NCBI RefSeq assembly: GCF_000017565.1
Contig: NC_009719.1
Span: 1-64,000, forward strand
DNA from: Parvibaculum lavamentivorans DS-1
GTDB lineage: Bacteria > Pseudomonadota > Alphaproteobacteria > Parvibaculales > Parvibaculaceae
DNA length: 64,000 nt
Reading direction: 5' to 3'
The position numbers and the translations under genes were made by a program. Below, in pieces: positions 1 through 64,000 of the stretch. How positions within the stretch are numbered: the stretch's first letter is position 1; each line of letters opens with the position of its first letter. A model generated the notes under the pieces. It searched no databases. It saw nothing but the letters and a program-made list of their open reading frames with translations, and was not told the origin of the DNA.

Positions 1-31
1 TTTTGCCCGGTTTTTCAGCCTTTTTCGCTTG

Positions 32-60
32 TTGACGAATGAAGGAGGGGCGCGTATAAC
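32..60 (+). promoter_or_regulatory. sigma-70-type promoter of rpsT
   Basis: TTGACG at 32-37 and TATAAC at 55-60 are separated by exactly 17 bases, close to the housekeeping consensus. The expected start of transcription is near 67, about 110 bases ahead of the rpsT ATG. Seen directly; activity is inferred. Confidence 0.75.
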
Positions 61-178
61 GCCCGCTTTCGAGGGGTCGGCTCGCCATTGCGTGTGCCGG
101 CTTTTCTTCAAACAGATTTCCGCCGGCCGTTTCGGGACAAGCTCCCTTTCGGCCGTGCCGACAAAGGTCCGAAGATCG

Positions 179-442
179 ATGGCGAACACGAAGTCCGCAA
201 AGAAGGCAATCCGCGTGATTGCAAAGAAGACGGCAGTCAACAAGGACCGCCGCAGCCGCATGCGCACCTTCGTCCGCAAGGTCGAAGAAGCTCTCGCAAG
301 CGGCGACAAGACCGCAGCGCAGGAAGCGCTCCGCGCCGCGCAGCCGGAGATCATGCGCGCCGCGCAGAAGGGCGTGATCCACAAGAACACCGCCTCCCGC
401 AAGGTGTCGCGTTTCACGCAGCGCGTGAAAGCCCTTTCCTGA
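179..442 (+). CDS. rpsT: 30S ribosomal protein bS20
   Basis: Ribosomal protein bS20, a 16S rRNA-binding protein of the small subunit. The 87-residue product starts [12 protein letters not shown], is rich in Lys and Arg throughout, and ends with [14 protein letters not shown], matching the usual S20 length of about 86 to 88. The ATG at 179 gives this length; an in-frame extension to 29 would place the promoter inside the gene. It has its own promoter upstream and a hairpin terminator 65 bases after the stop, so it is probably monocistronic. rpsT near dnaA is a familiar alphaproteobacterial arrangement, as in Caulobacter. Confidence 0.97.
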
Positions 443-506
443 CAGGCACTTCCCGCGATTACAAAATAAATAATCGCGAAAAATTTTCGACGAAACGATC
501 TGGATG

Positions 507-540
507 AAGCCCGCGAAACACCACGCGGGCTTTTCCTTTT
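507..540 (+). terminator. intrinsic terminator after rpsT
   Basis: AGCCCGCG (508-515) pairs with CGCGGGCT (524-531) around an 8-base loop, followed by a T-rich tail (TTTTCCTTTTT). It is 65 bases downstream of the rpsT stop. Confidence 0.85.
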
Positions 541-700
541 TCGCATCGCGTATCGCTGCGAGACAAGTTGCATCGCAAACGAATATGCGGCGCGCGGTTT
601 TCCCGCGAAGCGAAAGAAGCCTTGCATGACGGTACTTGCGCGCCGCGCATGTATGTGTGCGTTGCGGCTGACACATCATGTTGCGGGTGAGTGTTTGCGC

Positions 701-725
701 GTCACAAACGGCAAAATTTTTGTGA
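701..725. promoter_or_regulatory. inverted repeat, possible operator
   Basis: GTCACAAA at 701-708 is repeated inverted as TTTGTGAC at 718-725 in an AT-rich stretch between rpsT and the rhodanese gene. The dyad looks like a transcription factor site; its owner is unknown. Confidence 0.4.
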
Positions 726-792
726 CGAAAACGATTCTTCCGCTTGCTTAGACCTCCCCCAGCCGGTATGTTTAACAACCTCGGAGGAGCCA

Positions 793-816
793 ATGAATAC
801 TGTATTTTTTGAGTAA
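793..816 (+). other. seven-codon mini-ORF inside a large dyad
   Basis: An ATG at 793 preceded by GGAGGAG at 783-789 opens a seven-codon frame reading MNTVFFE and stopping with TAA at 814-816. The ribosome binding site is unusually good for such a short frame. It overlaps the left arm of the dyad at 796-837, so translation and folding would interfere. It may be a leader peptide for the rhodanese-dnaA side, or chance. Confidence 0.3.
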
Positions 817-837
817 AGTTTTACTGAATACAGTATT
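796..837. promoter_or_regulatory. double palindrome / hairpin upstream of dnaA region
   Basis: AATACTGTATT (796-806) and AATACAGTATT (827-837) are each near-palindromes and are also inverted copies of each other. Between them AGTAAA (812-817) and TTTACT (820-825) form a further dyad around GT. The whole is AT-rich against a GC-rich background. It could be a pair of operators 31 bases apart, an RNA hairpin with a four-base bulge, or part of an unwinding element. No TTATNCACA-type DnaA box is visible nearby. Apart from this block, the 701-725 dyad and the mini-ORF, 541-995 holds nothing I can support. Confidence 0.5.
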
Positions 838-995
838 GATTTTTCTCCTCCAAAGGCAAAAACAAGTATCCAGACAGAATGCGCGTGGACGAGCAGGGGT
901 AATTCCGTTATTACCCCGGGGGTGCGCAGCATGTCCGGAGGGGTCCCGGCGGCGGCCGGGGATCAGGGCAATCGGGTCGCGGATGGCGGGGCTTC

Positions 996-1472
996 ATGTC
1001 GGACAAGGCGAAGGGTGACGCTATGCCGGAATTGATCGGGCCTCGTCCGGACAATTACGCGGGCGATGTGGCGCCTGGCGATGCCTGGCGGGTTCTCCAG
1101 TCGAACCCGGATGCCGTCCTCGTCGATGTGCGCACGCGCGCGGAGTGGTCCTTTGTCGGGCTGCCGGATTTGTCCAGTGCGGGCAAGGAGCCGCTCCTCA
1201 TGGAATGGCAACAGTTTCCGGCGATGGCGCTCAATCCCGGCTTCGTGGACGATCTGGCGGCATCCCTCGGCGCGTCGCGCAAGCAGGCGCCGGTTTTCTT
1301 TCTGTGCCGCTCCGGCGCGCGAAGCCGTTCGGCGGCGATCGCGATGACGGCGGCGGGTTTCAGCCAGTGCTTCAATGTGGCTGGCGGGTTTGAGGGCGAT
1401 CTGGACAGCGAACGCCATCGCGGCGGACGCACCGGCTGGAAGGCGGCGGCGCTTCCCTGGGTTCAGTCGTAG
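996..1472 (+). CDS. rhodanese-like domain protein
   Basis: Single-domain rhodanese of 158 residues. The family transfers sulfane sulfur, or acts as a Cys-based sensor or phosphatase-like protein, in the cytoplasm. The active-site loop is CRSGARS, with the catalytic Cys at the start of the expected loop after the central strands; the domain begins around [11 protein letters not shown]. The start is uncertain: ATG 996 and ATG 1023 (MPELIG) both have purine-rich stretches in front. It lies about 125 bases before dnaA on the same strand and may share its transcript. The substrate cannot be read from sequence. Confidence 0.85.
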
Positions 1473-1597
1473 GGGGCGGGCAGGGGTCCGAACGAGACGG
1501 CGGAACGGACGGCGGCGTCCGGAGATATGTGGGTAGCTCACGGTGCCTTTTGAGGGCCGGGGGCAAAATGAGGCATGAAGTTTTGAACGAGGAAGAT

Positions 1598-3127
1598 ATG
1601 GCGCCATCTCCGGCTGAAAGGCGGCCGCAGGATGTTGCGAAAGCCGCGCGGCTTTCGGAAGAAGCACCTGGTGCCGCTCTGCGGCGCGCCCCCGCGATGA
1701 GCCTTGCGGAACAATGGCGGCGCGTGCGCGCGCGGCTTCAGGCGGAACTGGGCGAGGCGACCTTCAACAGCTGGTTCAAGCAGGTGGAGATGAACGGTGT
1801 GTCCGAGGGCCGCGTCATGCTCTCCGTGCCGACGCGCTTCATCCGCAACTGGATCGTCTCCCATTACGCCGATCGTCTCGCGAAGCTCTGGGCCGATGAG
1901 GATCCGTCCTTCTGCCGCGTCGATGTGCTGGTCGGGGCCGAGGCGAGGACGGAGGATGCCGCGCCCGTGAGCGATGCCGCACCGGTCGAGACTGCGGCCG
2001 CGCAGGCTCCTTCCGCCATCCGTGCCGATACGCCGCTGGCGACCGCGGTGCCGCATGGTTTCGAGGATGCAGGCGTCGGCGCGCCGCTCGATCCGCGCTT
2101 CACCTTCGATGCTTTCGTGGTCGGCAAGTCGAACGAGCTCGCGCATGCCGCCGCGCGCCGCGTCGCCGAAGCAACGGACGTTACCTTCAATCCGCTCTTC
2201 CTTTATGGCGGCGTCGGCCTCGGCAAGACGCATCTCATGCATGCGATCGCGTGGGAAATCCGCAAGCGCCAGCCGGAGCGCAAGGTGCTTTATCTGTCCG
2301 CCGAAAAATTCATGTACCAGTTCGTGCGGGCGCTGCGCTTCAAGGACACGATGGCCTTCAAGCAGCAGTTCCGTTCCGTCGATGTGTTGATGATCGACGA
2401 CGTGCAGTTCATCTCCGGCAAGGATTCGACGCAGGAAGAGTTCTTCCACACCTTCAACGCATTGATCGACCATAACCGTCAGGTCATCATCTCCGCCGAC
2501 CGCTCGCCTTCCGATCTCGAAGGCATCGAGGAGCGCATCCGCTCGCGTCTCGGCTGGGGCCTTGCCGCCGACATCCATCCGACCGATTACGAGCTGCGTC
2601 TCGGCATCCTCCAGGCGAAAGCCGACGAGATGATGCAGAGGAACGGCCCGGTTTCGATCCCGCCCGGCGTTCTCGAATTCCTCGCGCACCGCATCGTCTC
2701 GAATGTGCGCGAGCTGGAAGGGGCGCTGAAGCGCGTCGTCGCCTATGCCTCGCTGGTCGGCCGTCCGATCACCCTCGACATGTCGCAGGAAGTGCTGCGC
2801 GATCTGCTGCGCTCCAACGATCGCAAGATCACCATCGAGGAAATCCAGCGCCGCGTGGCGGAGTACTACAACGTCCGCCTCGCCGACATGCTGTCCGCCC
2901 GCCGCGCCCGCGCCGTCGCGCGTCCCCGTCAGGTCGCCATGTATCTGTCGAAGCAGCTTACCACCCGTTCGCTGCCCGAGATCGGCCGCAAGTTCGGCGG
3001 CCGCGATCACACCACGGTCATCCATGCCGTGCGCAAGATCGACGAGCTTTGCCTGGTCGATTCAGGCATCGAGGAGGATGTCGATCTGCTCCGCCGCATG
3101 CTTGAGGGCGGCCACGGGCCGAATTGA
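1598..3127 (+). CDS. dnaA: chromosomal replication initiator DnaA
   Basis: AAA+ initiator that binds oriC and opens the duplex. Domain I is near the N terminus (SLAEQWRRV onward). The AAA+ core has Walker [10 protein letters not shown] around residues 204-212 and Walker [10 protein letters not shown] around 262-270. Domain IV ends with the DnaA signature [11 protein letters not shown] near residue 467. The start at 1598 (MAPSPAE) is chosen because GAGGAAG lies 3 to 9 bases ahead. ATG 1568 (MRHEV) and GTG 1529 are in frame and possible. The product is about 509 residues, within the alphaproteobacterial range. dnaN follows after a 397-base gap. Confidence 0.95.
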
Positions 3128-3524
3128 GCCGTTCGGCCGGAAAAAGCCCTTGCGAATCAGTGGGTTGATCGCCCGCGGATCGGGCGGGGATTCGCCCCGG
3201 ATTTCCTCGAAAAACGTGCATCCGCGCGACGATCTGGTATACTCGGCCAGCGAATTTCTGCGGAATTCCGGCAGCCGCCGGAACGTGCCCCGAGCAGGGT
3301 CTGGACCATGAGGTCCCGGCGCCTGTGAAGGGCCGTCATCCGATCCCCTGTTCGCAGTGAAACTGGAGAAAACGGCGCGCCTGTCAGGTCGCGCCTCAGC
3401 CCCGGATACACTGCAACCGACTGGCCGGGACGGAACATGTCTGCGAAATTCAGATGAAATTCAAAAAGGCGCCGCCCGCCAAGGGCCGCCGCAAGCAAGC
3501 CCAACGGGGGACTGAAGAGAGGCC
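3128..3524 (+). promoter_or_regulatory. dnaA-dnaN intergenic region with extended -10
   Basis: No credible gene is seen in these 397 bases. TGGTATACT at 3235-3243 is an extended -10 element (TG-N-TATACT) without a good -35, and could start dnaN transcription about 280 bases ahead of its ATG. No consensus DnaA boxes are visible. Confidence 0.35.
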
Positions 3525-4643
3525 ATGAAGATCACGATCGAGCGGGGCGCGCTACTCAAGTCTCTCAATCATGTGCAGTCGGTCGTCGAGCGCCGAAACA
3601 CCATACCCATTCTCTCCAACGTGCTCATCAAGGCCGAGGACGGCCAGCTGAGCCTGACGGCGACCGATCTCGACATCGAAGTCGTGGAAGCGATCGACGC
3701 GGATGTCGCCCAGCCCGGCGCCACCACCGCCTCTGCGCACACGCTTTACGACATCGTGCGCAAGCTGCCCGAAGGCGCGCAGGTCGAATTGTCGACCGGC
3801 GCCGATGAAGGCCGCCTGCAATTGACGGCGGGCCGCTCGCGCTTCGCCCTCCAGTCGCTGCCGCAGGAAGACTTTCCGGTCATGGCGGCGGGCTCGCTGC
3901 CGCACCGCTTCGAGCTTCCGGCGGAGGCCATGCGCCGCCTCATCGACAAGACCCGCTTTGCGATCTCGATGGAAGAGACGCGCTACTACCTGAACGGCAT
4001 CTATTTCCACGCCGTCGACGGGCCGAAGCAGAAATCGCTGCGCGCCGTCGCGACCGATGGTCACCGCCTCGCCCAGGTCGATCACGACCTGCCGGAAGGC
4101 GCGGCCGGCATGCCCGGCGTCATCGTCCCGCGCAAGACCGTGCTCGAATTGCAGAAGCTGCTGGAAGGCAACAGCGGCGCCCTCTCGGTCGGCGTGTCGG
4201 AAACGAAGATCCGCTTCGAATTCGGCGGCATCGTGCTGACCTCGAAACTGATCGACGGCACCTTCCCCGATTATGGCCGCGTCATTCCCGTCGGCAACGA
4301 CAAGATGCTGCAGGTGGATGGCAAGCGTTTCGCGGAAGCGGTCGATCGCGTCTCGACCATCTCCACCGAGAAATCGCGCGCGGTGAAGCTCAATATCGAG
4401 GAGGGCAAGCTCACCCTCTCCGTAACCAATCCGGATTCCGGCAGCGCCACGGAGGAACTTTCCGTCTCCTATTCGAGCCCTGCCATCGAAATCGGCTTCA
4501 ACGCGCGTTACCTGCTCGATATTACCGGCCAGCTCGACGGGGCGGAGGCAAGCTTCGCCTTCGCCGATTCCGGCTCGCCCACGCTTGTCCGCGACAGCGA
4601 GGACAGCATGGCGGTCTACGTGCTGATGCCGATGCGCGTGTAG
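3525..4643 (+). CDS. dnaN: DNA polymerase III sliding clamp, beta subunit
   Basis: Beta clamp that encircles DNA and tethers DNA polymerase III. The 372-residue length and the N terminus MKITIERGALLKSLNHVQ with RNTIPILSNVL are typical. The three clamp repeats run through TATDLDIEV, the central GVIVPRKTVLELQKLL region and the C-terminal end VYVLMPMRV that shapes the peptide-binding pocket. The ATG follows GAGAGG at good spacing. recF begins 38 bases downstream, so the two probably share an operon. Confidence 0.97.
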   Translation: MKITIERGALLKSLNHVQSVVERRNTIPILSNVLIKAEDGQLSLTATDLDIEVVEAIDADVAQPGATTASAHTLYDIVRKLPEGAQVELSTGADEGRLQLTAGRSRFALQSLPQEDFPVMAAGSLPHRFELPAEAMRRLIDKTRFAISMEETRYYLNGIYFHAVDGPKQKSLRAVATDGHRLAQVDHDLPEGAAGMPGVIVPRKTVLELQKLLEGNSGALSVGVSETKIRFEFGGIVLTSKLIDGTFPDYGRVIPVGNDKMLQVDGKRFAEAVDRVSTISTEKSRAVKLNIEEGKLTLSVTNPDSGSATEELSVSYSSPAIEIGFNARYLLDITGQLDGAEASFAFADSGSPTLVRDSEDSMAVYVLMPMRV

Positions 4644-4681
4644 GGCGCCAAAGCCCTGTGACAGAAGACAGAGGATAGGGA

Positions 4682-5920
4682 GTGCCTCGAACGAGTGAGT
4701 TGCTCGCGCTCGAACGGTCTGCGTCCGCGCCGGAAATATCCGGTGCCGTCGTGACGGCCCCTCTTGCGTCTCCGCGCGCGAGGCTGAGCCGTCTTGTCGT
4801 CACCGATTTCCGCTCCTATGCGCGCGCCGAGCTCGCGCTGGACGGGCGCCCGGTGGTCCTGACCGGCGAAAACGGCGCCGGCAAGACCAATCTGCTCGAA
4901 GCCGTCTCCCTGCTCTCGCCCGGTCGCGGCCTTCGCGGCGCGGCCTATGCGGAAATCGCGCGGGACAATGGCGAGGGCGGCTGGGCCGTCGCCGCGACGC
5001 TCGAAGCCGAGCATGGCCCCGTCCGTCTCGGCACGGGCATCGAGCCGGGCATGGCGCCTTCCTCGCGCAGCCGCTCGGTCCGTATCGATGGCGAGCCTGC
5101 CGGTCCTTCCGCGCTTGCGGCGCATCTGCGGATCGTCTGGCTGACGCCGGCCATGGACAGGCTTTTCGTCGAGGGCGCGAGCGAACGCCGCCGCTTTCTC
5201 GACCGGCTGGTGATGGGGTTCGATCCGGCCCATGGCACGCGCGCCGCGGCCTATGAACGGGCCCTGCGCGAGCGCAGCAAGCTGCTCGCCGACGATGTTT
5301 TCGACGATGCCTGGTTGTCGGGCCTCGAAAGCCAGATGGCTGAGCATGGCGTGGCGCTTGCCGCCGCCCGGCTCGAAATCGTGGCGCGGCTTCGCGGTGC
5401 GCTCGATGTGGCGCCCGAAGGGCCTTTCCCCCGTGCCCATGTGGCGCTGGAAGGTTCGCTCGAAACGGCGCTGGCGGAAGCTGCCGCCGTCGATGTCGAG
5501 GATGGCTTTCGCGCCCGCCTCGCCGAAATGCGCGGCCGCGATGCGGCTGCGGGCCGCGCGCTCGATGGTCCGCACAGGAGCGATCTCCTGGTGCGCCACA
5601 CCGCGAAGGATCGCGAGGCGCGCCAATGTTCGACCGGCGAGCAGAAGGCGCTGCTGATCGGCATCGTGCTGGCGAATGCCCGGCTTCTCGCCGCCATGGG
5701 CCGCGCGCCGCTGCTGTTGCTGGACGAGGTCGCCGCGCATCTCGATGCCGGCCGTCGCGCCGCGCTGTTCGACGAAATCGTGAGCCTCGGTTTGCAGGCT
5801 TTCATGACGGGCACGGACCCGTCGCTGTTTGAAACGCTGGGCGAGCGGGCGCAAGACCTTCGTGTCGCGCATGGCACGATACAGAGCGCCACCCGGTACC
5901 CCGTGGAAGGAAAAAAGTGA
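4682..5920 (+). CDS. recF: DNA replication and repair protein RecF
   Basis: SMC-like ATPase that loads RecA at gaps during recombination repair. Walker A is GENGAGKTN near residues 62-70; the ABC-type signature is seen in STGEQKALL, and Walker B in [12 protein letters not shown] near the C terminus. It is 412 residues, somewhat longer than enterobacterial RecF because of a 35-residue N-terminal extension. The start is GTG at 4682 after AGGATAGGGA; an internal start nearer [12 protein letters not shown] is possible. Its TGA stop shares one base with the ATG of the next gene, suggesting coupled translation. Confidence 0.93.
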
Positions 5921-6519
5921 TGAGAAACGACGAAAAGCCTGGAACGCCCGATATCGACGCCCTCAAGGGCCAGTTCATGCCGCTGGTCGAGCATGGCCTC
6001 TTCAAGTCGCGCACGGTGCTCGTCACCGGCGAGATCAACGACCGCCAGGCGCGCGCCGTCTCCGAGCGCCTGCTGGCGATGGCCGGCGAGAGCGACGACC
6101 CGATCACGGTGATCGTCTCCTCGCCCGGCGGCCATGTCGAATCCGGCGACATGATCCACGACATGATCAAATACATCAAACCGCGCGTCCGCGTTCTCGG
6201 CACCGGTTGGGTCGCCTCGGCCGGCGCGCTCATCTATGTCGCCGCCGACCGCGAGGACCGCTACTGCCTGCCCAACACGCGCTTCCTGCTTCATGAGCCG
6301 CGCGGCGGCGTCGGCGGTTCCGCCACCGAGATCGACATCCAGGCGCGCGAAGTGCTGAAGATGCGCGAACGCCTCAACAAGATCTTTGCCGAAGCCACCG
6401 GCCAGCCGATCGAAAAGATCGTCAAGGACACCAACCGCGATCACTGGATGAACGCGGAAGAAGCCAAGGAATACGGCGTCGTCGGAAAGATCATTCGCTC
6501 CGCCGCCGAAATCGCCTGA
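5920..6519 (+). CDS. ClpP-family serine protease subunit
   Basis: Homologue of the ClpP peptidase that forms barrels with Clp ATPases. The 199 residues keep the catalytic triad: Ser in GWVASAGAL, His in [10 protein letters not shown] and Asp in [12 protein letters not shown]. The N terminus lacks a long propeptide. It differs from canonical ClpP in the Ser motif (ASAGA rather than ASMGA), so it is likely a paralogue or ClpP2-type subunit, with the main clpP elsewhere near clpX. ATG 5920 overlaps the recF stop (TGATG) and GGAAGG lies upstream. It is sandwiched between recF and gyrB, which normally are adjacent. Confidence 0.85.
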
Positions 6520-6528
6520 GTCACGTAA

Positions 6529-8985
<2,457 letters not shown>

Positions 8986-9047
8986 GGCCGGCGCCTCATT
9001 CTTGACCGTTTTGTCCGCAAGACAGGGGTCTTCGGGTGCGCCAATCG

Positions 9048-9062
9048 TTAACAAGGCGTTAA
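9048..9062 (+). promoter_or_regulatory. CtrA-type binding site
   Basis: TTAA at 9048-9051 and TTAA at 9059-9062 are separated by seven bases and followed by C, a perfect match to the TTAA-N7-TTAA(C) box of the alphaproteobacterial cell-cycle regulator CtrA. It lies about 80 bases before the PBP gene. It is the only such match I found in the window. Confidence 0.6.
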
Positions 9063-9138
9063 CCATCGCTGTCTAGTTTCTGGACATGGTTCCCCGCGCC
9101 TCGGGCGCGCAAGGGCAGAGCGTGAGGCTTCGGGTTCG

Positions 9139-11466
9139 ATGTCATCCCGGAAGGGCAAATCCGGCCCTGGCAAACGAGGCGGCGCGGAGGAAGAAGACTG
9201 GACCATCGTTCGGATGGCCGGTCTGCGTCCGGTCCGCCTCGGCGTAAACGCCAACGCCGATGCACGGCTCGACGAGGAAGGCGACGGCGACGACATGGGC
9301 TGGGACGACGACTGGGAAGGCCCCGGCATGCGCCGCACCGAGCCTACATTCACGCGTGGCAAGCCCCGCAAGCCCACAGCCAAACCGGCGAAGAAACCCG
9401 CCGCGAAAAAATCCCGTCCGAAGAAGCCGCCGGTGCTGCGCGCGCCGACAGAAGATGAGCGGCCCGGCTCCCGCACCCCGCCGCGCAAATCCGCGCGCCG
9501 CGGCGCCCCGCCCCGCAAGGGAAAGCCCACTCTTCTCGGCCGCCTCGCCTATGGCGGCGCCGTCCTCATGCTCTGGGGCGTCATCGCCTTTGGCGGCCTC
9601 CTCTTCTGGTATGGGCTCCATCTGCCGGATACGTCGGGCCTCTATAACGTCAAGCACACGCCCTCCCTCTCCATCGTCGCCACCAATGGCGAGGTGCTGA
9701 GCCATCGCGGCGATCTGATGAGCGGCTATGCCTCTCTCTCCGATCTGCCGCCCTGGGTGCCCGCCGCCGTCCTCGCCACGGAGGACCAGCGTTTCTACTG
9801 GCATTTCGGCGTCGACCCCATCGGTCTCGCCCGCGCCACCATCACCAATATTCGCGCTGGCGCCTATGTGCAGGGCGGCTCGACGGTGACGCAGCAGCTG
9901 GCGAAGAACATCTTCCTGAAGCCCGATCGCACCATCGCCCGCAAGATCGAGGAAATGGTGCTGGCCGTCTGGCTGGAGCTGCGCTTCACCAAGGAAGAAA
10001 TCCTGACGCTCTATCTGAACCGCGTCTATTTCGGCGGCGGCGCCTATGGCCTCGAAGCCGCCTCCGAGCGTTATTTCCGCAAGCCCGCCCGCGCCCTCAC
10101 TTTGCCGGAAGCCGCCATGCTCGCCGGTCTTTTGAAGGCGCCGTCCCGCTACTCGCCGACAAACAATATCGAGCTCGCGCGCAATCGCGCCGCCATCGTG
10201 CTGCAGAACATGGTCAATGCCGGCTACATCACGCAGGAAGAAGCGCGCACCGCGAATGTCAGTCCGGCGCGGCTTGAAGGCTATGCGGCGCGCGGCTCGA
10301 TCAATTATTTCGTCGATTGGGTCGCCGAAGCCGTACCGGATTATGCCGGCCGCCCGGATACCGACGTCAATGTGATGACGACAATCGATCCCGTCCTCCA
10401 GCGCGAGGCCGAAAGAGTGATCGACGCCATGCTGGCGGGCGAGGGCGCGGCCGTGAATGCGACACAGGCCGCCCTCGTCGCCATGACGCCGGATGGCGCG
10501 GTGCGCGCCATGGTCGGCGGCCGTTCCTACGCGCAAAGCCAGTTCAATCGCGCGGTGCAGGCAAAGCGCCAGCCCGGCTCCGCCTTCAAGCCCATTGTCT
10601 ATCTCGCCGCTCTCGAGCGCGGCCTCACGCCGGATACGCTGCGCGTCGACCGCCCCATCGAATATGGCGGCTGGGCGCCGGCGAATTATTCCGGCCGCTT
10701 CGAGGGCGAGATGACGCTCCGCACCGCGCTGGCGAAGTCGGTCAACACGGTCGCCGTCCAGGTCGCACGTGAAACCGGCATCCGCAATGTCATCGCCGCC
10801 GCGCGGCGTCTCGGCTTGCAGGAAGACCTGCCGTCAAACCTGTCGCTGGCGCTCGGCTCCGGCAGCGTCAATCTTCTGGAACTCACCGCGGCTTACGCCA
10901 CCTTCGCCAATGGCGGCTATGGCGTCATTCCGCATGGCATCGAGGAAGTCCGCTCCGAATCCGGCGAGGAACTTTACCGGCGCCAGGGTTCGGGCATCGG
11001 CCGCGTCGTCGATGGCCGCACCGTCGGCCAGATGAACAACATGCTGCAGGCCGTCATGGCCTATGGCACGGGCCGCAACTCTGCCTTGGGCGCGCGGCCG
11101 AGCGGCGGCAAGACGGGCACCAGCCAGGATTTCCGCGATGCCTGGTTCATCGGCTACACCGCCGATCTCGTGGTCGGCGTCTGGGTCGGCAACGACAATG
11201 GCGCGCCGATGGAAAAGGTAACGGGCGGCACCCTTCCGGCTCACATCTGGCACGACTTCATGATGAAGACGCAGGAAGGCGTGCCGATAGCGCAGCTGCC
11301 GGAGGAAATGCCGGTGGCAACCGCCTCCGCCAGCATCGCCGCGCCCGCCGCCATGCAGGAAGCAGCGCCCGCCGAATATGAGTGGGAACAGCCGGGTTTC
11401 TTCGAGCGCCTCTTCGGCATCGGCGGCAACGAGGACTCCACGCTCCGTGCGGGCGGCCGCCGCTAG
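9139..11466 (+). CDS. class A penicillin-binding protein (PBP1A/1C type)
   Basis: Bifunctional peptidoglycan synthase of the inner membrane, with glycosyltransferase and transpeptidase activities. A basic, Lys/Pro-rich cytoplasmic tail of about 130 residues precedes a single membrane span (AVLMLWGVIAFGGLLF). The GT51 domain shows EDQRFYWHFGVD near 215, GGSTVTQQLAKN and LYLNRVYFGGGAYG. The transpeptidase shows the SxxK motif SAFK at Ser481, SVN at 534 and KTGT at 658. Length of 775 is normal. A CtrA-type box upstream suggests cell-cycle control. It converges on the MFS gene with a four-base overlap at the 3' ends. Confidence 0.93.
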   Translation: MSSRKGKSGPGKRGGAEEEDWTIVRMAGLRPVRLGVNANADARLDEEGDGDDMGWDDDWEGPGMRRTEPTFTRGKPRKPTAKPAKKPAAKKSRPKKPPVLRAPTEDERPGSRTPPRKSARRGAPPRKGKPTLLGRLAYGGAVLMLWGVIAFGGLLFWYGLHLPDTSGLYNVKHTPSLSIVATNGEVLSHRGDLMSGYASLSDLPPWVPAAVLATEDQRFYWHFGVDPIGLARATITNIRAGAYVQGGSTVTQQLAKNIFLKPDRTIARKIEEMVLAVWLELRFTKEEILTLYLNRVYFGGGAYGLEAASERYFRKPARALTLPEAAMLAGLLKAPSRYSPTNNIELARNRAAIVLQNMVNAGYITQEEARTANVSPARLEGYAARGSINYFVDWVAEAVPDYAGRPDTDVNVMTTIDPVLQREAERVIDAMLAGEGAAVNATQAALVAMTPDGAVRAMVGGRSYAQSQFNRAVQAKRQPGSAFKPIVYLAALERGLTPDTLRVDRPIEYGGWAPANYSGRFEGEMTLRTALAKSVNTVAVQVARETGIRNVIAAARRLGLQEDLPSNLSLALGSGSVNLLELTAAYATFANGGYGVIPHGIEEVRSESGEELYRRQGSGIGRVVDGRTVGQMNNMLQAVMAYGTGRNSALGARPSGGKTGTSQDFRDAWFIGYTADLVVGVWVGNDNGAPMEKVTGGTLPAHIWHDFMMKTQEGVPIAQLPEEMPVATASASIAAPAAMQEAAPAEYEWEQPGFFERLFGIGGNEDSTLRAGGRR

Positions 11467-12647
11467 ATCGTCTTCCGCCTGCCGCTCATCGCAATGACGA
11501 AACTCAGCACGCCCCCCGCCGCGATGGTGCCTGCCATCGGCAGTGCGCTTGCCTCCGCGCCATACCCGACATAAAGCCCCGCCAGCGCGCCCGCGAAGGA
11601 TTGCAGAAAACCGAGCAGCGACGATGCCGTGCCTGCAATATCGGGGAAAGGCGTCAGCGCGCCCGCCATCGCCTGTGGCATGGTCACGCCCATCGAGAAA
11701 CCATAGATGACGACCGGCAGCACGATCGCCATGGCCGAAGGCGTCAGGAACAACCCGCTCAGCATCAGCAACCCGCCAAGCGCCGCGCAGAAACCGCCGA
11801 AGCGCAGTGTGCCGTCGATGCCGCGCCGCCGCACCAGCCGTCCGCCCGCCAGCGACCCGGCAACGAAGCCGCCCGCCATCGCGCCGAAGCAGAGCCCATA
11901 GGCGATGGGCGAATAGCCATAAAGGCCCTGCAGCACGAAGGAAGAGCCGGAAACGAAAGCGAACAACCCGCAAAAGGCGACGGTCGCAATGGCGAGATAT
12001 TTGAGGAAGTGCCGGTCGGCGAGGAGCCTTCGGTAGGAACGCAGGATCGAGAGCGGGGCAGCACTTTGCCGCCGGTCACGCGGCAGCGTCTCGTCGAGAT
12101 TGACCGCCACCATCAGCGCCAGCACCGCGCCGAAGGCGCCCATGGCGATGAAGTTCGCCTTCCAGCCGTAAAGATCCTGCACCACGCCGCCAAGCATCGG
12201 CGCAAGCGCGGGCACGAGCCCCATGATCGCCGCCATCTTGGCGAGCATCTGTCCGGCTTCCGGCCCCTCGAAGAGATCGCGCACAATGGCGCGCGCCAGC
12301 ACCACGGAGGCGCCGCCGCCCACCGCCTGCAACAGGCGCGCAAGGATCAGCTGTTCGATGCTGGTGACGAAAAGCGAGGCAAAGCAGCCCGCCATGAAAA
12401 GCAGGAAGCCGCCAAGCAGTACCGGCCGCCGCCCGTAGCGGTCGGAAAGCGGCCCGTAGAAAAGCTGCGAACCGGCAAAGGCAATGAGATGCGTGCTGAG
12501 CGTAAGCTGCACCGTGCCCGCATCGGCGTTGAAATCCTCGCCGATAGCCGGCAGCGACGGCAGATACATATCGGTCGACAGAGGGCCGACCGCGGTAAGC
12601 GACGCCAGGAACACGGTGAAAGCCGCCGTGCCGGGCGCCAGCTTCAT
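11463..12647 (-). CDS. Bcr/CflA-type MFS drug transporter
   Basis: Twelve-span major facilitator of the DHA1 Bcr/CflA group, usually proton-driven drug exporters of the inner membrane. The 394 residues begin with TM1 and the family hallmark TAVGPLSTDMYLPSLP. The loop 2-3 motif is GPLSDRYGRRPVLLGG and TM5 motif C is seen in GLVPALAPMLGG. Its ATG overlaps the TGA of the upstream YgjP-like gene by four bases, so the two are translated together. Substrate is not predictable. Confidence 0.88.
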   Translation of the reverse strand: MKLAPGTAAFTVFLASLTAVGPLSTDMYLPSLPAIGEDFNADAGTVQLTLSTHLIAFAGSQLFYGPLSDRYGRRPVLLGGFLLFMAGCFASLFVTSIEQLILARLLQAVGGGASVVLARAIVRDLFEGPEAGQMLAKMAAIMGLVPALAPMLGGVVQDLYGWKANFIAMGAFGAVLALMVAVNLDETLPRDRRQSAAPLSILRSYRRLLADRHFLKYLAIATVAFCGLFAFVSGSSFVLQGLYGYSPIAYGLCFGAMAGGFVAGSLAGGRLVRRRGIDGTLRFGGFCAALGGLLMLSGLFLTPSAMAIVLPVVIYGFSMGVTMPQAMAGALTPFPDIAGTASSLLGFLQSFAGALAGLYVGYGAEASALPMAGTIAAGGVLSFVIAMSGRRKTI

Positions 12648-13456
12648 CGGGCCGGATGGTTCCCGCGGTAGCCGCCCGCGAAAATGCCGACCGGGTCCGC
12701 GCCGAAGCGGTGAAGGCCCGGGCCGTTGGTTTCGAGCCAGTGCTTGGCCGGCTCGTAATTCGGAATGGCCTCCGCGACCAGCGCCCAGAAGCGCGGCCCG
12801 TGGTTCATATGCCTGATATGGGCAACCTCATGCGCCGCCACATAATCGAGCACATAAGTCGGCGCGAGGATGAGCCGCCACGAAAAGGAAAGGGCGCGGC
12901 TCGGCGAGCAGGAGCCCCAGCGCGTGGTCGTGTCGCGCACCGTGATGCGCGACGGGCGCACGTCGAAAAGCTCGGCATAATGCAGCGCCTGCTCGTTCAG
13001 CTCTTCACGTGCTTTCATTTTGAGATAGTCGGTCACGCGCCGCTGCACGAAATCGGGATGTCCCGTCACGCGGATTTCCGGCAGACCGCCCGTATCGGCC
13101 GAGCGCACCCGCCAGACCGGCCCACGCGTCGCCGCGTCTTCCCGCCTCACGCCGACATAGCGGATGATGTGTTCCTTGCCGCGCAGGGGAATATGCGCGC
13201 CGTTCTTGAAGGGAACGGGGATCGGTACCTGATGCAGCCGCTCGGCTATCCATTCGCGCTGCTCGCGGGCGAACAGCAGCGCCTTGTCGAGGCCGCGCCG
13301 CGTCGGCGCCGTGACCTGCACCGATCCGGCGGCAAGGTCGACCCGCACGATGACGCGCTTGGCGCGCGGGTTGTGCCGGACGGTTACGGGCACGGTGCGC
13401 CCGTCGATCTGGAGATAGTCGAAATGAAGAGAGGCAGGCTTCACGGGTTTGTTCAT
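12644..13456 (-). CDS. YgjP-like zinc metallopeptidase (M48-related)
   Basis: Cytosolic metal-dependent hydrolase of the YgjP/DUF45 family. The zinc motif is HEVAHIRHMNHGPRFW, with HExxH plus a third ligand in the NHG segment. Other family marks are RAKRVIVRVD near the N terminus and TRWGSCS before the active site. The ATG at 13456 gives 270 residues (MNKPVKPASL); upstream in-frame codons start only with TTG. The biological substrate of the family is poorly known. It forms an overlapping pair with the MFS gene downstream and is divergent from the VOC gene. Confidence 0.85.
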   Translation of the reverse strand: MNKPVKPASLHFDYLQIDGRTVPVTVRHNPRAKRVIVRVDLAAGSVQVTAPTRRGLDKALLFAREQREWIAERLHQVPIPVPFKNGAHIPLRGKEHIIRYVGVRREDAATRGPVWRVRSADTGGLPEIRVTGHPDFVQRRVTDYLKMKAREELNEQALHYAELFDVRPSRITVRDTTTRWGSCSPSRALSFSWRLILAPTYVLDYVAAHEVAHIRHMNHGPRFWALVAEAIPNYEPAKHWLETNGPGLHRFGADPVGIFAGGYRGNHPAR

Positions 13457-13549
13457 AATGCGGTCGAGCCCAAAACCCGCCAAACATGCTGGCGGGGCGA
13501 TGACGACGGTCTGGTTCCTGTCCGAAGGCAAAAAAGATAGGGTCGAATC

Positions 13550-13993
13550 ATGTCAAGGATGCCACGATTTCATTTGGCTTTCGCGGTCGATGATCTCTCC
13601 GCCGCAAGAGAATTTTACGGAAGCCTTCTCGGCTGCCCCGAAGGCCGCTCCGCCGCAAGCTGGATAGACTTCGATCTCTACGGCCATCAGATAGTTGCGC
13701 ATCTCGGCCCGGCGCGCGAGCGCGGCGATGCCGCAGGCGACGAGATAAGAAACGCGGTCGATGGCGACGACGTTCCGGTTCCGCATTTCGGTCTGATCCT
13801 CGCCTGGGAGGATTGGCATGCGCTGGCCGCAAGGCTCAAGGCGGCGGGCACGTCCTTCGTGATCGAACCTCATATCCGCTTTGCGGGCGAACCCGGCGAA
13901 CAGGCAACCATGTTCTTCCGCGACCCCTCCGGCAATGCGCTGGAGTTCAAGGCGTTCCAGGACGAGAGCCGCATCTTCGCCCGCGAGTTCTGA
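13550..13993 (+). CDS. VOC-family glyoxalase/dioxygenase-like protein
   Basis: Single VOC-fold protein of 147 residues. The first beta-alpha-beta module is [18 protein letters not shown], the second includes [16 protein letters not shown], and the end has [15 protein letters not shown]. His near the start (FHLAF), His in VPHFG and Glu in ALEFK would be the metal ligands. The family includes glyoxalase I, fosfomycin resistance and extradiol dioxygenases; none can be assigned. ATG 13550 is used; ATG 13559 is possible. It stops one base before the convergent PHB depolymerase gene. Confidence 0.85.
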
Positions 13994-13994
13994 T

Positions 13995-15233
13995 CTACCT
14001 CTTGGCGTGGGCGGCCATGAATTCGCGTACGCGCGGCGCAATCTCGCTCTTCCATCTCGTGCCGTTGAAGACGCCGTAATGTCCGACGCCCGGCTGCTCC
14101 CAATGGGCCTTCATGCTGGCCGGTAGGTTCTTGCAAAGCTTGTGCGCCGCCTTCGTCTGGCCGACGCCCGAGATGTCGTCCTTCTCGCCCTCGACAGTCA
14201 TCAGCGCCGTTCTGGTAATGGCGTCGGGCCGCACCGTCTTGCCGCGATGGGTGAACTCGCCCTTGGGCAGCGAGTGTTTCACGAACACCTCGTCGACCGT
14301 CTGGAGATAGAACTCCGAGGTCATGTCCATGACCGAGAGATATTCGTCATAGAACTCGCGATGCTTCTCCGCCGAGTCGCCATCGCCCTCGACCATGTGG
14401 TCGAAATAGTTCCAATGCGCGTCCATGTGGCGGTCGAGGTTCATCGCCATGAAGCCCGAAAGCTGCACGAAGCCCGGATAGACGCGGCGCATCACGCCCG
14501 GATGCGGCCAGGGAACGGTGGTGATGACGTGGCGTTCATACCATTCGGTGCCGCGCTCGGTGGCGAGATTGTTCACCTCGGTCGGGCTTTCGCGCGTGTC
14601 GATGGGTCCGCCCATCAGCGTCATGCTGAGCGGCACATAGGCGTCGTCATTGTCATGCATCACGGCGACAGCCGCGAAGACCGGCACCGAGGGCTGGCAG
14701 ACGGCGAGCAGATGCAGGTCCGGCCCCAGTGCGTGGCACATCTCGATCACATAGTCGATATAGTCGTCGAGATCGAAAGAGCCTTCCGTCAAAGGCACTT
14801 TCCGCGCGTCCACCCAATCGGTGATGTAGACCTCGTGATAGGGAAGCATCGCTTCCACCGTGCCGCGCAGCAGCGTCGCGTAATGGCCGGAAAGCGGCGC
14901 GACGATCAAAAGCTTCTGCTGCGGCGCCACGCCCTTCATCGCCGATGGCTCGCGTTCGAAATGGATCACCTTGCAGAAAGGCCGCTCCCACACGATCCGT
15001 TCGGTGATCGGAACCGGCTTGCCGTCGATGGTCGTCTCGTGAAGTCCGAATTCCGGTTTGCCGTAACGCCGCGTCGTCGTCTCGAAAACATCGAAGGCCG
15101 CCGCCAGCGTCTTGCTCGGCAGCGTCTCCGCGAAGGGGTTGAGCGGATGCCGCAGCGCCCACAGGCCAACCTCGGCCGCTGCCCGGAAAGGCGCCACCGC
15201 CGCATGGTTCAATTCGTAGATGTGATAGAGCAC
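13995..15233 (-). CDS. phaZ: intracellular polyhydroxybutyrate depolymerase
   Basis: Alpha/beta hydrolase that mobilises stored PHB granules in the cytoplasm. The start YHIYELNHAAVAPFRA is characteristic of the short-chain intracellular depolymerases. The nucleophile box is AVCQPS, where Cys replaces the lipase Ser, as known for the Ralstonia enzyme. The catalytic His is in GVGHYGVFNG and an acidic residue in VEGEKDDISG. GTG 15233 is chosen because GCGAGGTG lies just ahead; this gives 412 residues, normal for the family. Pho-type repeats lie 135-200 bases upstream, pointing to induction under phosphate limitation. Confidence 0.9.
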   Translation of the reverse strand: MLYHIYELNHAAVAPFRAAAEVGLWALRHPLNPFAETLPSKTLAAAFDVFETTTRRYGKPEFGLHETTIDGKPVPITERIVWERPFCKVIHFEREPSAMKGVAPQQKLLIVAPLSGHYATLLRGTVEAMLPYHEVYITDWVDARKVPLTEGSFDLDDYIDYVIEMCHALGPDLHLLAVCQPSVPVFAAVAVMHDNDDAYVPLSMTLMGGPIDTRESPTEVNNLATERGTEWYERHVITTVPWPHPGVMRRVYPGFVQLSGFMAMNLDRHMDAHWNYFDHMVEGDGDSAEKHREFYDEYLSVMDMTSEFYLQTVDEVFVKHSLPKGEFTHRGKTVRPDAITRTALMTVEGEKDDISGVGQTKAAHKLCKNLPASMKAHWEQPGVGHYGVFNGTRWKSEIAPRVREFMAAHAKR

Positions 15234-15367
15234 GCTACACCTCGCATCAGCCGTCCCGCCCCCGCGCCTTATGTTGCGGCGCAACAATTAATGTAGGCTT
15301 CGAGTGCAGCCTGTCAAAGCGGATTTTTTCGGGTGATTACGGCGAATAGTCGAGGAGTGTCACGTAA

Positions 15368-15433
15368 CTGTCACAAGACCGTCATGAGGCGCTTTTGGCG
15401 CTTCATGACGGTTTTGTGACGGTTTGACGACAG
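15368..15433. promoter_or_regulatory. Pho-box arrays upstream of phaZ
   Basis: On the minus strand three contiguous 11-base units (CTGTCGTCAAA, CCGTCACAAAA, CCGTCATGAAG) cover 15433-15401. On the plus strand two further units (CTGTCACAAGA, CCGTCATGAGG) cover 15368-15389. The 11-base phase and TGTCA core match PhoB boxes. The two arrays face each other, so the whole also reads as a 23-base inverted repeat. The minus-strand array points to phaZ. Confidence 0.65.
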
Positions 15434-15460
15434 TCGGCCCGAAAGCGGGGATAAACCCCT

Positions 15461-17152
15461 CTATTCGGCGCCGCCGCAGAGCCGCGCCCATTCGGATTTC
15501 GGCCGCCGCGCCGCCGCCCGGTTGGCGGCGCTCAGCATCGCCTTGAACGAGGCGGTGATGATGTTGGCGTCGATGCCGACACCGAAAAGATCGCCCGGAT
15601 GTTCGGGGTCCGCGACCTCCATGAAGGCGACCGCCTTCGCGTCGGTGCCCGATCCGATCGAATGCTCTTCATAGTGACGGAGTTCAACGCCGAGCTTCAG
15701 AGCATCCATCGCCGCGTCGATTGGGCCGTTGCCGGAACCGGAGAGTTCCTCTTCCTTGCCGAAGCGCCGTATACGGATCTTCACGCCCTGCTTGCCGCTC
15801 TCGTCATAGAGAGAATGGGACAGATACTCGATGGGCTCCGCGCGGGTGAGATATTCCTCTTCGAATATCCGCCAGATGTCGGCCGCTCGCACTTCCTTGC
15901 CCGTATCGTCCGTCACGCGCTGGACGGCGGAGCTGAACTCGACCTGCAGCCGGCGCGGCAGTCGAAGGTCATATTCCGCTTCCAGCAGATAGGACACGCC
16001 TCCCTTGCCGGACTGGCTGTTCACGCGAATGATCGACTCATAGGTGCGGCCCAGATCCTTCGGATCGAGCGGCAGGTAGGGCACCTGCCAGATGTCGCCC
16101 GCCTTGTAGGCGGCAAGTCCCTTCTTGATCGCATCCTGATGCGAGCCGGAAAAAGCCGTGAAGACGAGATCGCCGACATAGGGGTGGCGCGGATGGATCG
16201 GCAACTGCGTGCAATATTCCGCCGTGCGCGCGATCTCGTTGATCTGCGCGAAATCCAGTCCCGGATCGATGCCCTGGCTGTAGAGATTGAGCGCCAGCGT
16301 GACGAGATCGACATTGCCCGTCCGCTCGCCATTGCCGAAGAGACAGCCTTCCACGCGGTCGGCGCCCGCCATGATCGCCAGCTCCGCCGCCGCCACCGCC
16401 GTGCCGCGGTCATTATGCGGGTGTACGGACAAGATGATGCCGTCGCGCCGTTCGAGATTGCGGTGCATCCATTCGATCTGGTCGGCATAGATGTTCGGCG
16501 TCGCCATTTCCACCGTCGCCGGCAGGTTGATGACGACTTTTCGCTCCGGTCCCGCTTCCCATATCTCCGTCACCGCATCGACAACCTCTTTCGCGAAGTC
16601 GAGTTCGGTGCCGGAAAAGACTTCCGGGCTGTACTGGAAGGTCCAGTTGGTCTCGGGCTGCGTGGCCGCTATTTCCTTTATCTGGCGGGCACTTTCCGTC
16701 GCAATGGCTTTCACGCCCTGCTTGCCCTGCTGGAAAACCACCTCGCGGAAATTCGGCGCCGTCGCGTTATAGACGTGGACGATGGCGTTCTTCGCGCCTT
16801 TCAGCGATTCCATCGTGCGCGCGATGAGTTCGGGCCGCGCCTGCGTCAGCACTTCGATATGAACATCGTCCGGCACGCGGCCTTCTTCCACGAGCTTGCG
16901 GATGAAACCGAAATCCGTGTCCGAGGCGGAAGGGAAACCGGCTTCGATTTCCTTGAAGCCGATCTTCACCAGCATCTCGAACATGCGGAGCTTCCGTTCC
17001 GCGTTCATCGGCTCGAAAAGGGCCTGATTGCCGTCGCGGAGATCGGTGCTCATCCAGATCGGCGGCTTGGTGATCGTCTTCGACGGCCATTGCCGGTCGG
17101 ACAAGGGCACCGGTGCGAAGGCGCGGTATTTGACGGAAGGATTCTTCAGCAT
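15461..17152 (-). CDS. leuA: 2-isopropylmalate synthase (LeuA type 2)
   Basis: Condenses acetyl-CoA with 2-oxoisovalerate, the first committed step of leucine synthesis. The TIM-barrel catalytic part shows DLRDGNQAL near the N terminus, the metal motif HPHNDRGTA and [12 protein letters not shown]-terminal regulatory LeuA dimer domain follows. At 563 residues it belongs to the long type typical of fungi, actinobacteria and some proteobacteria. ATG 17152 ([12 protein letters not shown]) is used; an upstream GTG at 17164 is in frame. A leucine-rich leader peptide and promoter precede it, indicating attenuation control. Confidence 0.95.
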
Positions 17153-17257
17153 GATGTGTCTCACATCTCAACGGAACGGCGCGCGGCATGGGCTTTCGTG
17201 GCGCTCATGGGCGCAGGGAGAACTAGGAAGATGTCGGAAGGTAAATGTTTTCTGCGC

Positions 17258-17341
17258 TCAGGCGCAGAGGAGCGCGCCCCGAAGAAGGGCGAGGTCAAGG
17301 CCGAGCGTCTGGCCGAGGGCGATATGCCGGTTGCATTCCAT
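17258..17341 (-). CDS. leucine-rich leader peptide of leuA
   Basis: A 27-codon frame between the promoter and leuA begins ATG at 17341 and stops with TGA at 17258-17260. It contains eight Leu codons, six of them in residues 15-25 (LDLALLRGALL). No ribosome binding site can fit: the -10 hexamer ends only nine bases before the ATG, so the message would be leaderless, as known for trpL of Sinorhizobium. After the stop, GCGCAG (17252-17257) can pair with CTGCGCC in the leader (17261-17267) or with CTGCGCCC (17209-17216), giving alternative hairpins. No run of T typical of an intrinsic terminator was found. Function as an attenuator is inferred. Confidence 0.7.
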   Translation of the reverse strand: MECNRHIALGQTLGLDLALLRGALLCA

Positions 17342-17349
17342 GGGCCGGG

Positions 17350-17378
17350 AACATAAGGCGATACCGGAAAACCGTCAA
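17350..17378 (-). promoter_or_regulatory. leuA promoter
   Basis: On the minus strand TTGACG (17378-17373) and TATGTT (17355-17350) are 17 bases apart. Transcription should start close to 17343, right at the leader peptide ATG. Confidence 0.7.
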
Positions 17379-17437
17379 GACACTGACGAAGGGGCGCGGC
17401 GAAAGGTGCAATTAGGACAGCAACCCTCACCTTACCG

Positions 17438-18049
17438 TCACTCGATATGGGACGCGATATCGGCCGCCATCTTTTCCGGCGCCGTGGCCGGCGGGAAGAG
17501 CTTCAGATATTCGCCGTCCGGTCCCATCAGGAAGACGATGGAGGAATGGTCCATCGTGTAATCCTGGGACGAGCTCTCGTCTTCGGCCTTGCGATAGAAG
17601 ACGTGATAGGCATTCGCGACCTCGGCGATCTGTTCGGGCGAGCCGGTAAGGCCGATCAGGCGCGGATGAAAGAGCGGCACGTAACGGGCCATGACTTCAG
17701 GCGTGTCCCGTTCGGGATCGACCGTGATGAAGATCGGCTGGACCTTTTCGGCGTCGTCCCCCAATGCATCGAGAGCCGCCGCCATGATGGCAAGTTCGGT
17801 CGGGCAGACGTCGGGACAGAAGGTGAAGCCGAAATAGATCAGCATGTAGCGGCCACGGAAATCCGCCTCCGTCACTGTCTTGCCGGTCTGGTCGACAAGT
17901 GTGAAGGGCCCGCCGACACGCGCTTCCCCGCTCGATGCAACGGGCTTCTCGCCCTCGGCCATGTCGATGGCGACCTCGGAAATCAGGAGTCCGAGGCCGA
18001 TTGCCACGAAAATGCCGACGATGAGAGCGATCAGGCCGTTGCGCGACAT
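17438..18049 (-). CDS. SCO1/SenC copper chaperone
   Basis: Membrane-anchored thioredoxin-fold protein that delivers copper to the CuA centre of cytochrome oxidase. One N-terminal span (LIALIVGIFVAIGLGLLISE) is followed by the periplasmic domain with the copper motif FCPDVCPTE and the distal His in TMDHSS. The length of 203 residues is typical. ATG 18049 is set by AGGAGAAG seven bases ahead; the upstream open frame has no support. It is divergent from the ankyrin gene and its oxidase partner is not in the window. Confidence 0.93.
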   Translation of the reverse strand: MSRNGLIALIVGIFVAIGLGLLISEVAIDMAEGEKPVASSGEARVGGPFTLVDQTGKTVTEADFRGRYMLIYFGFTFCPDVCPTELAIMAAALDALGDDAEKVQPIFITVDPERDTPEVMARYVPLFHPRLIGLTGSPEQIAEVANAYHVFYRKAEDESSSQDYTMDHSSIVFLMGPDGEYLKLFPPATAPEKMAADIASHIE

Positions 18050-18218
18050 CCACTTCTCCTTTTCCGTCCGGCGCGCGATTGCGGGACGCGCGCCCCTCGA
18101 TGGTCTATACTTGCGGTCTGGGGGGCGCGGACGAAGAGCCGGGCCCGGTTGTCTGTCTAGCGTCAAATGAGCCTTTAGAGAAATGTTTCGATATCGCGAA
18201 CCTGCCGGTGGCGGCAAA

Positions 18219-18803
18219 ATGACACGCGTCCTGCCCGCATTTCTCCTGTCAGCCTCTCTGCTGTTGGCGGCGCTCTTCGCCGCGGCGCCCGTGCAGGCGA
18301 TGCAGCCTGGCGGGCCGACCAACTACATCATCGACAATGAGACGGTTCAGGCCGCCCGCACCGGCGACAATGAGAAGCTGCGCGCCGCCCTCGTCAAAGG
18401 CGTTTCACCCAATGAAAGCGGCCGCGACGGCATACCGATGCTCATCCTCGCCGTCGGCAATGGCCATCTCTCGACGGTGAAGATGCTGCTCGAAAACGGC
18501 GCCGATCCCGACCGCCGCGCGCCCGACGGCACCACGCCCCTGTCGCTGGCGGCGCTGGCCGGCCGCACCAAAATCGCCGAGGCACTGCTCGAGGCCGGTG
18601 CCAATCCGAACCGGCCCGGCGCCAACCGCGAAGTGCCGCTTCTCATCGCCACGCGCGCCCGCCATAGCGCCATCGTCGAAGTGCTGATCCGCCACGATGT
18701 CGATATTTACGATACCGACGTCACCGGCCGGACGGCGCTGGATCTGGCCGAGGAAAATCATTTCGGCGAAATAGCGGCGCTGCTGCGCGGCGCCGGCGCC
18801 TGA
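18219..18803 (+). CDS. exported ankyrin-repeat protein
   Basis: About 194 residues with a signal peptide (VLPAFLLSASLLLAALFAAA, cleavage likely after VQA) and four ankyrin repeats. Repeat cores are visible as DGIPMLILAVGNGHLSTVKM, DGTTPLSLAALAGRTKIAE, EVPLLIATRARHSAIVEV and TGRTALDLAEENHFGEIAA. Ankyrin repeats mediate protein binding; periplasmic ones are common in alphaproteobacteria. An alternative start at 18183 only lengthens the signal n-region. No partner can be named. Confidence 0.82.
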   Translation: MTRVLPAFLLSASLLLAALFAAAPVQAMQPGGPTNYIIDNETVQAARTGDNEKLRAALVKGVSPNESGRDGIPMLILAVGNGHLSTVKMLLENGADPDRRAPDGTTPLSLAALAGRTKIAEALLEAGANPNRPGANREVPLLIATRARHSAIVEVLIRHDVDIYDTDVTGRTALDLAEENHFGEIAALLRGAGA

Positions 18804-18898
18804 CGCGCGGCAACGCGGGAGCTTGCGCGGGCCGCTCCCTTGTTGGGAGGCAGGATCGACCTATCTTATGGGTATCGAAACTTGAACCTCAGGCAGGA

Positions 18899-19969
18899 AT
18901 GAAACAGCGTCGCGCATCGCCGAAAGCCGCGAAAGCGGGCACCGCCGCCGCAGCTTCCGACGCGGAGCCGCGCCCGTGGCATCACATGCCGGACGGAACC
19001 TTCCGTAATCCCGAGGGCTGCGACAGCCGCGGCCAGGGCCGTATGCGTCATGCCGGGCCCTTCTTTCTCGAAATGCTGAAGATGGGTGCGCGCAAGGTCG
19101 AGGTGCCGGAAGGGCATGTCGTGCCGCGCGGCGAGGCGGTGCGCGACCTGCAGGCCTATGTGAAGGGTGAGGATGATTTCCTGACCTGGCTCGGCCATGC
19201 CTCTTTCCTGATCCGCATCGGCGGCCTCACTGTTCTCACCGACCCCTATCTCACCACCTTTGCCGGCCCTGCGGGCCTCGGCCCGCGCCGCTACGTCAAA
19301 TCCGGCGTACCGATTTCGGCGCTGCCACCCATCGACATTCTCGTCGTCAGCCACAATCACTACGACCATCTCGATGAGCGCGCGCTGGCGCGGCTGCCGA
19401 ACAAGAAAAGCATGATGGTGGTCGTGCCGCTCAGGCTGGCGAAGTTTTTCCGCGATCGCGGGTTCCCGAATGTCGTCGAACTCGACTGGCACCAGCGCTA
19501 CGAAACACGCGGCGTCTCGGTGACGGCGCTGCCGGTGGTGCATTGGTCGCGGCGCTCGGGTTTCGACACCAACAGGACGCTCTGGGCGGGCTTCGCGCTC
19601 AAGAGCGAGGAACACCACCTCTTCTTCGGCGGCGACAGCGGCTATGGGCCGATCTTCAGCGATATCGGCGATGCCTATGGCCCCTTCGATACGGCGCTTC
19701 TCGGCATCGGCGCCTATGAGCCGCGCGTGATGATGAAGGCTTCTCACGCAACACCGGAAGAAGCGGTGCAGATGGGCCGCGACCTCAAGGCACGCCGCAT
19801 CGTCGGGATGCATTGGGGGACGGTGCTCCTGACCGTGGAGCCGCCCTTCGAGCCGCCGGAACGCTTCGTGAAAGCGGCCGCCGAACAAGGCTATGAGCCG
19901 GAAAACACCTGGATCATGCGGATCGGCGAAACGCGCCCGCTTGCCGGCGCCTGGCCGTCCAACGTCTGA
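18899..19969 (+). CDS. MBL-fold hydrolase, NAPE-PLD/UlaG-like
   Basis: Metallo-beta-lactamase fold protein of 356 residues. The metal motif is SHNHYDHLD near residue 150, with further ligands in PVVHWS, FGGDSGY and GMHWGT. The order and the segment WLGHASFLIRIGG resemble the NAPE-hydrolysing phospholipase D-like and UlaG-like groups, which cut phosphodiesters or lactones. The N-terminal 25 residues are Ala/Lys-rich and probably disordered. Probably cytoplasmic; no signal peptide is seen. Confidence 0.85.
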   Translation: MKQRRASPKAAKAGTAAAASDAEPRPWHHMPDGTFRNPEGCDSRGQGRMRHAGPFFLEMLKMGARKVEVPEGHVVPRGEAVRDLQAYVKGEDDFLTWLGHASFLIRIGGLTVLTDPYLTTFAGPAGLGPRRYVKSGVPISALPPIDILVVSHNHYDHLDERALARLPNKKSMMVVVPLRLAKFFRDRGFPNVVELDWHQRYETRGVSVTALPVVHWSRRSGFDTNRTLWAGFALKSEEHHLFFGGDSGYGPIFSDIGDAYGPFDTALLGIGAYEPRVMMKASHATPEEAVQMGRDLKARRIVGMHWGTVLLTVEPPFEPPERFVKAAAEQGYEPENTWIMRIGETRPLAGAWPSNV

Positions 19970-20067
19970 CGCCTTCCCGCTTCTCCCCTGCGACGTCCTG
20001 CCCTTCATGACGCGGAGGCCGCGAGGCCCTAGACTGCGCGCGGGACCAGGCGGCGGAGAGAAAATTC

Positions 20068-21474
20068 ATGGCCATGACCGAAGACCGGAGCTCCATGCAT
20101 TGGCTGCGCCGGAATTTTCTGGCGGGGCGCATGCCCGGCGATCCAAGCGGGCAGGTGCGCCTGCAGACGCTCGTCATCCTGCGCTGGCTCGCCATCGCCG
20201 GACAGCTCGCCGCCGTGCTTGTCGTTCATTTCGGCATGGGTTTTCCGCTGCCGCTCGGCCTCTGTCTCGCGGTGATCGCCGCTTCCGCCTGGCTCAATGT
20301 TTTCCTGACGCTCCGATACCGCTCGGCGACGCGCTTGCCCGACTGGCAGGCGGCGGTCTATCTCGCCATCGATCTCGCGCAGCTTGCGATCCTGCTGTTC
20401 CTGACGGGGGGCTTGCAGAATCCTTTCGCACTTCTGTTCATGGCGCCGGTGACGATTTCGGCGACGACACTCTCGCTCCGCAGCACCGGCTTCCTGCTCG
20501 CACAGGCCTTCACCTATGTGACGCTGCTCTCCTGGTTCCATATGCCGCTGCCCTGGCGGCCGGGCGAGGAGCCGCAACTGCCCTCGCTCTATGTGACCGG
20601 CCACTGGCTGGCGCTGCTGCTCGGCCTCGGCTTCATGGCGGCCTATGCCTGGCGCATCTCGCAGGAATCGCGCCGCATGTCGGCGGCGCTCTCGGCGACG
20701 CAGCTCGTGCTGGCACGTGCGCAGCGCCTCTCCGCGTTGGATGGGCTTGCCGCCGCCGCCGCGCATGAACTCGGCACGCCGCTCGGCACCATCTCGCTTG
20801 TCACGAAGGAACTGATGCGCGGCCAGATGGGCGAACAGGAGATGAAGGAAGACCTCGCGCTTCTTCACAGCCAGGCGGAACGCTGCAAGGACATTCTCTC
20901 GCGCCTGTCGCGCCAGCCGGATGGCGCCGATGTGATCTATTCGCGGCTGCCGCTCCACGCGCTGCTGGACGAGGTCGTCGCGCCGCATCGCGACATGGAT
21001 GTGGTCTTCCATATCGACGTCATCGCCGACGAGGACGGCGCGAGCGAGCCGGAAATCTGGCGCCGCCCGGAAATGCTCTACGGGCTCGGCAATTTCATCG
21101 AGAACGCCGCCGATTTCGCGCGCGAGGAAGTGTCCGTGACCGCGCATTACGGCAAGGGCCATATCTCGATTGTGATAACGGATGACGGGCCGGGCTTCGC
21201 GCCGGACGTGCTGGAAAAGCTCGGCGAGCCCTATGTCACCACGCGGCCCCGCAAGCGCACCGCCCTTGCCGACCCGGATAGCGGCCATGAGGGCATGGGG
21301 CTCGGTTTCTTCATCGGCAAGACGCTGCTGGAGCGGACGGGGGCCACCGTCGAGATCGGCAACCGCAACGATGCCAGGGCGGGTGCACGTCTCGCCATGC
21401 GTTGGCCGCGCCGCGCCATCGAGGCCGATCCGGCCTTTCCGGAGCAGGGGGAAGCGGCCCACAAGGCTGGCTAA
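20068..21474 (+). CDS. regB: redox sensor histidine kinase RegB/PrrB/ActS
   Basis: Membrane histidine kinase that senses quinone redox state and oxygen and phosphorylates RegA. Six N-terminal spans carry the ubiquinone motif GGLQNPF at 114-120. The DHp helix has HELGTPLGTIS with His233 as phosphoacceptor, and Cys273 in ERCKDILSRL matches the redox-active Cys of Rhodobacter RegB. The catalytic domain has ENAADFA (N box), DDGPGF and GMGLGFFIGK. Length of 468 is normal. The response regulator gene follows with no gap (TAA then ATG). Confidence 0.95.
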   Translation: MAMTEDRSSMHWLRRNFLAGRMPGDPSGQVRLQTLVILRWLAIAGQLAAVLVVHFGMGFPLPLGLCLAVIAASAWLNVFLTLRYRSATRLPDWQAAVYLAIDLAQLAILLFLTGGLQNPFALLFMAPVTISATTLSLRSTGFLLAQAFTYVTLLSWFHMPLPWRPGEEPQLPSLYVTGHWLALLLGLGFMAAYAWRISQESRRMSAALSATQLVLARAQRLSALDGLAAAAAHELGTPLGTISLVTKELMRGQMGEQEMKEDLALLHSQAERCKDILSRLSRQPDGADVIYSRLPLHALLDEVVAPHRDMDVVFHIDVIADEDGASEPEIWRRPEMLYGLGNFIENAADFAREEVSVTAHYGKGHISIVITDDGPGFAPDVLEKLGEPYVTTRPRKRTALADPDSGHEGMGLGFFIGKTLLERTGATVEIGNRNDARAGARLAMRWPRRAIEADPAFPEQGEAAHKAG

Positions 21475-22101
21475 ATGGAGCCATCCGGCCTAGAATCCGG
21501 CCAATTCCGACAGAGATTGGACGACCAAGTGACAGATTCTGCCGAGGCGCCCGAGGGCGAGACCCCCACCATTCCCGAAGACCGCACCTTGCTGCTGGTC
21601 GATGACGACATCCCCTTTCTGACGCGGCTTGCCCGGGCGATGGAAGGCCGCGGCTTCGAGGTGACGACCGCCAGCACAGTGAAGGACGGCAAGGAGCTTG
21701 CCCGCTCGAAAAAGCCGGGCTTCGCGGTTGTCGACATGCGGCTCGAAGACGGCAACGGGCTCGACGTGGTGGCGACGCTGGAAGAGGTGCGGCCCGATGC
21801 GCGCATCGTCGTGCTGACCGGCTACGGCAATATCGCGACGGCGGTGACGGCGGTGAAGCTCGGCGCGGTCGACTATCTCGCGAAGCCGTCGGACGCCGAC
21901 CAGATCGAGGCGGCGCTGCTGGCCACCGGCGGCGACAAGGCCGACCCGCCTGAAAACCCGATGTCGGCGGACCGTGTGCGCTGGGAACACATCCAGCGCG
22001 TCTACGAGCTTTGCGACCGCAACGTCTCGGAAACCGCCCGCCGCCTCAACATGCACCGCCGCACTCTGCAGCGGATACTGGCGAAACGCGCGCCGAAATA
22101 G
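21475..22101 (+). CDS. regA: response regulator RegA/PrrA/ActR
   Basis: Two-domain response regulator controlling respiration, redox balance and often nitrogen or carbon metabolism. The receiver shows LLLVDDD and the phosphoacceptor Asp87 in VVDMRLEDGNG. The C-terminal Fis-type helix-turn-helix reads NVSETARRLNMHRRTLQRIL, almost invariant in this family. ATG 21475 directly abuts the regB stop. GTG 21529 (MTDSAEAPEG) would give a length closer to other RegA proteins, so the start is unsure. Confidence 0.94.
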   Translation: MEPSGLESGQFRQRLDDQVTDSAEAPEGETPTIPEDRTLLLVDDDIPFLTRLARAMEGRGFEVTTASTVKDGKELARSKKPGFAVVDMRLEDGNGLDVVATLEEVRPDARIVVLTGYGNIATAVTAVKLGAVDYLAKPSDADQIEAALLATGGDKADPPENPMSADRVRWEHIQRVYELCDRNVSETARRLNMHRRTLQRILAKRAPK

Positions 22102-22103
22102 GC

Positions 22104-22400
22104 TCAGGCGGCCCTGATCGTTTTGATGGAAGCAAGTTCCTTCCTGTCGATCCGGTCGCGGGCCGTTTCGAGGTCGTAACGCGCCTGCATGTTGAGCCAG
22201 AATTCGGCTGACGATCCGAAAGCCCGCTCGAGCCGCAAGGCTGTGTCCGGCGATACGTCGCGCCGCCCCGCCACGATGGTGCTGATGCGGTTCGCGGGCA
22301 CGCCGAGCTTCTGCGCCAGCGCATTGGCGCTGAGCCCAAGCGGCTTCATGAAATCTTCCGCCAGCACCTCGCCGGGATGAATGGGTGCAATTTTGGTCAT
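22104..22400 (-). CDS. higA: HigA-family antitoxin (XRE)
   Basis: Antitoxin and autorepressor of the toxin-antitoxin pair. The 98 residues begin with IHPGEVLAEDFMKPLGLS and contain the helix-turn-helix ANALAQKLGVPANRISTIV, then PDTALRLERAFGSSAEFWLN, a hallmark of HigA/VapI proteins. ATG 22400 is used; a GTG three codons upstream is in frame. It is downstream of the toxin gene, the usual order for higBA, and separated by about 24 bases. Confidence 0.92.
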   Translation of the reverse strand: MTKIAPIHPGEVLAEDFMKPLGLSANALAQKLGVPANRISTIVAGRRDVSPDTALRLERAFGSSAEFWLNMQARYDLETARDRIDRKELASIKTIRAA

Positions 22401-22424
22401 GGGTTTCACTCGACAATCTTCAGT

Positions 22425-22703
22425 TCAGTGATAATCGACAATCTGGACATTCTCCGGGCCGCCTTCCCGCCATTCGAAGCAGATACGCCACTGATCGTTG
22501 ATGCGGAGCGACATCTGGCCCTTGCGGTTACCCTTGAGTGCCTCCAGCCGGTTCCCCGGCGGATATTTCAGATCTTCCAGGGAGCGTGCTGCGTCGAGCT
22601 GAGCCAGCTTCCGCAGCGCAATTCGCTCGAAGGCGCGAAAGCGGGCGACGGATTGCCGTCCCCACAGGCGCTCGGTGTCCTTGTCCGCGAAGCTTCCTAT
22701 CAC
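22425..22703 (-). CDS. higB: HigB/RelE-family toxin
   Basis: Ribosome-dependent mRNA interferase of the RelE superfamily, 92 residues. The start IGSFADKDTERLW and the end MSLRINDQWRICFEW with NVQIVDYH are typical of HigB. The start codon is GTG at 22703. There is no ribosome binding site, and the -10 hexamer lies only six bases ahead, so translation is probably leaderless. Forms an operon with higA. Confidence 0.92.
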   Translation of the reverse strand: MIGSFADKDTERLWGRQSVARFRAFERIALRKLAQLDAARSLEDLKYPPGNRLEALKGNRKGQMSLRINDQWRICFEWREGGPENVQIVDYH

Positions 22704-22709
22704 AGCAGA

Positions 22710-22738
22710 AAACTAGTACGTTATACGTACAACGTCAA
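22710..22738 (-). promoter_or_regulatory. higBA promoter with embedded operator
   Basis: On the minus strand TTGACG (22738-22733) and TAGTTT (22715-22710) are 17 bases apart. The spacer contains the palindrome GTACGT-TAT-ACGTAC at 22716-22730, ideally placed for repression by HigA. Confidence 0.65.
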
Positions 22739-22747
22739 GAGGCCGGC

Positions 22748-23236
22748 TCACTCCGGATCGAGAAAGCGGTGGACGCGGCGGGCCGAGACGCGGGCCGCAT
22801 GGAGCGTCAGTTTCTTGCGGCGCGCGGGCGGCAGCGGCGTGTGCGGGCCTTCGCGCAGGATTTCCGCGCCGAAGCGGTCGGCGATGACGAGGCCGACTTC
22901 TCCGGGAATGATCTCGCGCGGAAATTCCGGCGGCACCGCGAAATAGAAGCGGTCGCAGAAATCCAGATACTCCTCCCACTTCGCATCCGTCCGGTAGTCG
23001 ATCAGGCTCGACTTGATTTCGAGCACGATGATTTCGCCTTTCGGCCCGAGCGCCATGATGTCGACGCGCCGCCCGGTTGCGAGCGAGAACTCCGTCACCG
23101 CCGCATAGCCCATCTGCGCGAGCAGGCGGCAGCAGCCGCGCTGCACGCTTGCCGCGATCGCGGATTGACGGCCGTCGAAGAGGCGGAACTCATCCGCCAT
23201 CACGTCGGGCAGCTCTGGAAGATCGTCTTTCGCCAT
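22748..23236 (-). CDS. mmcB: MmcB-family DNA repair protein
   Basis: Nuclease-fold protein of 162 residues related to MmcB, a damage-inducible repair factor first named in Caulobacter. The PD-(D/E)xK-like core is visible as GRRVDIMALGPKGEIIVLEIKSS, with Asp, Glu and Lys in the expected order. ATG 23236 is used since the only upstream start is TTG. It follows the kinase gene by ten bases. No LexA box (GTTC-N7-GTTC) was found just ahead, so SOS control would act from further upstream if present. Confidence 0.85.
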   Translation of the reverse strand: MAKDDLPELPDVMADEFRLFDGRQSAIAASVQRGCCRLLAQMGYAAVTEFSLATGRRVDIMALGPKGEIIVLEIKSSLIDYRTDAKWEEYLDFCDRFYFAVPPEFPREIIPGEVGLVIADRFGAEILREGPHTPLPPARRKKLTLHAARVSARRVHRFLDPE

Positions 23237-23246
23237 GGCTCGCAAA

Positions 23247-24128
23247 CTACGCTTCGATGCCCGCCTGCCGCAATGCCTCGTCGAGAAAGCTGGTGCGGCG
23301 CATGGCTTCGCGTGGATGGCCGCTATTGCCGCCTATGGCGAGCGAGATGGCGGCATTGACGGCGACGCTCATGCGGAAACGCTGCATGTCGACGGCGCGG
23401 CCGGAAACGGCGGCATAGGAGCGGAAGATGGCGTCGCGCATCGGCCCCGGATTGTCGAAATGGCGGAGATCCTCCTCGCGAAAGCCGGTGCCGGCTTCCG
23501 CGAAGTCGATGAAGCCGAGAGCCTCGCCACGCGCCGAAAGAATATTGGAAAGATTGAGGTCGCCGTGAAGCAGCACGGGCGTTCCTTCCTCGCCGCGCAG
23601 CATCTCCTTCAACCGTTCGAGGCGGGCGCGCTGCTCCGGCGCGCCGATCCGCGACAAGGCCTCGTCGATGCTGCGAAGGCTGCTGGAGCCGAGCTTAGAT
23701 GCCTCGCCCGCAAGCGCCGCGCTTGCCTCATGGAAGCGGGCGATGGCGGCGCCGATCTCCTCGCCGAGCCTTTCGCGCTCCTCGCTTTTGAGAGCGTAGA
23801 GCCCGCCTTCGTCGATGGGGCGGCCGGGCAGCTTTTCAAGCCGCAGCCAGCCCGCGAGCGGCGGCCCGGAATGCGCATAGGCATTTTCAAACCGGCCCGA
23901 TGCGATCAGCCGCGGCAGGCGCGGCGCGGAAAGAGAGAGGCCGCCGAGAAGACCGAGCGCGGCGGCTTCGCGGAAATATTTGCTCTCGCCCGAGCCGAGG
24001 CCGCCATGCCTGCGCACAAGCTTCAGCACGCTGCCGTCGCCGAGATCGTGGACGCTGCTCCACAGGCCCTCGCCGATCAGCGGCCAGGGGCCGTCCGGCA
24101 GATCGGGAATGTCGGGAAGATTGCTCAT
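23247..24128 (-). CDS. aminoglycoside phosphotransferase-like kinase
   Basis: Small-molecule kinase of the APH/choline kinase superfamily, 293 residues. The catalytic loop is HGDLNLSNIL and the metal-binding motif is IDFAEAG, replacing the DFG-like segment. The N-lobe Lys is in SVLKLVRRHGG. ATG 24128 (MSNLPDIPDLP) is chosen; upstream frame overlaps the diiron gene terminator. Substrate unknown; resistance is not implied. Upstream partner of mmcB in a two-gene operon. Confidence 0.82.
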   Translation of the reverse strand: MSNLPDIPDLPDGPWPLIGEGLWSSVHDLGDGSVLKLVRRHGGLGSGESKYFREAAALGLLGGLSLSAPRLPRLIASGRFENAYAHSGPPLAGWLRLEKLPGRPIDEGGLYALKSEERERLGEEIGAAIARFHEASAALAGEASKLGSSSLRSIDEALSRIGAPEQRARLERLKEMLRGEEGTPVLLHGDLNLSNILSARGEALGFIDFAEAGTGFREEDLRHFDNPGPMRDAIFRSYAAVSGRAVDMQRFRMSVAVNAAISLAIGGNSGHPREAMRRTSFLDEALRQAGIEA

Positions 24129-24149
24129 CGGCGGAGTGTAGCAGCAAAG

Positions 24150-24195
24150 CGCGTGAAAAAAGGGCGGCTCTTGCGAGCCGCCCTGAGTTTTTCCC
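24150..24195 (-). terminator. terminator of the first diiron gene
   Basis: GGGCGGCTC (24162-24170) pairs with GAGCCGCCC (24175-24183) around TTGC. On the minus strand it is followed by six T, so it ends transcription from the diiron gene that stops at 24241. A shorter T run on the other side may make it bidirectional. Confidence 0.85.
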
Positions 24196-24240
24196 CGACC
24201 CGCGTTCACGGTTGAGAGGACCCTTCGGGGAAGTTCTGTT

Positions 24241-25362
24241 CTAGTCGGCCGCGACGTTCGCCAGCAGGTTCTTCTTGGCGAAGTTCACCGTCTTCAGGAA
24301 GTCGATGCCCTGCTCTGCGATGTCGTCGCCGACCATGCGGTCGTCTTCGTTCTTCAGTTCTTCCATGTCGACATAGGTCGCGTAGAAGGCGCGGGTGCGG
24401 TCGGTGATGATGCCCGCCTTGAGCAGCGTCTTCACCAGCACGCGGAAGACATTCGCCGCGTCCTTCATGCCCTCGCGCCGGTCTTCATCCGTCACCGCTT
24501 CAAGCATTTCCGCCTGCACCTGTTTCCAGTCGAGGCCGAAATCGGCATAGATCAGTTTCTTCTGTTCAGGGTTCACGAGGTTGAAGAGCAGCGTCTGGAA
24601 GACGCTCGCCGCCCAGTCCTCGATGATGTCCCGCTCTTCCTGGGAGAGTTTGGGGATCGTGCGGTCGGCCCAGATCTTGCCGAACTTGTGGTGGAAGGCC
24701 TCGTCCGTCATGGCGAGCTGGCAGAGCTTCACGAGAAGCGGGTCGCGCGCCGTGTTGAAGAAGGTCGCGAAGGTGCCCATCGCCAGGCCCTCGACGAGAA
24801 GCTGCATGCCGACGATCTTCTTGTAGACCTCTTTCGCATTGACCATTTCGGCCAGAAGGTTCGCCAGCGTCTCGCCGCAGGGAAGCGGCTTGCCCCACCG
24901 GGCCTGCACATATTTCGCGAAGGCGGTGACGTGGCGCGCTTCCTCGCGCGCCTGGTTGGCGGCGTATTCCTGCGCGCCCGGATCGAGCAGGATGTGGCAG
25001 AGCGAGGCGGAGAGATTGAGCGCGCCCTGCTCGCCATGCAGGATCGCCGACATCATCCAGCGCGCGGTCTCGTTGACGAAGCGCACCTTCTCCTTTTCGG
25101 AAAGCTTTTCGAAGGAGGGAAGCTTCAGTTCCGGCACAAGCTCGGGATCGATCAGCATTTCATTTTCGCTGTCGAAGCTGTCCGTGAAGTCGATATAGCG
25201 CTTGTCCATCGGGTCCCAGAAATGGTCATGGGTCGCCGAGATGATCTTGTCGAAGGCGGAGGAGCGCCGGTTGTAGCGCTCGGTATTCATCATCGCCTCG
25301 AAATCGTCCGGCGAGACGGCGTCATAGGCATTGTCCTTGGTGATCTGGCGAATGTCGGTCAT
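24241..25362 (-). CDS. ferritin-like diiron protein, paralogue 1
   Basis: Soluble protein of 373 residues with a complete diiron ligand set on four helices: Glu111 (HGEQGAL), Glu141 and His144 (EEARH), Glu191 (LLVEGLA), Glu221 and His224 (DEAFHH). The E-30-ExxH-47-E-30-ExxH spacing is that of ribonucleotide reductase R2, acyl-ACP desaturase and bacterial multicomponent monooxygenase hydroxylases. No known subfamily signature was recognised, so an oxidase or desaturase role is inferred only from the metal site. ATG 25362 follows GGAGAG. It is divergent from the Hsp70-like gene and shares the operator at 25454-25475. Very similar to the gene at 28598-29731. Confidence 0.8.
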   Translation of the reverse strand: MTDIRQITKDNAYDAVSPDDFEAMMNTERYNRRSSAFDKIISATHDHFWDPMDKRYIDFTDSFDSENEMLIDPELVPELKLPSFEKLSEKEKVRFVNETARWMMSAILHGEQGALNLSASLCHILLDPGAQEYAANQAREEARHVTAFAKYVQARWGKPLPCGETLANLLAEMVNAKEVYKKIVGMQLLVEGLAMGTFATFFNTARDPLLVKLCQLAMTDEAFHHKFGKIWADRTIPKLSQEERDIIEDWAASVFQTLLFNLVNPEQKKLIYADFGLDWKQVQAEMLEAVTDEDRREGMKDAANVFRVLVKTLLKAGIITDRTRAFYATYVDMEELKNEDDRMVGDDIAEQGIDFLKTVNFAKKNLLANVAAD

Positions 25363-25453
25363 CTGTCTCTCCACGCTCCCTTTGCGGTGCCGGCGGAGGC
25401 CGGTCTTTAGCCACACTCGGATTGTGGGTATTGGTGCGACGCACAACAATTCA

Positions 25454-25475
25454 AAAATGACGCCTGCGTCATTTT
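25454..25475. promoter_or_regulatory. 22-base perfect palindrome, operator copy 1
   Basis: AAAATGACGC and GCGTCATTTT are exact inverted copies around CT. It lies between the divergent diiron and Hsp70-like genes, and directly abuts a weak TTGAAT -35 of the diiron gene. Imperfect copies occur at three other sites in this island. Confidence 0.8.
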
Positions 25476-25617
25476 GCGCAGACGCCACCGGGAACGCGGA
25501 CCGTCTGGACAAGTCCCCGCCGCTTCTGTATTTCTCGCCGCCCTTTCGCCGGAAAATCCCGTTCAACCCTCAGATGTATCGCCGTGGCCAGCCGCCAGAC
25601 GGATACGAGGTGATCTC

Positions 25618-26940
25618 ATGTCCCCACGTTTCATCGGTCTCGATTTCGGGACCACCAACAGCGCGCTCGCCGTCGCCTCGCCCGAGGGCGCCGCGCGTCT
25701 CGTACCGGTGCGCCACAGGAACGAACTCCTGAACACCTTCCGCTCGATCCTCTATTTCGACGATGAGGAGCGCGATCCGAACGGACGGCCGCATGCCTTT
25801 GCCGGGCCGGACGCAATGGACGCCTATCTGGAGCGCGGCGCCGAAGGCCGGTTGATCCAGTCGGTGAAATCCTATCTCGCCAATCCGAACTTCACCTCGA
25901 CGAGCATTTTCAACAGCCGCTTCACGCTGGAAAATCTCGTCGGCTTCATCGTCGCCCGGCTCGTCGATGCGACGGCGGAAGCGGAAGAGCTGTCGGGCGA
26001 GATGCTGGCGGGGCCGGTTGTCGTCGGCCGTCCGGCGCGCTTCGTGCGCAACAGTCTGGGCGTGGCCGACGGCGCGCATGACGATCTGGCGGTGGCGCGG
26101 CTGCGCGAGGCGCTGCGCGGCGTCCGCATCCCGGATGTCCATTTTGAATTCGAGCCGGTGGCCGCAGCCTATAGCTACGAGGCATCTCTCGCCCGCGACG
26201 AGCTTGTGCTGATCGGCGACTTCGGCGGCGGCACGTCGGATTTCTGCCTGCTGCATGTCGGCCCCGGCATGCGCGAGGTGAAGGCGCGCGGCGAAACGAT
26301 TGTCGGCGTTTCGGGCGTCGGTCTTGCGGGCGATGCTTTCGATGCGCGCCTGATCGAACATTGCGTCGCGCCGCGCCTCGGCAAGGGCACGAATTACAAG
26401 AGCGGCAGCAAGACGCTTCCCGTTCCGTCCTGGCCCTATGACACGATGAAGCGGTGGCACGAACTGAGCCTCATCAACACCCGCAAGACGCGGCGAATGC
26501 TGGAAGAGATCGGCCAGACGGCAGAAGCGGCGGACGAGGTGGCGGCGCTGTCGCGGCTCATTTCGGAGGAACGCGGCTTCGCGCTTTACCAGGCCGTGGA
26601 GGCGACGAAGGTCGCGCTTTCATCCTCTCCCGAAACGACGCTTCATTTCGATCTCGATCCGGTGACGATCGACGCGCGCGTGACGCGCGCCGAATTCGAC
26701 AGCTGGATCGCGCCGGAGCTTGCGGAAATCTCGACCTGTGTCGACCGCCTGCTGGAGGAGACGGGGACGTCCCCCGGGCGCGTCGACCGCGTCTTCCTGA
26801 CCGGCGGCTCCTCCTTCATTCCCGCGGTCAGGAGGCTCTTCGCGGCCCGCTTCGGCGCGGAAAAGCTGGCCGGCGGCGGCGAGTTGACCTCGGTCGCGAC
26901 GGGGCTCGCGCTTGCCGCGAGGCAGCGTTTCGGGGACTGA
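25618..26940 (+). CDS. Hsp70-like protein (YegD type)
   Basis: Actin-fold ATPase of 440 residues related to E. coli YegD. Phosphate-1 loop is GLDFGTTNSALAV at the N terminus, phosphate-2 is LIGDFGGGTSDFCLL, and the adenosine motif is VFLTGGSSFIPAVRRLF. It keeps the nucleotide-binding half of Hsp70 but lacks the usual substrate-binding and lid domains. ATG 25618 follows GAGGTGATCTC. Its position between two diiron genes and a P450, and the shared operator, suggest it helps folding or assembly of these metalloenzymes; this is inference. Confidence 0.85.
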   Translation: MSPRFIGLDFGTTNSALAVASPEGAARLVPVRHRNELLNTFRSILYFDDEERDPNGRPHAFAGPDAMDAYLERGAEGRLIQSVKSYLANPNFTSTSIFNSRFTLENLVGFIVARLVDATAEAEELSGEMLAGPVVVGRPARFVRNSLGVADGAHDDLAVARLREALRGVRIPDVHFEFEPVAAAYSYEASLARDELVLIGDFGGGTSDFCLLHVGPGMREVKARGETIVGVSGVGLAGDAFDARLIEHCVAPRLGKGTNYKSGSKTLPVPSWPYDTMKRWHELSLINTRKTRRMLEEIGQTAEAADEVAALSRLISEERGFALYQAVEATKVALSSSPETTLHFDLDPVTIDARVTRAEFDSWIAPELAEISTCVDRLLEETGTSPGRVDRVFLTGGSSFIPAVRRLFAARFGAEKLAGGGELTSVATGLALAARQRFGD

Positions 26941-26972
26941 CCGAAAGCAGAAAAAGAGTCAGATTTGTGCAA

Positions 26973-26994
26973 AAAATGACGCCTCCGTCATTTT
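26973..26994. promoter_or_regulatory. operator copy 2, upstream of CYP153
   Basis: AAAATGACGC and CCGTCATTTT around CT: one mismatch from the palindrome at 25454. It overlaps the putative -35 (TTTTCA) of the CYP153 promoter. Confidence 0.75.
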
Positions 26995-27019
26995 CAAGGG
27001 ATTTTTCCCATGCTAGGCT
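26991..27019 (+). promoter_or_regulatory. putative CYP153 promoter
   Basis: TTTTCA (26991-26996) and TAGGCT (27014-27019) are 17 bases apart. The match is moderate, but its -35 is covered by one operator and the start region by the next, the classic layout of a repressed promoter. Confidence 0.45.
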
Positions 27020-27036
27020 TTTGAGTGAAACAACTG

Positions 27037-27058
27037 AAAATGACACCAGCGTCACTTT
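27037..27058. promoter_or_regulatory. operator copy 3, upstream of CYP153
   Basis: AAAATGACAC and GCGTCACTTT around CA: two mismatched pairs relative to the perfect palindrome. It lies 64 bases after copy 2, just downstream of the predicted transcription start. Confidence 0.65.
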
Positions 27059-27132
27059 GCGTATGACAAGTCCGCGTTTACGGACTATCCTTGACGCAAC
27101 GGAAATTCAGAAAAAAGCCGGAGGAAAACCCC

Positions 27133-28401
27133 ATGAGCGACGCAGCGGTAAAATACGAAGCCGATGAGGCACGCGACGAGGCCTATTCGATCCCCCTCGC
27201 GGAGATCAATGTGGCCGACCCGTCGCTCTTCCGGGATTACAAGATGTGGCCCTATTTCGAGCGGCTGCGCGCGGAGGCCCCGGTTCACTACAGCCAGGGC
27301 AATGAGGACACCGGGCCCTACTGGTCGGTGACGCGCTACAACGACATCATGTCGGTGGATACGAACCACCAGGTCTTCTCCTCGGAAGGCGGCATCACGC
27401 TGCGCGACCAGGACGAGGACTTCAAGCTGCCCATGTTCATCGCCATGGACCCGCCCAAGCATGACGACCAGCGGAAAGTCGTGAGCCCCATCGTGGCGCC
27501 CGGCAACCTGGCGAAGCTCGAAGGCACGATCCGCGAACGCGCCGGCAAGATCCTCGACGAATTGCCGACGGGCGAGCCGGTCGACTGGGTCGATCGCGTC
27601 TCCATCGAACTCACGACGCAGATGCTGGCGACGCTGTTCGACTTCCCCTTCGAGGAACGCCGCAAGCTGACGCGCTGGTCCGACGTTGCGACGGCCACGG
27701 AAGAATCCGGCATCATCGAATCCGAGGAGCAGCGCCGCGCCGAACTTCTCGAATGCGCCGAATATTTCATGGGTCTGTGGAATGAGCGCGTGAACGCGCG
27801 TGAGCCGGGCAACGACCTCATCTCCATGCTCGCGCATGGCGAGTCGACCCGCAACATGGACAAGATGGAATATCTCGGGAACCTGATCCTGCTGATCGTC
27901 GGCGGCAACGACACGACGCGCAACTCGATCTCGGGCGGCCTCTACGCGCTCAACAAGTTCCCGGACCAGTACAAGAAGCTCCTCGCCAATCCGGGCATCA
28001 TTCCGAACATGGTACCGGAAATCATCCGCTGGCAGACGCCGCTCGCCTATATGCGCCGCACCGCGCTGCAGGACGCGGAAGTCGGCGGCCAGACGATCCG
28101 CAAGGGTGAAAAGGTTGCGATGTGGTATGTCTCGGGCAACCGCGACGAAAGCGTGATCCAGAACCCGAACGAACTGGTGATCGACCGCGAACGTCCGCGC
28201 CAGCACCTCTCCTTCGGCTTCGGCATTCACCGCTGCGTGGGCAACCGTCTCGCCGAGATGCAGCTCCGCATCATCTGGGAAGAAATCCTGAAGCGTTGGG
28301 ACCAGCCGATCCGTGTGCTGAGCGAGCCGCAGCGCGTGCATTCGAGCTTCGTGAAGGGCTACGAAAAAATGATGGTCGAGTTGCCGAAGCGCAAGCACTG
28401 A
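27133..28401 (+). CDS. cytochrome P450, CYP153 alkane hydroxylase
   Basis: Soluble P450 of 422 residues. The haem loop is FGFGIHRCVG with Cys368 as thiolate ligand. The I-helix motif is GGNDTTRNS at 257 and the K-helix ExxR is EIIRW at 296-300. GGNDTTRNSISGG and the overall length match CYP153 enzymes, which hydroxylate terminal carbons of n-alkanes, fatty acids or terpenes. ATG 27133 follows GGAGG. No ferredoxin or ferredoxin reductase gene is adjacent, so electrons must come from elsewhere. Two operators precede it and a terminator follows. Confidence 0.92.
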   Translation: MSDAAVKYEADEARDEAYSIPLAEINVADPSLFRDYKMWPYFERLRAEAPVHYSQGNEDTGPYWSVTRYNDIMSVDTNHQVFSSEGGITLRDQDEDFKLPMFIAMDPPKHDDQRKVVSPIVAPGNLAKLEGTIRERAGKILDELPTGEPVDWVDRVSIELTTQMLATLFDFPFEERRKLTRWSDVATATEESGIIESEEQRRAELLECAEYFMGLWNERVNAREPGNDLISMLAHGESTRNMDKMEYLGNLILLIVGGNDTTRNSISGGLYALNKFPDQYKKLLANPGIIPNMVPEIIRWQTPLAYMRRTALQDAEVGGQTIRKGEKVAMWYVSGNRDESVIQNPNELVIDRERPRQHLSFGFGIHRCVGNRLAEMQLRIIWEEILKRWDQPIRVLSEPQRVHSSFVKGYEKMMVELPKRKH

Positions 28402-28437
28402 GGCAACCGCCGCACCAGGAACAGCCGCACCAGGAAC

Positions 28438-28470
28438 AGCCGGGCCGGAGACATCCGCGCCCGGCTTTTT
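28438..28470 (+). terminator. terminator of CYP153
   Basis: AGCCGGGC (28438-28445) pairs with GCCCGGCT (28459-28466), followed by TTTTT. A 15-base direct repeat (CCGCACCAGGAACAG, twice) lies between stop codon and hairpin. Confidence 0.8.
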
Positions 28471-28496
28471 CATGCGCCCTCTCCAGCGGGTGGAAA

Positions 28497-28530
28497 CAAA
28501 AAGGGCGGCTTCCGAAGAAGCCGCCCAGTT
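28497..28530 (-). terminator. terminator of the second diiron gene
   Basis: On the minus strand GGGCGGCTTC-TTCG-GAAGCCGCCC is followed by TTTTTG; a ten-pair stem with a stable TTCG tetraloop (stem arms 28503-28512 and 28517-28526). Confidence 0.85.
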
Positions 28531-28597
28531 TGTTCGAGGGGATCGAGTTGAGGGAACTCTACTCCGTCTACGCTTTACGCAACTTGTCGTCCGGCGC

Positions 28598-29731
28598 TTA
28601 TTCCGCGGCGGAGACGCTTACATTCTTCAGCGCATCGGCATTGGTGCCGAAATTGATCTGCTGCAGATAGCGGATGCCGTCCTCGGCGATATCGTCGCCG
28701 ACCATGCGGTCGCCTTCATGGCGCAGCTCTTCCATGTCCACATAGGTGGCGTAGAAGGCCTTGGTGCGGTCGGTGATGATGCCGGCCTTGAGCAGCGTCT
28801 TGATGAGCACGCGGAAGATGTTGGTGCCTTCCTTCATGCTCTCGCGGCGGTCTTCATCGCCGAAGGCTTCGAGCATCTCGAGCTGCACCTGCTGCCATTC
28901 GAGACCGAACTCGCCGTAGATCGCCTGCTTCTGCTCGGGGTTCACGAGGTTGAACAGCAGGGTCTGGAAGCACTCGGCCGCCCAGTCCTCGATGATGTTC
29001 TGCTCTTCTTCCGAGAGGTTCGGGATCGTGCGGTCGGCCCAGATCTTGCCGAACTTGTGATGGAAGGCTTCGTCCGTCATCACGAGCTGCGTCAGCTTGA
29101 CGAGGAGCGGATCGTTCGACTTCGCGTAAAGCGTCGCGAAGGCGCCCATGGCAAGGCCTTCGACCAGCATCTGCATGCCGACGATCTTCTTGTAGACCTC
29201 CGGTGCGTTGACGATGTTGGTGAGCAGGCCGCCCAGCGTCGGGCCGACGGCGAGGGGCTTGCCCCAACGCGCCTGGATGTATTTCGCGAAGGCCGTCACA
29301 TGGCGGGCTTCTTCGCGGGTCTGGTTGGCGGCATATTCCTGCGCGCCCGGATCCTTCAGGATGTGGCAGAGCGAGGCGGAAAGCGCCAGCGCGCCGGCTT
29401 CGCCATGCAGGATCGACGAGAGCATCCAGCGCGCGCTCTCATTCGCGAATTTCACGCGCTGCTTTTCCGTCAGCTTCTCGAAGCAGGGCAGGCGCAGCTC
29501 CGGCATCAACTCGCCCGGCATCACCATCTGGTTTTCGAGATCGAAGGGTTCGGCGAAGTCGATGTACTTCTCGTCCAGCGGATCCCAGAAATGGTCGTGG
29601 GTCGCGGAAATGATCTTGTCGAAGGCGGTGGAGCGGGCGCCGTAACGTTCCGGCTGCATCATCGCCGGGAAATCATGGGGGGCGACGGCATCATAGGCGT
29701 CGTCTTTGGTGATCTGCCGAATTTCGGTCAT
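28598..29731 (-). CDS. ferritin-like diiron protein, paralogue 2
   Basis: Close paralogue of the gene at 24241-25362, with long identical blocks such as DPGAQEYAANQ and VTAFAKY. The 377 residues keep all six ligands at the same positions: Glu111, Glu141, His144, Glu191, Glu221, His224. Differences concentrate in residues 20-35, 60-80 and the last 20. ATG 29731 (MTEIRQITKDD) or the Met one codon upstream starts the protein. Own promoter and an operator copy lie upstream. Having two paralogues facing a P450 suggests either a heterodimer or two substrates; not decidable from sequence. Confidence 0.8.
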   Translation of the reverse strand: MTEIRQITKDDAYDAVAPHDFPAMMQPERYGARSTAFDKIISATHDHFWDPLDEKYIDFAEPFDLENQMVMPGELMPELRLPCFEKLTEKQRVKFANESARWMLSSILHGEAGALALSASLCHILKDPGAQEYAANQTREEARHVTAFAKYIQARWGKPLAVGPTLGGLLTNIVNAPEVYKKIVGMQMLVEGLAMGAFATLYAKSNDPLLVKLTQLVMTDEAFHHKFGKIWADRTIPNLSEEEQNIIEDWAAECFQTLLFNLVNPEQKQAIYGEFGLEWQQVQLEMLEAFGDEDRRESMKEGTNIFRVLIKTLLKAGIITDRTKAFYATYVDMEELRHEGDRMVGDDIAEDGIRYLQQINFGTNADALKNVSVSAAE

Positions 29732-29835
29732 CAAGGGTTCTCCAGAGGGTCAGCCGGGACGAGGGGTCGCCGGGAACGCGGGAAGCCGGACTTCGAAGGC
29801 GAGCGCCCCCCTGCCGGTCTGTTCTGTTTCAGGAA

Positions 29836-29863
29836 AGAATAGGGCCGGGTGTCCCCGGGTCAA
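29836..29863 (-). promoter_or_regulatory. promoter of the second diiron gene
   Basis: On the minus strand TTGACC (29863-29858) and TATTCT (29841-29836) are 16 bases apart, about 105 bases before the start codon. Confidence 0.6.
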
Positions 29864-29867
29864 GGGA

Positions 29868-29889
29868 AAAATGACGGAGGCGTCAACTT
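29868..29889. promoter_or_regulatory. operator copy 4, upstream of second diiron gene
   Basis: AAAATGACGG and GCGTCAACTT around AG: the core TGACG-N4-CGTCA is intact, flanks partly diverged. It sits just upstream of the -35, as copy 1 does for the first diiron gene. Confidence 0.65.
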
Positions 29890-30313
29890 TAAACCGGAAC
29901 GGTAACAACATCGTAAACTTCGCGGATTGCAACTACGCACTGGTTACAAACGGCGTCTGTATGTGATATTTGAGAAAGTGGATGATCAATCCGTTCCATC
30001 GCGCGGGGGCTGTGCGGCGGAGACAAGAGATGTGGCATCCAGGGAGGGGGCAAACCCCCGACGGAAACGAACGGGCGATGTGCAACCGGCTCCGGCCTGC
30101 GCGGAACCCCTTAAATCGGGGAGGGTGGTCCTTCGGGGCCGCATGTCCGCCTTTCAGGCGGCGATCCTCCAGAAGACAAGACCGGTCACGGTCGCAGCCG
30201 AAGACACCGCGTCCCTTGCCGGTGCCGTCCCTGCGTTCCGGCGGACTGCGATTTGCAACTGTGTCGCCCAACCGGCAACGGGAAAGCGGCGAGGGGAACG
30301 ATAGGTAGAGTCG
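29890..30313 (+). other. long gap before the MMPL exporter gene
   Basis: More than 400 bases with no credible gene. It holds several small G/C hairpins, for example GGGGG-CAAA-CCCCC near 30046-30059, but no riboswitch class I can recognise. It may be a long 5' leader of the exporter gene. Confidence 0.3.
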
Positions 30314-32665
30314 ATGATTGGATTTCTCGAAAATGTTGTCTTCCGGCTCCGCGCGCTGATCCTGCTGGGCCTTCTGGTCTTCACGGTCATTGCCGGATAT
30401 TACGCGACGGGCCTGCGCATGACCGCCGGCTTCGACAAGCAGCTTCCGGTCGGCCACGAATATATTCAGACGTTCCAGGAATATCGCGACCAGCTCTTCG
30501 GCTCGAACCGCATCATCGTGGTGCTGGCGCCGAACGAAGGCACGATCTGGACCCGAGAGTTCTTCAAGACCTACAAGGAACTCACCGACGACATCTTCTT
30601 CCTGCCCGGCGTTTCCCGCCACACGGTGACATCGCTCTGGACGCCCAACACCCGCTACATTGAAATCACCGAGGACGGCATCAGCGCCGACGACGTCATT
30701 TCCGGCCGCGTCACCGCCGACTCGATGACACCCGCGAACCTTCAGAAAATCCAGAGCAACGTCATTCGCGGCGGCTTCGTCGGCCGCCTCGTCGCCGACG
30801 ACTTCCAGTCCGCCATGGTCGTCGCCGAGTTGCAGGATTACGATCCTTCGACCGGCCAGCCGCTCGACTATTTCGACCTCGCCGCCAAGCTCGAAAAGCA
30901 GATCCGCGACAAATACGAGAGCGATCAATACACCGTCCGCATCATCGGCTTCGCCAAGCTGATCGGCGACATCGCCGACGGCGCCGGCACTGTCGTGAAG
31001 TTCTTCATCGTCGCCTTCATCTTGACGGCGCTGGCGCTTTATCTCTATTCGCGCTCGGTGCTGCTGACATCGGCAACGCTCTTTGCCTCGCTGACCTCGG
31101 TGGTCTGGCAATTCGGTCTGCTCAATCTGCTCGGCTACGGTCTCGATCCGCTGGCGGTGCTGGTGCCCTTCCTCGTCTTCGCCATCGGCGTCAGTCACGG
31201 CGTGCAGCAGATCAACCTCATTACGGCCGAGATCAGCGCCGGCGCCAATGCCGAACAGGCGGCGCGCGTCGCCTTCTCGCGTCTTCTGGTGCCGGGCTCC
31301 ATGGCCCTCATCACGACGCTGGTCGGCTTCGGCACGCTCTACCTGATCCCCGTACCGATGATCCGCGAACTCGCCATCACCGCCTCGATCGGCGTGGTGC
31401 TGAAAATCGCGACCAACCTCATCATGCTGCCGCTTCTCGTCAGCTATCTGAAGTTCGGCGAGAACTTCCGCGACCGCGTGACGCGTTCGCGCGAAGTGCG
31501 CCTCAAGATCATGCGCGGGCTCGGTTTCGTGGCCAGTCCGCGCTGGGCCGTCATCATCCTGATCGGCTCGACGACGCTCTTCGGCATCGCCGTCTACCAG
31601 GGCATGAACCGCCATGTCGGCGCGCTTCACGCCGGTGCGCCGGAGCTTCGGCCCGACGCGCGCTACAATGTGGACTCGACGGAGATCGCCAACAGCTTCG
31701 CGCTTGGCCTCAACGTGCTGACGGTGGTGGTCGAAACGCCGCCGGACAGCTGCGTGACCTATTCCTACATGAAATATCTCAACCAGTTCTCCTGGGCGAT
31801 GCAGAACGTCCCCGACGTGACGCTCGTCGTCTCGCTGCCCTTCGCGATCAAGGGTTCGGCGGCCGGCTGGAACGAGGGCAACCTCAAATGGAAGGATATT
31901 CCGCGCAACCGTCCGGCGCTGGCGCAGGCGTCGAACACGGTGCCGGGTGCGGGCGCACTCTATAACCAGACCTGCACCATCCTTCCGCACATGATCTATC
32001 TGAAGGACGCGAAGGCGACGACCATCAAATCCGCCATCAATGCGGTGAAGGAATGGCGCGCCGCTCATCCGATGGAAGGCGTCAATATTCGCCTCGCTTC
32101 CGGCAATATGGGCGTGCAGGCGGCGGTGAACGAAGAGATCACCGAAACCGAACTGCCGATGATGATGTGGGTCTATGCCGTCATCATCGCGCTCGTCACG
32201 CTCACCTATCGCGACTGGCGGGCCGTCATCGCCTGTTGCCTGCCGCTCACCTTCGGCACCTTCTTCGGCTACTGGTTCATGGAAGTGCTGCAGATCGGCC
32301 TGACCGTGGCGACGCTGCCGGTGATGGTGCTCGCGGTCGGCATCGGCGTCGACTACGCCTACTACATCTACAACCGCATCCCCTATTACCTCGGCGAGGG
32401 GATGAACGTGACCGACGCTTTCCGGCAGGCGCTCCTCGAAACCGGCATGGCGACCTTCTTCACGGCGCTCACGCTGGCGGTCGGCGTTTCCACCTGGGCC
32501 TTCTCGGATCTGAAGTTCCAGGCGGATATGGGCCTGCTGCTTTCCTTCATGTTCATGGTCAACATGATCATGGCGATCACGGTGCTGCCGGCACTCGCGG
32601 TCGTTCTGGAAATGCTGTTCCCGCGCAAGCGTCCCGTCGCCCGCCAGAGCGCGCCGGTTCACTGA
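30314..32665 (+). CDS. MMPL/RND-superfamily exporter
   Basis: Inner-membrane transporter of 783 residues with two repeats, each one span plus a periplasmic domain plus five spans. The proton-relay type motif of the second half is GIGVDYAYYIYNR; the first half has FLVFAIGVSHGVQQIN at the matching place, with Asp replaced. The family moves hydrophobic molecules such as lipids or hopanoids. ATG 30314 follows TAGGTAGAG. Location next to oxygenase genes suggests export of an oxidised lipid, or uptake of the hydrocarbon; inference only. A strong terminator follows. Confidence 0.85.
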   Translation: MIGFLENVVFRLRALILLGLLVFTVIAGYYATGLRMTAGFDKQLPVGHEYIQTFQEYRDQLFGSNRIIVVLAPNEGTIWTREFFKTYKELTDDIFFLPGVSRHTVTSLWTPNTRYIEITEDGISADDVISGRVTADSMTPANLQKIQSNVIRGGFVGRLVADDFQSAMVVAELQDYDPSTGQPLDYFDLAAKLEKQIRDKYESDQYTVRIIGFAKLIGDIADGAGTVVKFFIVAFILTALALYLYSRSVLLTSATLFASLTSVVWQFGLLNLLGYGLDPLAVLVPFLVFAIGVSHGVQQINLITAEISAGANAEQAARVAFSRLLVPGSMALITTLVGFGTLYLIPVPMIRELAITASIGVVLKIATNLIMLPLLVSYLKFGENFRDRVTRSREVRLKIMRGLGFVASPRWAVIILIGSTTLFGIAVYQGMNRHVGALHAGAPELRPDARYNVDSTEIANSFALGLNVLTVVVETPPDSCVTYSYMKYLNQFSWAMQNVPDVTLVVSLPFAIKGSAAGWNEGNLKWKDIPRNRPALAQASNTVPGAGALYNQTCTILPHMIYLKDAKATTIKSAINAVKEWRAAHPMEGVNIRLASGNMGVQAAVNEEITETELPMMMWVYAVIIALVTLTYRDWRAVIACCLPLTFGTFFGYWFMEVLQIGLTVATLPVMVLAVGIGVDYAYYIYNRIPYYLGEGMNVTDAFRQALLETGMATFFTALTLAVGVSTWAFSDLKFQADMGLLLSFMFMVNMIMAITVLPALAVVLEMLFPRKRPVARQSAPVH

Positions 32666-32686
32666 CGCCCGCATCACAGACAGACG

Positions 32687-32720
32687 AAAAGGCCGCCGCT
32701 CACCCGGCGGCCTTTTTTCA
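32687..32720 (+). terminator. terminator of the exporter gene
   Basis: GGCCGCCG (32691-32698) pairs with CGGCGGCC (32705-32712), flanked by AAAA before and six T after. Confidence 0.9.
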
Positions 32721-32769
32721 TGCCCCGCCGCCCCGACGCTGTTACAGTGACGCCATGGGGATAAGGGCT

Positions 32770-33618
32770 ATGCACGTTCTGATTTCGCGCCTGCTCTGGC
32801 CGCTGCTGGCGGGTGGCTCGCTATCGCTGATCTATCTCGGCATGGAGGCGGGCCACGGCATTCTCGCGTTCAATCTGAGCTATCTCGGCCTGGCGCTGAC
32901 CATCGCCGTGCTGGAGCGCGCGATGCCGCATGAGCGCGGCTGGCTCGCCAATGACGGGCAGATGGGCCCCGACCTCGCGCATACGCTGCTCAGCAAGGGC
33001 ATCGCGCAGGTCATCGTCACGGTGATTGTGTTCATGGGGATCGCGGAATGGGTAAAGCCTGCGGACAGTCCCCTCTGGCCGGAGAGCTGGCCGCTCGCCG
33101 CGCAGGTCGCGCTCGGCCTCGTGCTTGTCGAGGCGGGGCTCTACTGGAAGCACCGGCTCGCCCATGAATGGCCCTGGCTCTGGCGCTTCCATGCCGTTCA
33201 TCACAGCGTAACGCGGCTCTGGTTCTTCAATACCGGCCGCTTCCATCCCGTCGACACGGTGACGGGGTTGCTGGTCGGCATCCCGCTGCTTCTGCTCCTC
33301 GGTGCGCCGCAGCCCGTATTGCTGATGGTGAGCGCGGTGACGGCCGTCATCGGCATCCTCACCCATTGCAATATCGAAATGCGCTGCGGGCCCTTGAGCT
33401 ATGTCTTCAACACGCCGGAAACGCATCGCTGGCATCACTCGAAGAATCTCGACGAGGGCAATCGCAACTATGGCGAGAACCTGATGCTGTTCGACATGCT
33501 CTTCGGCACCTATATCAATCCGCGCCGCCGTCCGCCCGCCGATATCGGCATCGAGCACGAGATGCCCGCCGATTTCATCGGCCAGCTTAAAATCCCCTTC
33601 ACCCGCGCGCCGCTTTGA
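32770..33618 (+). CDS. sterol desaturase/fatty acid hydroxylase family protein
   Basis: Integral membrane non-haem diiron oxygenase of 282 residues. The three His boxes are complete: HRLAHE, HAVHHS and HRWHHS, in the order HxxxH, HxxHH, HxxHH. About five hydrophobic spans surround them. Members hydroxylate or desaturate sterols, sphingolipids, carotenoids or fatty acids. ATG 32770 (MHVLISRLLW) is chosen for GGGGATAAGGG ahead; ATG 32755 is in frame. It lies after a terminator, so it has its own transcript, and converges on the second P450 gene. Confidence 0.9.
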   Translation: MHVLISRLLWPLLAGGSLSLIYLGMEAGHGILAFNLSYLGLALTIAVLERAMPHERGWLANDGQMGPDLAHTLLSKGIAQVIVTVIVFMGIAEWVKPADSPLWPESWPLAAQVALGLVLVEAGLYWKHRLAHEWPWLWRFHAVHHSVTRLWFFNTGRFHPVDTVTGLLVGIPLLLLLGAPQPVLLMVSAVTAVIGILTHCNIEMRCGPLSYVFNTPETHRWHHSKNLDEGNRNYGENLMLFDMLFGTYINPRRRPPADIGIEHEMPADFIGQLKIPFTRAPL

Positions 33619-33621
33619 GCT

Positions 33622-34875
33622 TCAGCCCTCCGGCGTGTAGCTCACCGGCATTTCCTTGATGCCGTAGATGAAGTTCGAGCGCAGCCGCCGGATCGGCCCC
33701 GAGACGTTGATGTCCGGGAAGCGGCGCAGCAATTCCTCGAACAGGATCGTGAGCTGCAATTCCGCGAGCCGCGAGCCGAGACAGAAATGCTGCCCGACGC
33801 CGAAGCCGATCTGCGCCGGCACGCCCGGCGCCGCATAGCGTGCAACGTCGAAGCGGTAGGGATCGGCCCATTGCGCCTCGTCGCGATTGCCGGACGCATA
33901 CCACATCACCACCTTGTCGCCTTTGCGGATCTTCTGGCCGCGCAATTCCGTATCTTCCGTCGCCGTGCGGCGCATATGGAGAACGGGGCTCACCCAGCGC
34001 ACGATTTCCTGTACCGCGCTCGGGATCAGCGATGGATCGTCGAGGAGCTTCTGCCGCTCCCCCGGATTTTCCGAAAGCGCCAGCAGCCCGCCCGAGATCG
34101 AATTGCGCGTCGTCTCGTTGCCCGCCACGACAAGCAGGATGAAGGTGCCGATATAGGTCGGGAAGTTCATCGCCTCGCCGCCGATCTTCGAATGGGCGAG
34201 CATGGAAATGAGATCGTCGCCCGGCGTCTCCAGCCGCTGCTGCCAGAGCCCCGCCGCATAGCCCGCCATCTCCATGATGCATTTCTGCATATATTCGTCG
34301 GAGACGCGCAGCTCCGGGTCGTCCTCGCCTACCGTCGCGTTCGACCATTCGAAGAGCTTCGGCCCGTCGCTTTCCGGCACGCCGAAAAGTTCGGCCAGCA
34401 CTTCGATGGGGAGCGCGGCGGCCACGGCGGAAATGAACTCCGCCTCGCCCGTCTTCGGCATCGCATCGAGCAGCCGCGTCACGCGCGCGCGGATGCGCTC
34501 TTCCATATTGGAAATGCGCTTCGGCACAAAGCCCGGCGTCACCATCCGCCGGTAGCCCGCATGGGCCGGCGGGTCCATCGAGATCATGCTCGCGTCGGTG
34601 TCGTTCCCGCCGATCTCGTTCTCGTTGAAGATGCGGTGTCCGCCATTATGCTTGGCGGAGGAAAAGAGCTTCGGATTTTTCGACACCGCCTCGATGTCGT
34701 CATAGCGCGTCACCGCCCAGAAGCCGGGGCCGTCCGCTTCCGGGTTCCAGTAGACGGGCTCTTCCGCGCGCAAGCGGCGAAAGGCCTCGTGATGCTGCTC
34801 ATGCAGATAGAGGTCCGGGTCTTTCAGATCCGGCTTGCCGTTGAGATCGATCGCCTTCGCCTGCGGCCTGAGCAT
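33622..34875 (-). CDS. cytochrome P450 (CYP125/CYP142-like group)
   Basis: Soluble P450 of 417 residues, distinct from the CYP153. Haem loop FGVGQHFCLG with Cys365; I-helix AGNETTRNS at 251; K-helix EIVRW at 290. The DPPAHAGYRRMVTPGF segment and overall pattern recall steroid or cholesterol side-chain P450s such as CYP125 and CYP142, or linalool-type CYPs. Substrate cannot be fixed. ATG 34875 follows AGGAGAGGG. The stop lies three bases from the convergent hydroxylase stop. Confidence 0.9.
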   Translation of the reverse strand: MLRPQAKAIDLNGKPDLKDPDLYLHEQHHEAFRRLRAEEPVYWNPEADGPGFWAVTRYDDIEAVSKNPKLFSSAKHNGGHRIFNENEIGGNDTDASMISMDPPAHAGYRRMVTPGFVPKRISNMEERIRARVTRLLDAMPKTGEAEFISAVAAALPIEVLAELFGVPESDGPKLFEWSNATVGEDDPELRVSDEYMQKCIMEMAGYAAGLWQQRLETPGDDLISMLAHSKIGGEAMNFPTYIGTFILLVVAGNETTRNSISGGLLALSENPGERQKLLDDPSLIPSAVQEIVRWVSPVLHMRRTATEDTELRGQKIRKGDKVVMWYASGNRDEAQWADPYRFDVARYAAPGVPAQIGFGVGQHFCLGSRLAELQLTILFEELLRRFPDINVSGPIRRLRSNFIYGIKEMPVSYTPEG

Positions 34876-34928
34876 GGGTCCCTCTCCTCTTGTTCTTTTG
34901 AGAAGAAGCTTAGGCCCCTCGCGCCGGA

Positions 34929-35570
34929 TCAGGAAAGGGGAAAGCCGACCGCGTCTTCCAGTTCCTTCAGCGCCTGTTCCGGCGTCACGACCTTGATCGT
35001 CGTCATGCCGAGCAGTCTGGCGGGCTTCAGGTTGATGCCGAGATCGTCGAGATAAACCGATGACGCAGGGGAAACGCCGAGCGCCTCGCAGGCCATTTCG
35101 TAGATGCGCGGATCGGGCTTGCGGATGCCGACTTTCGAACTCTCGATCACATGGTCGAACAGCGACATGACTTCGGCAACGGCGGCCGCCTTCTCGCCGG
35201 AGCGCGCCATGCCCGCGCCTTCGCCCGCCGACACATTATTGGTGATGCAGCCGACCTTCGCGCGTTCCTTGCAGCGTTTCAGCGCCGTCACCATTTCAGG
35301 GCGAATGTCGCCCGACAGAAGCTCGATGATGTGGCGGCCGGGAATGCGCGTGCCGCGCGCCTCGGATTCTTCGGCGAACAAACGGTCGAAATCGTCCAGC
35401 GTGCATTCGCTGCGCTCGAACAGCGCCCAGGCATTGGTGTCGGGATTGACCGCGTTGATGCCGCGAATGAAATCCTTCGGCAGCCCGCGTTCCGTCTCGT
35501 AGCGGTTGAACGCCTCGAACGGGCTCGATGTGAGCACGCCGCCAAAATCCCAGATAACCGCTTCGACCAT
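34929..35570 (-). CDS. HAD-superfamily hydrolase (EPHX2 N-domain type)
   Basis: Subclass IA HAD phosphatase of 213 residues. Motif I is VIWDFGGVLTSSP, in which the usual second Asp is Gly, as in the N-terminal domain of epoxide hydrolase 2 and ACAD10. Motif II Thr is in CITNN, Lys in VGIRKPDPRIYE, and motif IV is YLDDLGIN. The substrate is unknown. Next to lipid oxygenases it may act on a lipid phosphate, which is speculation. Confidence 0.85.
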   Translation of the reverse strand: MVEAVIWDFGGVLTSSPFEAFNRYETERGLPKDFIRGINAVNPDTNAWALFERSECTLDDFDRLFAEESEARGTRIPGRHIIELLSGDIRPEMVTALKRCKERAKVGCITNNVSAGEGAGMARSGEKAAAVAEVMSLFDHVIESSKVGIRKPDPRIYEMACEALGVSPASSVYLDDLGINLKPARLLGMTTIKVVTPEQALKELEDAVGFPLS

Positions 35571-35654
35571 CAGTCCTCGCCTTTCTTGAATGTCGTTTGG
35601 CGGGAACCTACACGCTCGCGCCCGCCCGCGCCAAGCGCGGGCGGATGCAGCGGT

Positions 35655-36659
35655 TCAGCGTGATTTGACGAGGCAGTCCTGACCGGCGGATTTGAGGCTC
35701 GCACAGGTCGATTGCGCGGCGCTCTTCGTCTCGAAGCCGGCGGCGCGGACGCGGTAATAGACGCCCTTGTCGCCGAGATCGGCGCGTTCCACGTCGAGCG
35801 CGTGATTGCCGAGAAGCGAGGGATGCTTCTTCTGCAATGCGGCCCAGGCGCTTTTCGCGCCTGCCTCGTCGCGCAGCGCCATGATCTGCACGAGCCACGC
35901 GCCGCCGCTTGCGGGGGCGGCGGCCGGTGCGGGCGTCGCGGCCTGCACGGGCGCGGGCTCCGGCGCGGCTGCCGGTTCCGCGGCGCGCGATTGCGGAACA
36001 TCGGCCTCGGGCGCGGCCTGCTGCGGCGCCGCGGCGGGCGGTACGATGGATTGCGGCGCCTGGGCGGCTGGCGCCTCGCGCACCTCGACCCCTGCGCTGG
36101 CGGGCGGGCTCGCCTCCGGCGCCGCCGCTTCGGGCGCGGCGGGGCGAAGATCGGCCGCGACATCCGGCACGGTTGCTTCGTCGGGGGTGGCGCCGGGCGC
36201 TTCCGCCTGTTGCGGCGTCTGTTGCGGCGCCTGCGCCGTCTGTGCGGGAGCCGCCGCTTCCGGCGCCGCGGTGATGGCGGGAGAAACCGGCGCAACGCCC
36301 CTGTCGCCCTCGTTCAGCGACAGCGCCACCAGCACCCCGCCCAGAAGCGCGATACCGACAAAGGCGCCGGCGATCAGCCGCGCGCGGCCGCCGCCTTCTT
36401 CTTCCTCCGGCGTATAGATGATCTCGGGTTCGGGCGGCCGGGGCCGCTCGTCTTCGTCCATTCCATGCATCTCCGGCCTCTCCGTGGCGGGGCTCGCATA
36501 GAGCCCCTGGGACGGGCCTGAATTTACACCGATTCCACTCAAATGCGGCTGCCGCCCGGGTGAAAGCGTCACGCGCGAAATCGGGTCGACCGAGGAAGGC
36601 CCGGCATCACCCTTGCGCGCAAGCAGGTCACTCGTCAATGAGGCAGGCTTCTTGGACAT
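35655..36659 (-). CDS. SPOR-domain membrane protein
   Basis: Inner-membrane protein of 334 residues. A cytoplasmic part of about 90 residues precedes one span (LIAGAFVGIALLGGVLVAL). A long Ala/Pro/Gln-rich periplasmic linker follows, and the C-terminal SPOR domain starts at GGAWLVQIMALRDEAGAKSA and ends with VYYRVRAAGFETKSAAQ. SPOR domains bind glycan strands stripped of stem peptides at division septa. Its ATG overlaps the TGA of parA by one base, so the two are translationally coupled. Confidence 0.88.
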   Translation of the reverse strand: MSKKPASLTSDLLARKGDAGPSSVDPISRVTLSPGRQPHLSGIGVNSGPSQGLYASPATERPEMHGMDEDERPRPPEPEIIYTPEEEEGGGRARLIAGAFVGIALLGGVLVALSLNEGDRGVAPVSPAITAAPEAAAPAQTAQAPQQTPQQAEAPGATPDEATVPDVAADLRPAAPEAAAPEASPPASAGVEVREAPAAQAPQSIVPPAAAPQQAAPEADVPQSRAAEPAAAPEPAPVQAATPAPAAAPASGGAWLVQIMALRDEAGAKSAWAALQKKHPSLLGNHALDVERADLGDKGVYYRVRAAGFETKSAAQSTCASLKSAGQDCLVKSR

Positions 36660-37363
36660 CAGGCGGCTCCGCGCAGGGCGCTGTCGGGTTTGCCGGCGCC
36701 GCTGCCGGGAAGGAACGAACCGGAGCTGAGAGGCGCGGTTTCCCGGCCTGTCAGGCGGTCTTCAAGGAAGCTCCAGAGCTCGGCAATCTCTTCCGGCGAC
36801 TTCGTCTGGGAAGCGATTTCCATGACGGTGCGGCCGTCGATCATGCTGGAGGCGAAGTCGATCCGCTGGTGAAGGATCGAGGGGGCCACGGGGCCGTGAT
36901 GGGACAGCGCGATCACGGCTTCGGTGGTGATGCGGGCCCTGGGGCTTGCGCCATTGACCGCGAAGACCAGCGGCTTGCCGATTTCCTCGCAGATGCGAAC
37001 GGTCGCCCCCGCCGCGCGCAGATCGTGCGGGCTCGGCCTTGTCGGAATGACCACGAGGTCGGAAAGGCTCACGACATGGCCGATGGTCGAGGTGATGGCG
37101 GGCGGCGTGTCGATGATGACGAGCCGGACGCCGCCGTCGCGCAGCCGCTGCAGATCGGCTTCGAGGCCTTCATTCGAGGCGCGCACGAAGAAGGGGCGTT
37201 CCGCCTCGCGGGCATTCCACCACTGCGAGAGAGACCCCTGCGGGTCGGTATCGATCAGCGCCACCGGCCCCGCGCCCCTGCGCTCGGCTTCGACGGCAAT
37301 GTGGCCTGCAAGCGTAGTCTTGCCGGAGCCACCCTTCTGGGACGCAAACGCAATGACGTGCAT
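36659..37363 (-). CDS. ParA/MinD-family P-loop ATPase
   Basis: Deviant Walker A ATPase of 234 residues, FASQKGGSGKTTLAG with Lys10 and Lys15 as the two signature lysines. Walker A' is ALIDTDPQGSLSQWW and Walker B is LVIIDTPPA. This short type lacks the N-terminal DNA-binding region of plasmid ParA and resembles orphan ParA proteins that position cellular cargo. ATG 37363 (MHVIAFASQ) is chosen; upstream frame is not protein-like. No parB is adjacent; the partner gene is the SPOR protein. Confidence 0.88.
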   Translation of the reverse strand: MHVIAFASQKGGSGKTTLAGHIAVEAERRGAGPVALIDTDPQGSLSQWWNAREAERPFFVRASNEGLEADLQRLRDGGVRLVIIDTPPAITSTIGHVVSLSDLVVIPTRPSPHDLRAAGATVRICEEIGKPLVFAVNGASPRARITTEAVIALSHHGPVAPSILHQRIDFASSMIDGRTVMEIASQTKSPEEIAELWSFLEDRLTGRETAPLSSGSFLPGSGAGKPDSALRGAA

Positions 37364-37627
37364 GGCTTTCGTATTCCTGATGACCGGCCGCCGGCACAAC
37401 TCCCTTGCCGGGTTCCGCATAAAATGACGCGCCAGCCGCAATCGGGGAAAGAGCTTTCGCGCCCCCCGCGATCCGCCGGCATGTGCGTGATCGAATATCG
37501 AAAAGGCCGAATCAGCCCCCGAGGTCAGAGTAATGTGTGACCCATTTTGGCTCAACATGTGGGAGTGAAAAATCCGCGCTACCCCACAAAATGTGTTGAG
37601 AGCGACACAATTCCCCGTAACCTCCGG

Positions 37628-38929
37628 TCAGGCGGCGGTGGTTTCTGCCGTTATTTTCAGCATTGCCGAGGTCAGCCGCGCGAGATCTTCCTCGCCGGTC
37701 ACAAGCGGCGGCGTCGTATAGACGATATTGCCGAACGGCCTGATCCAGACGCCTTCCTCCACGAAGCGGCGCTTCATCAGGTTGAGGTCGCCCATCCGCT
37801 CCAGTTCGATGGCACCGATCGCCCCTTTGACGCGGACATCCTTCACACCGGGTATGTCGCGGGCCGGTTCGAGTTCGCGGGAGAGCTGGGCGGAAATCGC
37901 CGCCACCTGTTCCAGCCGCGGCTCCCGCTCGAAGAGATCGAGCGAGGCATTGGCCGCCGCGCAGGCAAGCGGATTGCCGGTATAGGTCGGCCCATGCATC
38001 AGCGCGCGGCCGGCATCGTCGCCGAGAAACGCCTCGAAGATCGGCGCGCGGGCGATGGTCGCGGCAAGCGCCATGGTGCCGCCGGTCAGCGCCTTCGACA
38101 GCGTCACGATGTCGGGCACGATGCCCGCCTGCTCGCAGGCAAACATCGAGCCGGTGCGGCCGAAGCCGGTGAAGATTTCGTCGAGGATCAGCAGCATGTC
38201 ATGCTTGTCGCAAAGCGCGCGCAGCACTTTCAGCGTCGCCGCATCGTGAAAGCGCATGCCGCCCGCGCCCTGCACCAGCGGCTCGGTGACGACAGCGGCC
38301 ACCTCATGCGCATGGGCCGCGAGAAAAGCGTCGAGCGCCGCTTCCTTTTCCGCATCCGTCGGCAGCTCGCAGATGAATTGTTCGGCGATAGCGCCCTTGA
38401 AGAGCGTGTGCATCCCCTCGTCCGGATCGCAGACCGACATGGTGGCAAGCGTGTCGCCGTGATAGCCGCCCTTGAAGCTGACGAAGCGCGTCCGTCCCCG
38501 CACGCCCTTGTTGATCCAGTATTGCACCGCGATCTTCATCGCGATCTCGACCGAGACCGAGCCGGACTCGGAAAAGAACACATGGCCGAGATCGCCCGGC
38601 AGCTTTTCCGAAAGCCGCGTTGCAAGCCGGCAGGCCGGTTCATGCGCAAGCCCGCCCAGCATCACATGCGGCATCTTCTCGAGCTGCGCCGTCACCGCCG
38701 TGCGGATATGCGGATGATTGTAGCCATGCGCCGCCGTCCACCAGGACGAAATCCCGTCTACAAGCTCGCGCCCATCCGCCAGCGTCAGCCGCGCGCCGTC
38801 CGTCTTCACGACCGGCAGCGCCATCGGCGTCGTCTGCATCTGCGTATAAGGCAGCCACAAATGCGGCGCGCCCTCCGCAAGCCATGCAGGCGGATGGGGC
38901 GTCAGCGGATTGGCGGGAGGAATGGACAT
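37628..38929 (-). CDS. bioA: adenosylmethionine-8-amino-7-oxononanoate aminotransferase
   Basis: PLP enzyme converting 8-amino-7-oxononanoate to 7,8-diaminononanoate with S-adenosylmethionine as amino donor. The 433 residues show WLPYTQMQTTP and DGISSWWTAAHGYNHP, both diagnostic of BioA, and the PLP Lys in TLSKALTGG after LILDEIFTGFGRTG. ATG 38929 (MSIPPANPL) is chosen. It stands apart from bioB and bioFD, which lie 1 to 4 kb downstream in the window in mixed orientation. Confidence 0.95.
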   Translation of the reverse strand: MSIPPANPLTPHPPAWLAEGAPHLWLPYTQMQTTPMALPVVKTDGARLTLADGRELVDGISSWWTAAHGYNHPHIRTAVTAQLEKMPHVMLGGLAHEPACRLATRLSEKLPGDLGHVFFSESGSVSVEIAMKIAVQYWINKGVRGRTRFVSFKGGYHGDTLATMSVCDPDEGMHTLFKGAIAEQFICELPTDAEKEAALDAFLAAHAHEVAAVVTEPLVQGAGGMRFHDAATLKVLRALCDKHDMLLILDEIFTGFGRTGSMFACEQAGIVPDIVTLSKALTGGTMALAATIARAPIFEAFLGDDAGRALMHGPTYTGNPLACAAANASLDLFEREPRLEQVAAISAQLSRELEPARDIPGVKDVRVKGAIGAIELERMGDLNLMKRRFVEEGVWIRPFGNIVYTTPPLVTGEEDLARLTSAMLKITAETTAA

Positions 38930-39182
38930 GGGGGCGGCCTCGCTTCGGCTTTTTTCGTTGGCAGATAGTCGCGTTTCGCGAGGCGATGGCAAGAGCCAAA
39001 AGCCGAGATTGCAAGCGAAATCGCGCTGACATAGGATGCCGCCGGTGCCGCGAAGGGCGCCGCCGTCCGAGAAAGAGGAACTCACCTTCGCCTGACGTGC
39101 TGAGACGACGCCTCGCGTTCGCATAGCCTTCATTGTTTGCCGTCGCTTCGGACCGACGACAGTCAAACAACAGGAGGATTCC

Positions 39183-39785
39183 GTGCGATCGGACCCGTCT
39201 TCGTCACCCACACCCCCGTCCGGCCCGATAGACGCTCTCGCCGAATACAAGATCCGTGCGAGCAAGCTTCTGAAGGACTTCGCGAGCGACGACAAGCGCC
39301 GCGCGTTCGGCGCCGCCTACCGGCTGGCGAGCTTGTGGCCGGACGGCAACGCGAATGATTTGCTGGCCGACAAGTCGCGCGTCCAGCGCAAGCACGCGCT
39401 TGCCGTCATCGCGCGCGAGATGGGTTTCCGCGACTGGCAGCATCTCACCGAGGAAGCGCATATCGAGCTGCCCGCCTTCGATACATCGAGACTCTTTTCC
39501 GAGAAGGCGGGCTTCTACCTGAATGCCTGGTTTGTCACTTACGAAGAAGCGAAGGCCGCGCTGACACGCAAGGACCGTTTTCTCTTTCCCTTCAGGCACC
39601 AGTTCGTGGTGTGCGAGGCGGGGCTTCTGAAGAGCCTCGGTATCGATACGAACGATCCCGACTGGGAGGCTATCGGACACGATTGGGTGAAGCCGCTCGA
39701 TACGCAGGCTCATTACCGCCTCAACCAGAAACTGGTCCGCATCGTTCCGCCACTGCCGGAGCGGCGGCGTGCGAGGAAGAAATGA
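39183..39785 (+). CDS. hypothetical protein with glyoxalase-associated N-terminal segment
   Basis: 200-residue protein of unknown function. The stretch RKHALAVIAREMGFRDWQHL near residue 80 resembles the helical motif seen beside some glyoxalase-superfamily proteins (KAL-x-x-IA-x-xxGF-xDW). No signal peptide or membrane span. GTG 39183 is chosen because AGGAGG lies five bases before. Its stop overlaps the ATG of the next gene (ATGA), so both are translated together. The preceding 253 bases hold the divergent bioA start and nothing else I can name. Confidence 0.65.
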   Translation: MRSDPSSSPTPPSGPIDALAEYKIRASKLLKDFASDDKRRAFGAAYRLASLWPDGNANDLLADKSRVQRKHALAVIAREMGFRDWQHLTEEAHIELPAFDTSRLFSEKAGFYLNAWFVTYEEAKAALTRKDRFLFPFRHQFVVCEAGLLKSLGIDTNDPDWEAIGHDWVKPLDTQAHYRLNQKLVRIVPPLPERRRARKK

Positions 39786-40132
39786 CGATGGAGAAGAGCC
39801 GTAGGAAAGAACTCGTGCGCGACTTCAAGAAGCGCGAAGCTCTGCCCGGCATTTTTGCCGTGCGGTGTCTCGCGACCGGCGAAGTCTGGATCGGCCCGAG
39901 CCGGAACCTTGAAGCGCAGCAGAACAGCATCTGGTTTCAGCTGCGTCTCGGCAACCACCGCGTCACGGCGATGCAGGCCGCGTGGAATGCGCATGGCGAG
40001 GAGAACCTCGTCTATGAGATCGTCGAGCGCATGGAGGATGCGGACATGACGCCCTATCTGCTGCAATCGTTGCTGAAAGAGCGTCTGGCCTTCTGGCGGA
40101 AGGAACTGTCAGCCGGCCTTGCGGTCGGCTGA
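39782..40132 (+). CDS. degenerate GIY-YIG nuclease-like protein
   Basis: 116 residues with a GIY-YIG-like core: GIFAVRC in place of GIY and VWIGPSRN in place of YIG, followed by [19 protein letters not shown] and the conserved Glu region [12 protein letters not shown]. The first Tyr is Phe and the second is Trp, so catalysis is doubtful. GAGGAAGAA precedes ATG 39782. Its last 24 bases overlap the 3' end of bioB on the other strand. Confidence 0.75.
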
Positions 40133-41170
40133 AACGTCCTTCTCCGACGGGCAGCTATGCGCCGGCATCGACCTGATGCCGAGCTTCGCGAACAGCCGCT
40201 GGTCCTTGTCGGCTTCCGGGTTCTTCGTGGTGAGCAGCTTCTCGCCGATGAAGATCGAGTTCGCACCGGCAAGGAAGCAGAGCGCCTGCGTCTCTTCCGA
40301 CATGTGCTCGCGGCCCGCCGAAAGACGCACGACCGATTGCGGCATGGCGATGCGCGCGACGGCGATCAGGCGCACGAAGTCGATCGGGTCGATCTTCTCG
40401 CTCGCGCCGAGCGCCGTGCCTTCGACCGGCATCAGCATGTTGATCGGCACGCTCTGCGGATGTTCTTCCAGATTGGCGAGCGTCATCAGCATGCCGATCC
40501 GGTCCGACGGGCTCTCGCCCATGCCGACGATCCCGCCCGAGCAGACATTGATGCCTGCATTGCGCACCCGCTCCAGCGTTTCGAGCCGGTCCTGATAGGT
40601 CCGTGTGCTGATGACTTTCGGATAATATTCTTCCGACGTGTCGATATTGTGGTTGTAATAGTCGAGGCCCGACTGCGCGAGGCGGTGCACCTGCTGGCCG
40701 GAAAGCATGCCGAGCGTCATGCAGGTTTCCATGCCCATGTCCTTGATGCCCTCGACCATGGCACAGACCATGTCCATGTCGCGGTCCTTGGGCTCGCGCC
40801 AGGCGGCGCCCATGCAGTAGCGCGTGGCGCCCGCTTCCTTCGCCTTGCGCGCTTCCGCCAGCACCTTCTCGACTTCCATCAGCTTCGACGCCTTGAGGCC
40901 GGTGTCGAATTTCGAGCTTTGCGCGCAATAGCCGCAATCTTCCGGGCAGCCGCCGGTCTTGATCGACAAGAGCGTCGACATCTGCACTTCGTCGGCCTTG
41001 AACCAGCGGCGATGAACGAGCTGCGCCTCGAAGAGAAGATCGTTGAAGGGCAGGTCGAAAAGCGCCTGCAGCTCTTCCCGCGTCCAGTCATGCCGCAGCG
41101 CGCCGGGGTCGGTGCGCGCGGTCACGATGTCCCTTGTTTTCGTCTCTTCGATGCGGGTCTGGATGGTCAT
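40109..41170 (-). CDS. bioB: biotin synthase
   Basis: Radical SAM enzyme inserting sulfur into dethiobiotin. The cluster-binding motif is [13 protein letters not shown]; further marks are [13 protein letters not shown] and GGIVGMGES. Length of 353 is normal. ATG 41170 ([11 protein letters not shown]) is chosen over an upstream start in weak context. The gene overlaps the convergent GIY-YIG-like gene by 24 bases. Confidence 0.96.
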
Positions 41171-41258
41171 GGGCAAGCACCACTCTCTGGCCGGTCGGAA
41201 GGTTTCGGGCAGCATAGGCGGCTCGTCCCGCAATGCAAGATTGGGGCGGCTCTATCCT

Positions 41259-41918
41259 CTAATCCTCGCCCCAGCGCCGAAGCAGCGAGCCCTGTATCTT
41301 GAGCAGCCGGTCTGTCAGCGCCCGGTCGCCCGCCGCCTCCGCCTGACGCAGCGCCAGCGCCACGTCGAAGAGCGTTTCGCGGTCCTCGGCGCTCCTGACA
41401 AGGCTCCGGATCCAGCCCACGGCGGCCCGCCGCTCGCCGCTGGTCACTTCCGCCACCCGGTGCAGCGTCGCCGAGGGGTAGAGCACCAGCGACCCCGCTT
41501 CGAGCTTCACCAGCCGCTCGCCCGCGGGCTCCTCCACGATCAGCTCGCCCCCCTCGTAACTCTCTGGCGGAGAAAGGAAAAGCGTGAAGGAAAGGTCGAC
41601 CCGCTGGCGCTCCATGAAGGCATCGTCCGAATGCAGGCCGTAAGCCATGCCTTGCGTGTAGCGGGAGAGCAGGATGCGGATGAAGTTTCGCGGTCGCGCC
41701 GCCGCCCGGAAGACGTCGTTCTTCATCAGCCGCTTCTCGACCAGCATGGTCAGGTCGGCGGCAAGGCCGGCGGGCTTCGCCTGCTCATTATTCTTGACGG
41801 CCCTGGCAATCCGTCCGGCCGTCCGCGCGCCGCTCTCGAAAGCGTCTTTTTGCGCGAAAACCGTATCGGCGAGCCTGAGATCGGCCGCGCCCAGTATCCC
41901 TGCGATTTCAATAAACAA
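41259..41918 (-). CDS. PiuC/YbiX-type Fe(II)/2-oxoglutarate dioxygenase
   Basis: PKHD-type hydroxylase of 219 residues. The iron ligands are His and Asp in YGLHSDDAFM and the distal His in SATLHRVAEV; the 2-oxoglutarate Arg follows in SGERRAAVGW. E. coli YbiX and Pseudomonas PiuC are iron-starvation genes beside siderophore receptors. The start must be TTG at 41918, giving FIEIAGIL, equivalent to the family's usual MxIEI; no ATG lies near. AGGATG precedes it. A palindrome in the divergent promoter region suggests metal control. Confidence 0.85.
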   Translation of the reverse strand: MFIEIAGILGAADLRLADTVFAQKDAFESGARTAGRIARAVKNNEQAKPAGLAADLTMLVEKRLMKNDVFRAAARPRNFIRILLSRYTQGMAYGLHSDDAFMERQRVDLSFTLFLSPPESYEGGELIVEEPAGERLVKLEAGSLVLYPSATLHRVAEVTSGERRAAVGWIRSLVRSAEDRETLFDVALALRQAEAAGDRALTDRLLKIQGSLLRRWGED

Positions 41919-41936
41919 GGCCGCATCCTGTGCTAA

Positions 41937-41951
41937 TGCAAAGCGTTTGCA
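41937..41951. promoter_or_regulatory. TGCAAA-N3-TTTGCA palindrome
   Basis: A perfect 15-base dyad between the divergent PiuC-like gene and the periplasmic protein gene. Its shape is reminiscent of Fur/Mur-family metal operators in alphaproteobacteria, which fits the iron-linked gene; assignment is tentative. Confidence 0.45.
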
Positions 41952-42012
41952 AAATAGCCGCCGCCGCGTTAAAGGTCGAGGCCATCAGTCTCCGCCAGCA
42001 GCGAGAAATGCC

Positions 42013-42885
42013 ATGAAATACCGCACGAAACTCTGGACCAGCATCAGCGCCGCCGCCCTGATCGCGGCGTCGAGCGCCGTGAGCGGCATGGCAAGCGCCG
42101 GAGCATCGCATGACGGTGCCGAAGGGGCCAAGCTCGGCAAGGACGCCGCCGGTTCCTTCCTCGTCGCCCAGGCCGGCGAGGGCGAGGGTGAAGGCGAGGG
42201 CGGCGAAGGCGGTGAGGGTGGAGAAGGCAATATCGACCCCGCGGCCGCCGCCAAGGACCCGGTCGTCTTCCTCTCCGCGCTCGACATCATCCGCGCGCAT
42301 TATCTGGCCGGCGCCGCCATGCTGGAGGTCGAAGGTGGCCGTCAGGCGGCGGGCGAAATGTTCGCGCACCCGATTTCCGAAGTTTATATCGACCTCGAAG
42401 ACGTCTTCTCGGCGCAGGGCGTCCAGCCCTTCATGGACGAGATGACCAACGCCGTCGACCTCGCGCTCGGCGATGCGCCGAAGGAAGAGGTCGAGGCGGC
42501 GGTGGCGAAGGTCTATGCCGCGCTCGACGCCGCCGAGAAGAAGGCCCCCGCAAGCGGCAAGGATGCGACGGCCATCGAAGCGGCGCTGACGGCCGACATG
42601 TTCGACCGGGCGGCAAGGCAATATGACGCCGCGCTCTCCGCCACCGGCACCGACGAAGCCTGGATCGACGGCTACGGCTTCTGGAAGACGGCGGAAAGGC
42701 GCGCCGAGGCCCTGCTGCCGCGTCTCGGCGCCGATCATGAGGACCTGGCCGGGGAAATCCGCACCGCCGGCGAAGTTTTCGCCACTGCTTACAAGGGTGT
42801 CGAAAGGCCGGAAGGCTCTGGCGTCGAGCCGGGCACGCTCTTCGCCGCCAGCTCCCGCATCTCGCTCAAAGCCAGCAGCCTCTAG
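42013..42885 (+). CDS. hypothetical periplasmic protein with Gly-Glu-rich tract
   Basis: 290 residues with a signal peptide (cleavage likely after ASA near residue 29), an acidic low-complexity tract of alternating Gly and Glu around residues 55-73, and an Ala-rich helical domain. The helical part contains HYLAGAAMLEVEGGRQAAGE and FAHPISEVYIDLEDVF, with conserved-looking His and Glu. No family recognised. Sharing a divergent region and a palindrome with the PiuC-like gene suggests a metal-related role, for example periplasmic iron binding; inference. Confidence 0.7.
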   Translation: MKYRTKLWTSISAAALIAASSAVSGMASAGASHDGAEGAKLGKDAAGSFLVAQAGEGEGEGEGGEGGEGGEGNIDPAAAAKDPVVFLSALDIIRAHYLAGAAMLEVEGGRQAAGEMFAHPISEVYIDLEDVFSAQGVQPFMDEMTNAVDLALGDAPKEEVEAAVAKVYAALDAAEKKAPASGKDATAIEAALTADMFDRAARQYDAALSATGTDEAWIDGYGFWKTAERRAEALLPRLGADHEDLAGEIRTAGEVFATAYKGVERPEGSGVEPGTLFAASSRISLKASSL

Positions 42886-42958
42886 GCGGAAACGAGAAAG
42901 GGCTTGCGCGGTGCCGCCCGCGCGGCCCATACCTCCTCCCGTAACGAGGAGTGAGGCA

Positions 42959-44146
42959 ATGGCTTCAGCAACGCCGATGGAAACACTCGACGGTTTCGCG
43001 CGCGAGAAACTCGATGCGCTGGAGGCGCAGGCGCTGCGCCGCCGCCTGGTCGAGACGGACCGGCGCGAGGGCGCCATCGCCTTCCGCGAAGGCCGCCGCC
43101 TGGTCTCCTTCTGCTGCAATGATTATCTCAATCTCTCGCAGCACCCGGATGTGAAGCGCGCCGCCGTGGAGGCGACCGGAAAATACGGCACCGGCTCCGG
43201 CGCGTCGCGCCTCGTCAGCGGCAATCACCCCCTTTTCGGCGAGCTTGAGCGCCGCCTCGCGGATTGGAAGCAGACGGAGGATTGCGTCGTCTTCGGCTCC
43301 GGCTACATGGCGAATATGGGCATCATTCCCTCGCTTGTGCGCGAAGGCGATCTCATCATCGCCGACGAACTCTCCCATGCCTGCCTGCTCTCCGGCTCGA
43401 AACTCTCCGGCGCCCGCGTCGCGATCTTCCGTCACAACGACATCGCGCATCTGGAAGAGCTCCTCGGCGCCCATCGCGGCGGCGCGAAACATTGCCTCAT
43501 CCTCACCGACGGCATTTTCAGCATGGATGGCGACGCCGCGCCGGTCGAAGCCCTCGCCGCCCTCGCCGCGCAACACGATGCCTGGCTGATGACCGACGAT
43601 GCGCATGGCATCGGCGTCGTCGGCCATGAAGGCCGCGGCTCGAGCTTCATGGGCGAGCGCAAGGCCGCCGTGCCGCTGCAGATGGGCACGCTGTCGAAAG
43701 CCGTCGGCGGCTATGGCGGCTATCTCTGCGCGAGCGCGCCGGTCGTCGATCTCATCCGCACCCGCGCCCGCACGCTCATCTATTCGACCGGCCTGCCGCC
43801 CGCCGCCGTCGCCGCCTCCATCGCCGCGCTGGATTTCATTCGTGGCAACCCGGATTACTGCAAGCGTCCGGTCGAGAAGGCGCGGAGCTTCACCCGCGCT
43901 CTCGGCCTCGCCGATCCCGTCAGCCCCATCGTGCCCTTGATCCTCGGCGACGCGGAAGTCACGCTCGCCGCCTCCGCCTTGCTGGAAGCCGAAGGCTATC
44001 TCGTCACCGGCATCCGCCCGCCCACCGTGCCGGAAGGCACCGCCCGCCTCCGCTTCACCTTCACGGCCGAACATGACGACGCCGACATCGCCCGCCTCGC
44101 CACCCTCGTCCGTGAACGGATCATCCAGCGCCGGGCCGCCGAATAG
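42959..44146 (+). CDS. bioF: 8-amino-7-oxononanoate synthase
   Basis: PLP enzyme that condenses pimeloyl thioester with alanine. The 395 residues show CNDYLNLSQHPDV, YGTGSGASRLVSGNH, TDGIFSMDGD, DDAHGIGVVG and the PLP Lys in GTLSKAVGGYGGYL. ATG 42959 follows GAGGAGTGAGG. bioD begins on the base after the bioF stop. No pimeloyl-forming bioC/bioH or bioZ is seen in the window. Confidence 0.95.
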   Translation: MASATPMETLDGFAREKLDALEAQALRRRLVETDRREGAIAFREGRRLVSFCCNDYLNLSQHPDVKRAAVEATGKYGTGSGASRLVSGNHPLFGELERRLADWKQTEDCVVFGSGYMANMGIIPSLVREGDLIIADELSHACLLSGSKLSGARVAIFRHNDIAHLEELLGAHRGGAKHCLILTDGIFSMDGDAAPVEALAALAAQHDAWLMTDDAHGIGVVGHEGRGSSFMGERKAAVPLQMGTLSKAVGGYGGYLCASAPVVDLIRTRARTLIYSTGLPPAAVAASIAALDFIRGNPDYCKRPVEKARSFTRALGLADPVSPIVPLILGDAEVTLAASALLEAEGYLVTGIRPPTVPEGTARLRFTFTAEHDDADIARLATLVRERIIQRRAAE

Positions 44147-44794
44147 ATGCGCCCTGTCTTCGTCACCTCCTCCGGCACGGAAATCGGCAAGACCTATGTC
44201 TCCGCCATGCTGACGCGCGAGCTGAAGGCCCGCGCCCTGAAGCCGCTGGTAAGCGGCCTTGACGAGGCGACATTCGCGGAAAGCGATCCCGCGCAATTGC
44301 TCGCGGCCATGGGCGAGAAGGTGACTTACGAGAACGCCGGCCTCGTCTCGCGCTGGCGCTTTCGCGAGCCGCTCTCGCCCGACATGGCGGCAAGGCGCGA
44401 GGGCCGCGAGATAAATTTCGATGAGCTGCTGGAAGAATGTCTCGCCGCCGCTGCCATGCCCGGCCCCCTCCTCATAGAGGGCGTCGGCGGATTGATGGTG
44501 CCGCTCGATGCCACGCACATGGTGCTCGACTGGATGAAGGCGCTCGATGCGAAAACCGGCCTCGCCCCCGTCCTCGTCGTCGGCGCCTATCTCGGCACGA
44601 TAAGTCACACGCTGACGACGCTTGCCGTCATGCGCGCGGAAAATCTCCTGCCGCGCGTCATCGTGGTGAGTGAGAGGGAGCCCGGCCCCGTGCCGGTCGA
44701 GGAAACGGCGGAGACGATCGCGCGCTTCGCGGGCGGCGTTCCCGTGCGTGCCTTGCCGCGCGGTGGCGCCGTGCCGCTCGCTGCCCTGCTCTAG
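44147..44794 (+). CDS. bioD: dethiobiotin synthetase
   Basis: ATP-dependent carboxylation and ring closure of diaminononanoate. Walker A is SSGTEIGKTYVS at residues 8-19, and the segment LLIEGVGGLMVPLD is the family's active-site loop. Length of 215 is normal. It abuts bioF with zero spacing, so the two form an operon. Confidence 0.94.
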   Translation: MRPVFVTSSGTEIGKTYVSAMLTRELKARALKPLVSGLDEATFAESDPAQLLAAMGEKVTYENAGLVSRWRFREPLSPDMAARREGREINFDELLEECLAAAAMPGPLLIEGVGGLMVPLDATHMVLDWMKALDAKTGLAPVLVVGAYLGTISHTLTTLAVMRAENLLPRVIVVSEREPGPVPVEETAETIARFAGGVPVRALPRGGAVPLAALL

Positions 44795-44795
44795 C

Positions 44796-45086
44796 TCAGG
44801 CGCCCGGCAGCTTGTCCCTGATCTGTCCGAGCTTGTCGTTCATGGCGACGAAAATCAGATAGATCTCGCAGACCACGCGCCACAGCAGAATGCCGAAGGC
44901 GACACCGACCAGCCCCACGACAAGTTGCAGCAATCCGAGCCCGGCATTATAGCCCATCGTGTTGATCGAGCCGGCGATGGTGCCGAAGCCGAACAGCAGA
45001 ATGATGACGACCCCGAGCCAGTAGAGAAACTTGACGATGCTGCCTGCTATCAGCTTGTCGAACGTCAGAAAATCCTGAAACCGCAT
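44796..45086 (-). CDS. DUF4282 membrane protein
   Basis: 96-residue protein with two hydrophobic spans, starting MRFQDFLTFDKLIAG and containing LLWRVVCEIYLIFVAMND, typical of DUF4282. Function unknown. ATG 45086 follows GAGAGGAC. It converges on bioD with one base between stops. Confidence 0.85.
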   Translation of the reverse strand: MRFQDFLTFDKLIAGSIVKFLYWLGVVIILLFGFGTIAGSINTMGYNAGLGLLQLVVGLVGVAFGILLWRVVCEIYLIFVAMNDKLGQIRDKLPGA

Positions 45087-45160
45087 GATGTCCTCTCATA
45101 GGGGTGCGCCCGTCCCCCACTTTATGCAGGGGACGGATGAACACAACCGGCTCGTGTGAG

Positions 45161-45340
45161 CTATTTGGGCCCGAAAAAGAACCAGAGGATGAGGCCGAGC
45201 ACCGGCAACAGGATGACGATCACGACCCAGATCGCCTTCCACAGCGGCTCAGCGCCGCTTTGCACGATCCGGACAATCGCATAGATATCCGCGATCAGGA
45301 TCAGTATGCCGAGTATGCCGCCATAGCCATTGCCGAACAT
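45161..45340 (-). CDS. PLDc_N-type small membrane protein
   Basis: 59-residue protein too short for many gene callers. It has two spans: ILGILILIADIYAIVRIV and WKAIWVVIVILLPVLGLILW, ending FFFGPK. The pattern of a first helix with D-x-x-A and a second with W-x-x-x-x-LPxxG is that of the phospholipase D N-terminal (PLDc_N) membrane domain found alone. GGAGAG lies seven bases before the ATG at 45340. Function unknown. Confidence 0.8.
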   Translation of the reverse strand: MFGNGYGGILGILILIADIYAIVRIVQSGAEPLWKAIWVVIVILLPVLGLILWFFFGPK

Positions 45341-45432
45341 TCATTCTCTCCACGTGAAGCAAGCCCCCGCCGGAGCGTAGCGTGATTTGCCGCCACAGGT
45401 AAAATTTTGCGCGGCCGGTTCCGGAATAACGC

Positions 45433-45948
45433 TCAGATAAGCCGCGCCGTTCCGATCCCCTCGAAATCGAGCAGCCATTTCTTGGTCGGCAAGCCGCCGC
45501 CGAAGCCGGTAAGCGCGCCATTCGCGCCGATCACCCGGTGGCAGGGCACGATGACGGGAATGGGATTGCGCCCATTGGCAAGCCCGACAGCGCGCATGCC
45601 CTTCGGATTGCCGATCTCCCTCGCGATATCCGCATAGCTGCGCGTCTCGCCGAAGGGAATGCGCGCCAGCGCCTGCCACACGCTCATCTGGAATGCCGTG
45701 CCGGAAGGCGCCAGCACGATTTCGCTGAAGCTCTTCTGCTTGCCTTCGAAATAGCGGTCGAGCGCCTTGAGGCCCGCCGCGAGATGTTTGCGCGCGGTCG
45801 CGCTTCCGTCCCTTTTCGGGAAGCCGATATCCTTCTGGTTCGGAAAGACCACCATGGCGAGCCCCGCCTCGGTGGCGGCGAGGCGCAACCTTCCGATCGG
45901 CGTGTCGAGAATGTCTGTTGCAAGGGATGTGTCGTCGGGCAGCTTCAT
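45433..45948 (-). CDS. ogt: methylated-DNA--protein cysteine methyltransferase
   Basis: Suicide repair protein that takes methyl groups from O6-methylguanine. The acceptor motif is VIVPCHRVIG, and the DNA-binding wing is FQMSVWQALARIPFGETRSY with GLANGRNPIP. The 171 residues include a normal N-terminal domain. ATG 45948 follows GGAGAGTGAG and overlaps no coding sequence but comes one base after the alkA stop, so the two are co-translated. Confidence 0.93.
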   Translation of the reverse strand: MKLPDDTSLATDILDTPIGRLRLAATEAGLAMVVFPNQKDIGFPKRDGSATARKHLAAGLKALDRYFEGKQKSFSEIVLAPSGTAFQMSVWQALARIPFGETRSYADIAREIGNPKGMRAVGLANGRNPIPVIVPCHRVIGANGALTGFGGGLPTKKWLLDFEGIGTARLI

Positions 45949-45949
45949 C

Positions 45950-47434
45950 TCACTCTCCATCAATCGTCCAGAGCGCCAGCGCCGCATAGCCGCGCCAGGG
46001 GCGCCAGCTTTCGGCCATCCGCTCCAGCTCCTTTGTCGAAACCGGCTCGCCCTTGCCCACTGCCTTGCGCAGACCGAGGTCGGAGGCCGGAAAGGCATCG
46101 GGTTCGCCCAGCGCCCGCAGCGCCACGTAATGCGCTGTCCACTCGCCGATGCCGGGCAAGGCCGTCAGCTCGGCGAGCTTCGCGTCAAGGCTTTCGCGCG
46201 GCGTGAAGTCGAGCGCGCCGGAGGCAACCGCCTGTGCGAGCGATGTCAGTGTCGCGATGCGTCCGCCCGTCAGGCCGAGGCCGGATAGATCGGCGCGGGC
46301 AAGCGCGCGCGGCGCGGGAAAGAAATGCGTGATGCCGGGCTCCTCCGTCGTCACCTCCTCGCCAAGCCGCGCCACGATGCGGCCTGCAATGGTGGTCGCC
46401 CCCTTCACCGAAATCTGCTGGCCGAGCACGGCCCGCACCGCCAGCTCGAAGCCGTCAAAGGCGCCGGCCACGCGCAAGCCCGGCACGCGCGCGAAGCGGG
46501 GGCCGATTGCCGGATCGCCGGCAAAGGCGGCGGCAATGGCGCCGGGCTCCGCATCGAGATCGAACAACCGGCGAAGCCGCGCGGCAATCGCGCGCACAGG
46601 CACCGTGCCGCCCTTCGCGTCGAGAACGGCAATGCGCGCATCGAGCGCGCTTCCCGTCGCGGCGGGCGTAACGGTGACAAGGCCTTTGACGCCCCCGAGA
46701 TGGAAGCTCCTTGCATAGCGGCCCTCCGAAATCCTTTCGACGCCCGGCAGCGCGCGTGACGAGAGATAGGCGAGAATACGGTCGAAATCGAAAGGCGGGC
46801 GATAGCCGAGCCGAATGCGGATGCTGCCCCCCGCCTGCTTCTCCGAGGCGCGGCGGATTTCGCCCGGCGCCACGCCATAAGCGGTGAGGATCGCATCGTT
46901 GAAGCGGCGAAGGCTCCGGTAGCCGGCCGCAAAGGCGACTTCGGCAAGAGGCATGTTCGTATCGCTGATGAGCTGCTTCGCGGTCAGCAACCGGCGGTTC
47001 GCGGCCACCGCCTGCGGCCCCGCGCCGACATGCGCGAGGAAGAGCCGGCGCAACTGCCGCTCGCCAAGGCCGAGACGCATGGCGAGATCTTCGAGCCGCC
47101 CCTCGTCCAGCGCCCCTTCCTCGATCAGCCGCAGCGCGCGCGAGACCGTCGCCGCCGTCCCGGCCCAGGCGGGCGTGCCGGGCGCCGCTTCCGGGCGGCA
47201 GCGCAGGCAGGAGCGAAACCCCGCCGCTTCCGCTGCCGCGGCGCTCGGCACGAAGCTGCAATGCTGCCGCTTCGGCACGCGGGCGGGACAGACCGGGCGG
47301 CAATAGATGCCGGTCGTCGAGACGCAGACGAAAAAGCGCCCGTCGAAGCGTGCATCCTTCGCCTCGATGGCGCGGTAGCAGGCGTCCGGGTCGAGCGGAT
47401 AGGGAACGGGGTCCATGTCGATTGCGTGTTTCAT
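45950..47434 (-). CDS. Ada-AlkA fusion: methylation sensor and 3-methyladenine glycosylase
   Basis: Fusion of 494 residues. The N-terminal Ada zinc domain has Cys ligands in FVCVSTTGIYCRPVCPARV and SCLRC and repairs methyl phosphotriesters. An AraC-type helix-turn-helix region follows (MPLAEVAFAAGYRSLRRFND). The C-terminal half is AlkA, with the HhH motif LPGIGEWTAHYVALRALGE and catalytic Asp in FPASDLGL. It combines sensing, activation and base excision and is paired with ogt, giving a compact adaptive response operon. ATG 47434 or 47416 may be the start; neither has a good binding site. Confidence 0.9.
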   Translation of the reverse strand: MKHAIDMDPVPYPLDPDACYRAIEAKDARFDGRFFVCVSTTGIYCRPVCPARVPKRQHCSFVPSAAAAEAAGFRSCLRCRPEAAPGTPAWAGTAATVSRALRLIEEGALDEGRLEDLAMRLGLGERQLRRLFLAHVGAGPQAVAANRRLLTAKQLISDTNMPLAEVAFAAGYRSLRRFNDAILTAYGVAPGEIRRASEKQAGGSIRIRLGYRPPFDFDRILAYLSSRALPGVERISEGRYARSFHLGGVKGLVTVTPAATGSALDARIAVLDAKGGTVPVRAIAARLRRLFDLDAEPGAIAAAFAGDPAIGPRFARVPGLRVAGAFDGFELAVRAVLGQQISVKGATTIAGRIVARLGEEVTTEEPGITHFFPAPRALARADLSGLGLTGGRIATLTSLAQAVASGALDFTPRESLDAKLAELTALPGIGEWTAHYVALRALGEPDAFPASDLGLRKAVGKGEPVSTKELERMAESWRPWRGYAALALWTIDGE

Positions 47435-47695
47435 GGCAGGCAGTCTAGGTCGTCGCGGCCGGCACCGCTCGCCAAAATCGGACATGGCCATTTGCCGGCT
47501 TTTCCGGCGCGATTGGTGACGCCGCCGTCACGATCGCCCCCTCACATGAATATGACCGCCCTACCCGATTGCGCGGTTTGAGTTCCCCTTTGCCGCTGAT
47601 AGGCTTTCGCGCAACGGAAAAAGAAAAAACGATAACAGGGAACATATCCGGCAGCCTTGCGCGCGGCCGGAAGGGGAATTCGAGGAGGAACGATA

Positions 47696-49030
47696 ATGAC
47701 AGACCGTGTGGACGCCGCGGGCGGCGCCGCCACCGGCGTTGCGCCGTCGGCAGGCTTCACGCCCGCCTACCGGAACTATGCCCTCTTTATACTGATGGTC
47801 GCCTACACGGCGAATTACGTCGACAGGCAGATCCTCGCGATCCTGCTGGAGCCGATCAAGCAGGATCTCGGCCTCAACGACACGCAGCTCGGTTTCCTCT
47901 CCGGCATCACCTTCGCGATTTTCTACGCAACGCTCGGCGTTCCGATCGCCATGTGGGCGGACCGCACGAACCGGCGCAATATCGTGGCGCTCGCGCTCAC
48001 CATCTTCTCCAGCATGACGGTGGTCTGCGGCTTCGTCACCAACTTCGCGCAGCTCGCGCTGGCGCGTATCGGCGTCGGCATCGGCGAGGCCGGGTCGAGC
48101 CCGCCTTCCCATTCCATGATCTCCGACATGTTCCCGCCGGAAAAGCGCGCAAGCGCCATGGGCATTTATTCGCTCGGCATCAATATCGGCATTCTCATCG
48201 GCTTCCTCGTCGGCGGCTGGGTCAGCCAGTGGTATGGCTGGCGCGCGGCCTTCTTCATTGTCGGCGCGCCGGGCCTCCTCATCGCGCTCCTCGTCCGCTT
48301 CACCTTGAAGGAGCCTGAGCGCGGCCATGCGGATGGCATCGCCTCGCAGGCATCGGCCGCCGCGCCCAAGGTCATGGAAGTCTGGAAGCTGCTCTGGTCG
48401 CAGCGTTCCTTCCGGCACATTTCCATTGGCTGCGCGCTCGCCGCCTTCGGCGGCTATGCGGGCGTCACCTGGATACCTGCCTTCCTGATGCGCTCCTTCC
48501 AGATGTCGCCGGGCGAAATCGGCACCTGGCTCGCGCTCATCATCGGCTTTGTCGGCGGTGCGGGCACCTATCTCACAAGCTGGCTTGCCGATCGTTATGG
48601 CAAGGGCGATGTGCGCTGGAACATGTGGGTGGTCGCCATCGTCATGCTGGTCTGCTTCCCCTTCGCGGTCGGCATGTATCTGTCGATGGACAAATACTGG
48701 GCACTGGCCTTCTTCCTTGTGCCGGCCTTCGCGGGCGCGGCCTATATCGGGCCGAGCCTCGCCATGACGCAGGGCCTCGTCACCCTGCGCATGCGGGCCG
48801 TCGCCTCGGCGGTGCTGTTCCTGATCCTGAACCTCATCGGCATGGGCCTCGGGCCGCAGGCCGTGGGCATCGTCAGCGATCTCTACAATCCGCTCTACGG
48901 CGCGGAATCGCTCCGCTACGCGCTCCTCACCGTCATGGTGGTCTGGCCCTGGGCAGCGGTGCATTTCGTGCTGGCGGCAAAAACGCTGAAGGAAGACCTC
49001 GCCCGCGCCAAGGCGCATAGCCTGAGATAG
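47696..49030 (+). CDS. MFS transporter, Spinster-like
   Basis: Twelve-span transporter of 444 residues. The start FTPAYRNYALFILMVAYTAN is followed by NYVDRQILAILLEPIK, characteristic of the Spinster-like bacterial group often found with aromatic, sterol or hydrocarbon degradation genes. The loop 2-3 motif is GVPIAMWADRTNRR, and GIGEAGSSPPSHSMISDMFP follows TM4. ATG 47696 follows GAGGAGGAA. A near-perfect stem-loop lies after the stop. Substrate unknown. Confidence 0.88.
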   Translation: MTDRVDAAGGAATGVAPSAGFTPAYRNYALFILMVAYTANYVDRQILAILLEPIKQDLGLNDTQLGFLSGITFAIFYATLGVPIAMWADRTNRRNIVALALTIFSSMTVVCGFVTNFAQLALARIGVGIGEAGSSPPSHSMISDMFPPEKRASAMGIYSLGINIGILIGFLVGGWVSQWYGWRAAFFIVGAPGLLIALLVRFTLKEPERGHADGIASQASAAAPKVMEVWKLLWSQRSFRHISIGCALAAFGGYAGVTWIPAFLMRSFQMSPGEIGTWLALIIGFVGGAGTYLTSWLADRYGKGDVRWNMWVVAIVMLVCFPFAVGMYLSMDKYWALAFFLVPAFAGAAYIGPSLAMTQGLVTLRMRAVASAVLFLILNLIGMGLGPQAVGIVSDLYNPLYGAESLRYALLTVMVVWPWAAVHFVLAAKTLKEDLARAKAHSLR

Positions 49031-49033
49031 TCC

Positions 49034-49077
49034 TTTCCCCTCCCCGAACGGGCGGAAGCTCGTTCGGGGAGGGGAAA
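49034..49077. repeat. 17-base-pair perfect stem-loop
   Basis: TTTCCCCTCCCCGAACG (49034-49050) and its exact inverse (49061-49077) around a ten-base loop, just after the MFS stop. There is no T run, so it may protect the 3' end, act as a weak terminator, or be a dispersed palindrome. Confidence 0.6.
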
Positions 49078-49182
49078 CCCTTCCCTCGTCAATCATTCGG
49101 CGTCATCCCGCCCCTCTGCGACACCGCCCCTCTCGAACGCCGGCCTCCTTTGTGAAAACATGAGCCGCAAAGGAGCCTCGTC

Positions 49183-50193
49183 ATGTCCGCCTCCCTGCCA
49201 GACAAGATGCGCGCCATGCTGCTCGATGCGCCGGGAAAGCCGCTGCGCCTGGCATCGCTTCCCGTGCCGCGTCCCGGTCCCGGCGAAGTGCTGGTGAAGG
49301 TCGAGGCCTGCGGCGTCTGCCGTACCGATCTTCACGTCGTTGATGGCGAGTTGCCGGAACCGAAACTCCCCCTCATTCCCGGCCACGAAATCATCGGCCG
49401 CGTCGCAGCCCTTGGCGAAGGCGTCACCGCCCTCGCTCCCGGTGCGCGTGTCGGCATTCCCTGGCTCGGTTGGACCTGCGGTGCCTGCCGCTATTGCCGC
49501 GCGGACAAGGAAAATCTTTGCGAGAACGCGCTCTTCACGGGCTACACGCGCGATGGCGGCTATGCCGAATATGCGCTCGCCGATGCGCGCTTCTGCTTTC
49601 CCGTCGCCGAAAGCTATGGCGCGGCGGAAGCGGCTCCCCTCCTCTGCGCCGGACTGATCGGCTATCGCTCGCTTCGCATGGCGGGAGAGGCAGGCCTGCT
49701 CGGCATCTACGGCTTCGGCGCTGCCGCGCATATCGTGGCGCAGGTAGCGCGCCACGAAGGCTGGCGGCTCTTCGCCTTCGTGAAGCCCGGTGACGAGAAG
49801 GCAAAGGAATTCGCCCTTTCGCTCGGCGCCGAATGGGCAGGCGGCTCCGATGAGACGCCGCCGGAACCTCTCGACGCCGCCATCATCTATGCGCCTGCGG
49901 GGCCTCTCGTCCCCGCCGCGCTCAAGACGGTTGCGCCGGGCGGCCGCGTCGTCTGCGCCGGCATCCACATGTCGGACATCCCGTCCTTTCCCTACGATAT
50001 TCTCTGGCGCGAGCGGTCGGTGCATTCCGTCGCCAATCTCACCCGCGCCGATGGCGAGGCGTTTCTGTCCCTCGCGCCGAAAGTGCCCATTGTGACGACG
50101 GTCGAAACCGTCCCGCTGGCCGAAGCGAATGAAGCTCTGGCGCGGCTCCGCGACGGCCGGCTCACAGGCGCGGCCGTGCTGGTGATGGAGTGA
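49183..50193 (+). CDS. zinc-dependent alcohol dehydrogenase
   Basis: Medium-chain dehydrogenase of 336 residues. The catalytic zinc site is CGVCRTDLH with GHEIIG; structural zinc Cys residues are in CGACRYCRADKENLC. The nucleotide-binding region GIYGFGAAAHIVAQVA replaces the usual GxGxxG. This type is close to AdhP-like propanol-preferring enzymes. ATG 49183 follows AAAGGAG. It could oxidise alcohols made by the P450s, but there is no direct link. Confidence 0.88.
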   Translation: MSASLPDKMRAMLLDAPGKPLRLASLPVPRPGPGEVLVKVEACGVCRTDLHVVDGELPEPKLPLIPGHEIIGRVAALGEGVTALAPGARVGIPWLGWTCGACRYCRADKENLCENALFTGYTRDGGYAEYALADARFCFPVAESYGAAEAAPLLCAGLIGYRSLRMAGEAGLLGIYGFGAAAHIVAQVARHEGWRLFAFVKPGDEKAKEFALSLGAEWAGGSDETPPEPLDAAIIYAPAGPLVPAALKTVAPGGRVVCAGIHMSDIPSFPYDILWRERSVHSVANLTRADGEAFLSLAPKVPIVTTVETVPLAEANEALARLRDGRLTGAAVLVME

Positions 50194-50269
50194 GTGTCAT
50201 GCGCTTGTTGCAAAAGCCGGTCATGGCTTGACGCTTCCTCCTCTCGGGACCGGCTTTGCCGGAATTAGC

Positions 50270-51079
50270 ATGAAACAGCACGCCGCCTTGTTCGTCCTCT
50301 TCTCCGCCGCCCTTCTCTCGCCCGCCCATGCGCTGGACGAGCGATACCCCTCCTATAAGCCGTATACGGAGCTTTCCGGTCGGGTGGAAATCGCGGGCGC
50401 GCCCGCGCCGCGGAGCCTGATGCTGCTCTGGACGGAAAGTTTCCGCATGCTCCAGCCGGATGTATCGCTCGTCGAAACGGAGCCGGGCAGGGGAGAGGTG
50501 AAAATCCGCGCCGCCATGCAGACGCTCGCCATTCTCGTCCACAAGGACAACCCGCTCGACTGCCTGCCGCTCTCGAAGCTGAGGGCCGTCTATGCAAACG
50601 AGAACCCGGTCTGGGGCGATGCCGGCGCAACCGGCGAATGGGCGGCGAGGCCGGTCGAGCGTTTTGTCCGCGAGCCGGGATCAAGCGACAACGGCTTCTT
50701 CGCAGAGAAGGTTCTGGGCGGCGCCGCCCTTCCCGCTAACGCCGAAACGGTGACGCGCGCAACGCGGCTCCTCCGCGCGCTTCAGTCCCGCCCCGGCGGC
50801 ATCGGCTACGCGCCTGCCGGCTATCGAGGTGAAAACGTCCGTCCACTGAAAATCTCCGACGGCGGCGACTGCGCCGCGCCTTCCATTGCCAGCGTGCAGC
50901 GGGCGGTTTATCCTCTGGCGCGCCTCGTCCATCTCGAAGGGCCGGCGAGCGAGGCCGGCCGCGCCTTCTTCGATTACGTTCTTTCGAGCGAAGGCCAGCA
51001 CGACGCGACCATCGCGGGCTTTTATCCCCTCCCGTGGATATTCGCGGTCGAGGAACGGACGAAACTCGGACTCGATTGA
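50270..51079 (+). CDS. PstS-like phosphate-binding periplasmic protein
   Basis: 269 residues with a signal peptide (QHAALFVLFSAALLSPAHA). The pattern is that of type II periplasmic binding proteins of the PstS group: SFRMLQPDVSLVETEPGRGE, then TLAILVHKDNPLDCLPLSKL followed by YANENPVWGD, and GSSDNGFFAEKVLGG. It is not followed by pstCAB, so it is an orphan binding protein. ATG 50270 is the first ATG. Neighbour of the phosphate-type porin. Confidence 0.75.
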   Translation: MKQHAALFVLFSAALLSPAHALDERYPSYKPYTELSGRVEIAGAPAPRSLMLLWTESFRMLQPDVSLVETEPGRGEVKIRAAMQTLAILVHKDNPLDCLPLSKLRAVYANENPVWGDAGATGEWAARPVERFVREPGSSDNGFFAEKVLGGAALPANAETVTRATRLLRALQSRPGGIGYAPAGYRGENVRPLKISDGGDCAAPSIASVQRAVYPLARLVHLEGPASEAGRAFFDYVLSSEGQHDATIAGFYPLPWIFAVEERTKLGLD

Positions 51080-51202
51080 CCTCGTCCCCTTATCCCCCCT
51101 GTCACTTCTCCGCATCGAAGATGTGTGTCTTTGCTGCCGTTGCGCATTTGCACAGGCCCGCGCCGCGCGGCCACACCGGGGACAAGTCACCCCGTCCCGG
51201 CA

Positions 51203-51235
51203 CTCGATGACGGTTCGGTGACGGTTCGATGACAG
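51203..51235 (-). promoter_or_regulatory. Pho-box array between convergent genes
   Basis: On the minus strand three contiguous 11-base units: CTGTCATCGAA, CCGTCACCGAA, CCGTCATCGAG. The array and its upstream flank (GGCCGACTGTC) closely match the phaZ array at 15401-15433. Downstream on that strand lies only the 3' end of the PstS-like gene, in antisense. Confidence 0.6.
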
Positions 51236-51247
51236 TCGGCCTGAAAC

Positions 51248-51284
51248 CCAAAGAAAATCCCCCGGCGATTGCTCGCCGGGGGAT
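51248..51284 (-). terminator. terminator of the phosphate porin
   Basis: CCCCCGGCGA (51259-51268) pairs with TCGCCGGGGG (51273-51282); on the minus strand it is followed by ATTTTCTTT. Confidence 0.85.
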
Positions 51285-51323
51285 CCCGTCTGACGATCTG
51301 CGAGGACCGGTTCGGACGTATTC

Positions 51324-52721
51324 TCAGAACGCGAACTGAGTGCGCAGCGCGAGTGCCTGATGCCCGAAATCGAGCTGTGCGGCGCCGCGATCTTCAACAT
51401 CCACGTCAAGATAGTTGAGCATGAAGCGGAGGTTGTTGTTGGCGTACCAGTTCAGGCCCACCGTGATGATGTCCTGTTCGCCGCCATTGAGGCCGATGCT
51501 GGTATCGTTGAGATTGGCATGGCTGTAACGCGCCGCCACTTCCCACGCACCCGCACCGCCGCCACCGAAGCCGAACGGATTGTCGGGCTTCACGCCGGAG
51601 TAAGCCGCCTTCTTGATGTCGTACTTGTAGGACTCGCCGGTGAGAATCCACGACGCCTGCAGATACCAGGCATCCATGTCGGCGCTGCCGCCGGCAATGC
51701 CGTCGACTTCATAGCGGTAGTACTCGCCCTGTGCGCGGAACGGGCCGTAGTTGAACGCGAGTTCGGGGCCATAGACTGTCGCCGTGTCGGCAGCACCGGC
51801 AAAGTTCGCGTCGATATAGCGATCGGCGTCGACGCGCAGTTCTGGACGGTCGCGGAAACGTACGCTGTCACCCGGCAGGTTGAACGAGTGCGACGCAGAG
51901 GCGCCGATATGGACGTTCAGGCCTTCCTTGGGCGATGTCGCATAGGCAAGACGGCCGACGACATTCGAGCTGTCATAGTCGTCAAGGCCACCGCCACTCG
52001 CCGCGGAGCCGGCCGTGTAGTAGGTGGCGCCGAAGAAGTTGTCGGTATTGAAGGTGCCGCCCGCCGTCATGCGCGCTTCGCCTGCCGCCGGTGTGATGGC
52101 GAGGTTCACCGCCGTCGCGCGTTCGATGAAGGTGATGTCGTTCGACGACGTGGAATCGTCCAGCGTCATCTTCGGTTTGGTCGCGCCGAGAACGAGGTTC
52201 ACGCCCTCGATGCCCTTGTAGGTCAGCAAGGCTTCGTAGATGCGCGCATCGGATTCCGTGCCGCTGTCGCCGAAGTTGAACTCGATGTTATATCCGAAGT
52301 CCTTCGCGAAGGTGCCGTTGAAGCCGAGACGGAGGCGGCGGAAGTTTGCGTTGCCCCTCAGGCCGTCCGGGTTGCCGGTCGCGGCGATCATGTTCGCTTC
52401 GTCGCTGTCGCTCATGTCGTAGCCGCCGACGTCGAGATGGGCGCGGCCGGTAATGCCGAAGGTGAAGTTGCCGTCGGCCGATTTGAAGACCGGGCGGCCA
52501 TCCTTGAGGCTCACTTCCACGTCGCTCTTGCGTTCCTCGAGCGACTTGATCGCATTGCCGTGCTGGATCTGGACGTCGTCGACCTTCCGCTGAAGCGCTT
52601 CGATCTGCGCTTTCAGGGCGTCGAGCTCGGCCTGGGTGTTACTGGCGGCAAAAGCGGGAGCCGTCATGAAGACGGCGGCGCCCAGCGCGGTGCCGGCCAG
52701 CAGAATGTTTTTCAACGTCAT
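51324..52721 (-). CDS. OprP/OprO-type phosphate-selective porin
   Basis: Outer-membrane beta-barrel of 465 residues. A signal peptide ends at AFAA near residue 25. A coiled-coil (TQAELDALKAQIEALQRKVD) that could form a trimer stalk follows, then a barrel with FTFGITGRAHLDVGGYD, FGYNIEFNFGD and terminal ALALRTQFAF ending in Phe. The order is that of phosphate-selective porin O/P. An 11-base-phased Pho-box array precedes it, which supports the phosphate role. Terminator downstream. Confidence 0.88.
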   Translation of the reverse strand: MTLKNILLAGTALGAAVFMTAPAFAASNTQAELDALKAQIEALQRKVDDVQIQHGNAIKSLEERKSDVEVSLKDGRPVFKSADGNFTFGITGRAHLDVGGYDMSDSDEANMIAATGNPDGLRGNANFRRLRLGFNGTFAKDFGYNIEFNFGDSGTESDARIYEALLTYKGIEGVNLVLGATKPKMTLDDSTSSNDITFIERATAVNLAITPAAGEARMTAGGTFNTDNFFGATYYTAGSAASGGGLDDYDSSNVVGRLAYATSPKEGLNVHIGASASHSFNLPGDSVRFRDRPELRVDADRYIDANFAGAADTATVYGPELAFNYGPFRAQGEYYRYEVDGIAGGSADMDAWYLQASWILTGESYKYDIKKAAYSGVKPDNPFGFGGGGAGAWEVAARYSHANLNDTSIGLNGGEQDIITVGLNWYANNNLRFMLNYLDVDVEDRGAAQLDFGHQALALRTQFAF

Positions 52722-52817
52722 TTGACGTTCTCCGTGTTCAATGGATGAGCTTCTGTTGCAGGATTGGCAGCCGCGACGACGCCGCGAACACCCCCCATGC
52801 CGTCGCTCGTAACAGAG

Positions 52818-52861
52818 CTATGTGACGGTTAGTTTCCACTTTTGTGACAGTGAAATGACGG
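52818..52861 (-). promoter_or_regulatory. Pho-box array upstream of the porin
   Basis: Reading the minus strand, four 11-base units: CCGTCATTTCA, CTGTCACAAAA, a degenerate GTGGAAACTAA and CCGTCACATAG. The spacing is exact. It lies about 100-140 bases before the porin ATG. Confidence 0.7.
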
Positions 52862-53031
52862 CCGCGTTCTGTGGCGCGCCCGCGGCCAACCGCCGGCGGG
52901 CAGCCCCTCGCAGTTGTTAAAAAATGAAGCTGAAACAATGACTTGCGTGACGCGCAAAGGCTTGCGTCATTCCCGCCACACTATCCGCCAAAAAGCCCGT
53001 TGAGTGTGCGGGGGCAGGCGGAGGCGCGATC

Positions 53032-54252
53032 TCAGGCGAGCTTTGTGACCACTGCGGCCCCTCTTTCGAGTGTCCGGTGGACGGGACACTTGCCGGCAAT
53101 TTCGACGATCTTCTCTCTCAGCGCCGGATCGGCTCCGCCTTCGATATGGATAGTGCGCTGGAACCGGTCGACATGGCCGTCACGGCCCTCGGCGCATTCC
53201 TTACAATCCTTTGCATGGACCTTGTCGTGCTCGACCGTGACCGAGATGCGGCCGAGATCGAGACCCTTGCGGTCCGCATACATGCGCAACGTCATGGAGG
53301 TGCAGGCCCCAAGCGCGATCGACAGAAAGTCGTAGGGGGTCGGGCCGCTGCCCATGCCGCCATAGCTTTCGGGCTCGTCGGCGATCAGACGATGAGGCCC
53401 GCTCGAAACACGCTGCTGGAACTTGCCTTTGCCGGTCTCCGACACGGTGACGTCCTCGGTGCTGTCTGCGTCGCGCGCCTCCTCGCTTGCGCCGATATAA
53501 CGTGTCGCCCATGCCCCGAGCACTTCCGCGACATAAAGGGCATCGCTTCGCTTGGCGAGAAGATGGCTTGCCGTATCCAGTGAGACGAAACTCTTCGGGT
53601 GCTTGGCCGCATCGAAAATCCGTGCGGCATTCTCGATGCCGACTGTCTGGTCGAGCGGCGCATGGAAGATCAGCAGCGCCTTTCTGAGCGACGCGACGCG
53701 GGCGGCGATGTTCTGTGCGCGCACATCGTCAAGAAACTGCTTGCGGATAGAGAAAGTCCGGCCCGCAAGCGTCACTTCCGCTTCGCCTGTTTCCTCGATC
53801 CTGGAAAGGTCGGCGTGGAAATTATGGATGACATGTTCGGTATCCGCTGGTGCGCCGATCGTCGCAACCGCCTTCGCTTCCGGCACTTCGCCCGCCGCCG
53901 CAAGAACGGCCGCGCCGCCGAGGCTGTGGCCGATAAGAATTGAAGGCGCTTCGTATTCCCGCCGCAGAAAATCCACCGCCTGCAGAAGATCGGCAATGTT
54001 TGACGAGAAATTCGTGTTGGCGAATTCGCCGCCACTCATGCCGAGGCCGGTGAAGTCGAAACGCAATACGCCGATACCGCGCTCCGCCAGTGCGCCTGCA
54101 ATGCGCTGTGCTGCAAAGATGTCTTTCGAACAGGTGAAGCAATGAGCAAAGACGGCGTAGGCCTTCGGCGCACTCGCCGGAAGGTCGAGCAAGGCTGCAA
54201 GCTCATCGCCTTGCGCACCGTTGAAAACCACCTTGGTCGAACGGATTGCCAT
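53032..54252 (-). CDS. alpha/beta hydrolase fused to OsmC-family protein
   Basis: Bifunctional protein of 406 residues. The N-terminal alpha/beta hydrolase has the nucleophile elbow GHSLGG, oxyanion region FAHCFTCSKD and catalytic His in TASHLL. The C-terminal OsmC/Ohr-like domain has two peroxidatic Cys regions, ALGACTSMTLRMYADRKG and EIAGKCPVHRTLE. Known bacterial fusions of this type exist; the role is likely hydroperoxide or ester detoxification. The promoter region between it and the PRC-barrel gene (about 210 bases) is divergent. Confidence 0.9.
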   Translation of the reverse strand: MAIRSTKVVFNGAQGDELAALLDLPASAPKAYAVFAHCFTCSKDIFAAQRIAGALAERGIGVLRFDFTGLGMSGGEFANTNFSSNIADLLQAVDFLRREYEAPSILIGHSLGGAAVLAAAGEVPEAKAVATIGAPADTEHVIHNFHADLSRIEETGEAEVTLAGRTFSIRKQFLDDVRAQNIAARVASLRKALLIFHAPLDQTVGIENAARIFDAAKHPKSFVSLDTASHLLAKRSDALYVAEVLGAWATRYIGASEEARDADSTEDVTVSETGKGKFQQRVSSGPHRLIADEPESYGGMGSGPTPYDFLSIALGACTSMTLRMYADRKGLDLGRISVTVEHDKVHAKDCKECAEGRDGHVDRFQRTIHIEGGADPALREKIVEIAGKCPVHRTLERGAAVVTKLA

Positions 54253-54380
54253 GATTATGGGCCTTCTGCGGGTCGTAGGGAACTTTCCTCCTCATCCGAC
54301 CACGGCAGAGCGGCAAACGGAACCGGAAATGTGATCGCCATAAGGCGAACCGGGATGTGAATAAAGCAAAAATAAGATTC

Positions 54381-54405
54381 GGAACGGCTCCTTTTTGTAT
54401 CCGTT
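54381..54405 (+). promoter_or_regulatory. EcfG-type promoter of the PRC-barrel gene
   Basis: GGAAC at 54381-54385, 16 bases, then CGTT at 54402-54405: a perfect match to the general stress sigma factor promoter. Confidence 0.8.
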
Positions 54406-54465
54406 GAACACGTATGCGGCGCCTGGTGCGAACCAGCGCGGCCCCAAAGCAAAAGGAGAGACACT

Positions 54466-55257
54466 ATGAAGCGGCTTTTCACGACCACAGCACTTGTTGC
54501 TTCGATGGCCCTCGGAACAGCGGCGGCTTCCGACAGCGTCGATAATGCACCGCGCGAAATGGCGCCTCCGGCGCAGACTGAAGGCGCTGCGATGGACGCG
54601 AATGACAATCTCGAAACCGGTTCCATCAACAGTTCGGATGTGGTTTCGATAAACGGCAATGCTGCCGTGATGAGCGATAGTGCCATTTCGGCGCGGGATT
54701 TGATCGGCGCAACAGTTGTCGGTCCGACCGGTGACGAAGTTGGTTCCGTAAGCGATCTCGTCTTCGATGACGACAATGCACTCGAGCAGGTGGTTGTCAG
54801 CGATGGCGGCATCCTCGGCTTCGGTGGCAAGGAAGTCGCCGTGGACTTTGAAGGCGCTACTGTCACGCGCGGCGAGGGTGATGATCCCGAAGTGCGCATC
54901 GGCATGACCGCCGAGGCGATCGAAGGCGTCGCCGAATTCGACAAGACGCCCTACACGGATGCGGGCGACAGGCTGGGCAGCGCCTATATCGACAGAGAAG
55001 TGAGGCTCGCATCGGCGGAGGATCGCTCCGGTGAACTTCACGACCTCATTCTCGACGACAGCGGCGCCGCGAAATATGCCGTGGTCGAGTTCGGTGGCCT
55101 GCTGGAAATCGACAGCCAGCTCGCCGTCGAGATCGACAGCCTGACAACGGCCTCGGCCGAAGAGCCGTTCTCTCTTTCGATGACGGAGGAGGAACTGCGC
55201 CAGGCCCCGGTGTTTCACTATGATGCCGACGATGTAGCGTCCGCCAGCGACCTCTAA
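54466..55257 (+). CDS. exported PRC-barrel domain protein
   Basis: 263 residues with a signal peptide (RLFTTTALVASMALGTAAA) and two PRC-barrel domains, one from ISARDLIGATVVGPTGDEVG and one around GDRLGSAYIDREVRLAS. Such proteins are common in alphaproteobacterial general stress regulons; the PRC fold binds partners or pigments elsewhere. ATG 54466 follows AAGGAGAG. A perfect EcfG promoter lies 60 bases ahead and a strong terminator follows. Confidence 0.87.
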   Translation: MKRLFTTTALVASMALGTAAASDSVDNAPREMAPPAQTEGAAMDANDNLETGSINSSDVVSINGNAAVMSDSAISARDLIGATVVGPTGDEVGSVSDLVFDDDNALEQVVVSDGGILGFGGKEVAVDFEGATVTRGEGDDPEVRIGMTAEAIEGVAEFDKTPYTDAGDRLGSAYIDREVRLASAEDRSGELHDLILDDSGAAKYAVVEFGGLLEIDSQLAVEIDSLTTASAEEPFSLSMTEEELRQAPVFHYDADDVASASDL

Positions 55258-55282
55258 GCGGACGTCCTCGACAGACCGCTAC

Positions 55283-55315
55283 GGCCCGGCTGCTTTCCGC
55301 AGCCGGGCCTTTTTT
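55283..55315 (+). terminator. terminator of the PRC-barrel gene
   Basis: GGCCCGGCTGC (55283-55293) pairs with GCAGCCGGGCC (55299-55309), followed by six T. Confidence 0.9.
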
Positions 55316-55329
55316 GAGCGCATCCATGA

Positions 55330-55483
55330 AAGGGCCCGCACGAAGCGGGCCGGTTGGACATGATGAACAGGGGTGGAGGGGGAAGGGGTACCCCCGGTCC
55401 AGTGGGGCTTGGGGGGCGGGGAAATCTGGACCGGGGGCTTGCAACGATTACGGGTCTTGAGAGACGCCATCATCATGATTGCC
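55330..55483 (-). ncRNA. putative GsrN-like C-rich stress sRNA
   Basis: On the minus strand a perfect EcfG promoter (55515-55491) should start a short transcript near 55483. It would contain a 12-pair stem (arms 55426-55437 and 55391-55402) presenting a C-rich 23-base loop. A C-rich single strand around 55370-55390 follows, then a terminator-like hairpin GGCCCGC-loop-GCGGGCC (55333-55351) with CTTTC after it. C-rich loops under EcfG control are the hallmark of GsrN, described in Caulobacter. A 65-codon open frame overlaps it but looks low-complexity. Transcript ends are estimates. Confidence 0.55.
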
Positions 55484-55490
55484 CCTCAAG

Positions 55491-55515
55491 AACGGCCATG
55501 CTCGAAAGTGGTTCC
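55491..55515 (-). promoter_or_regulatory. EcfG-type promoter of the putative sRNA
   Basis: Minus strand GGAAC (55515-55511), 16 bases, CGTT (55494-55491): a perfect match, located after the sensor kinase stop codon and not in front of any annotated gene. Confidence 0.75.
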
Positions 55516-55567
55516 CGCCTCCTGTGCAAATAAATGGAAAAATCGGCATATAAATGGAACCGCGTCT

Positions 55568-57382
55568 TCAGACCAGGACCGGCATCGTAACGGTGACCAG
55601 GCAATGATCGGCATCCACGTCCATATGCGCCCGCAACTGGCGGATCAGACCACGAAAGAGGTTGATATGCCCCTCATCCGGCCGGCTTTCCAGCAGCCCT
55701 CCGAGAACCGGCTGATCCACCTTCATGACGAGGGTCGAACCCCCTTCAGGACGTTCATTGAGGTCGAAATCGATCTGGGTTGCGGGGTGCCCCTCGGGTG
55801 AAAGGCCGACGGTTGCGGCGGCAATGAGCTCGGTCACAAGGAACGCAAGCGTCAGGGCGGCGTCGGGCAGGGCAAAAATGGTCGACGACGAACGCATTGT
55901 AAGGACCGGCCGGCCCCATTCCGTCGAGAGATGCCGCTCCGTCGACTGACAAAGATCCTTCAACAGCACGCCAAGATCCACCGCGCGGAAATCGTCGCCC
56001 TTGTAGAGAGCCGCATGGACGATGCCGAGCGCGTTCAGGCGCCGCTGGATGTCGAGGAATATCGCCATCTGCTCCGGCGTCTTCGCGCGCCGGCTCTGCA
56101 GGTTGAGAAGGCTGTTCATGACTTGAAGATTGTTCCGGACCCGGTGATTGACCTCGCGCACCAGTGCTTTCTGATGTTCCAGCGCTGCCCGCAAGGCATC
56201 GTCCCGCGCTTGGATCGTTTCGACCATGGTGTTGAACTTGTTCGCTACGGCTTGCACTTCCTCCGGTGCATCCGGATCTTCATCCACCCTCGCCGTCTCG
56301 TCGCCCGCGATATAGCGGCGTATGGCCTTTCTCACGCGATTGAGCGGATCGATGACGCTGCGCTCCGCGGCGCGTCCCGCAAGAAAGCTCGCGGCAATCC
56401 AGACAAGAAGGGGGAAGGCGATGACAAAATAGAGGAGCGCCCGCGCCGCGATTGAAGGATCATCAGGCTCTTCAGCGTAGAGCCCGAAAATATTGCCCGG
56501 CAATGAACTGATGACATAGGTTCGGGTAGCGTCGTCGAGCCCTTTTTGCACAAACGTCCCCGACATGAGGCTCGGCCGCGTTTCCGCCACCAGCGAACGC
56601 GGCAACCAGGAGCCCACAGGTGCGCCTTTGGTGCGCTGGGTCAGCACGGTTCCCCGCGCATCGAGAAGCGCCAGCGCGGATGCGTCCCGCAGTTCCACAA
56701 CCTGCGTCGTGACGGCCAGCGCCCTGAAAGAAAAGGTCAGGGCCAGGACGCCTTTCGCGCTTTTGTCGGCATCATAGACCGGCAAAGCTGCAACAAGGGC
56801 CATCTCTCCGGCAGGCACATCAGAGCTGGCCAGCTCGCTCCAGGCCCAAACTGTGAAGTTTTGCGCCTCAAGGGCGGTTGCTATCCATGTGGGCGCGGGC
56901 TCTATCTCCGTTCCTTCCAGGATAGGAGTGGGGCCGCGACAGATCGTGCTTCCGTCAGGCGCCAGAAACCGGAGGGAGGAGATATCCCGGTGCTGCGCCA
57001 CGATCCGGCGGAACGTCTCGTTGCAGGAGGCGGGGCTGGAGGGTGAGCTTGCGAGCAGTATCGAAACCGTGTCGAGAAGGGCATTCATCTCCTGGAGAAC
57101 GCCGCCCTGGCTCGCAAGAATGGTTTCCCCGCGCGCAACCAGCGCCTTGTCCCGCAGCGACTGGTTATGAACGGCAATGGTGTACTGAGCTATCTCCGCC
57201 GCCAGACAAAGAGGAAGCAGCGCTATGGCGAGGCGGACGGCGATGCGCGTCCTCAATGTGGGGCGAGTACGGCGCCAGCGTTCCACACGCTTGAGCCAGT
57301 TCGTCCGTACAACTTGCGATGGCAAACGTAGGCCCCAATTCTGGCTGAACGGGCCCGGGGGGCGCCCGTTATTCCGGCTCAC
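55568..57382 (-). CDS. HisKA_2-type sensor kinase of the general stress response
   Basis: Membrane kinase of about 604 residues. One span near 47-71 and one near 316-336 enclose a periplasmic sensor region of Cache type; a HAMP domain follows. The DHp helix has REVNHRVRNNLQVMNSLL with His about 413, the HRxxN form of PhyK-like kinases that act on PhyR. The ATPase domain is degenerate: where ELxxNAxKH is expected it reads ELIAAATVGL, and no DNGxG box is visible. The start is uncertain: GTG 57382 overlaps the end of nepR, and GTG 57445 is also in frame. Probably co-transcribed with nepR. Confidence 0.85.
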   Translation of the reverse strand: MSRNNGRPPGPFSQNWGLRLPSQVVRTNWLKRVERWRRTRPTLRTRIAVRLAIALLPLCLAAEIAQYTIAVHNQSLRDKALVARGETILASQGGVLQEMNALLDTVSILLASSPSSPASCNETFRRIVAQHRDISSLRFLAPDGSTICRGPTPILEGTEIEPAPTWIATALEAQNFTVWAWSELASSDVPAGEMALVAALPVYDADKSAKGVLALTFSFRALAVTTQVVELRDASALALLDARGTVLTQRTKGAPVGSWLPRSLVAETRPSLMSGTFVQKGLDDATRTYVISSLPGNIFGLYAEEPDDPSIAARALLYFVIAFPLLVWIAASFLAGRAAERSVIDPLNRVRKAIRRYIAGDETARVDEDPDAPEEVQAVANKFNTMVETIQARDDALRAALEHQKALVREVNHRVRNNLQVMNSLLNLQSRRAKTPEQMAIFLDIQRRLNALGIVHAALYKGDDFRAVDLGVLLKDLCQSTERHLSTEWGRPVLTMRSSSTIFALPDAALTLAFLVTELIAAATVGLSPEGHPATQIDFDLNERPEGGSTLVMKVDQPVLGGLLESRPDEGHINLFRGLIRQLRAHMDVDADHCLVTVTMPVLV

Positions 57383-57578
57383 TCTCCGGTTCAGACTTCG
57401 ATAACTGGTCGAGCAATTGCGAAAATTCGTCGGGAATCGGCTCACTCAACACTTTTTGATAGGCACGCCTCAGCCCCGTGCCGAGCGCCTCTCGTCTGGC
57501 GCTCTGCTCGACCTTGTCACGCGCTTTCGCAGATTTGCCATCTTCTGGCCCTACCTGCTTGTCTGTCTCATCTTCCAC
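57369..57578 (-). CDS. nepR: anti-sigma factor NepR, copy 1
   Basis: 69-residue anti-sigma factor that sequesters EcfG until phosphorylated PhyR takes it over. The conserved core is LRRAYQKVLSEPIPDEFSQL, with variable acidic ends. The start codon is GTG 57578 after GGTGAGAGA. It is divergent from phyR with an EcfG-like site between, and the sensor kinase follows with overlapping frames. A second nepR lies next to ecfG. Confidence 0.92.
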   Translation of the reverse strand: MEDETDKQVGPEDGKSAKARDKVEQSARREALGTGLRRAYQKVLSEPIPDEFSQLLDQLSKSEPESEPE

Positions 57579-57664
57579 TCTCTCACCGCATAATAGGCGT
57601 CGACTTCAAGGCGTTCGCAGCGGCGGCAAACGCCGAAGGCGAGTAAATATTTTCTACAGGTGGT

Positions 57665-57691
57665 GAAACTCTTTTGTTTTCCGAGAGTTCC
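57665..57691. promoter_or_regulatory. two-way EcfG-type promoter between nepR and phyR
   Basis: Minus strand: GGAAC (57691-57687), 16 bases, AGTT (57670-57667). Plus strand: GAAAC (57665-57669), 16 bases, AGTT (57686-57689). The same 27 bases therefore carry EcfG-like elements in both directions, about 90-100 bases from each start codon. Confidence 0.6.
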
Positions 57692-57785
57692 CTAAAACGG
57701 CCACTTTTTTGCGAATGATAATTCGCAGACTCCCGCATCGCAACTCGGTTATGATCGCCCCCTACACCATGGAGTTCTGAAAGTA

Positions 57786-58580
57786 ATGTCGTTAGCAGAC
57801 AAAATCGCCCCCCTTCTCCCCCATTTGCGCCGCTACGCCCGTGCGCTAACTGGTAGTCAGAAACGCGGCGATGCATATGTCCGTTCCCTGCTGGAGGGAA
57901 TAATTGCGGACGATAGTATCATTGACCGGAAAATGGACCCGCGCGTAGGTCTTTACCGCGCTTTTCACGCCATTTGGGCCACTGCCAATCCGGAACTCAC
58001 ACAGTTGGACGAAGCGACCGGGATGGAAAGGATCGCCGCCGGGCGCCTCTCCCAGATGACTCCGATTAATCGGCAGGCCTTGCTGCTGACGGCGATGGAA
58101 GGCTTCAGCAACCACGAAACGGGCCAGGTGCTGGATGTCAGCTCGGACGAAGTGGCGACGCTGATCGATGCCGCGTTGAAGGAAATCGACAATCAAGTGG
58201 CCACCTCGGTGCTCATCATCGAGGATGAACCCATCATTTCGATGGATCTTGAGCAGATTGTCAGAGACCTCGGGCACGACATCATGGCGACCGTCGTCAC
58301 GCGCGAAGAGGCCGTGAGCGCGATCAGCAAGAACAAGCCTGGGCTGGTGCTCGCGGATATTCAGCTTGCCGATGGCAGTTCCGGTATCGACGCCGTAAAG
58401 GACATTTTTGCGCGCTTCAGGGTGCCGGTGATTTTTATCACCGCATATCCCGAACGGTTGCTGACGGGTGAACGTCCGGAGCCGACATTCCTCATCACGA
58501 AGCCTTTCCTTCCGAGCACCGTAAAAGCGGCTATCGGGCAGGCATTGTTCTTCAATGATGAAGAAGCGGAAGCCGCCTGA
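57786..58580 (+). CDS. phyR: general stress response regulator PhyR
   Basis: Anti-anti-sigma factor of 264 residues. The N-terminal sigma-like domain (about 1-135) mimics EcfG and captures NepR. The receiver domain starts at VLIIEDEPIISMD, with phosphoacceptor Asp191 in LADIQLADGSSG, Thr in FITAYPERLL and Lys in FLITKPF. All key residues are intact. ATG 57786. A terminator follows directly. It is the central switch of this locus. Confidence 0.96.
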   Translation: MSLADKIAPLLPHLRRYARALTGSQKRGDAYVRSLLEGIIADDSIIDRKMDPRVGLYRAFHAIWATANPELTQLDEATGMERIAAGRLSQMTPINRQALLLTAMEGFSNHETGQVLDVSSDEVATLIDAALKEIDNQVATSVLIIEDEPIISMDLEQIVRDLGHDIMATVVTREEAVSAISKNKPGLVLADIQLADGSSGIDAVKDIFARFRVPVIFITAYPERLLTGERPEPTFLITKPFLPSTVKAAIGQALFFNDEEAEAA

Positions 58581-58613
58581 GGCCCGTCCTCTTGTTGTAC
58601 GCTGCAAATGATA

Positions 58614-58640
58614 AAGGCCGCCCACAGGGCGGCCTTTTTT
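58614..58640 (+). terminator. terminator of phyR
   Basis: AAGGCCGCCC (58614-58623) pairs with GGGCGGCCTT (58627-58636), with six T at the end; located between the convergent phyR and ecfG genes. Confidence 0.9.
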
Positions 58641-58669
58641 GTTTCAAGAAGAAACGGCTGCGGCGCTTG

Positions 58670-59275
58670 TTATCGCGTGAGCTTGTCCATCGCGCTCATG
58701 ATCGCATCCGTCGTCTCGCCTGCCGTAAGCATGCTCTCTGCCCGTGCGGGTAAAACCCCGCCATCGATCATCTCTTCCAGCGCGACGCGTGCCCGCGCAA
58801 CGCGGCTTTTCACCGTGCCCACTGCGCAGTCGCAGATATCGGCGGCCTCTTCATAGGAGAAGCCGCCGGCGCCTACGAGAATAAGCGCCTCGCGCTGGGC
58901 GGCAGGCAAACGCATCAGCGCCCGCTGCAAATCTGAAAGCTGCATCTGGTGGTCCTGATGCGCGGGCGTGGCGAGTTTGCGTTCGGCAACACTGTCGTCC
59001 CACTCGCCTGTAAATCGGGACCGGCGCATTTGAGAAAGGAACTGGTTGCGCAGGATCACGAATGCCCAAGCGCGCATATTGGTACCAGCGCGATATCTCT
59101 TTCGCGCACCCCACGCCTTCAAGAGCGCATCCTGCGCCAGATCGTCCGCCATATCCGGCTTGCCGCAAAGGTTGCGGGCGAAGGCACGAAGATGCGGGAT
59201 CAACTGCTCGAGTTCTTTCTTGAACTCAGCGTCGCTCAGCGGCTCTGGCAGCTGCTCTTCTTTTTCGTCCTTCAT
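58670..59275 (-). CDS. ecfG: ECF sigma factor EcfG
   Basis: General stress sigma factor of 201 residues (ECF15 group). Region 2 has DDLAQDALLKAWGARKRYRA and MRAWAFVILRNQFLSQMRR; region 4 has LPAAQREALILVGAGGFSYE and DICDCAVGTVKSRVARAR. It recognises GGAAC/CGTT promoters, several of which surround it. The ATG lies five bases after the nepR copy 2 stop, so the two are one operon. A TGAAC-N16-CGTT site ahead of nepR suggests autoregulation. Confidence 0.96.
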   Translation of the reverse strand: MKDEKEEQLPEPLSDAEFKKELEQLIPHLRAFARNLCGKPDMADDLAQDALLKAWGARKRYRAGTNMRAWAFVILRNQFLSQMRRSRFTGEWDDSVAERKLATPAHQDHQMQLSDLQRALMRLPAAQREALILVGAGGFSYEEAADICDCAVGTVKSRVARARVALEEMIDGGVLPARAESMLTAGETTDAIMSAMDKLTR

Positions 59276-59280
59276 GGGCC

Positions 59281-59502
59281 TCAGTTCTTTTCGCCGGATT
59301 CGAGTTTAGCCAATAATGCTTTGAATTCGTCAGGGATGGGCTCCTGCTCGACTTCGCGATACATCTCGCGCAGCCGCCGGCCGAGGATGGAACTGCGAAC
59401 GACGGCATCCCGTTTGGCTAGACCGCCATCACCCGTGTTCTGCTGCTTTAAGCGTTCATTTATCATGTTGAAACTAACGATCTTTGGGCGCGAATACGGC
59501 AT
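59281..59502 (-). CDS. nepR: anti-sigma factor NepR, copy 2
   Basis: 73-residue NepR paralogue upstream of ecfG. The core is LGRRLREMYREVEQEPIPDE, followed by FKALLAKLESGEK. ATG 59502 is chosen for AAAGGATAGC ahead; an in-frame ATG at 59466 (MINERLKQQ) lacks a binding site. This is the canonical nepR-ecfG position, so copy 1 is the additional one. Confidence 0.92.
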   Translation of the reverse strand: MPYSRPKIVSFNMINERLKQQNTGDGGLAKRDAVVRSSILGRRLREMYREVEQEPIPDEFKALLAKLESGEKN

Positions 59503-59533
59503 TCGCTATCCTTTATGGTCCTGTCTTCATATC

Positions 59534-59558
59534 AACGCCCAAGCTTTTGAAAAGTTCA
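59534..59558 (-). promoter_or_regulatory. EcfG-type promoter of nepR-ecfG
   Basis: Minus strand TGAAC (59558-59554), 16 bases, CGTT (59537-59534). One mismatch from GGAAC-N16-CGTT, placed about 30 bases before the start codon. Confidence 0.65.
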
Positions 59559-59687
59559 GATATTTTCAGCAATGTCAACGGCATAGCTGCTCCGCACGCG
59601 GCATATCTTCGTCTTGCGCTTGGGCGTTTTCGCTTGATCGAACTAACTCCGTGAACGGACGGGGCTGCATCTGTAGAGGAGACAAAT

Positions 59688-59725
59688 CCGCCGCCTGCTC
59701 GGATGAGCGGCGGCGGTTTGGCGGT
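59688..59725 (-). terminator. terminator of csbD
   Basis: CCGCCGCC (59688-59695) plus GCTC (59697-59700) pair with GAGC (59705-59708) plus GGCGGCGG (59709-59716); one bulged base, then ATTTG on the minus strand. Confidence 0.6.
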
Positions 59726-59741
59726 AAAAACTCAGCCGATT

Positions 59742-59939
59742 TTAATGGCGCGAAAGCCATTCGTCGATCTCGCGTTCCGCGGCTTCTTTCTGCTTGCCGT
59801 AGCGCTCCTGGAGGAGGCCCGCAAGGCGGTCGCGTTTTCCTTCCACCTTCTGCAGATCCGAATCCGTGATGTCGCCCCAGGCTTCCTTGATGCGACCCTT
59901 CATCTGCGTCCAGTTGCCTTCAACCTGATCCCAATTCAT
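59742..59939 (-). CDS. CsbD-family stress protein
   Basis: 65-residue hydrophilic protein starting MNWDQVEGNWTQMKGRIKEA, with DITDSDLQKVEGKRDRLAG in the middle, the exact CsbD pattern. CsbD-like proteins accumulate in general stress in many bacteria; function unknown. ATG 59939 follows GGGAGACC. An EcfG-like promoter lies 65-90 bases upstream. Confidence 0.95.
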   Translation of the reverse strand: MNWDQVEGNWTQMKGRIKEAWGDITDSDLQKVEGKRDRLAGLLQERYGKQKEAAEREIDEWLSRH

Positions 59940-60002
59940 TTGCCGGTCTCCCTTGGTACGTTTGTGAAGCTGTGCCGGGCGTGAGCCGCAGCTGTTAAGT
60001 AA

Positions 60003-60028
60003 AACCGGCAGGCTGATGGAAAGGTTCC
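60003..60028 (-). promoter_or_regulatory. EcfG-type promoter of csbD
   Basis: Minus strand GGAAC (60028-60024), 17 bases, GGTT (60006-60003): one mismatch in the -10. Confidence 0.55.
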
Positions 60029-60040
60029 ACTCGTTCGGAA

Positions 60041-60090
60041 AAGACAAGAGACGAGGTGCCCGGCAAGGCCCCTCGTCTCTTGTTTTCGGT
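60041..60090 (-). terminator. terminator of the DUF1328 gene
   Basis: ACAAGAGACGAGG (60044-60056) pairs with CCTCGTCTCTTGT (60071-60083), T-rich on both sides; likely works in both directions. Confidence 0.75.
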
Positions 60091-60107
60091 GGTTTTGCAG
60101 CCTTGAT

Positions 60108-60284
60108 TTACCGGGGCGGACCAGGCCGGCGTACGACCCCGAAGATGAGGCTGACGACAAAAAGAACGAGGAAGATGAAGAACAAGATCTGCGCGATGCT
60201 GGCGGAAGCCGAAACGAGGCCGCCAAAGCCGAGAACCGCCGCGATGACCGCGATGATAAAGAAAACTGCTGCCCAATAGAGCAT
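60108..60284 (-). CDS. DUF1328 small membrane protein
   Basis: 58-residue protein with two spans: [20 protein letters not shown] and [19 protein letters not shown], ending RRPGPPR. The MLYWA start and the [15 protein letters not shown] segment are diagnostic of DUF1328 (YtjA). AGAGGTGA precedes the ATG at 60284. Function unknown; found widely in stress regulons. Confidence 0.9.
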
Positions 60285-60342
60285 TTGTTCACCTCTGGAT
60301 TATTGTCGATGGGTACGGTCGCGGCGCGTCCCTAAAAGGACG

Positions 60343-60480
60343 TTACTTCGCGTCGTTGGCGGTATCTTCGATCGCCGCGCCGCCACGCTGGATGTCCTGA
60401 CCGGCACCTTCAACGGTGTTGCAGGCAGCAAGGCCAAATCCGGCCACGAGAAGCGCGAGCATGGCGAAAACGTGTTTCAT
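60343..60480 (-). CDS. entericidin-type lipoprotein
   Basis: 45-residue lipoprotein. A short signal (MKHVFAMLALLVAGFGLAAC) ends in the lipobox LAAC; the mature part is NTVEGAGQDIQRGGAAIEDT, the entericidin A/B pattern. Entericidins are small envelope lipoproteins linked to stress and stationary phase. A perfect EcfG promoter lies 52-76 bases upstream. Confidence 0.92.
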   Translation of the reverse strand: MKHVFAMLALLVAGFGLAACNTVEGAGQDIQRGGAAIEDTANDAK

Positions 60481-60531
60481 GGCAATCAACCTCATGTATG
60501 AAAAGCCGTTACCGGCCCGGGATGGGAAAAT

Positions 60532-60556
60532 AACGAGACGCAGAACAAAAAGTTCC
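60532..60556 (-). promoter_or_regulatory. EcfG-type promoter of the entericidin gene
   Basis: Minus strand GGAAC (60556-60552), 16 bases, CGTT (60535-60532): a perfect match. Confidence 0.8.
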
Positions 60557-60578
60557 ATCGGTGTCCGAAGGCGGGCTT

Positions 60579-61100
60579 CTACCGGGGAGGGGCGTCATCC
60601 CGTTCCGCCTGGTCTTCATTTTCCCGCGCATTCCCCCGGCGATGGCTCAGGCGCGCTTCGAGAGGACGCAAAGCCATGAGAACGATGGCGGCGAGCGCCA
60701 GGGCTACCCCGCCAAGCATGTATTTTTCCATGCCGCACGCGACGCCCAGCGCGCCGGCAAGCCACATTCCCGCGCCGGTGGTGAGGCCGCGCACCTGGCC
60801 GCGCATATGGATGATGGCGCCTGCCGCGAGGAAGGCGACGCCGGCCGTCACCGCATCGATGATGCGGATCGGGTCGGCGGTGCCATGCGCACCGCGCAGC
60901 ACGAACTCTTCATGGAGTTCAAGTGTGAGAATGGTGAAGATCGCGGCGGCCATCGCCGTCATCATATGCGTGCGGAGGCCAGCCGGGCGGTCATGCGCCT
61001 CGCGGTCGAGGCCGATGACACCGCCCATCGCCGCCGCAGCCCCCAGACGCGCGAGATAGTCGAGCGCGCCGTAGGTCTCAAAAAGATAGCCGATGTCCAT
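60579..61100 (-). CDS. MgtC/SapB family membrane protein
   Basis: 173 residues with about four to five spans. The start LARLGAAAAMGGVIGLDREA and RPAGLRTHMMTAMAAAIFT are the family core; IIDAVTAGVAFLAAGAIIH and GLTTGAGMWLAGALGVACG follow. MgtC proteins modulate ATP synthase or magnesium and acid stress. It lacks the C-terminal cytosolic domain of Salmonella MgtC. No EcfG site was found right upstream. Confidence 0.88.
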   Translation of the reverse strand: MDIGYLFETYGALDYLARLGAAAAMGGVIGLDREAHDRPAGLRTHMMTAMAAAIFTILTLELHEEFVLRGAHGTADPIRIIDAVTAGVAFLAAGAIIHMRGQVRGLTTGAGMWLAGALGVACGMEKYMLGGVALALAAIVLMALRPLEARLSHRRGNARENEDQAERDDAPPR

Positions 61101-61163
61101 CTGATGTTGTCCGGCATGTCAGCCTGCGTCGGAGCTTCGCGGGTGACAGTCGAACTTCGGTGT

Positions 61164-61439
61164 CTACCGGACGCTCATCGGCCGCGGACGAATATGCATG
61201 TCCCGCTCGGCGCGCTGCGCAAGCGCGAGCTGAAGCATGAGCCACGCGACGCCACTCAGCGTGAGCGTTGAAAAGAGTCCCATGATAGCAAGCGGAAACG
61301 CCCACCGCATCATGTCGAACGATTCTGTCAGAGGCCGTGCGACCAGGATGCCAGCGATGAAGAGAAGACCTCCGCCAACCCAGAACGAACGCAGCCGGCG
61401 TTCCCATTTGCGCTGCGTCGCCTCGGAAATGAAGCTCAT
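61164..61439 (-). CDS. hypothetical two-span membrane protein
   Basis: 91 residues with two hydrophobic helices (FWVGGGLLFIAGILVA and AFPLAIMGLFSTLTLSGVAW) and basic ends. ATG 61439 follows GGGAGACAGAG. No family recognised. It lies among stress-response membrane proteins, but no EcfG site precedes it. Confidence 0.65.
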   Translation of the reverse strand: MSFISEATQRKWERRLRSFWVGGGLLFIAGILVARPLTESFDMMRWAFPLAIMGLFSTLTLSGVAWLMLQLALAQRAERDMHIRPRPMSVR

Positions 61440-61618
61440 GTCTCTGTCTCCCGTGCGGATGCGGTGAAAAAGTGAAAGACCTGTGGCGAAAACGCGGCGA
61501 GCGCGATTCGGTTGCAGCACTTCTGGGAAAAAATAATGAGCAGGGGCAGGGGGGTATAAATTTAATGATGCCCATTCAACTCGCGCACCGAAGCAAAAGA
61601 AATGTGCAAGAGAATGAT

Positions 61619-61643
61619 GGAACCTGAAGCCCCCGCCGGCGTT
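61619..61643 (+). promoter_or_regulatory. EcfG-type promoter of DUF3309
   Basis: GGAAC (61619-61623), 16 bases, CGTT (61640-61643): a perfect match 37 bases before the DUF3309 ATG. Confidence 0.8.
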
Positions 61644-61679
61644 TCCATATTATCGCAAACCGGATCGGGATCGCTGTCC

Positions 61680-61832
61680 ATGAGTACAATCCTGCTTGTC
61701 ATCCTTATTCTGCTGATTATCGGCGCGGTTCCGTCATGGCCCTACAGCCGTGGCTGGGGCTACGGACCGAGCGGCTTGCTCGGCGTATTGCTCATTGTGC
61801 TGATCGTGCTGCTTCTGACGGGCAGGGTCTGA
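61680..61832 (+). CDS. DUF3309 small membrane protein
   Basis: 50-residue protein: MSTILLVILILLIIGAVPSW then YSRGWGYGPSGLLGVLLIVL, the DUF3309 pattern of two short spans around a Gly/Tyr-rich turn. ATG 61680 is chosen since the longer frame from 61602 would start upstream of its own EcfG promoter. Function unknown. Confidence 0.9.
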   Translation: MSTILLVILILLIIGAVPSWPYSRGWGYGPSGLLGVLLIVLIVLLLTGRV

Positions 61833-61858
61833 CCGGAGAGATGCCTGCCAGCGGCGAG

Positions 61859-62398
61859 CTACACGGTAGCTAGAGGTATGTGCGGCGCGACAGGCAGCTC
61901 CATCTCGATCGCGTCGCCCGGTTTCACGGGGCCGCCCGCAACCACGATTCCCATGACGCCCGCCTTGCGGATGAGGGCGCCATCGGCACCCCGGCCGAGA
62001 ACGGCCGCCAATAGCCCCGGTTGAAACCGGTCCAGTTGGACGCAGGGGTTTCGCAGGCCGGTAATTTCAATGACTGCCTTTCCGAACGACAGCCGCGTTC
62101 CCGTGGGAAAAGCAAGAATATCGATGCCCCGCGTCGTAATATTCTCGCCCATGGAGCCAGGCGGCACCTCGAAGCCGCGCTTGGCGAGTTCGTCGTGAAG
62201 TTCGGCATGGATGAGATGCACTTGCCTGAGATTGGGCTGTGAGGGATCGCGCGCGACACGGGAAAGATGCTGGACGTTTTTGCCGCAATGGGCATCGCCC
62301 TCGACACCGAGCCCCGCAAGCAGATGAATGACGCGAAGTTGCGCCTTGCTGAAAGCATGCCGGTCGCTCAGCGATACCGCCACAACTGTCCCGGTCAT
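61859..62398 (-). CDS. MOSC-domain protein
   Basis: Molybdenum cofactor sulfurase C-terminal (MOSC) domain of 179 residues, alone. The core reads PPGSMGENITTRGIDI and GLRNPCVQLDRFQPGL, with the conserved Cys that handles sulfur, then GVMGIVVAGGPVKPGD. Stand-alone MOSC proteins (YiiM/YuaD-like) may handle sulfur or N-hydroxylated substrates. ATG 62398 follows GGAGCGG. Confidence 0.9.
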   Translation of the reverse strand: MTGTVVAVSLSDRHAFSKAQLRVIHLLAGLGVEGDAHCGKNVQHLSRVARDPSQPNLRQVHLIHAELHDELAKRGFEVPPGSMGENITTRGIDILAFPTGTRLSFGKAVIEITGLRNPCVQLDRFQPGLLAAVLGRGADGALIRKAGVMGIVVAGGPVKPGDAIEMELPVAPHIPLATV

Positions 62399-62800
62399 GT
62401 CCGCTCCGCTTGTTTTGCCGCGCTCAACCGATAGCGGGTGCGGGGAGGCCGGGCAAGCCGCCATCGGCACTCCTAGAGTGCGCGGTTACATAAATCGACC
62501 TAATTCTCCATGACTTGGCCCGGGGCGTTGCGACAATTGATGAGAGTTGAACGGAGTAAATCTGGTTTGCCGGGGCTGACCTTGGCGGAGAGGTGAAGAG
62601 TTCAGGAGACCTGCAAATCTGAAGGCCAGCAGAGAGCCCCCCAACTCGCACGGGGCCGCAGGACTTGCCGGAACCGAACGCTCACCCCGCCGCATCTTCG
62701 CCGGCATCCCTCCCCGGGGTTCGCGTTGTGGAACGCAAACCCGTAATGCGGCCTCGGGACTCCTCGTCCAGGCTCAAAGAAATGGCTAGTGAGTGAACGA
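62399..62800. other. intergenic region without a supported gene
   Basis: About 400 bases between the MOSC gene and the zinc-ribbon gene. Short open frames on the minus strand have no coding character. A GGAAC at 62670 is not followed by a good CGTT. Nothing else recognised. Confidence 0.3.
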
Positions 62801-63292
62801 ATGACCCATGAGCCCCAATATGCGATGCGAAGCTATCAACCCCGGGCCGTGGAAACGGGCAGCTCCACACGGTCGATTGCGGAAACGCTTGAATCCGAGG
62901 AGCTCTGCCGGGGTCTTCTCGAAAAGGCCCGTTGGCCTTCCGGCCCCGTTTGCATGAACTGCGGTGCAGAAGGCGCGGCAAGCCGTCTGACGACGAGGCC
63001 TGGTCTGTGGACATGCAAGGCGTGCCGTCGCTGTCAATACAGCGTCACATCCGGTACGCAGCTGCACCGCTCGCGACTTCCCGTGTCCGCATGGGTAAAG
63101 CTTTTTTACGCCATCGAGATACGTGGGCAGCGCTTGACCGCGTCCCAGGTCAGCCGGCGCTTCGATGTCGCATACCTGACGGCAAAGAGCATGCTTCGCC
63201 GCGTCGAGGCGCTGAAGCGCGAGATGCCCGAAATGGCAATGCGCCTGGAAACACAGCTGCGAAGACTGGCGGCTGGCTCCAGCCAGAACTGA
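62801..63292 (+). CDS. IS1595-type zinc-ribbon protein without transposase core
   Basis: 163 residues. The N-terminal half matches the zinc ribbon and helix-turn-helix of IS1595-family transposases: ELCRGLLEKARWPSGPVCMN with CMNCGAEG and CKACRRCQYS as the four-Cys site, then WVKLFYAIEIRGQRLTASQV. The DDE/DDN catalytic domain is absent and no terminal inverted repeats were seen, so it is either a remnant or a domesticated DNA-binding protein. ATG 62801 is used; GTG 62789 is in frame. Confidence 0.75.
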   Translation: MTHEPQYAMRSYQPRAVETGSSTRSIAETLESEELCRGLLEKARWPSGPVCMNCGAEGAASRLTTRPGLWTCKACRRCQYSVTSGTQLHRSRLPVSAWVKLFYAIEIRGQRLTASQVSRRFDVAYLTAKSMLRRVEALKREMPEMAMRLETQLRRLAAGSSQN

Positions 63293-63307
63293 CGAAGCGA
63301 GCGGTCC

Positions 63308-63760
63308 TCAGAAAGCGCCGGACCGCGCGGGCGGTTCGGCGGGAAGAAGAGGGTAGGACCCGCGATAACCGTCAAGAGGACGATATTCAGTATCGGGATC
63401 ACTTCGCGCCTGAACTTCTTCTTCTCCATCCATCCGGCTGACAAAACTCCCGGCGACATCCCTCACGCTGGTCGCGACGCGAACGAGAAGTTCGCGACCT
63501 GACTGGCACGCCAGCGGCTGCCGGTCGCAAAAGCCGGCAGCATCGCTCGCCGTGTGTGACACAACGATCTGGGCATTGGTGAAAGCTGAAAGATGGCTGG
63601 CGATCTCCTGCTGCTCCACGGGGGCAACAGGTTCTTCGGAATAGCTGGCCGGGATGAAGCGCACATCGCCATCTGGCGCCGATTCCGCCGGTTCTGCAAG
63701 TTTGATGGCGTGCCCGATCAGGACCAGTACCACCAGAGATTTGATCGCAAACCTGACCAT
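63308..63760 (-). CDS. DUF5330-like exported protein
   Basis: 150 residues with an N-terminal hydrophobic helix (IKSLVVLVLIGHAIKLA), either signal or anchor. The segment DAAGFCDRQPLACQSGREL, with two Cys, resembles DUF5330 proteins restricted to alphaproteobacteria. The rest is acidic and Pro-rich. ATG 63760 follows GAAGGACGG. Function unknown. Confidence 0.75.
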   Translation of the reverse strand: MVRFAIKSLVVLVLIGHAIKLAEPAESAPDGDVRFIPASYSEEPVAPVEQQEIASHLSAFTNAQIVVSHTASDAAGFCDRQPLACQSGRELLVRVATSVRDVAGSFVSRMDGEEEVQARSDPDTEYRPLDGYRGSYPLLPAEPPARSGAF

Positions 63761-63852
63761 CCTGTCCGTCCTTCAATGACAGAAGTTAGTCAGAACCTAC
63801 CACTTTTCAACAGGTTAAGAGCGTCGAACTTGGTGTTCAAAGCTTAACGGGC

Positions 63853-64000
63853 TCAGGCCGCGGTGGCTTCCCCCAGCGCGGAGCGCAGGAAATCGCTGAT
63901 TTTTGCGAGTTGCACCGGTTTACGGAAAACCGCGACCGCGCCGCAATCGGCCAGGCTGGCGTAGTGATAGGTCTCGCTTTCGGCGGTCATCAGCATGGTG
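63853..64000 (-). CDS. response regulator receiver domain, C-terminal part
   Basis: Partial gene entering from beyond the window. The visible 48 codons include VFRKPVQLAKISDFLRSAL, the Lys-Pro of a receiver domain and helix alpha-5, then the stop. The upstream MTAESETYHYASLADCGA fits the alpha-4/beta-5 region. Probably a single-domain or CheY-like receiver; the phosphoacceptor part lies outside the window. Confidence 0.75.
   Translation of the reverse strand, partial: TMLMTAESETYHYASLADCGAVAVFRKPVQLAKISDFLRSALGEATAA

Follow-up and report, generated by a model that had tools for sequence, protein, structure and literature searches.

The palindrome AAAATGACGC-NN-GCGTCATTTT found in the genome of Parvibaculum lavamentivorans DS-1 is quite probably the operator of a dispersed TetR regulon for terminal alkyl-chain oxidation, and the regulator is most likely the TetR family protein encoded at 479000-479659. 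A dimer of this protein would contact the TGACG half-sites through the recognition helix GLASGTFYNYF and would act on its own gene as well. The predicted members of the regulon are the diiron-1 and Hsp70-like genes, CYP153, diiron-2, the ferredoxin reductase-ferredoxin genes, a GMC alcohol dehydrogenase gene and diiron-3 with an alpha-beta hydrolase gene; the acyl-CoA synthetase/enoyl-CoA hydratase genes probably belong to it too. The signal would be an alkane-derived or acyl-CoA ligand, and the balance leans modestly to repression rather than activation.

The search of the window (the whole stretch of 64,000 nucleotides that was analysed) at up to three mismatches gave exactly four matches, with zero, one, two and three mismatches, at the coordinates proposed by a sequence-only reading of this DNA; no match was obtained in 100 dinucleotide shuffles of the window. 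As that reading had it, each copy precedes a diiron gene, the Hsp70-like gene or the CYP153 gene (Table 1). The maximum score of the operator matrix is 39.3.

Table 1. Operators, predicted promoters and genes of the proposed regulon in the window, and the candidate regulator; promoters are predicted from consensus matches.
Feature	Position	Strand	Remarks
Operator 1, between the divergent diiron-1 and Hsp70-like genes	25454..25475		0 mismatches (perfect palindrome); matrix score 38.4
Operator 2, upstream copy before CYP153	26973..26994		1 mismatch; matrix score 36.6
Operator 3, CYP153-proximal	27037..27058		2 mismatches; 4 bp before predicted -35; matrix score 33.4
Operator 4, upstream of diiron-2	29868..29889		3 mismatches; 4 bp before predicted -35; matrix score 32.2
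Predicted diiron-1 promoter, TTGTTG-17-CACAAT	25421..25449	-	Consensus match, score 6.2
Predicted CYP153 promoter, ATGACA-17-TATCCT	27063..27091	+	Score 10.7; same layout at L076:6307, L073:2667
Predicted diiron-2 promoter, TTGACC-16-TATTCT	29836..29863	-	Consensus match, score 12.0
Diiron-1, AurF-like protein	24241..25362	-	Pfam AurF 32 bits, cut-off 29.6
Hsp70-like protein	25618..26940	+	Pfam HSP70 73.9 bits, above cut-off
CYP153-type cytochrome P450	27133..28401	+	Pfam p450 (PF00067) 74.9 bits
Diiron-2, AurF-like protein	28598..29731	-	Pfam AurF 30 bits; 75% identical to diiron-1 (alignment)
Candidate TetR family regulator	479000-479659	+	Outside the window

P. lavamentivorans DS-1 is an oil- and detergent-eating bacterium. 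Two of its three AurF-like diiron proteins score above the gathering score of PF11583 given in Table 1, and the third, diiron-3, lies below it with 21.8 bits. Diiron-2, modelled with AlphaFold (mean pLDDT 81.3), was matched to AurF (2jcd_A) with a TM-score of 0.54 at a Foldseek E-value of 0.066, and the Foldseek search with this model gave no match at E ≤ 0.001. The Hsp70-like protein resembles NCBIfam PRK11678 (NF008673) at 183.4 bits, below the curated cut-off of 331. The P450 of the window is closest to CYP153, with an E-value of 1.1e-180 to the structure of CYP153A7 (3rwl). The best CYP125-type chain reached 4.1e-73, and two chains labelled just 'Cytochrome P450' outscore 3rwl. The genes behind the operator are probably the hydrocarbon-chain oxidation genes of P. 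lavamentivorans.

The sequence-only reading had supposed a local regulon, which was not borne out, since the same operator also occurs at distant places of the genome: nine matches were found at up to three mismatches in the whole genome (none for the reversed-pattern control), and besides the copies in the window there are three strong places, at 140797, 2388257 and 2847523, and one weaker place. There the operator stands before genes of redox partners (ferredoxin reductase/ferredoxin), the GMC alcohol dehydrogenase, the third diiron paralogue and acyl-CoA genes, the strong copies preceding the first three of these. At least one operator match is present in each of the 27 genomes of the genus, that of DS-1 included, with the reversed control at zero in all of them, and the reversed pattern was present in one of 386 genomes of the class; the motif is thus not scattered at random genome-wide. 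It is highly improbable that the four copies are chance matches or repeat-derived, with no regulatory meaning: the empty window shuffles, the reversed controls and the conserved promoter placement all argue against this, although some single matches do have such a character. The match at 2461257 and its G005 counterpart sit within conserved coding sequence, and the former was not counted as a regulon member; that at 553966 is low-scoring (14.7) and was not counted either; and several single-site genomes resemble chance matches.

The linkage of genes and sites is retained in relatives, where sites were chosen from the genus matches by their sequence. The GMC gene adjoins its site in eight of nine loci of relatives (the ninth has a gene fragment truncated at the contig end), ferredoxin reductase in five of six (no reductase gene was found at L411, which has a site of this type) and diiron-3 in all three. 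In Alphaproteobacteria, the operator (up to four mismatches, within 400 bp upstream) accompanies 57 of 77 diiron loci; the 20 loci lacking it within these limits include L115, where the diiron protein is 89% identical to diiron-1. Where Parvibaculum-type promoters were anchored on the operator (n = 20, 21 and 5), it is 86-94% identical per column and the flanks 41-57%, a contrast which arises partly by construction.

The placement of the operator relative to the promoter is also conserved in part. At both diiron genes of the window it ends 4 bp before the predicted -35, in agreement with the position beside the -35 proposed earlier; the description of the CYP153 copies as flanking the start agrees with a weaker promoter match (score 8.3) between the copies, but not with the better match (10.7), which lies downstream of both. 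The relative L073, with a single operator at its CYP153-type site, keeps the 4-bp layout. In 53 of 68 diiron promoters, 2-5 bp separate the end of the operator from the best -35, a range set post hoc from the histogram; 200 mononucleotide shuffles of the DNA after the operator gave a mean of 3.0 and a maximum of 9. This set was derived from 124 upstream regions, reduced to 90 (operator with up to four mismatches, length up to 450) and, by removal of near-duplicates, to 68, in which loci L106, L109 and L119 are counted twice owing to shifted starts. All three belong to the class in which the operator's own TTGACG serves as the -35; this class has 10 entries, corresponding to seven places, lies below the shuffle mean of 16.4 and therefore provides by itself no evidence. 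Eight CYP153-type sites were examined in relatives: three (L073, L076:6307, L309:3312) have a clear -35 that starts 3-4 bp after the operator, L309:4893 has a weak-scoring one, and at L264, L310, L079 and L076:6249 the best promoter is elsewhere. Examination of the Hsp70, ferredoxin-reductase and ferredoxin promoters revealed no such spacing.

The supposition of a regulator, perhaps TetR-like, encoded outside the window is supported by a candidate, the 479000 protein, which contains a TetR_N HTH domain (PF00440, 58.3 bits, cut-off 24). Its best NCBIfam neighbours include the equivalogs of Bacillus FadR (NF053878, 50 bits, curated score 200) and of FasR (NF053731, 41.5 bits over most of the length, curated score 330), both matches being far below the cut-offs. 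A palindrome of the same half-site type in the own promoter is common, but not obligatory, in the TetR family. The search for such a site, which covered TetR-type genes, found TGACG-N3..5-CGTCA upstream of one of the 42 TetR genes of this genome, namely the 479000 gene, with N5 spacing versus N4 at the targets. In six other genomes the palindrome precedes two of the 30 TetR genes examined (77 were found), and both are orthologues of the 479000 gene. Among 45 orthologues, 13, from six families, carry it (four N4, seven N3 and two N5); no strict TGACG palindrome was found within about 420 bp upstream of the other 32, one of which has a near form and which include those of the many-operator genomes G034, G154, G384, G305 and G134.

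Two TetRs of this genome, one of them the 479000 TetR, match strongly and over the full length in every one of three small operator-bearing genomes. With up to seven first-look candidates scored per genome, its orthologue was found in 29 of the 39 operator genomes among 386 screened, and in 20 of 21 sampled genomes having at least two operators; no orthologue at the threshold was found in G267, which has two sites. The control TetR L218 tracks the operators too (24 of 39 genomes, and 16 of the 21 with at least two sites), so the co-occurrence largely reflects shared ancestry and the promoter evidence carries most weight for the assignment. L218 itself was rejected as the regulator, its co-occurrence being weaker: operators are present in five of 14 genomes that have the 479000-type TetR without the control, and in none of 15 with the control alone. 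The GTFYN[YH]F helix occurs in three of the 42 TetRs, including that at 1678091. TetRs of the P0001/1678091 type in Parvibaculum have a near-identical helix (GTFYNYF/GTFYNHF) and palindromes of the same 5-N4-5 geometry, TGACT-N4-AGTCA, at their own promoters, but these differ by one base per half-site and the proteins form a separate TetR family; P0001, located beside a diiron gene in G010, was rejected, having such copies of its own.

The same TetR might act through the same operator as an activator, contacting RNA polymerase just upstream of the -35; on its own gene, whose promoter has the half-site overlapping a -35-like TTGACG, it would be a repressor. Such a mode of action is possible but doubtful. 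The spacing at the diiron genes, at the window CYP153 and at three of the eight CYP153-type sites of relatives would suit it, and acyl-CoA-responsive TetR activators are known, such as FasR (PMC7382501), one of the below-cut-off matches of the candidate. However, besides the post hoc choice of the range, the diiron promoters are mostly orthologous, so that the spacing is in part due to common descent; at the GMC gene, operator and best -35 overlap, a second operator-like palindrome lies near the -10 in some relatives (L123, L138), and repressors are the vast majority of TetR-family regulators according to the same paper (PMC7382501). It is unlikely that the operator is real but has a different reader, either another TetR, e.g., of the P0002 type, or a member of a non-TetR family. 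The P0002-type TetR shares a divergent promoter region containing the full operator with ferredoxin in L283, L284 and L300, and both the palindrome-less majority of the 479000 orthologues and the restriction of the screen to the TetR family leave room for such a reader; yet the P0002-type TetR was rejected, as a separate palindrome, CAATGTTG, adjoins its start and the genome of DS-1 encodes nothing closely similar to it (best match E 2.9e-12 over 63 residues), and among the 42 TetR genes of DS-1 the half-site palindrome precedes the 479000 gene only.

The 479000 protein, as the preferred regulator, is similar to FadR of Bacillus and FasR of Mycobacterium in its HTH family, and the proposed system is like theirs in its inverted-repeat operators and control of fatty-acid metabolism; unlike theirs, its predicted targets are alkyl-chain oxidation genes. 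The TetR catabolic regulons of Proteobacteria governed by FadP (in betaproteobacteria), PsrA (in other lineages) and LiuQ were reconstructed by comparative genomics (PMC5343134), and the word 'alkane' is absent from the main text of that paper. AlkR (GntR/VanR) and CrgA (LysR) of Pseudomonas aeruginosa control an alkane monooxygenase, but they represent other protein families and their target is AlkB2, not CYP153 with redox partners (PMC12042122, PMC6422896). Neither the literature matches listed (titles and abstract starts, with few subscription papers) nor the available sections of PMC3368416, PMC7382501 and PMC5343134 describe the regulator or the operator, and the regulator assignment was not found in print among these matches. 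For CYP153-type oxidation of alkanes and surfactants in Alphaproteobacteria, a specific candidate for the regulator can now be named, together with an operator and a set of predicted targets. The operator is common to the genes of the AurF-like diiron proteins, CYP153, its likely redox partners and the alcohol dehydrogenase, which provides circumstantial evidence for the role of the uncharacterised AurF-like proteins. A bolder and rather unlikely reading is that the diiron proteins together with the Hsp70-like protein form an alkyl-chain oxygenase parallel to CYP153, that one TetR activator runs both, and that the system was rewired to export in relatives. If so, the AurF-like proteins would not be accessory, an alphaproteobacterial TetR would activate from a constant position immediately before the -35, and small AT-rich relatives would use the same TetR-operator pair for TolC/HlyD-type export genes.

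Other TetR genes considered as regulators have operators of their own: the promoter of the 2386349 gene, which adjoins diiron-3, contains different palindromes of the CATAC...GTATG type, and that of the 145708 gene, near ferredoxin genes, contains an ATGAGA...TCTCAT palindrome. The tandem TetRs at 2459637-2460909 were dropped as autoregulated candidates because the palindrome there is inside conserved coding sequence; by eye, this coding sequence looks like that of a sortase.

All four palindromes that the sequence-only reading had placed at 25454–25475, 26973–26994, 27037–27058 and 29868–29889 were recovered at exactly these coordinates, and none occurred in 100 shuffles of the window, which represents bases 1–64000 of one 3,914,745-base contig. 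The regulon had been thought confined to this locus, and that view had to be given up: the whole genome contains nine operator places at ≤3 mismatches (reversed control 0), with three strong copies and one weaker copy elsewhere. Matches at 553966 (score 14.7) and 2461257 were set aside; the latter lies within conserved coding sequence, whose codons account for the palindrome. The family names of the regulon members suggest a single pathway that combines hydroxylation of the chain end with electron supply, oxidation of the alcohol and activation of the chain. C8–C16 alkanes are described in PMC3368416 as supporting growth of P. lavamentivorans DS-1.

Coordinates of regulon genes, distant operator copies and palindromes at TetR genes
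Feature	Position or locus	Strand	Remark
Diiron-1	24241-25362	minus	first in gene order
Hsp70-like	25618-26940		second in gene order
CYP153	27133-28401		third in gene order
Diiron-2	28598-29731	minus	fourth in gene order
Strong operator copy	140797		precedes ferredoxin reductase and 2Fe-2S ferredoxin
Strong operator copy	2847523		precedes GMC alcohol dehydrogenase
Strong operator copy	2388257		between diiron-3 (third diiron paralogue) and alpha/beta hydrolase
Weaker operator copy	921813		between AMP-binding acyl-CoA synthetase and enoyl-CoA hydratase
L203 orthologue promoters, N5	L371, L372
L203 orthologue promoters, N3	L381, L382, L386, L387, L389, L390, L427
L203 orthologue promoters, N4	L379, L393, L394, L398
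TGACTNNNNAGTCA-type palindromes	G000 1678013; relatives such as L161, L166, L171, L175

The window P450 at 27133–28401 matches CYP153A7 at E 1.1e-180; a second P450 neighbouring the regulon genes (33622–34875, 417 aa) has no operator within 5 mismatches. Pfam assigned two of the three diiron proteins as AurF-like, the predicted fold of diiron-2 resembles AurF at TM 0.54, and a Foldseek search with the diiron-2 model returned no significant match. Across 18 diiron sequences, no variation was seen at the Glu and His positions within REEARH and TDEAFHH, as is expected for metal ligands. A fourth paralogue (G000 553583, L022:1118, minus strand), 74% identical to diiron-2, has no good operator; diiron loci L116, L124, L126, L128 and L131 (73–75% identical to diiron-2) likewise lack one.

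At least one operator match was present in each of the 27 genus genomes examined, including the own genome (reversed control 0). At sites chosen by sequence from the genus-wide match listing, the GMC gene was kept in 8/9 loci, the ninth holding a GMC fragment, ferredoxin reductase in 5/6 and diiron-3 in 3/3; at the ferredoxin-reductase-type site L411, the reductase gene was looked for and not found. Among the matches listed, from many alphaproteobacteria, 57 of 77 diiron loci have an operator (≤4 mismatches, ≤400 bp upstream) and 20 lack one within these limits. Class-wide, operators at ≤2 mismatches were found in 39/386 genomes, some with a single chance-like match, and the reversed control in 1/386; genes at the sites read include P450s, ferredoxin, ferredoxin reductase, a second AurF-type family and acyl-CoA dehydrogenase.

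After deduplication, 68 diiron promoters remained, and in 53 of them the best -35 begins 2–5 bp past the operator (200 shuffles: mean 3.0, maximum 9). The gap is 4 bp at the predicted promoters of diiron-1, diiron-2 and CYP153 in the window and 3 bp at that of diiron-3, and the layout extends beyond diiron genes, since a clear -35 at 3–4 bp was also seen at three (L073, L076:6307, L309:3312) of the eight CYP153-type sites inspected in relatives. The ferredoxin-reductase promoters inspected lack the 2–5 bp layout, the operator overlaps the best -35 of the GMC gene, its own TTGACG scores as -35 in ten diiron-promoter entries (seven places), and some relatives have a second palindrome near the -10. 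Layouts this mixed do not decide between activation and repression; repression by the candidate TetR is somewhat more likely.

Scanning all 42 own TetR loci revealed no strong operator at a TetR promoter, the coding-sequence site 2461257 being the exception, and only L203 (479000–479659), the candidate regulator, has TGACG-N3..5-CGTCA upstream, at TTGACGATTGTCGTCA, in which TTGACG, read by eye, is a predicted -35. A strict palindrome precedes 13/45 L203 orthologues, with a near form in one, and is lacking in 32. Its spacing is N5 in both Parvibaculum and N4 in G381 (one orthologue) and three members of f37; N3 occurs in families f3, f4, f46 and f104 (seven genomes). Own-promoter spacing shifts one base either way, target operators being N4, and this variability could set weaker self-binding. 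In six other genomes, two of 30 TetRs examined (77 found) have the palindrome, both L203 orthologues.

Three small operator-bearing genomes have 3–5 TetRs each, and the own TetRs L203 and L218 both have strong full-length matches in each of G161, G387 and G321. Orthologues of L203 (E≤1e-25) occur in 45/386 genomes, 29/39 operator genomes and 20/21 with two or more sites; the control L218 also tracks operators (24/39 and 16/21), so most of the co-occurrence signal is shared ancestry. Among genomes with one of the two but not the other, operators are found in 5/14 L203-only versus 0/15 L218-only genomes (Fisher p 0.017); four of the five belong to family f43, are small and AT-rich, and carry two sites apiece.

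The recognition-helix motif GTFYN[YH]F is present in 3/42 own TetRs, the candidate among them. One, 1678091, has TGACT-N4-AGTCA-type palindromes in its promoter, also in relatives, equal in geometry to the operator and differing by one base per half-site, an independent hint that a GTFYNYF helix reads TGAC-type half-sites; it is not a rule, because the third such TetR, 145708, has a different palindrome of its own. A TetR-family dimer would sit on the operator until a ligand from alkyl-chain oxidation displaced or switched it. The candidate falls below the curated cut-offs of both FadR and FasR and by that measure is neither.

In five small AT-rich f43 genomes (L275–L279, L291–L296) the same palindrome precedes genes including, by Pfam, a TolC-type outer membrane efflux protein (L275, G267) and an HlyD-type membrane-fusion protein (L277, G181). 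A match to the candidate (30–35% identical) occurs in G069, G181, G336 and G402, not in G267, and no strict palindrome lies upstream of it in those four. Rewiring of the regulon to export is suggested in this family.

Beyond the six-genome set, a full operator lies in a promoter region shared by a different TetR, P0002. At L283, L284 and L300, from another genus of the family, P0002 neighbours a ferredoxin gene and an AurF-type gene that have separate operators, and it carries its own palindrome, CAATGTTG. In several genomes of the genus, the gene of a second TetR family is directly preceded by TGACTNNNNAGTCA-type palindromes in tandem. At G000 498112 (L030), TTGACGCTTACGTCAACGTCAA, with half-sites similar to the operator and different flanks, precedes a MerR-like-looking, possibly LiuR-like ORF and then acyl-CoA-type genes.
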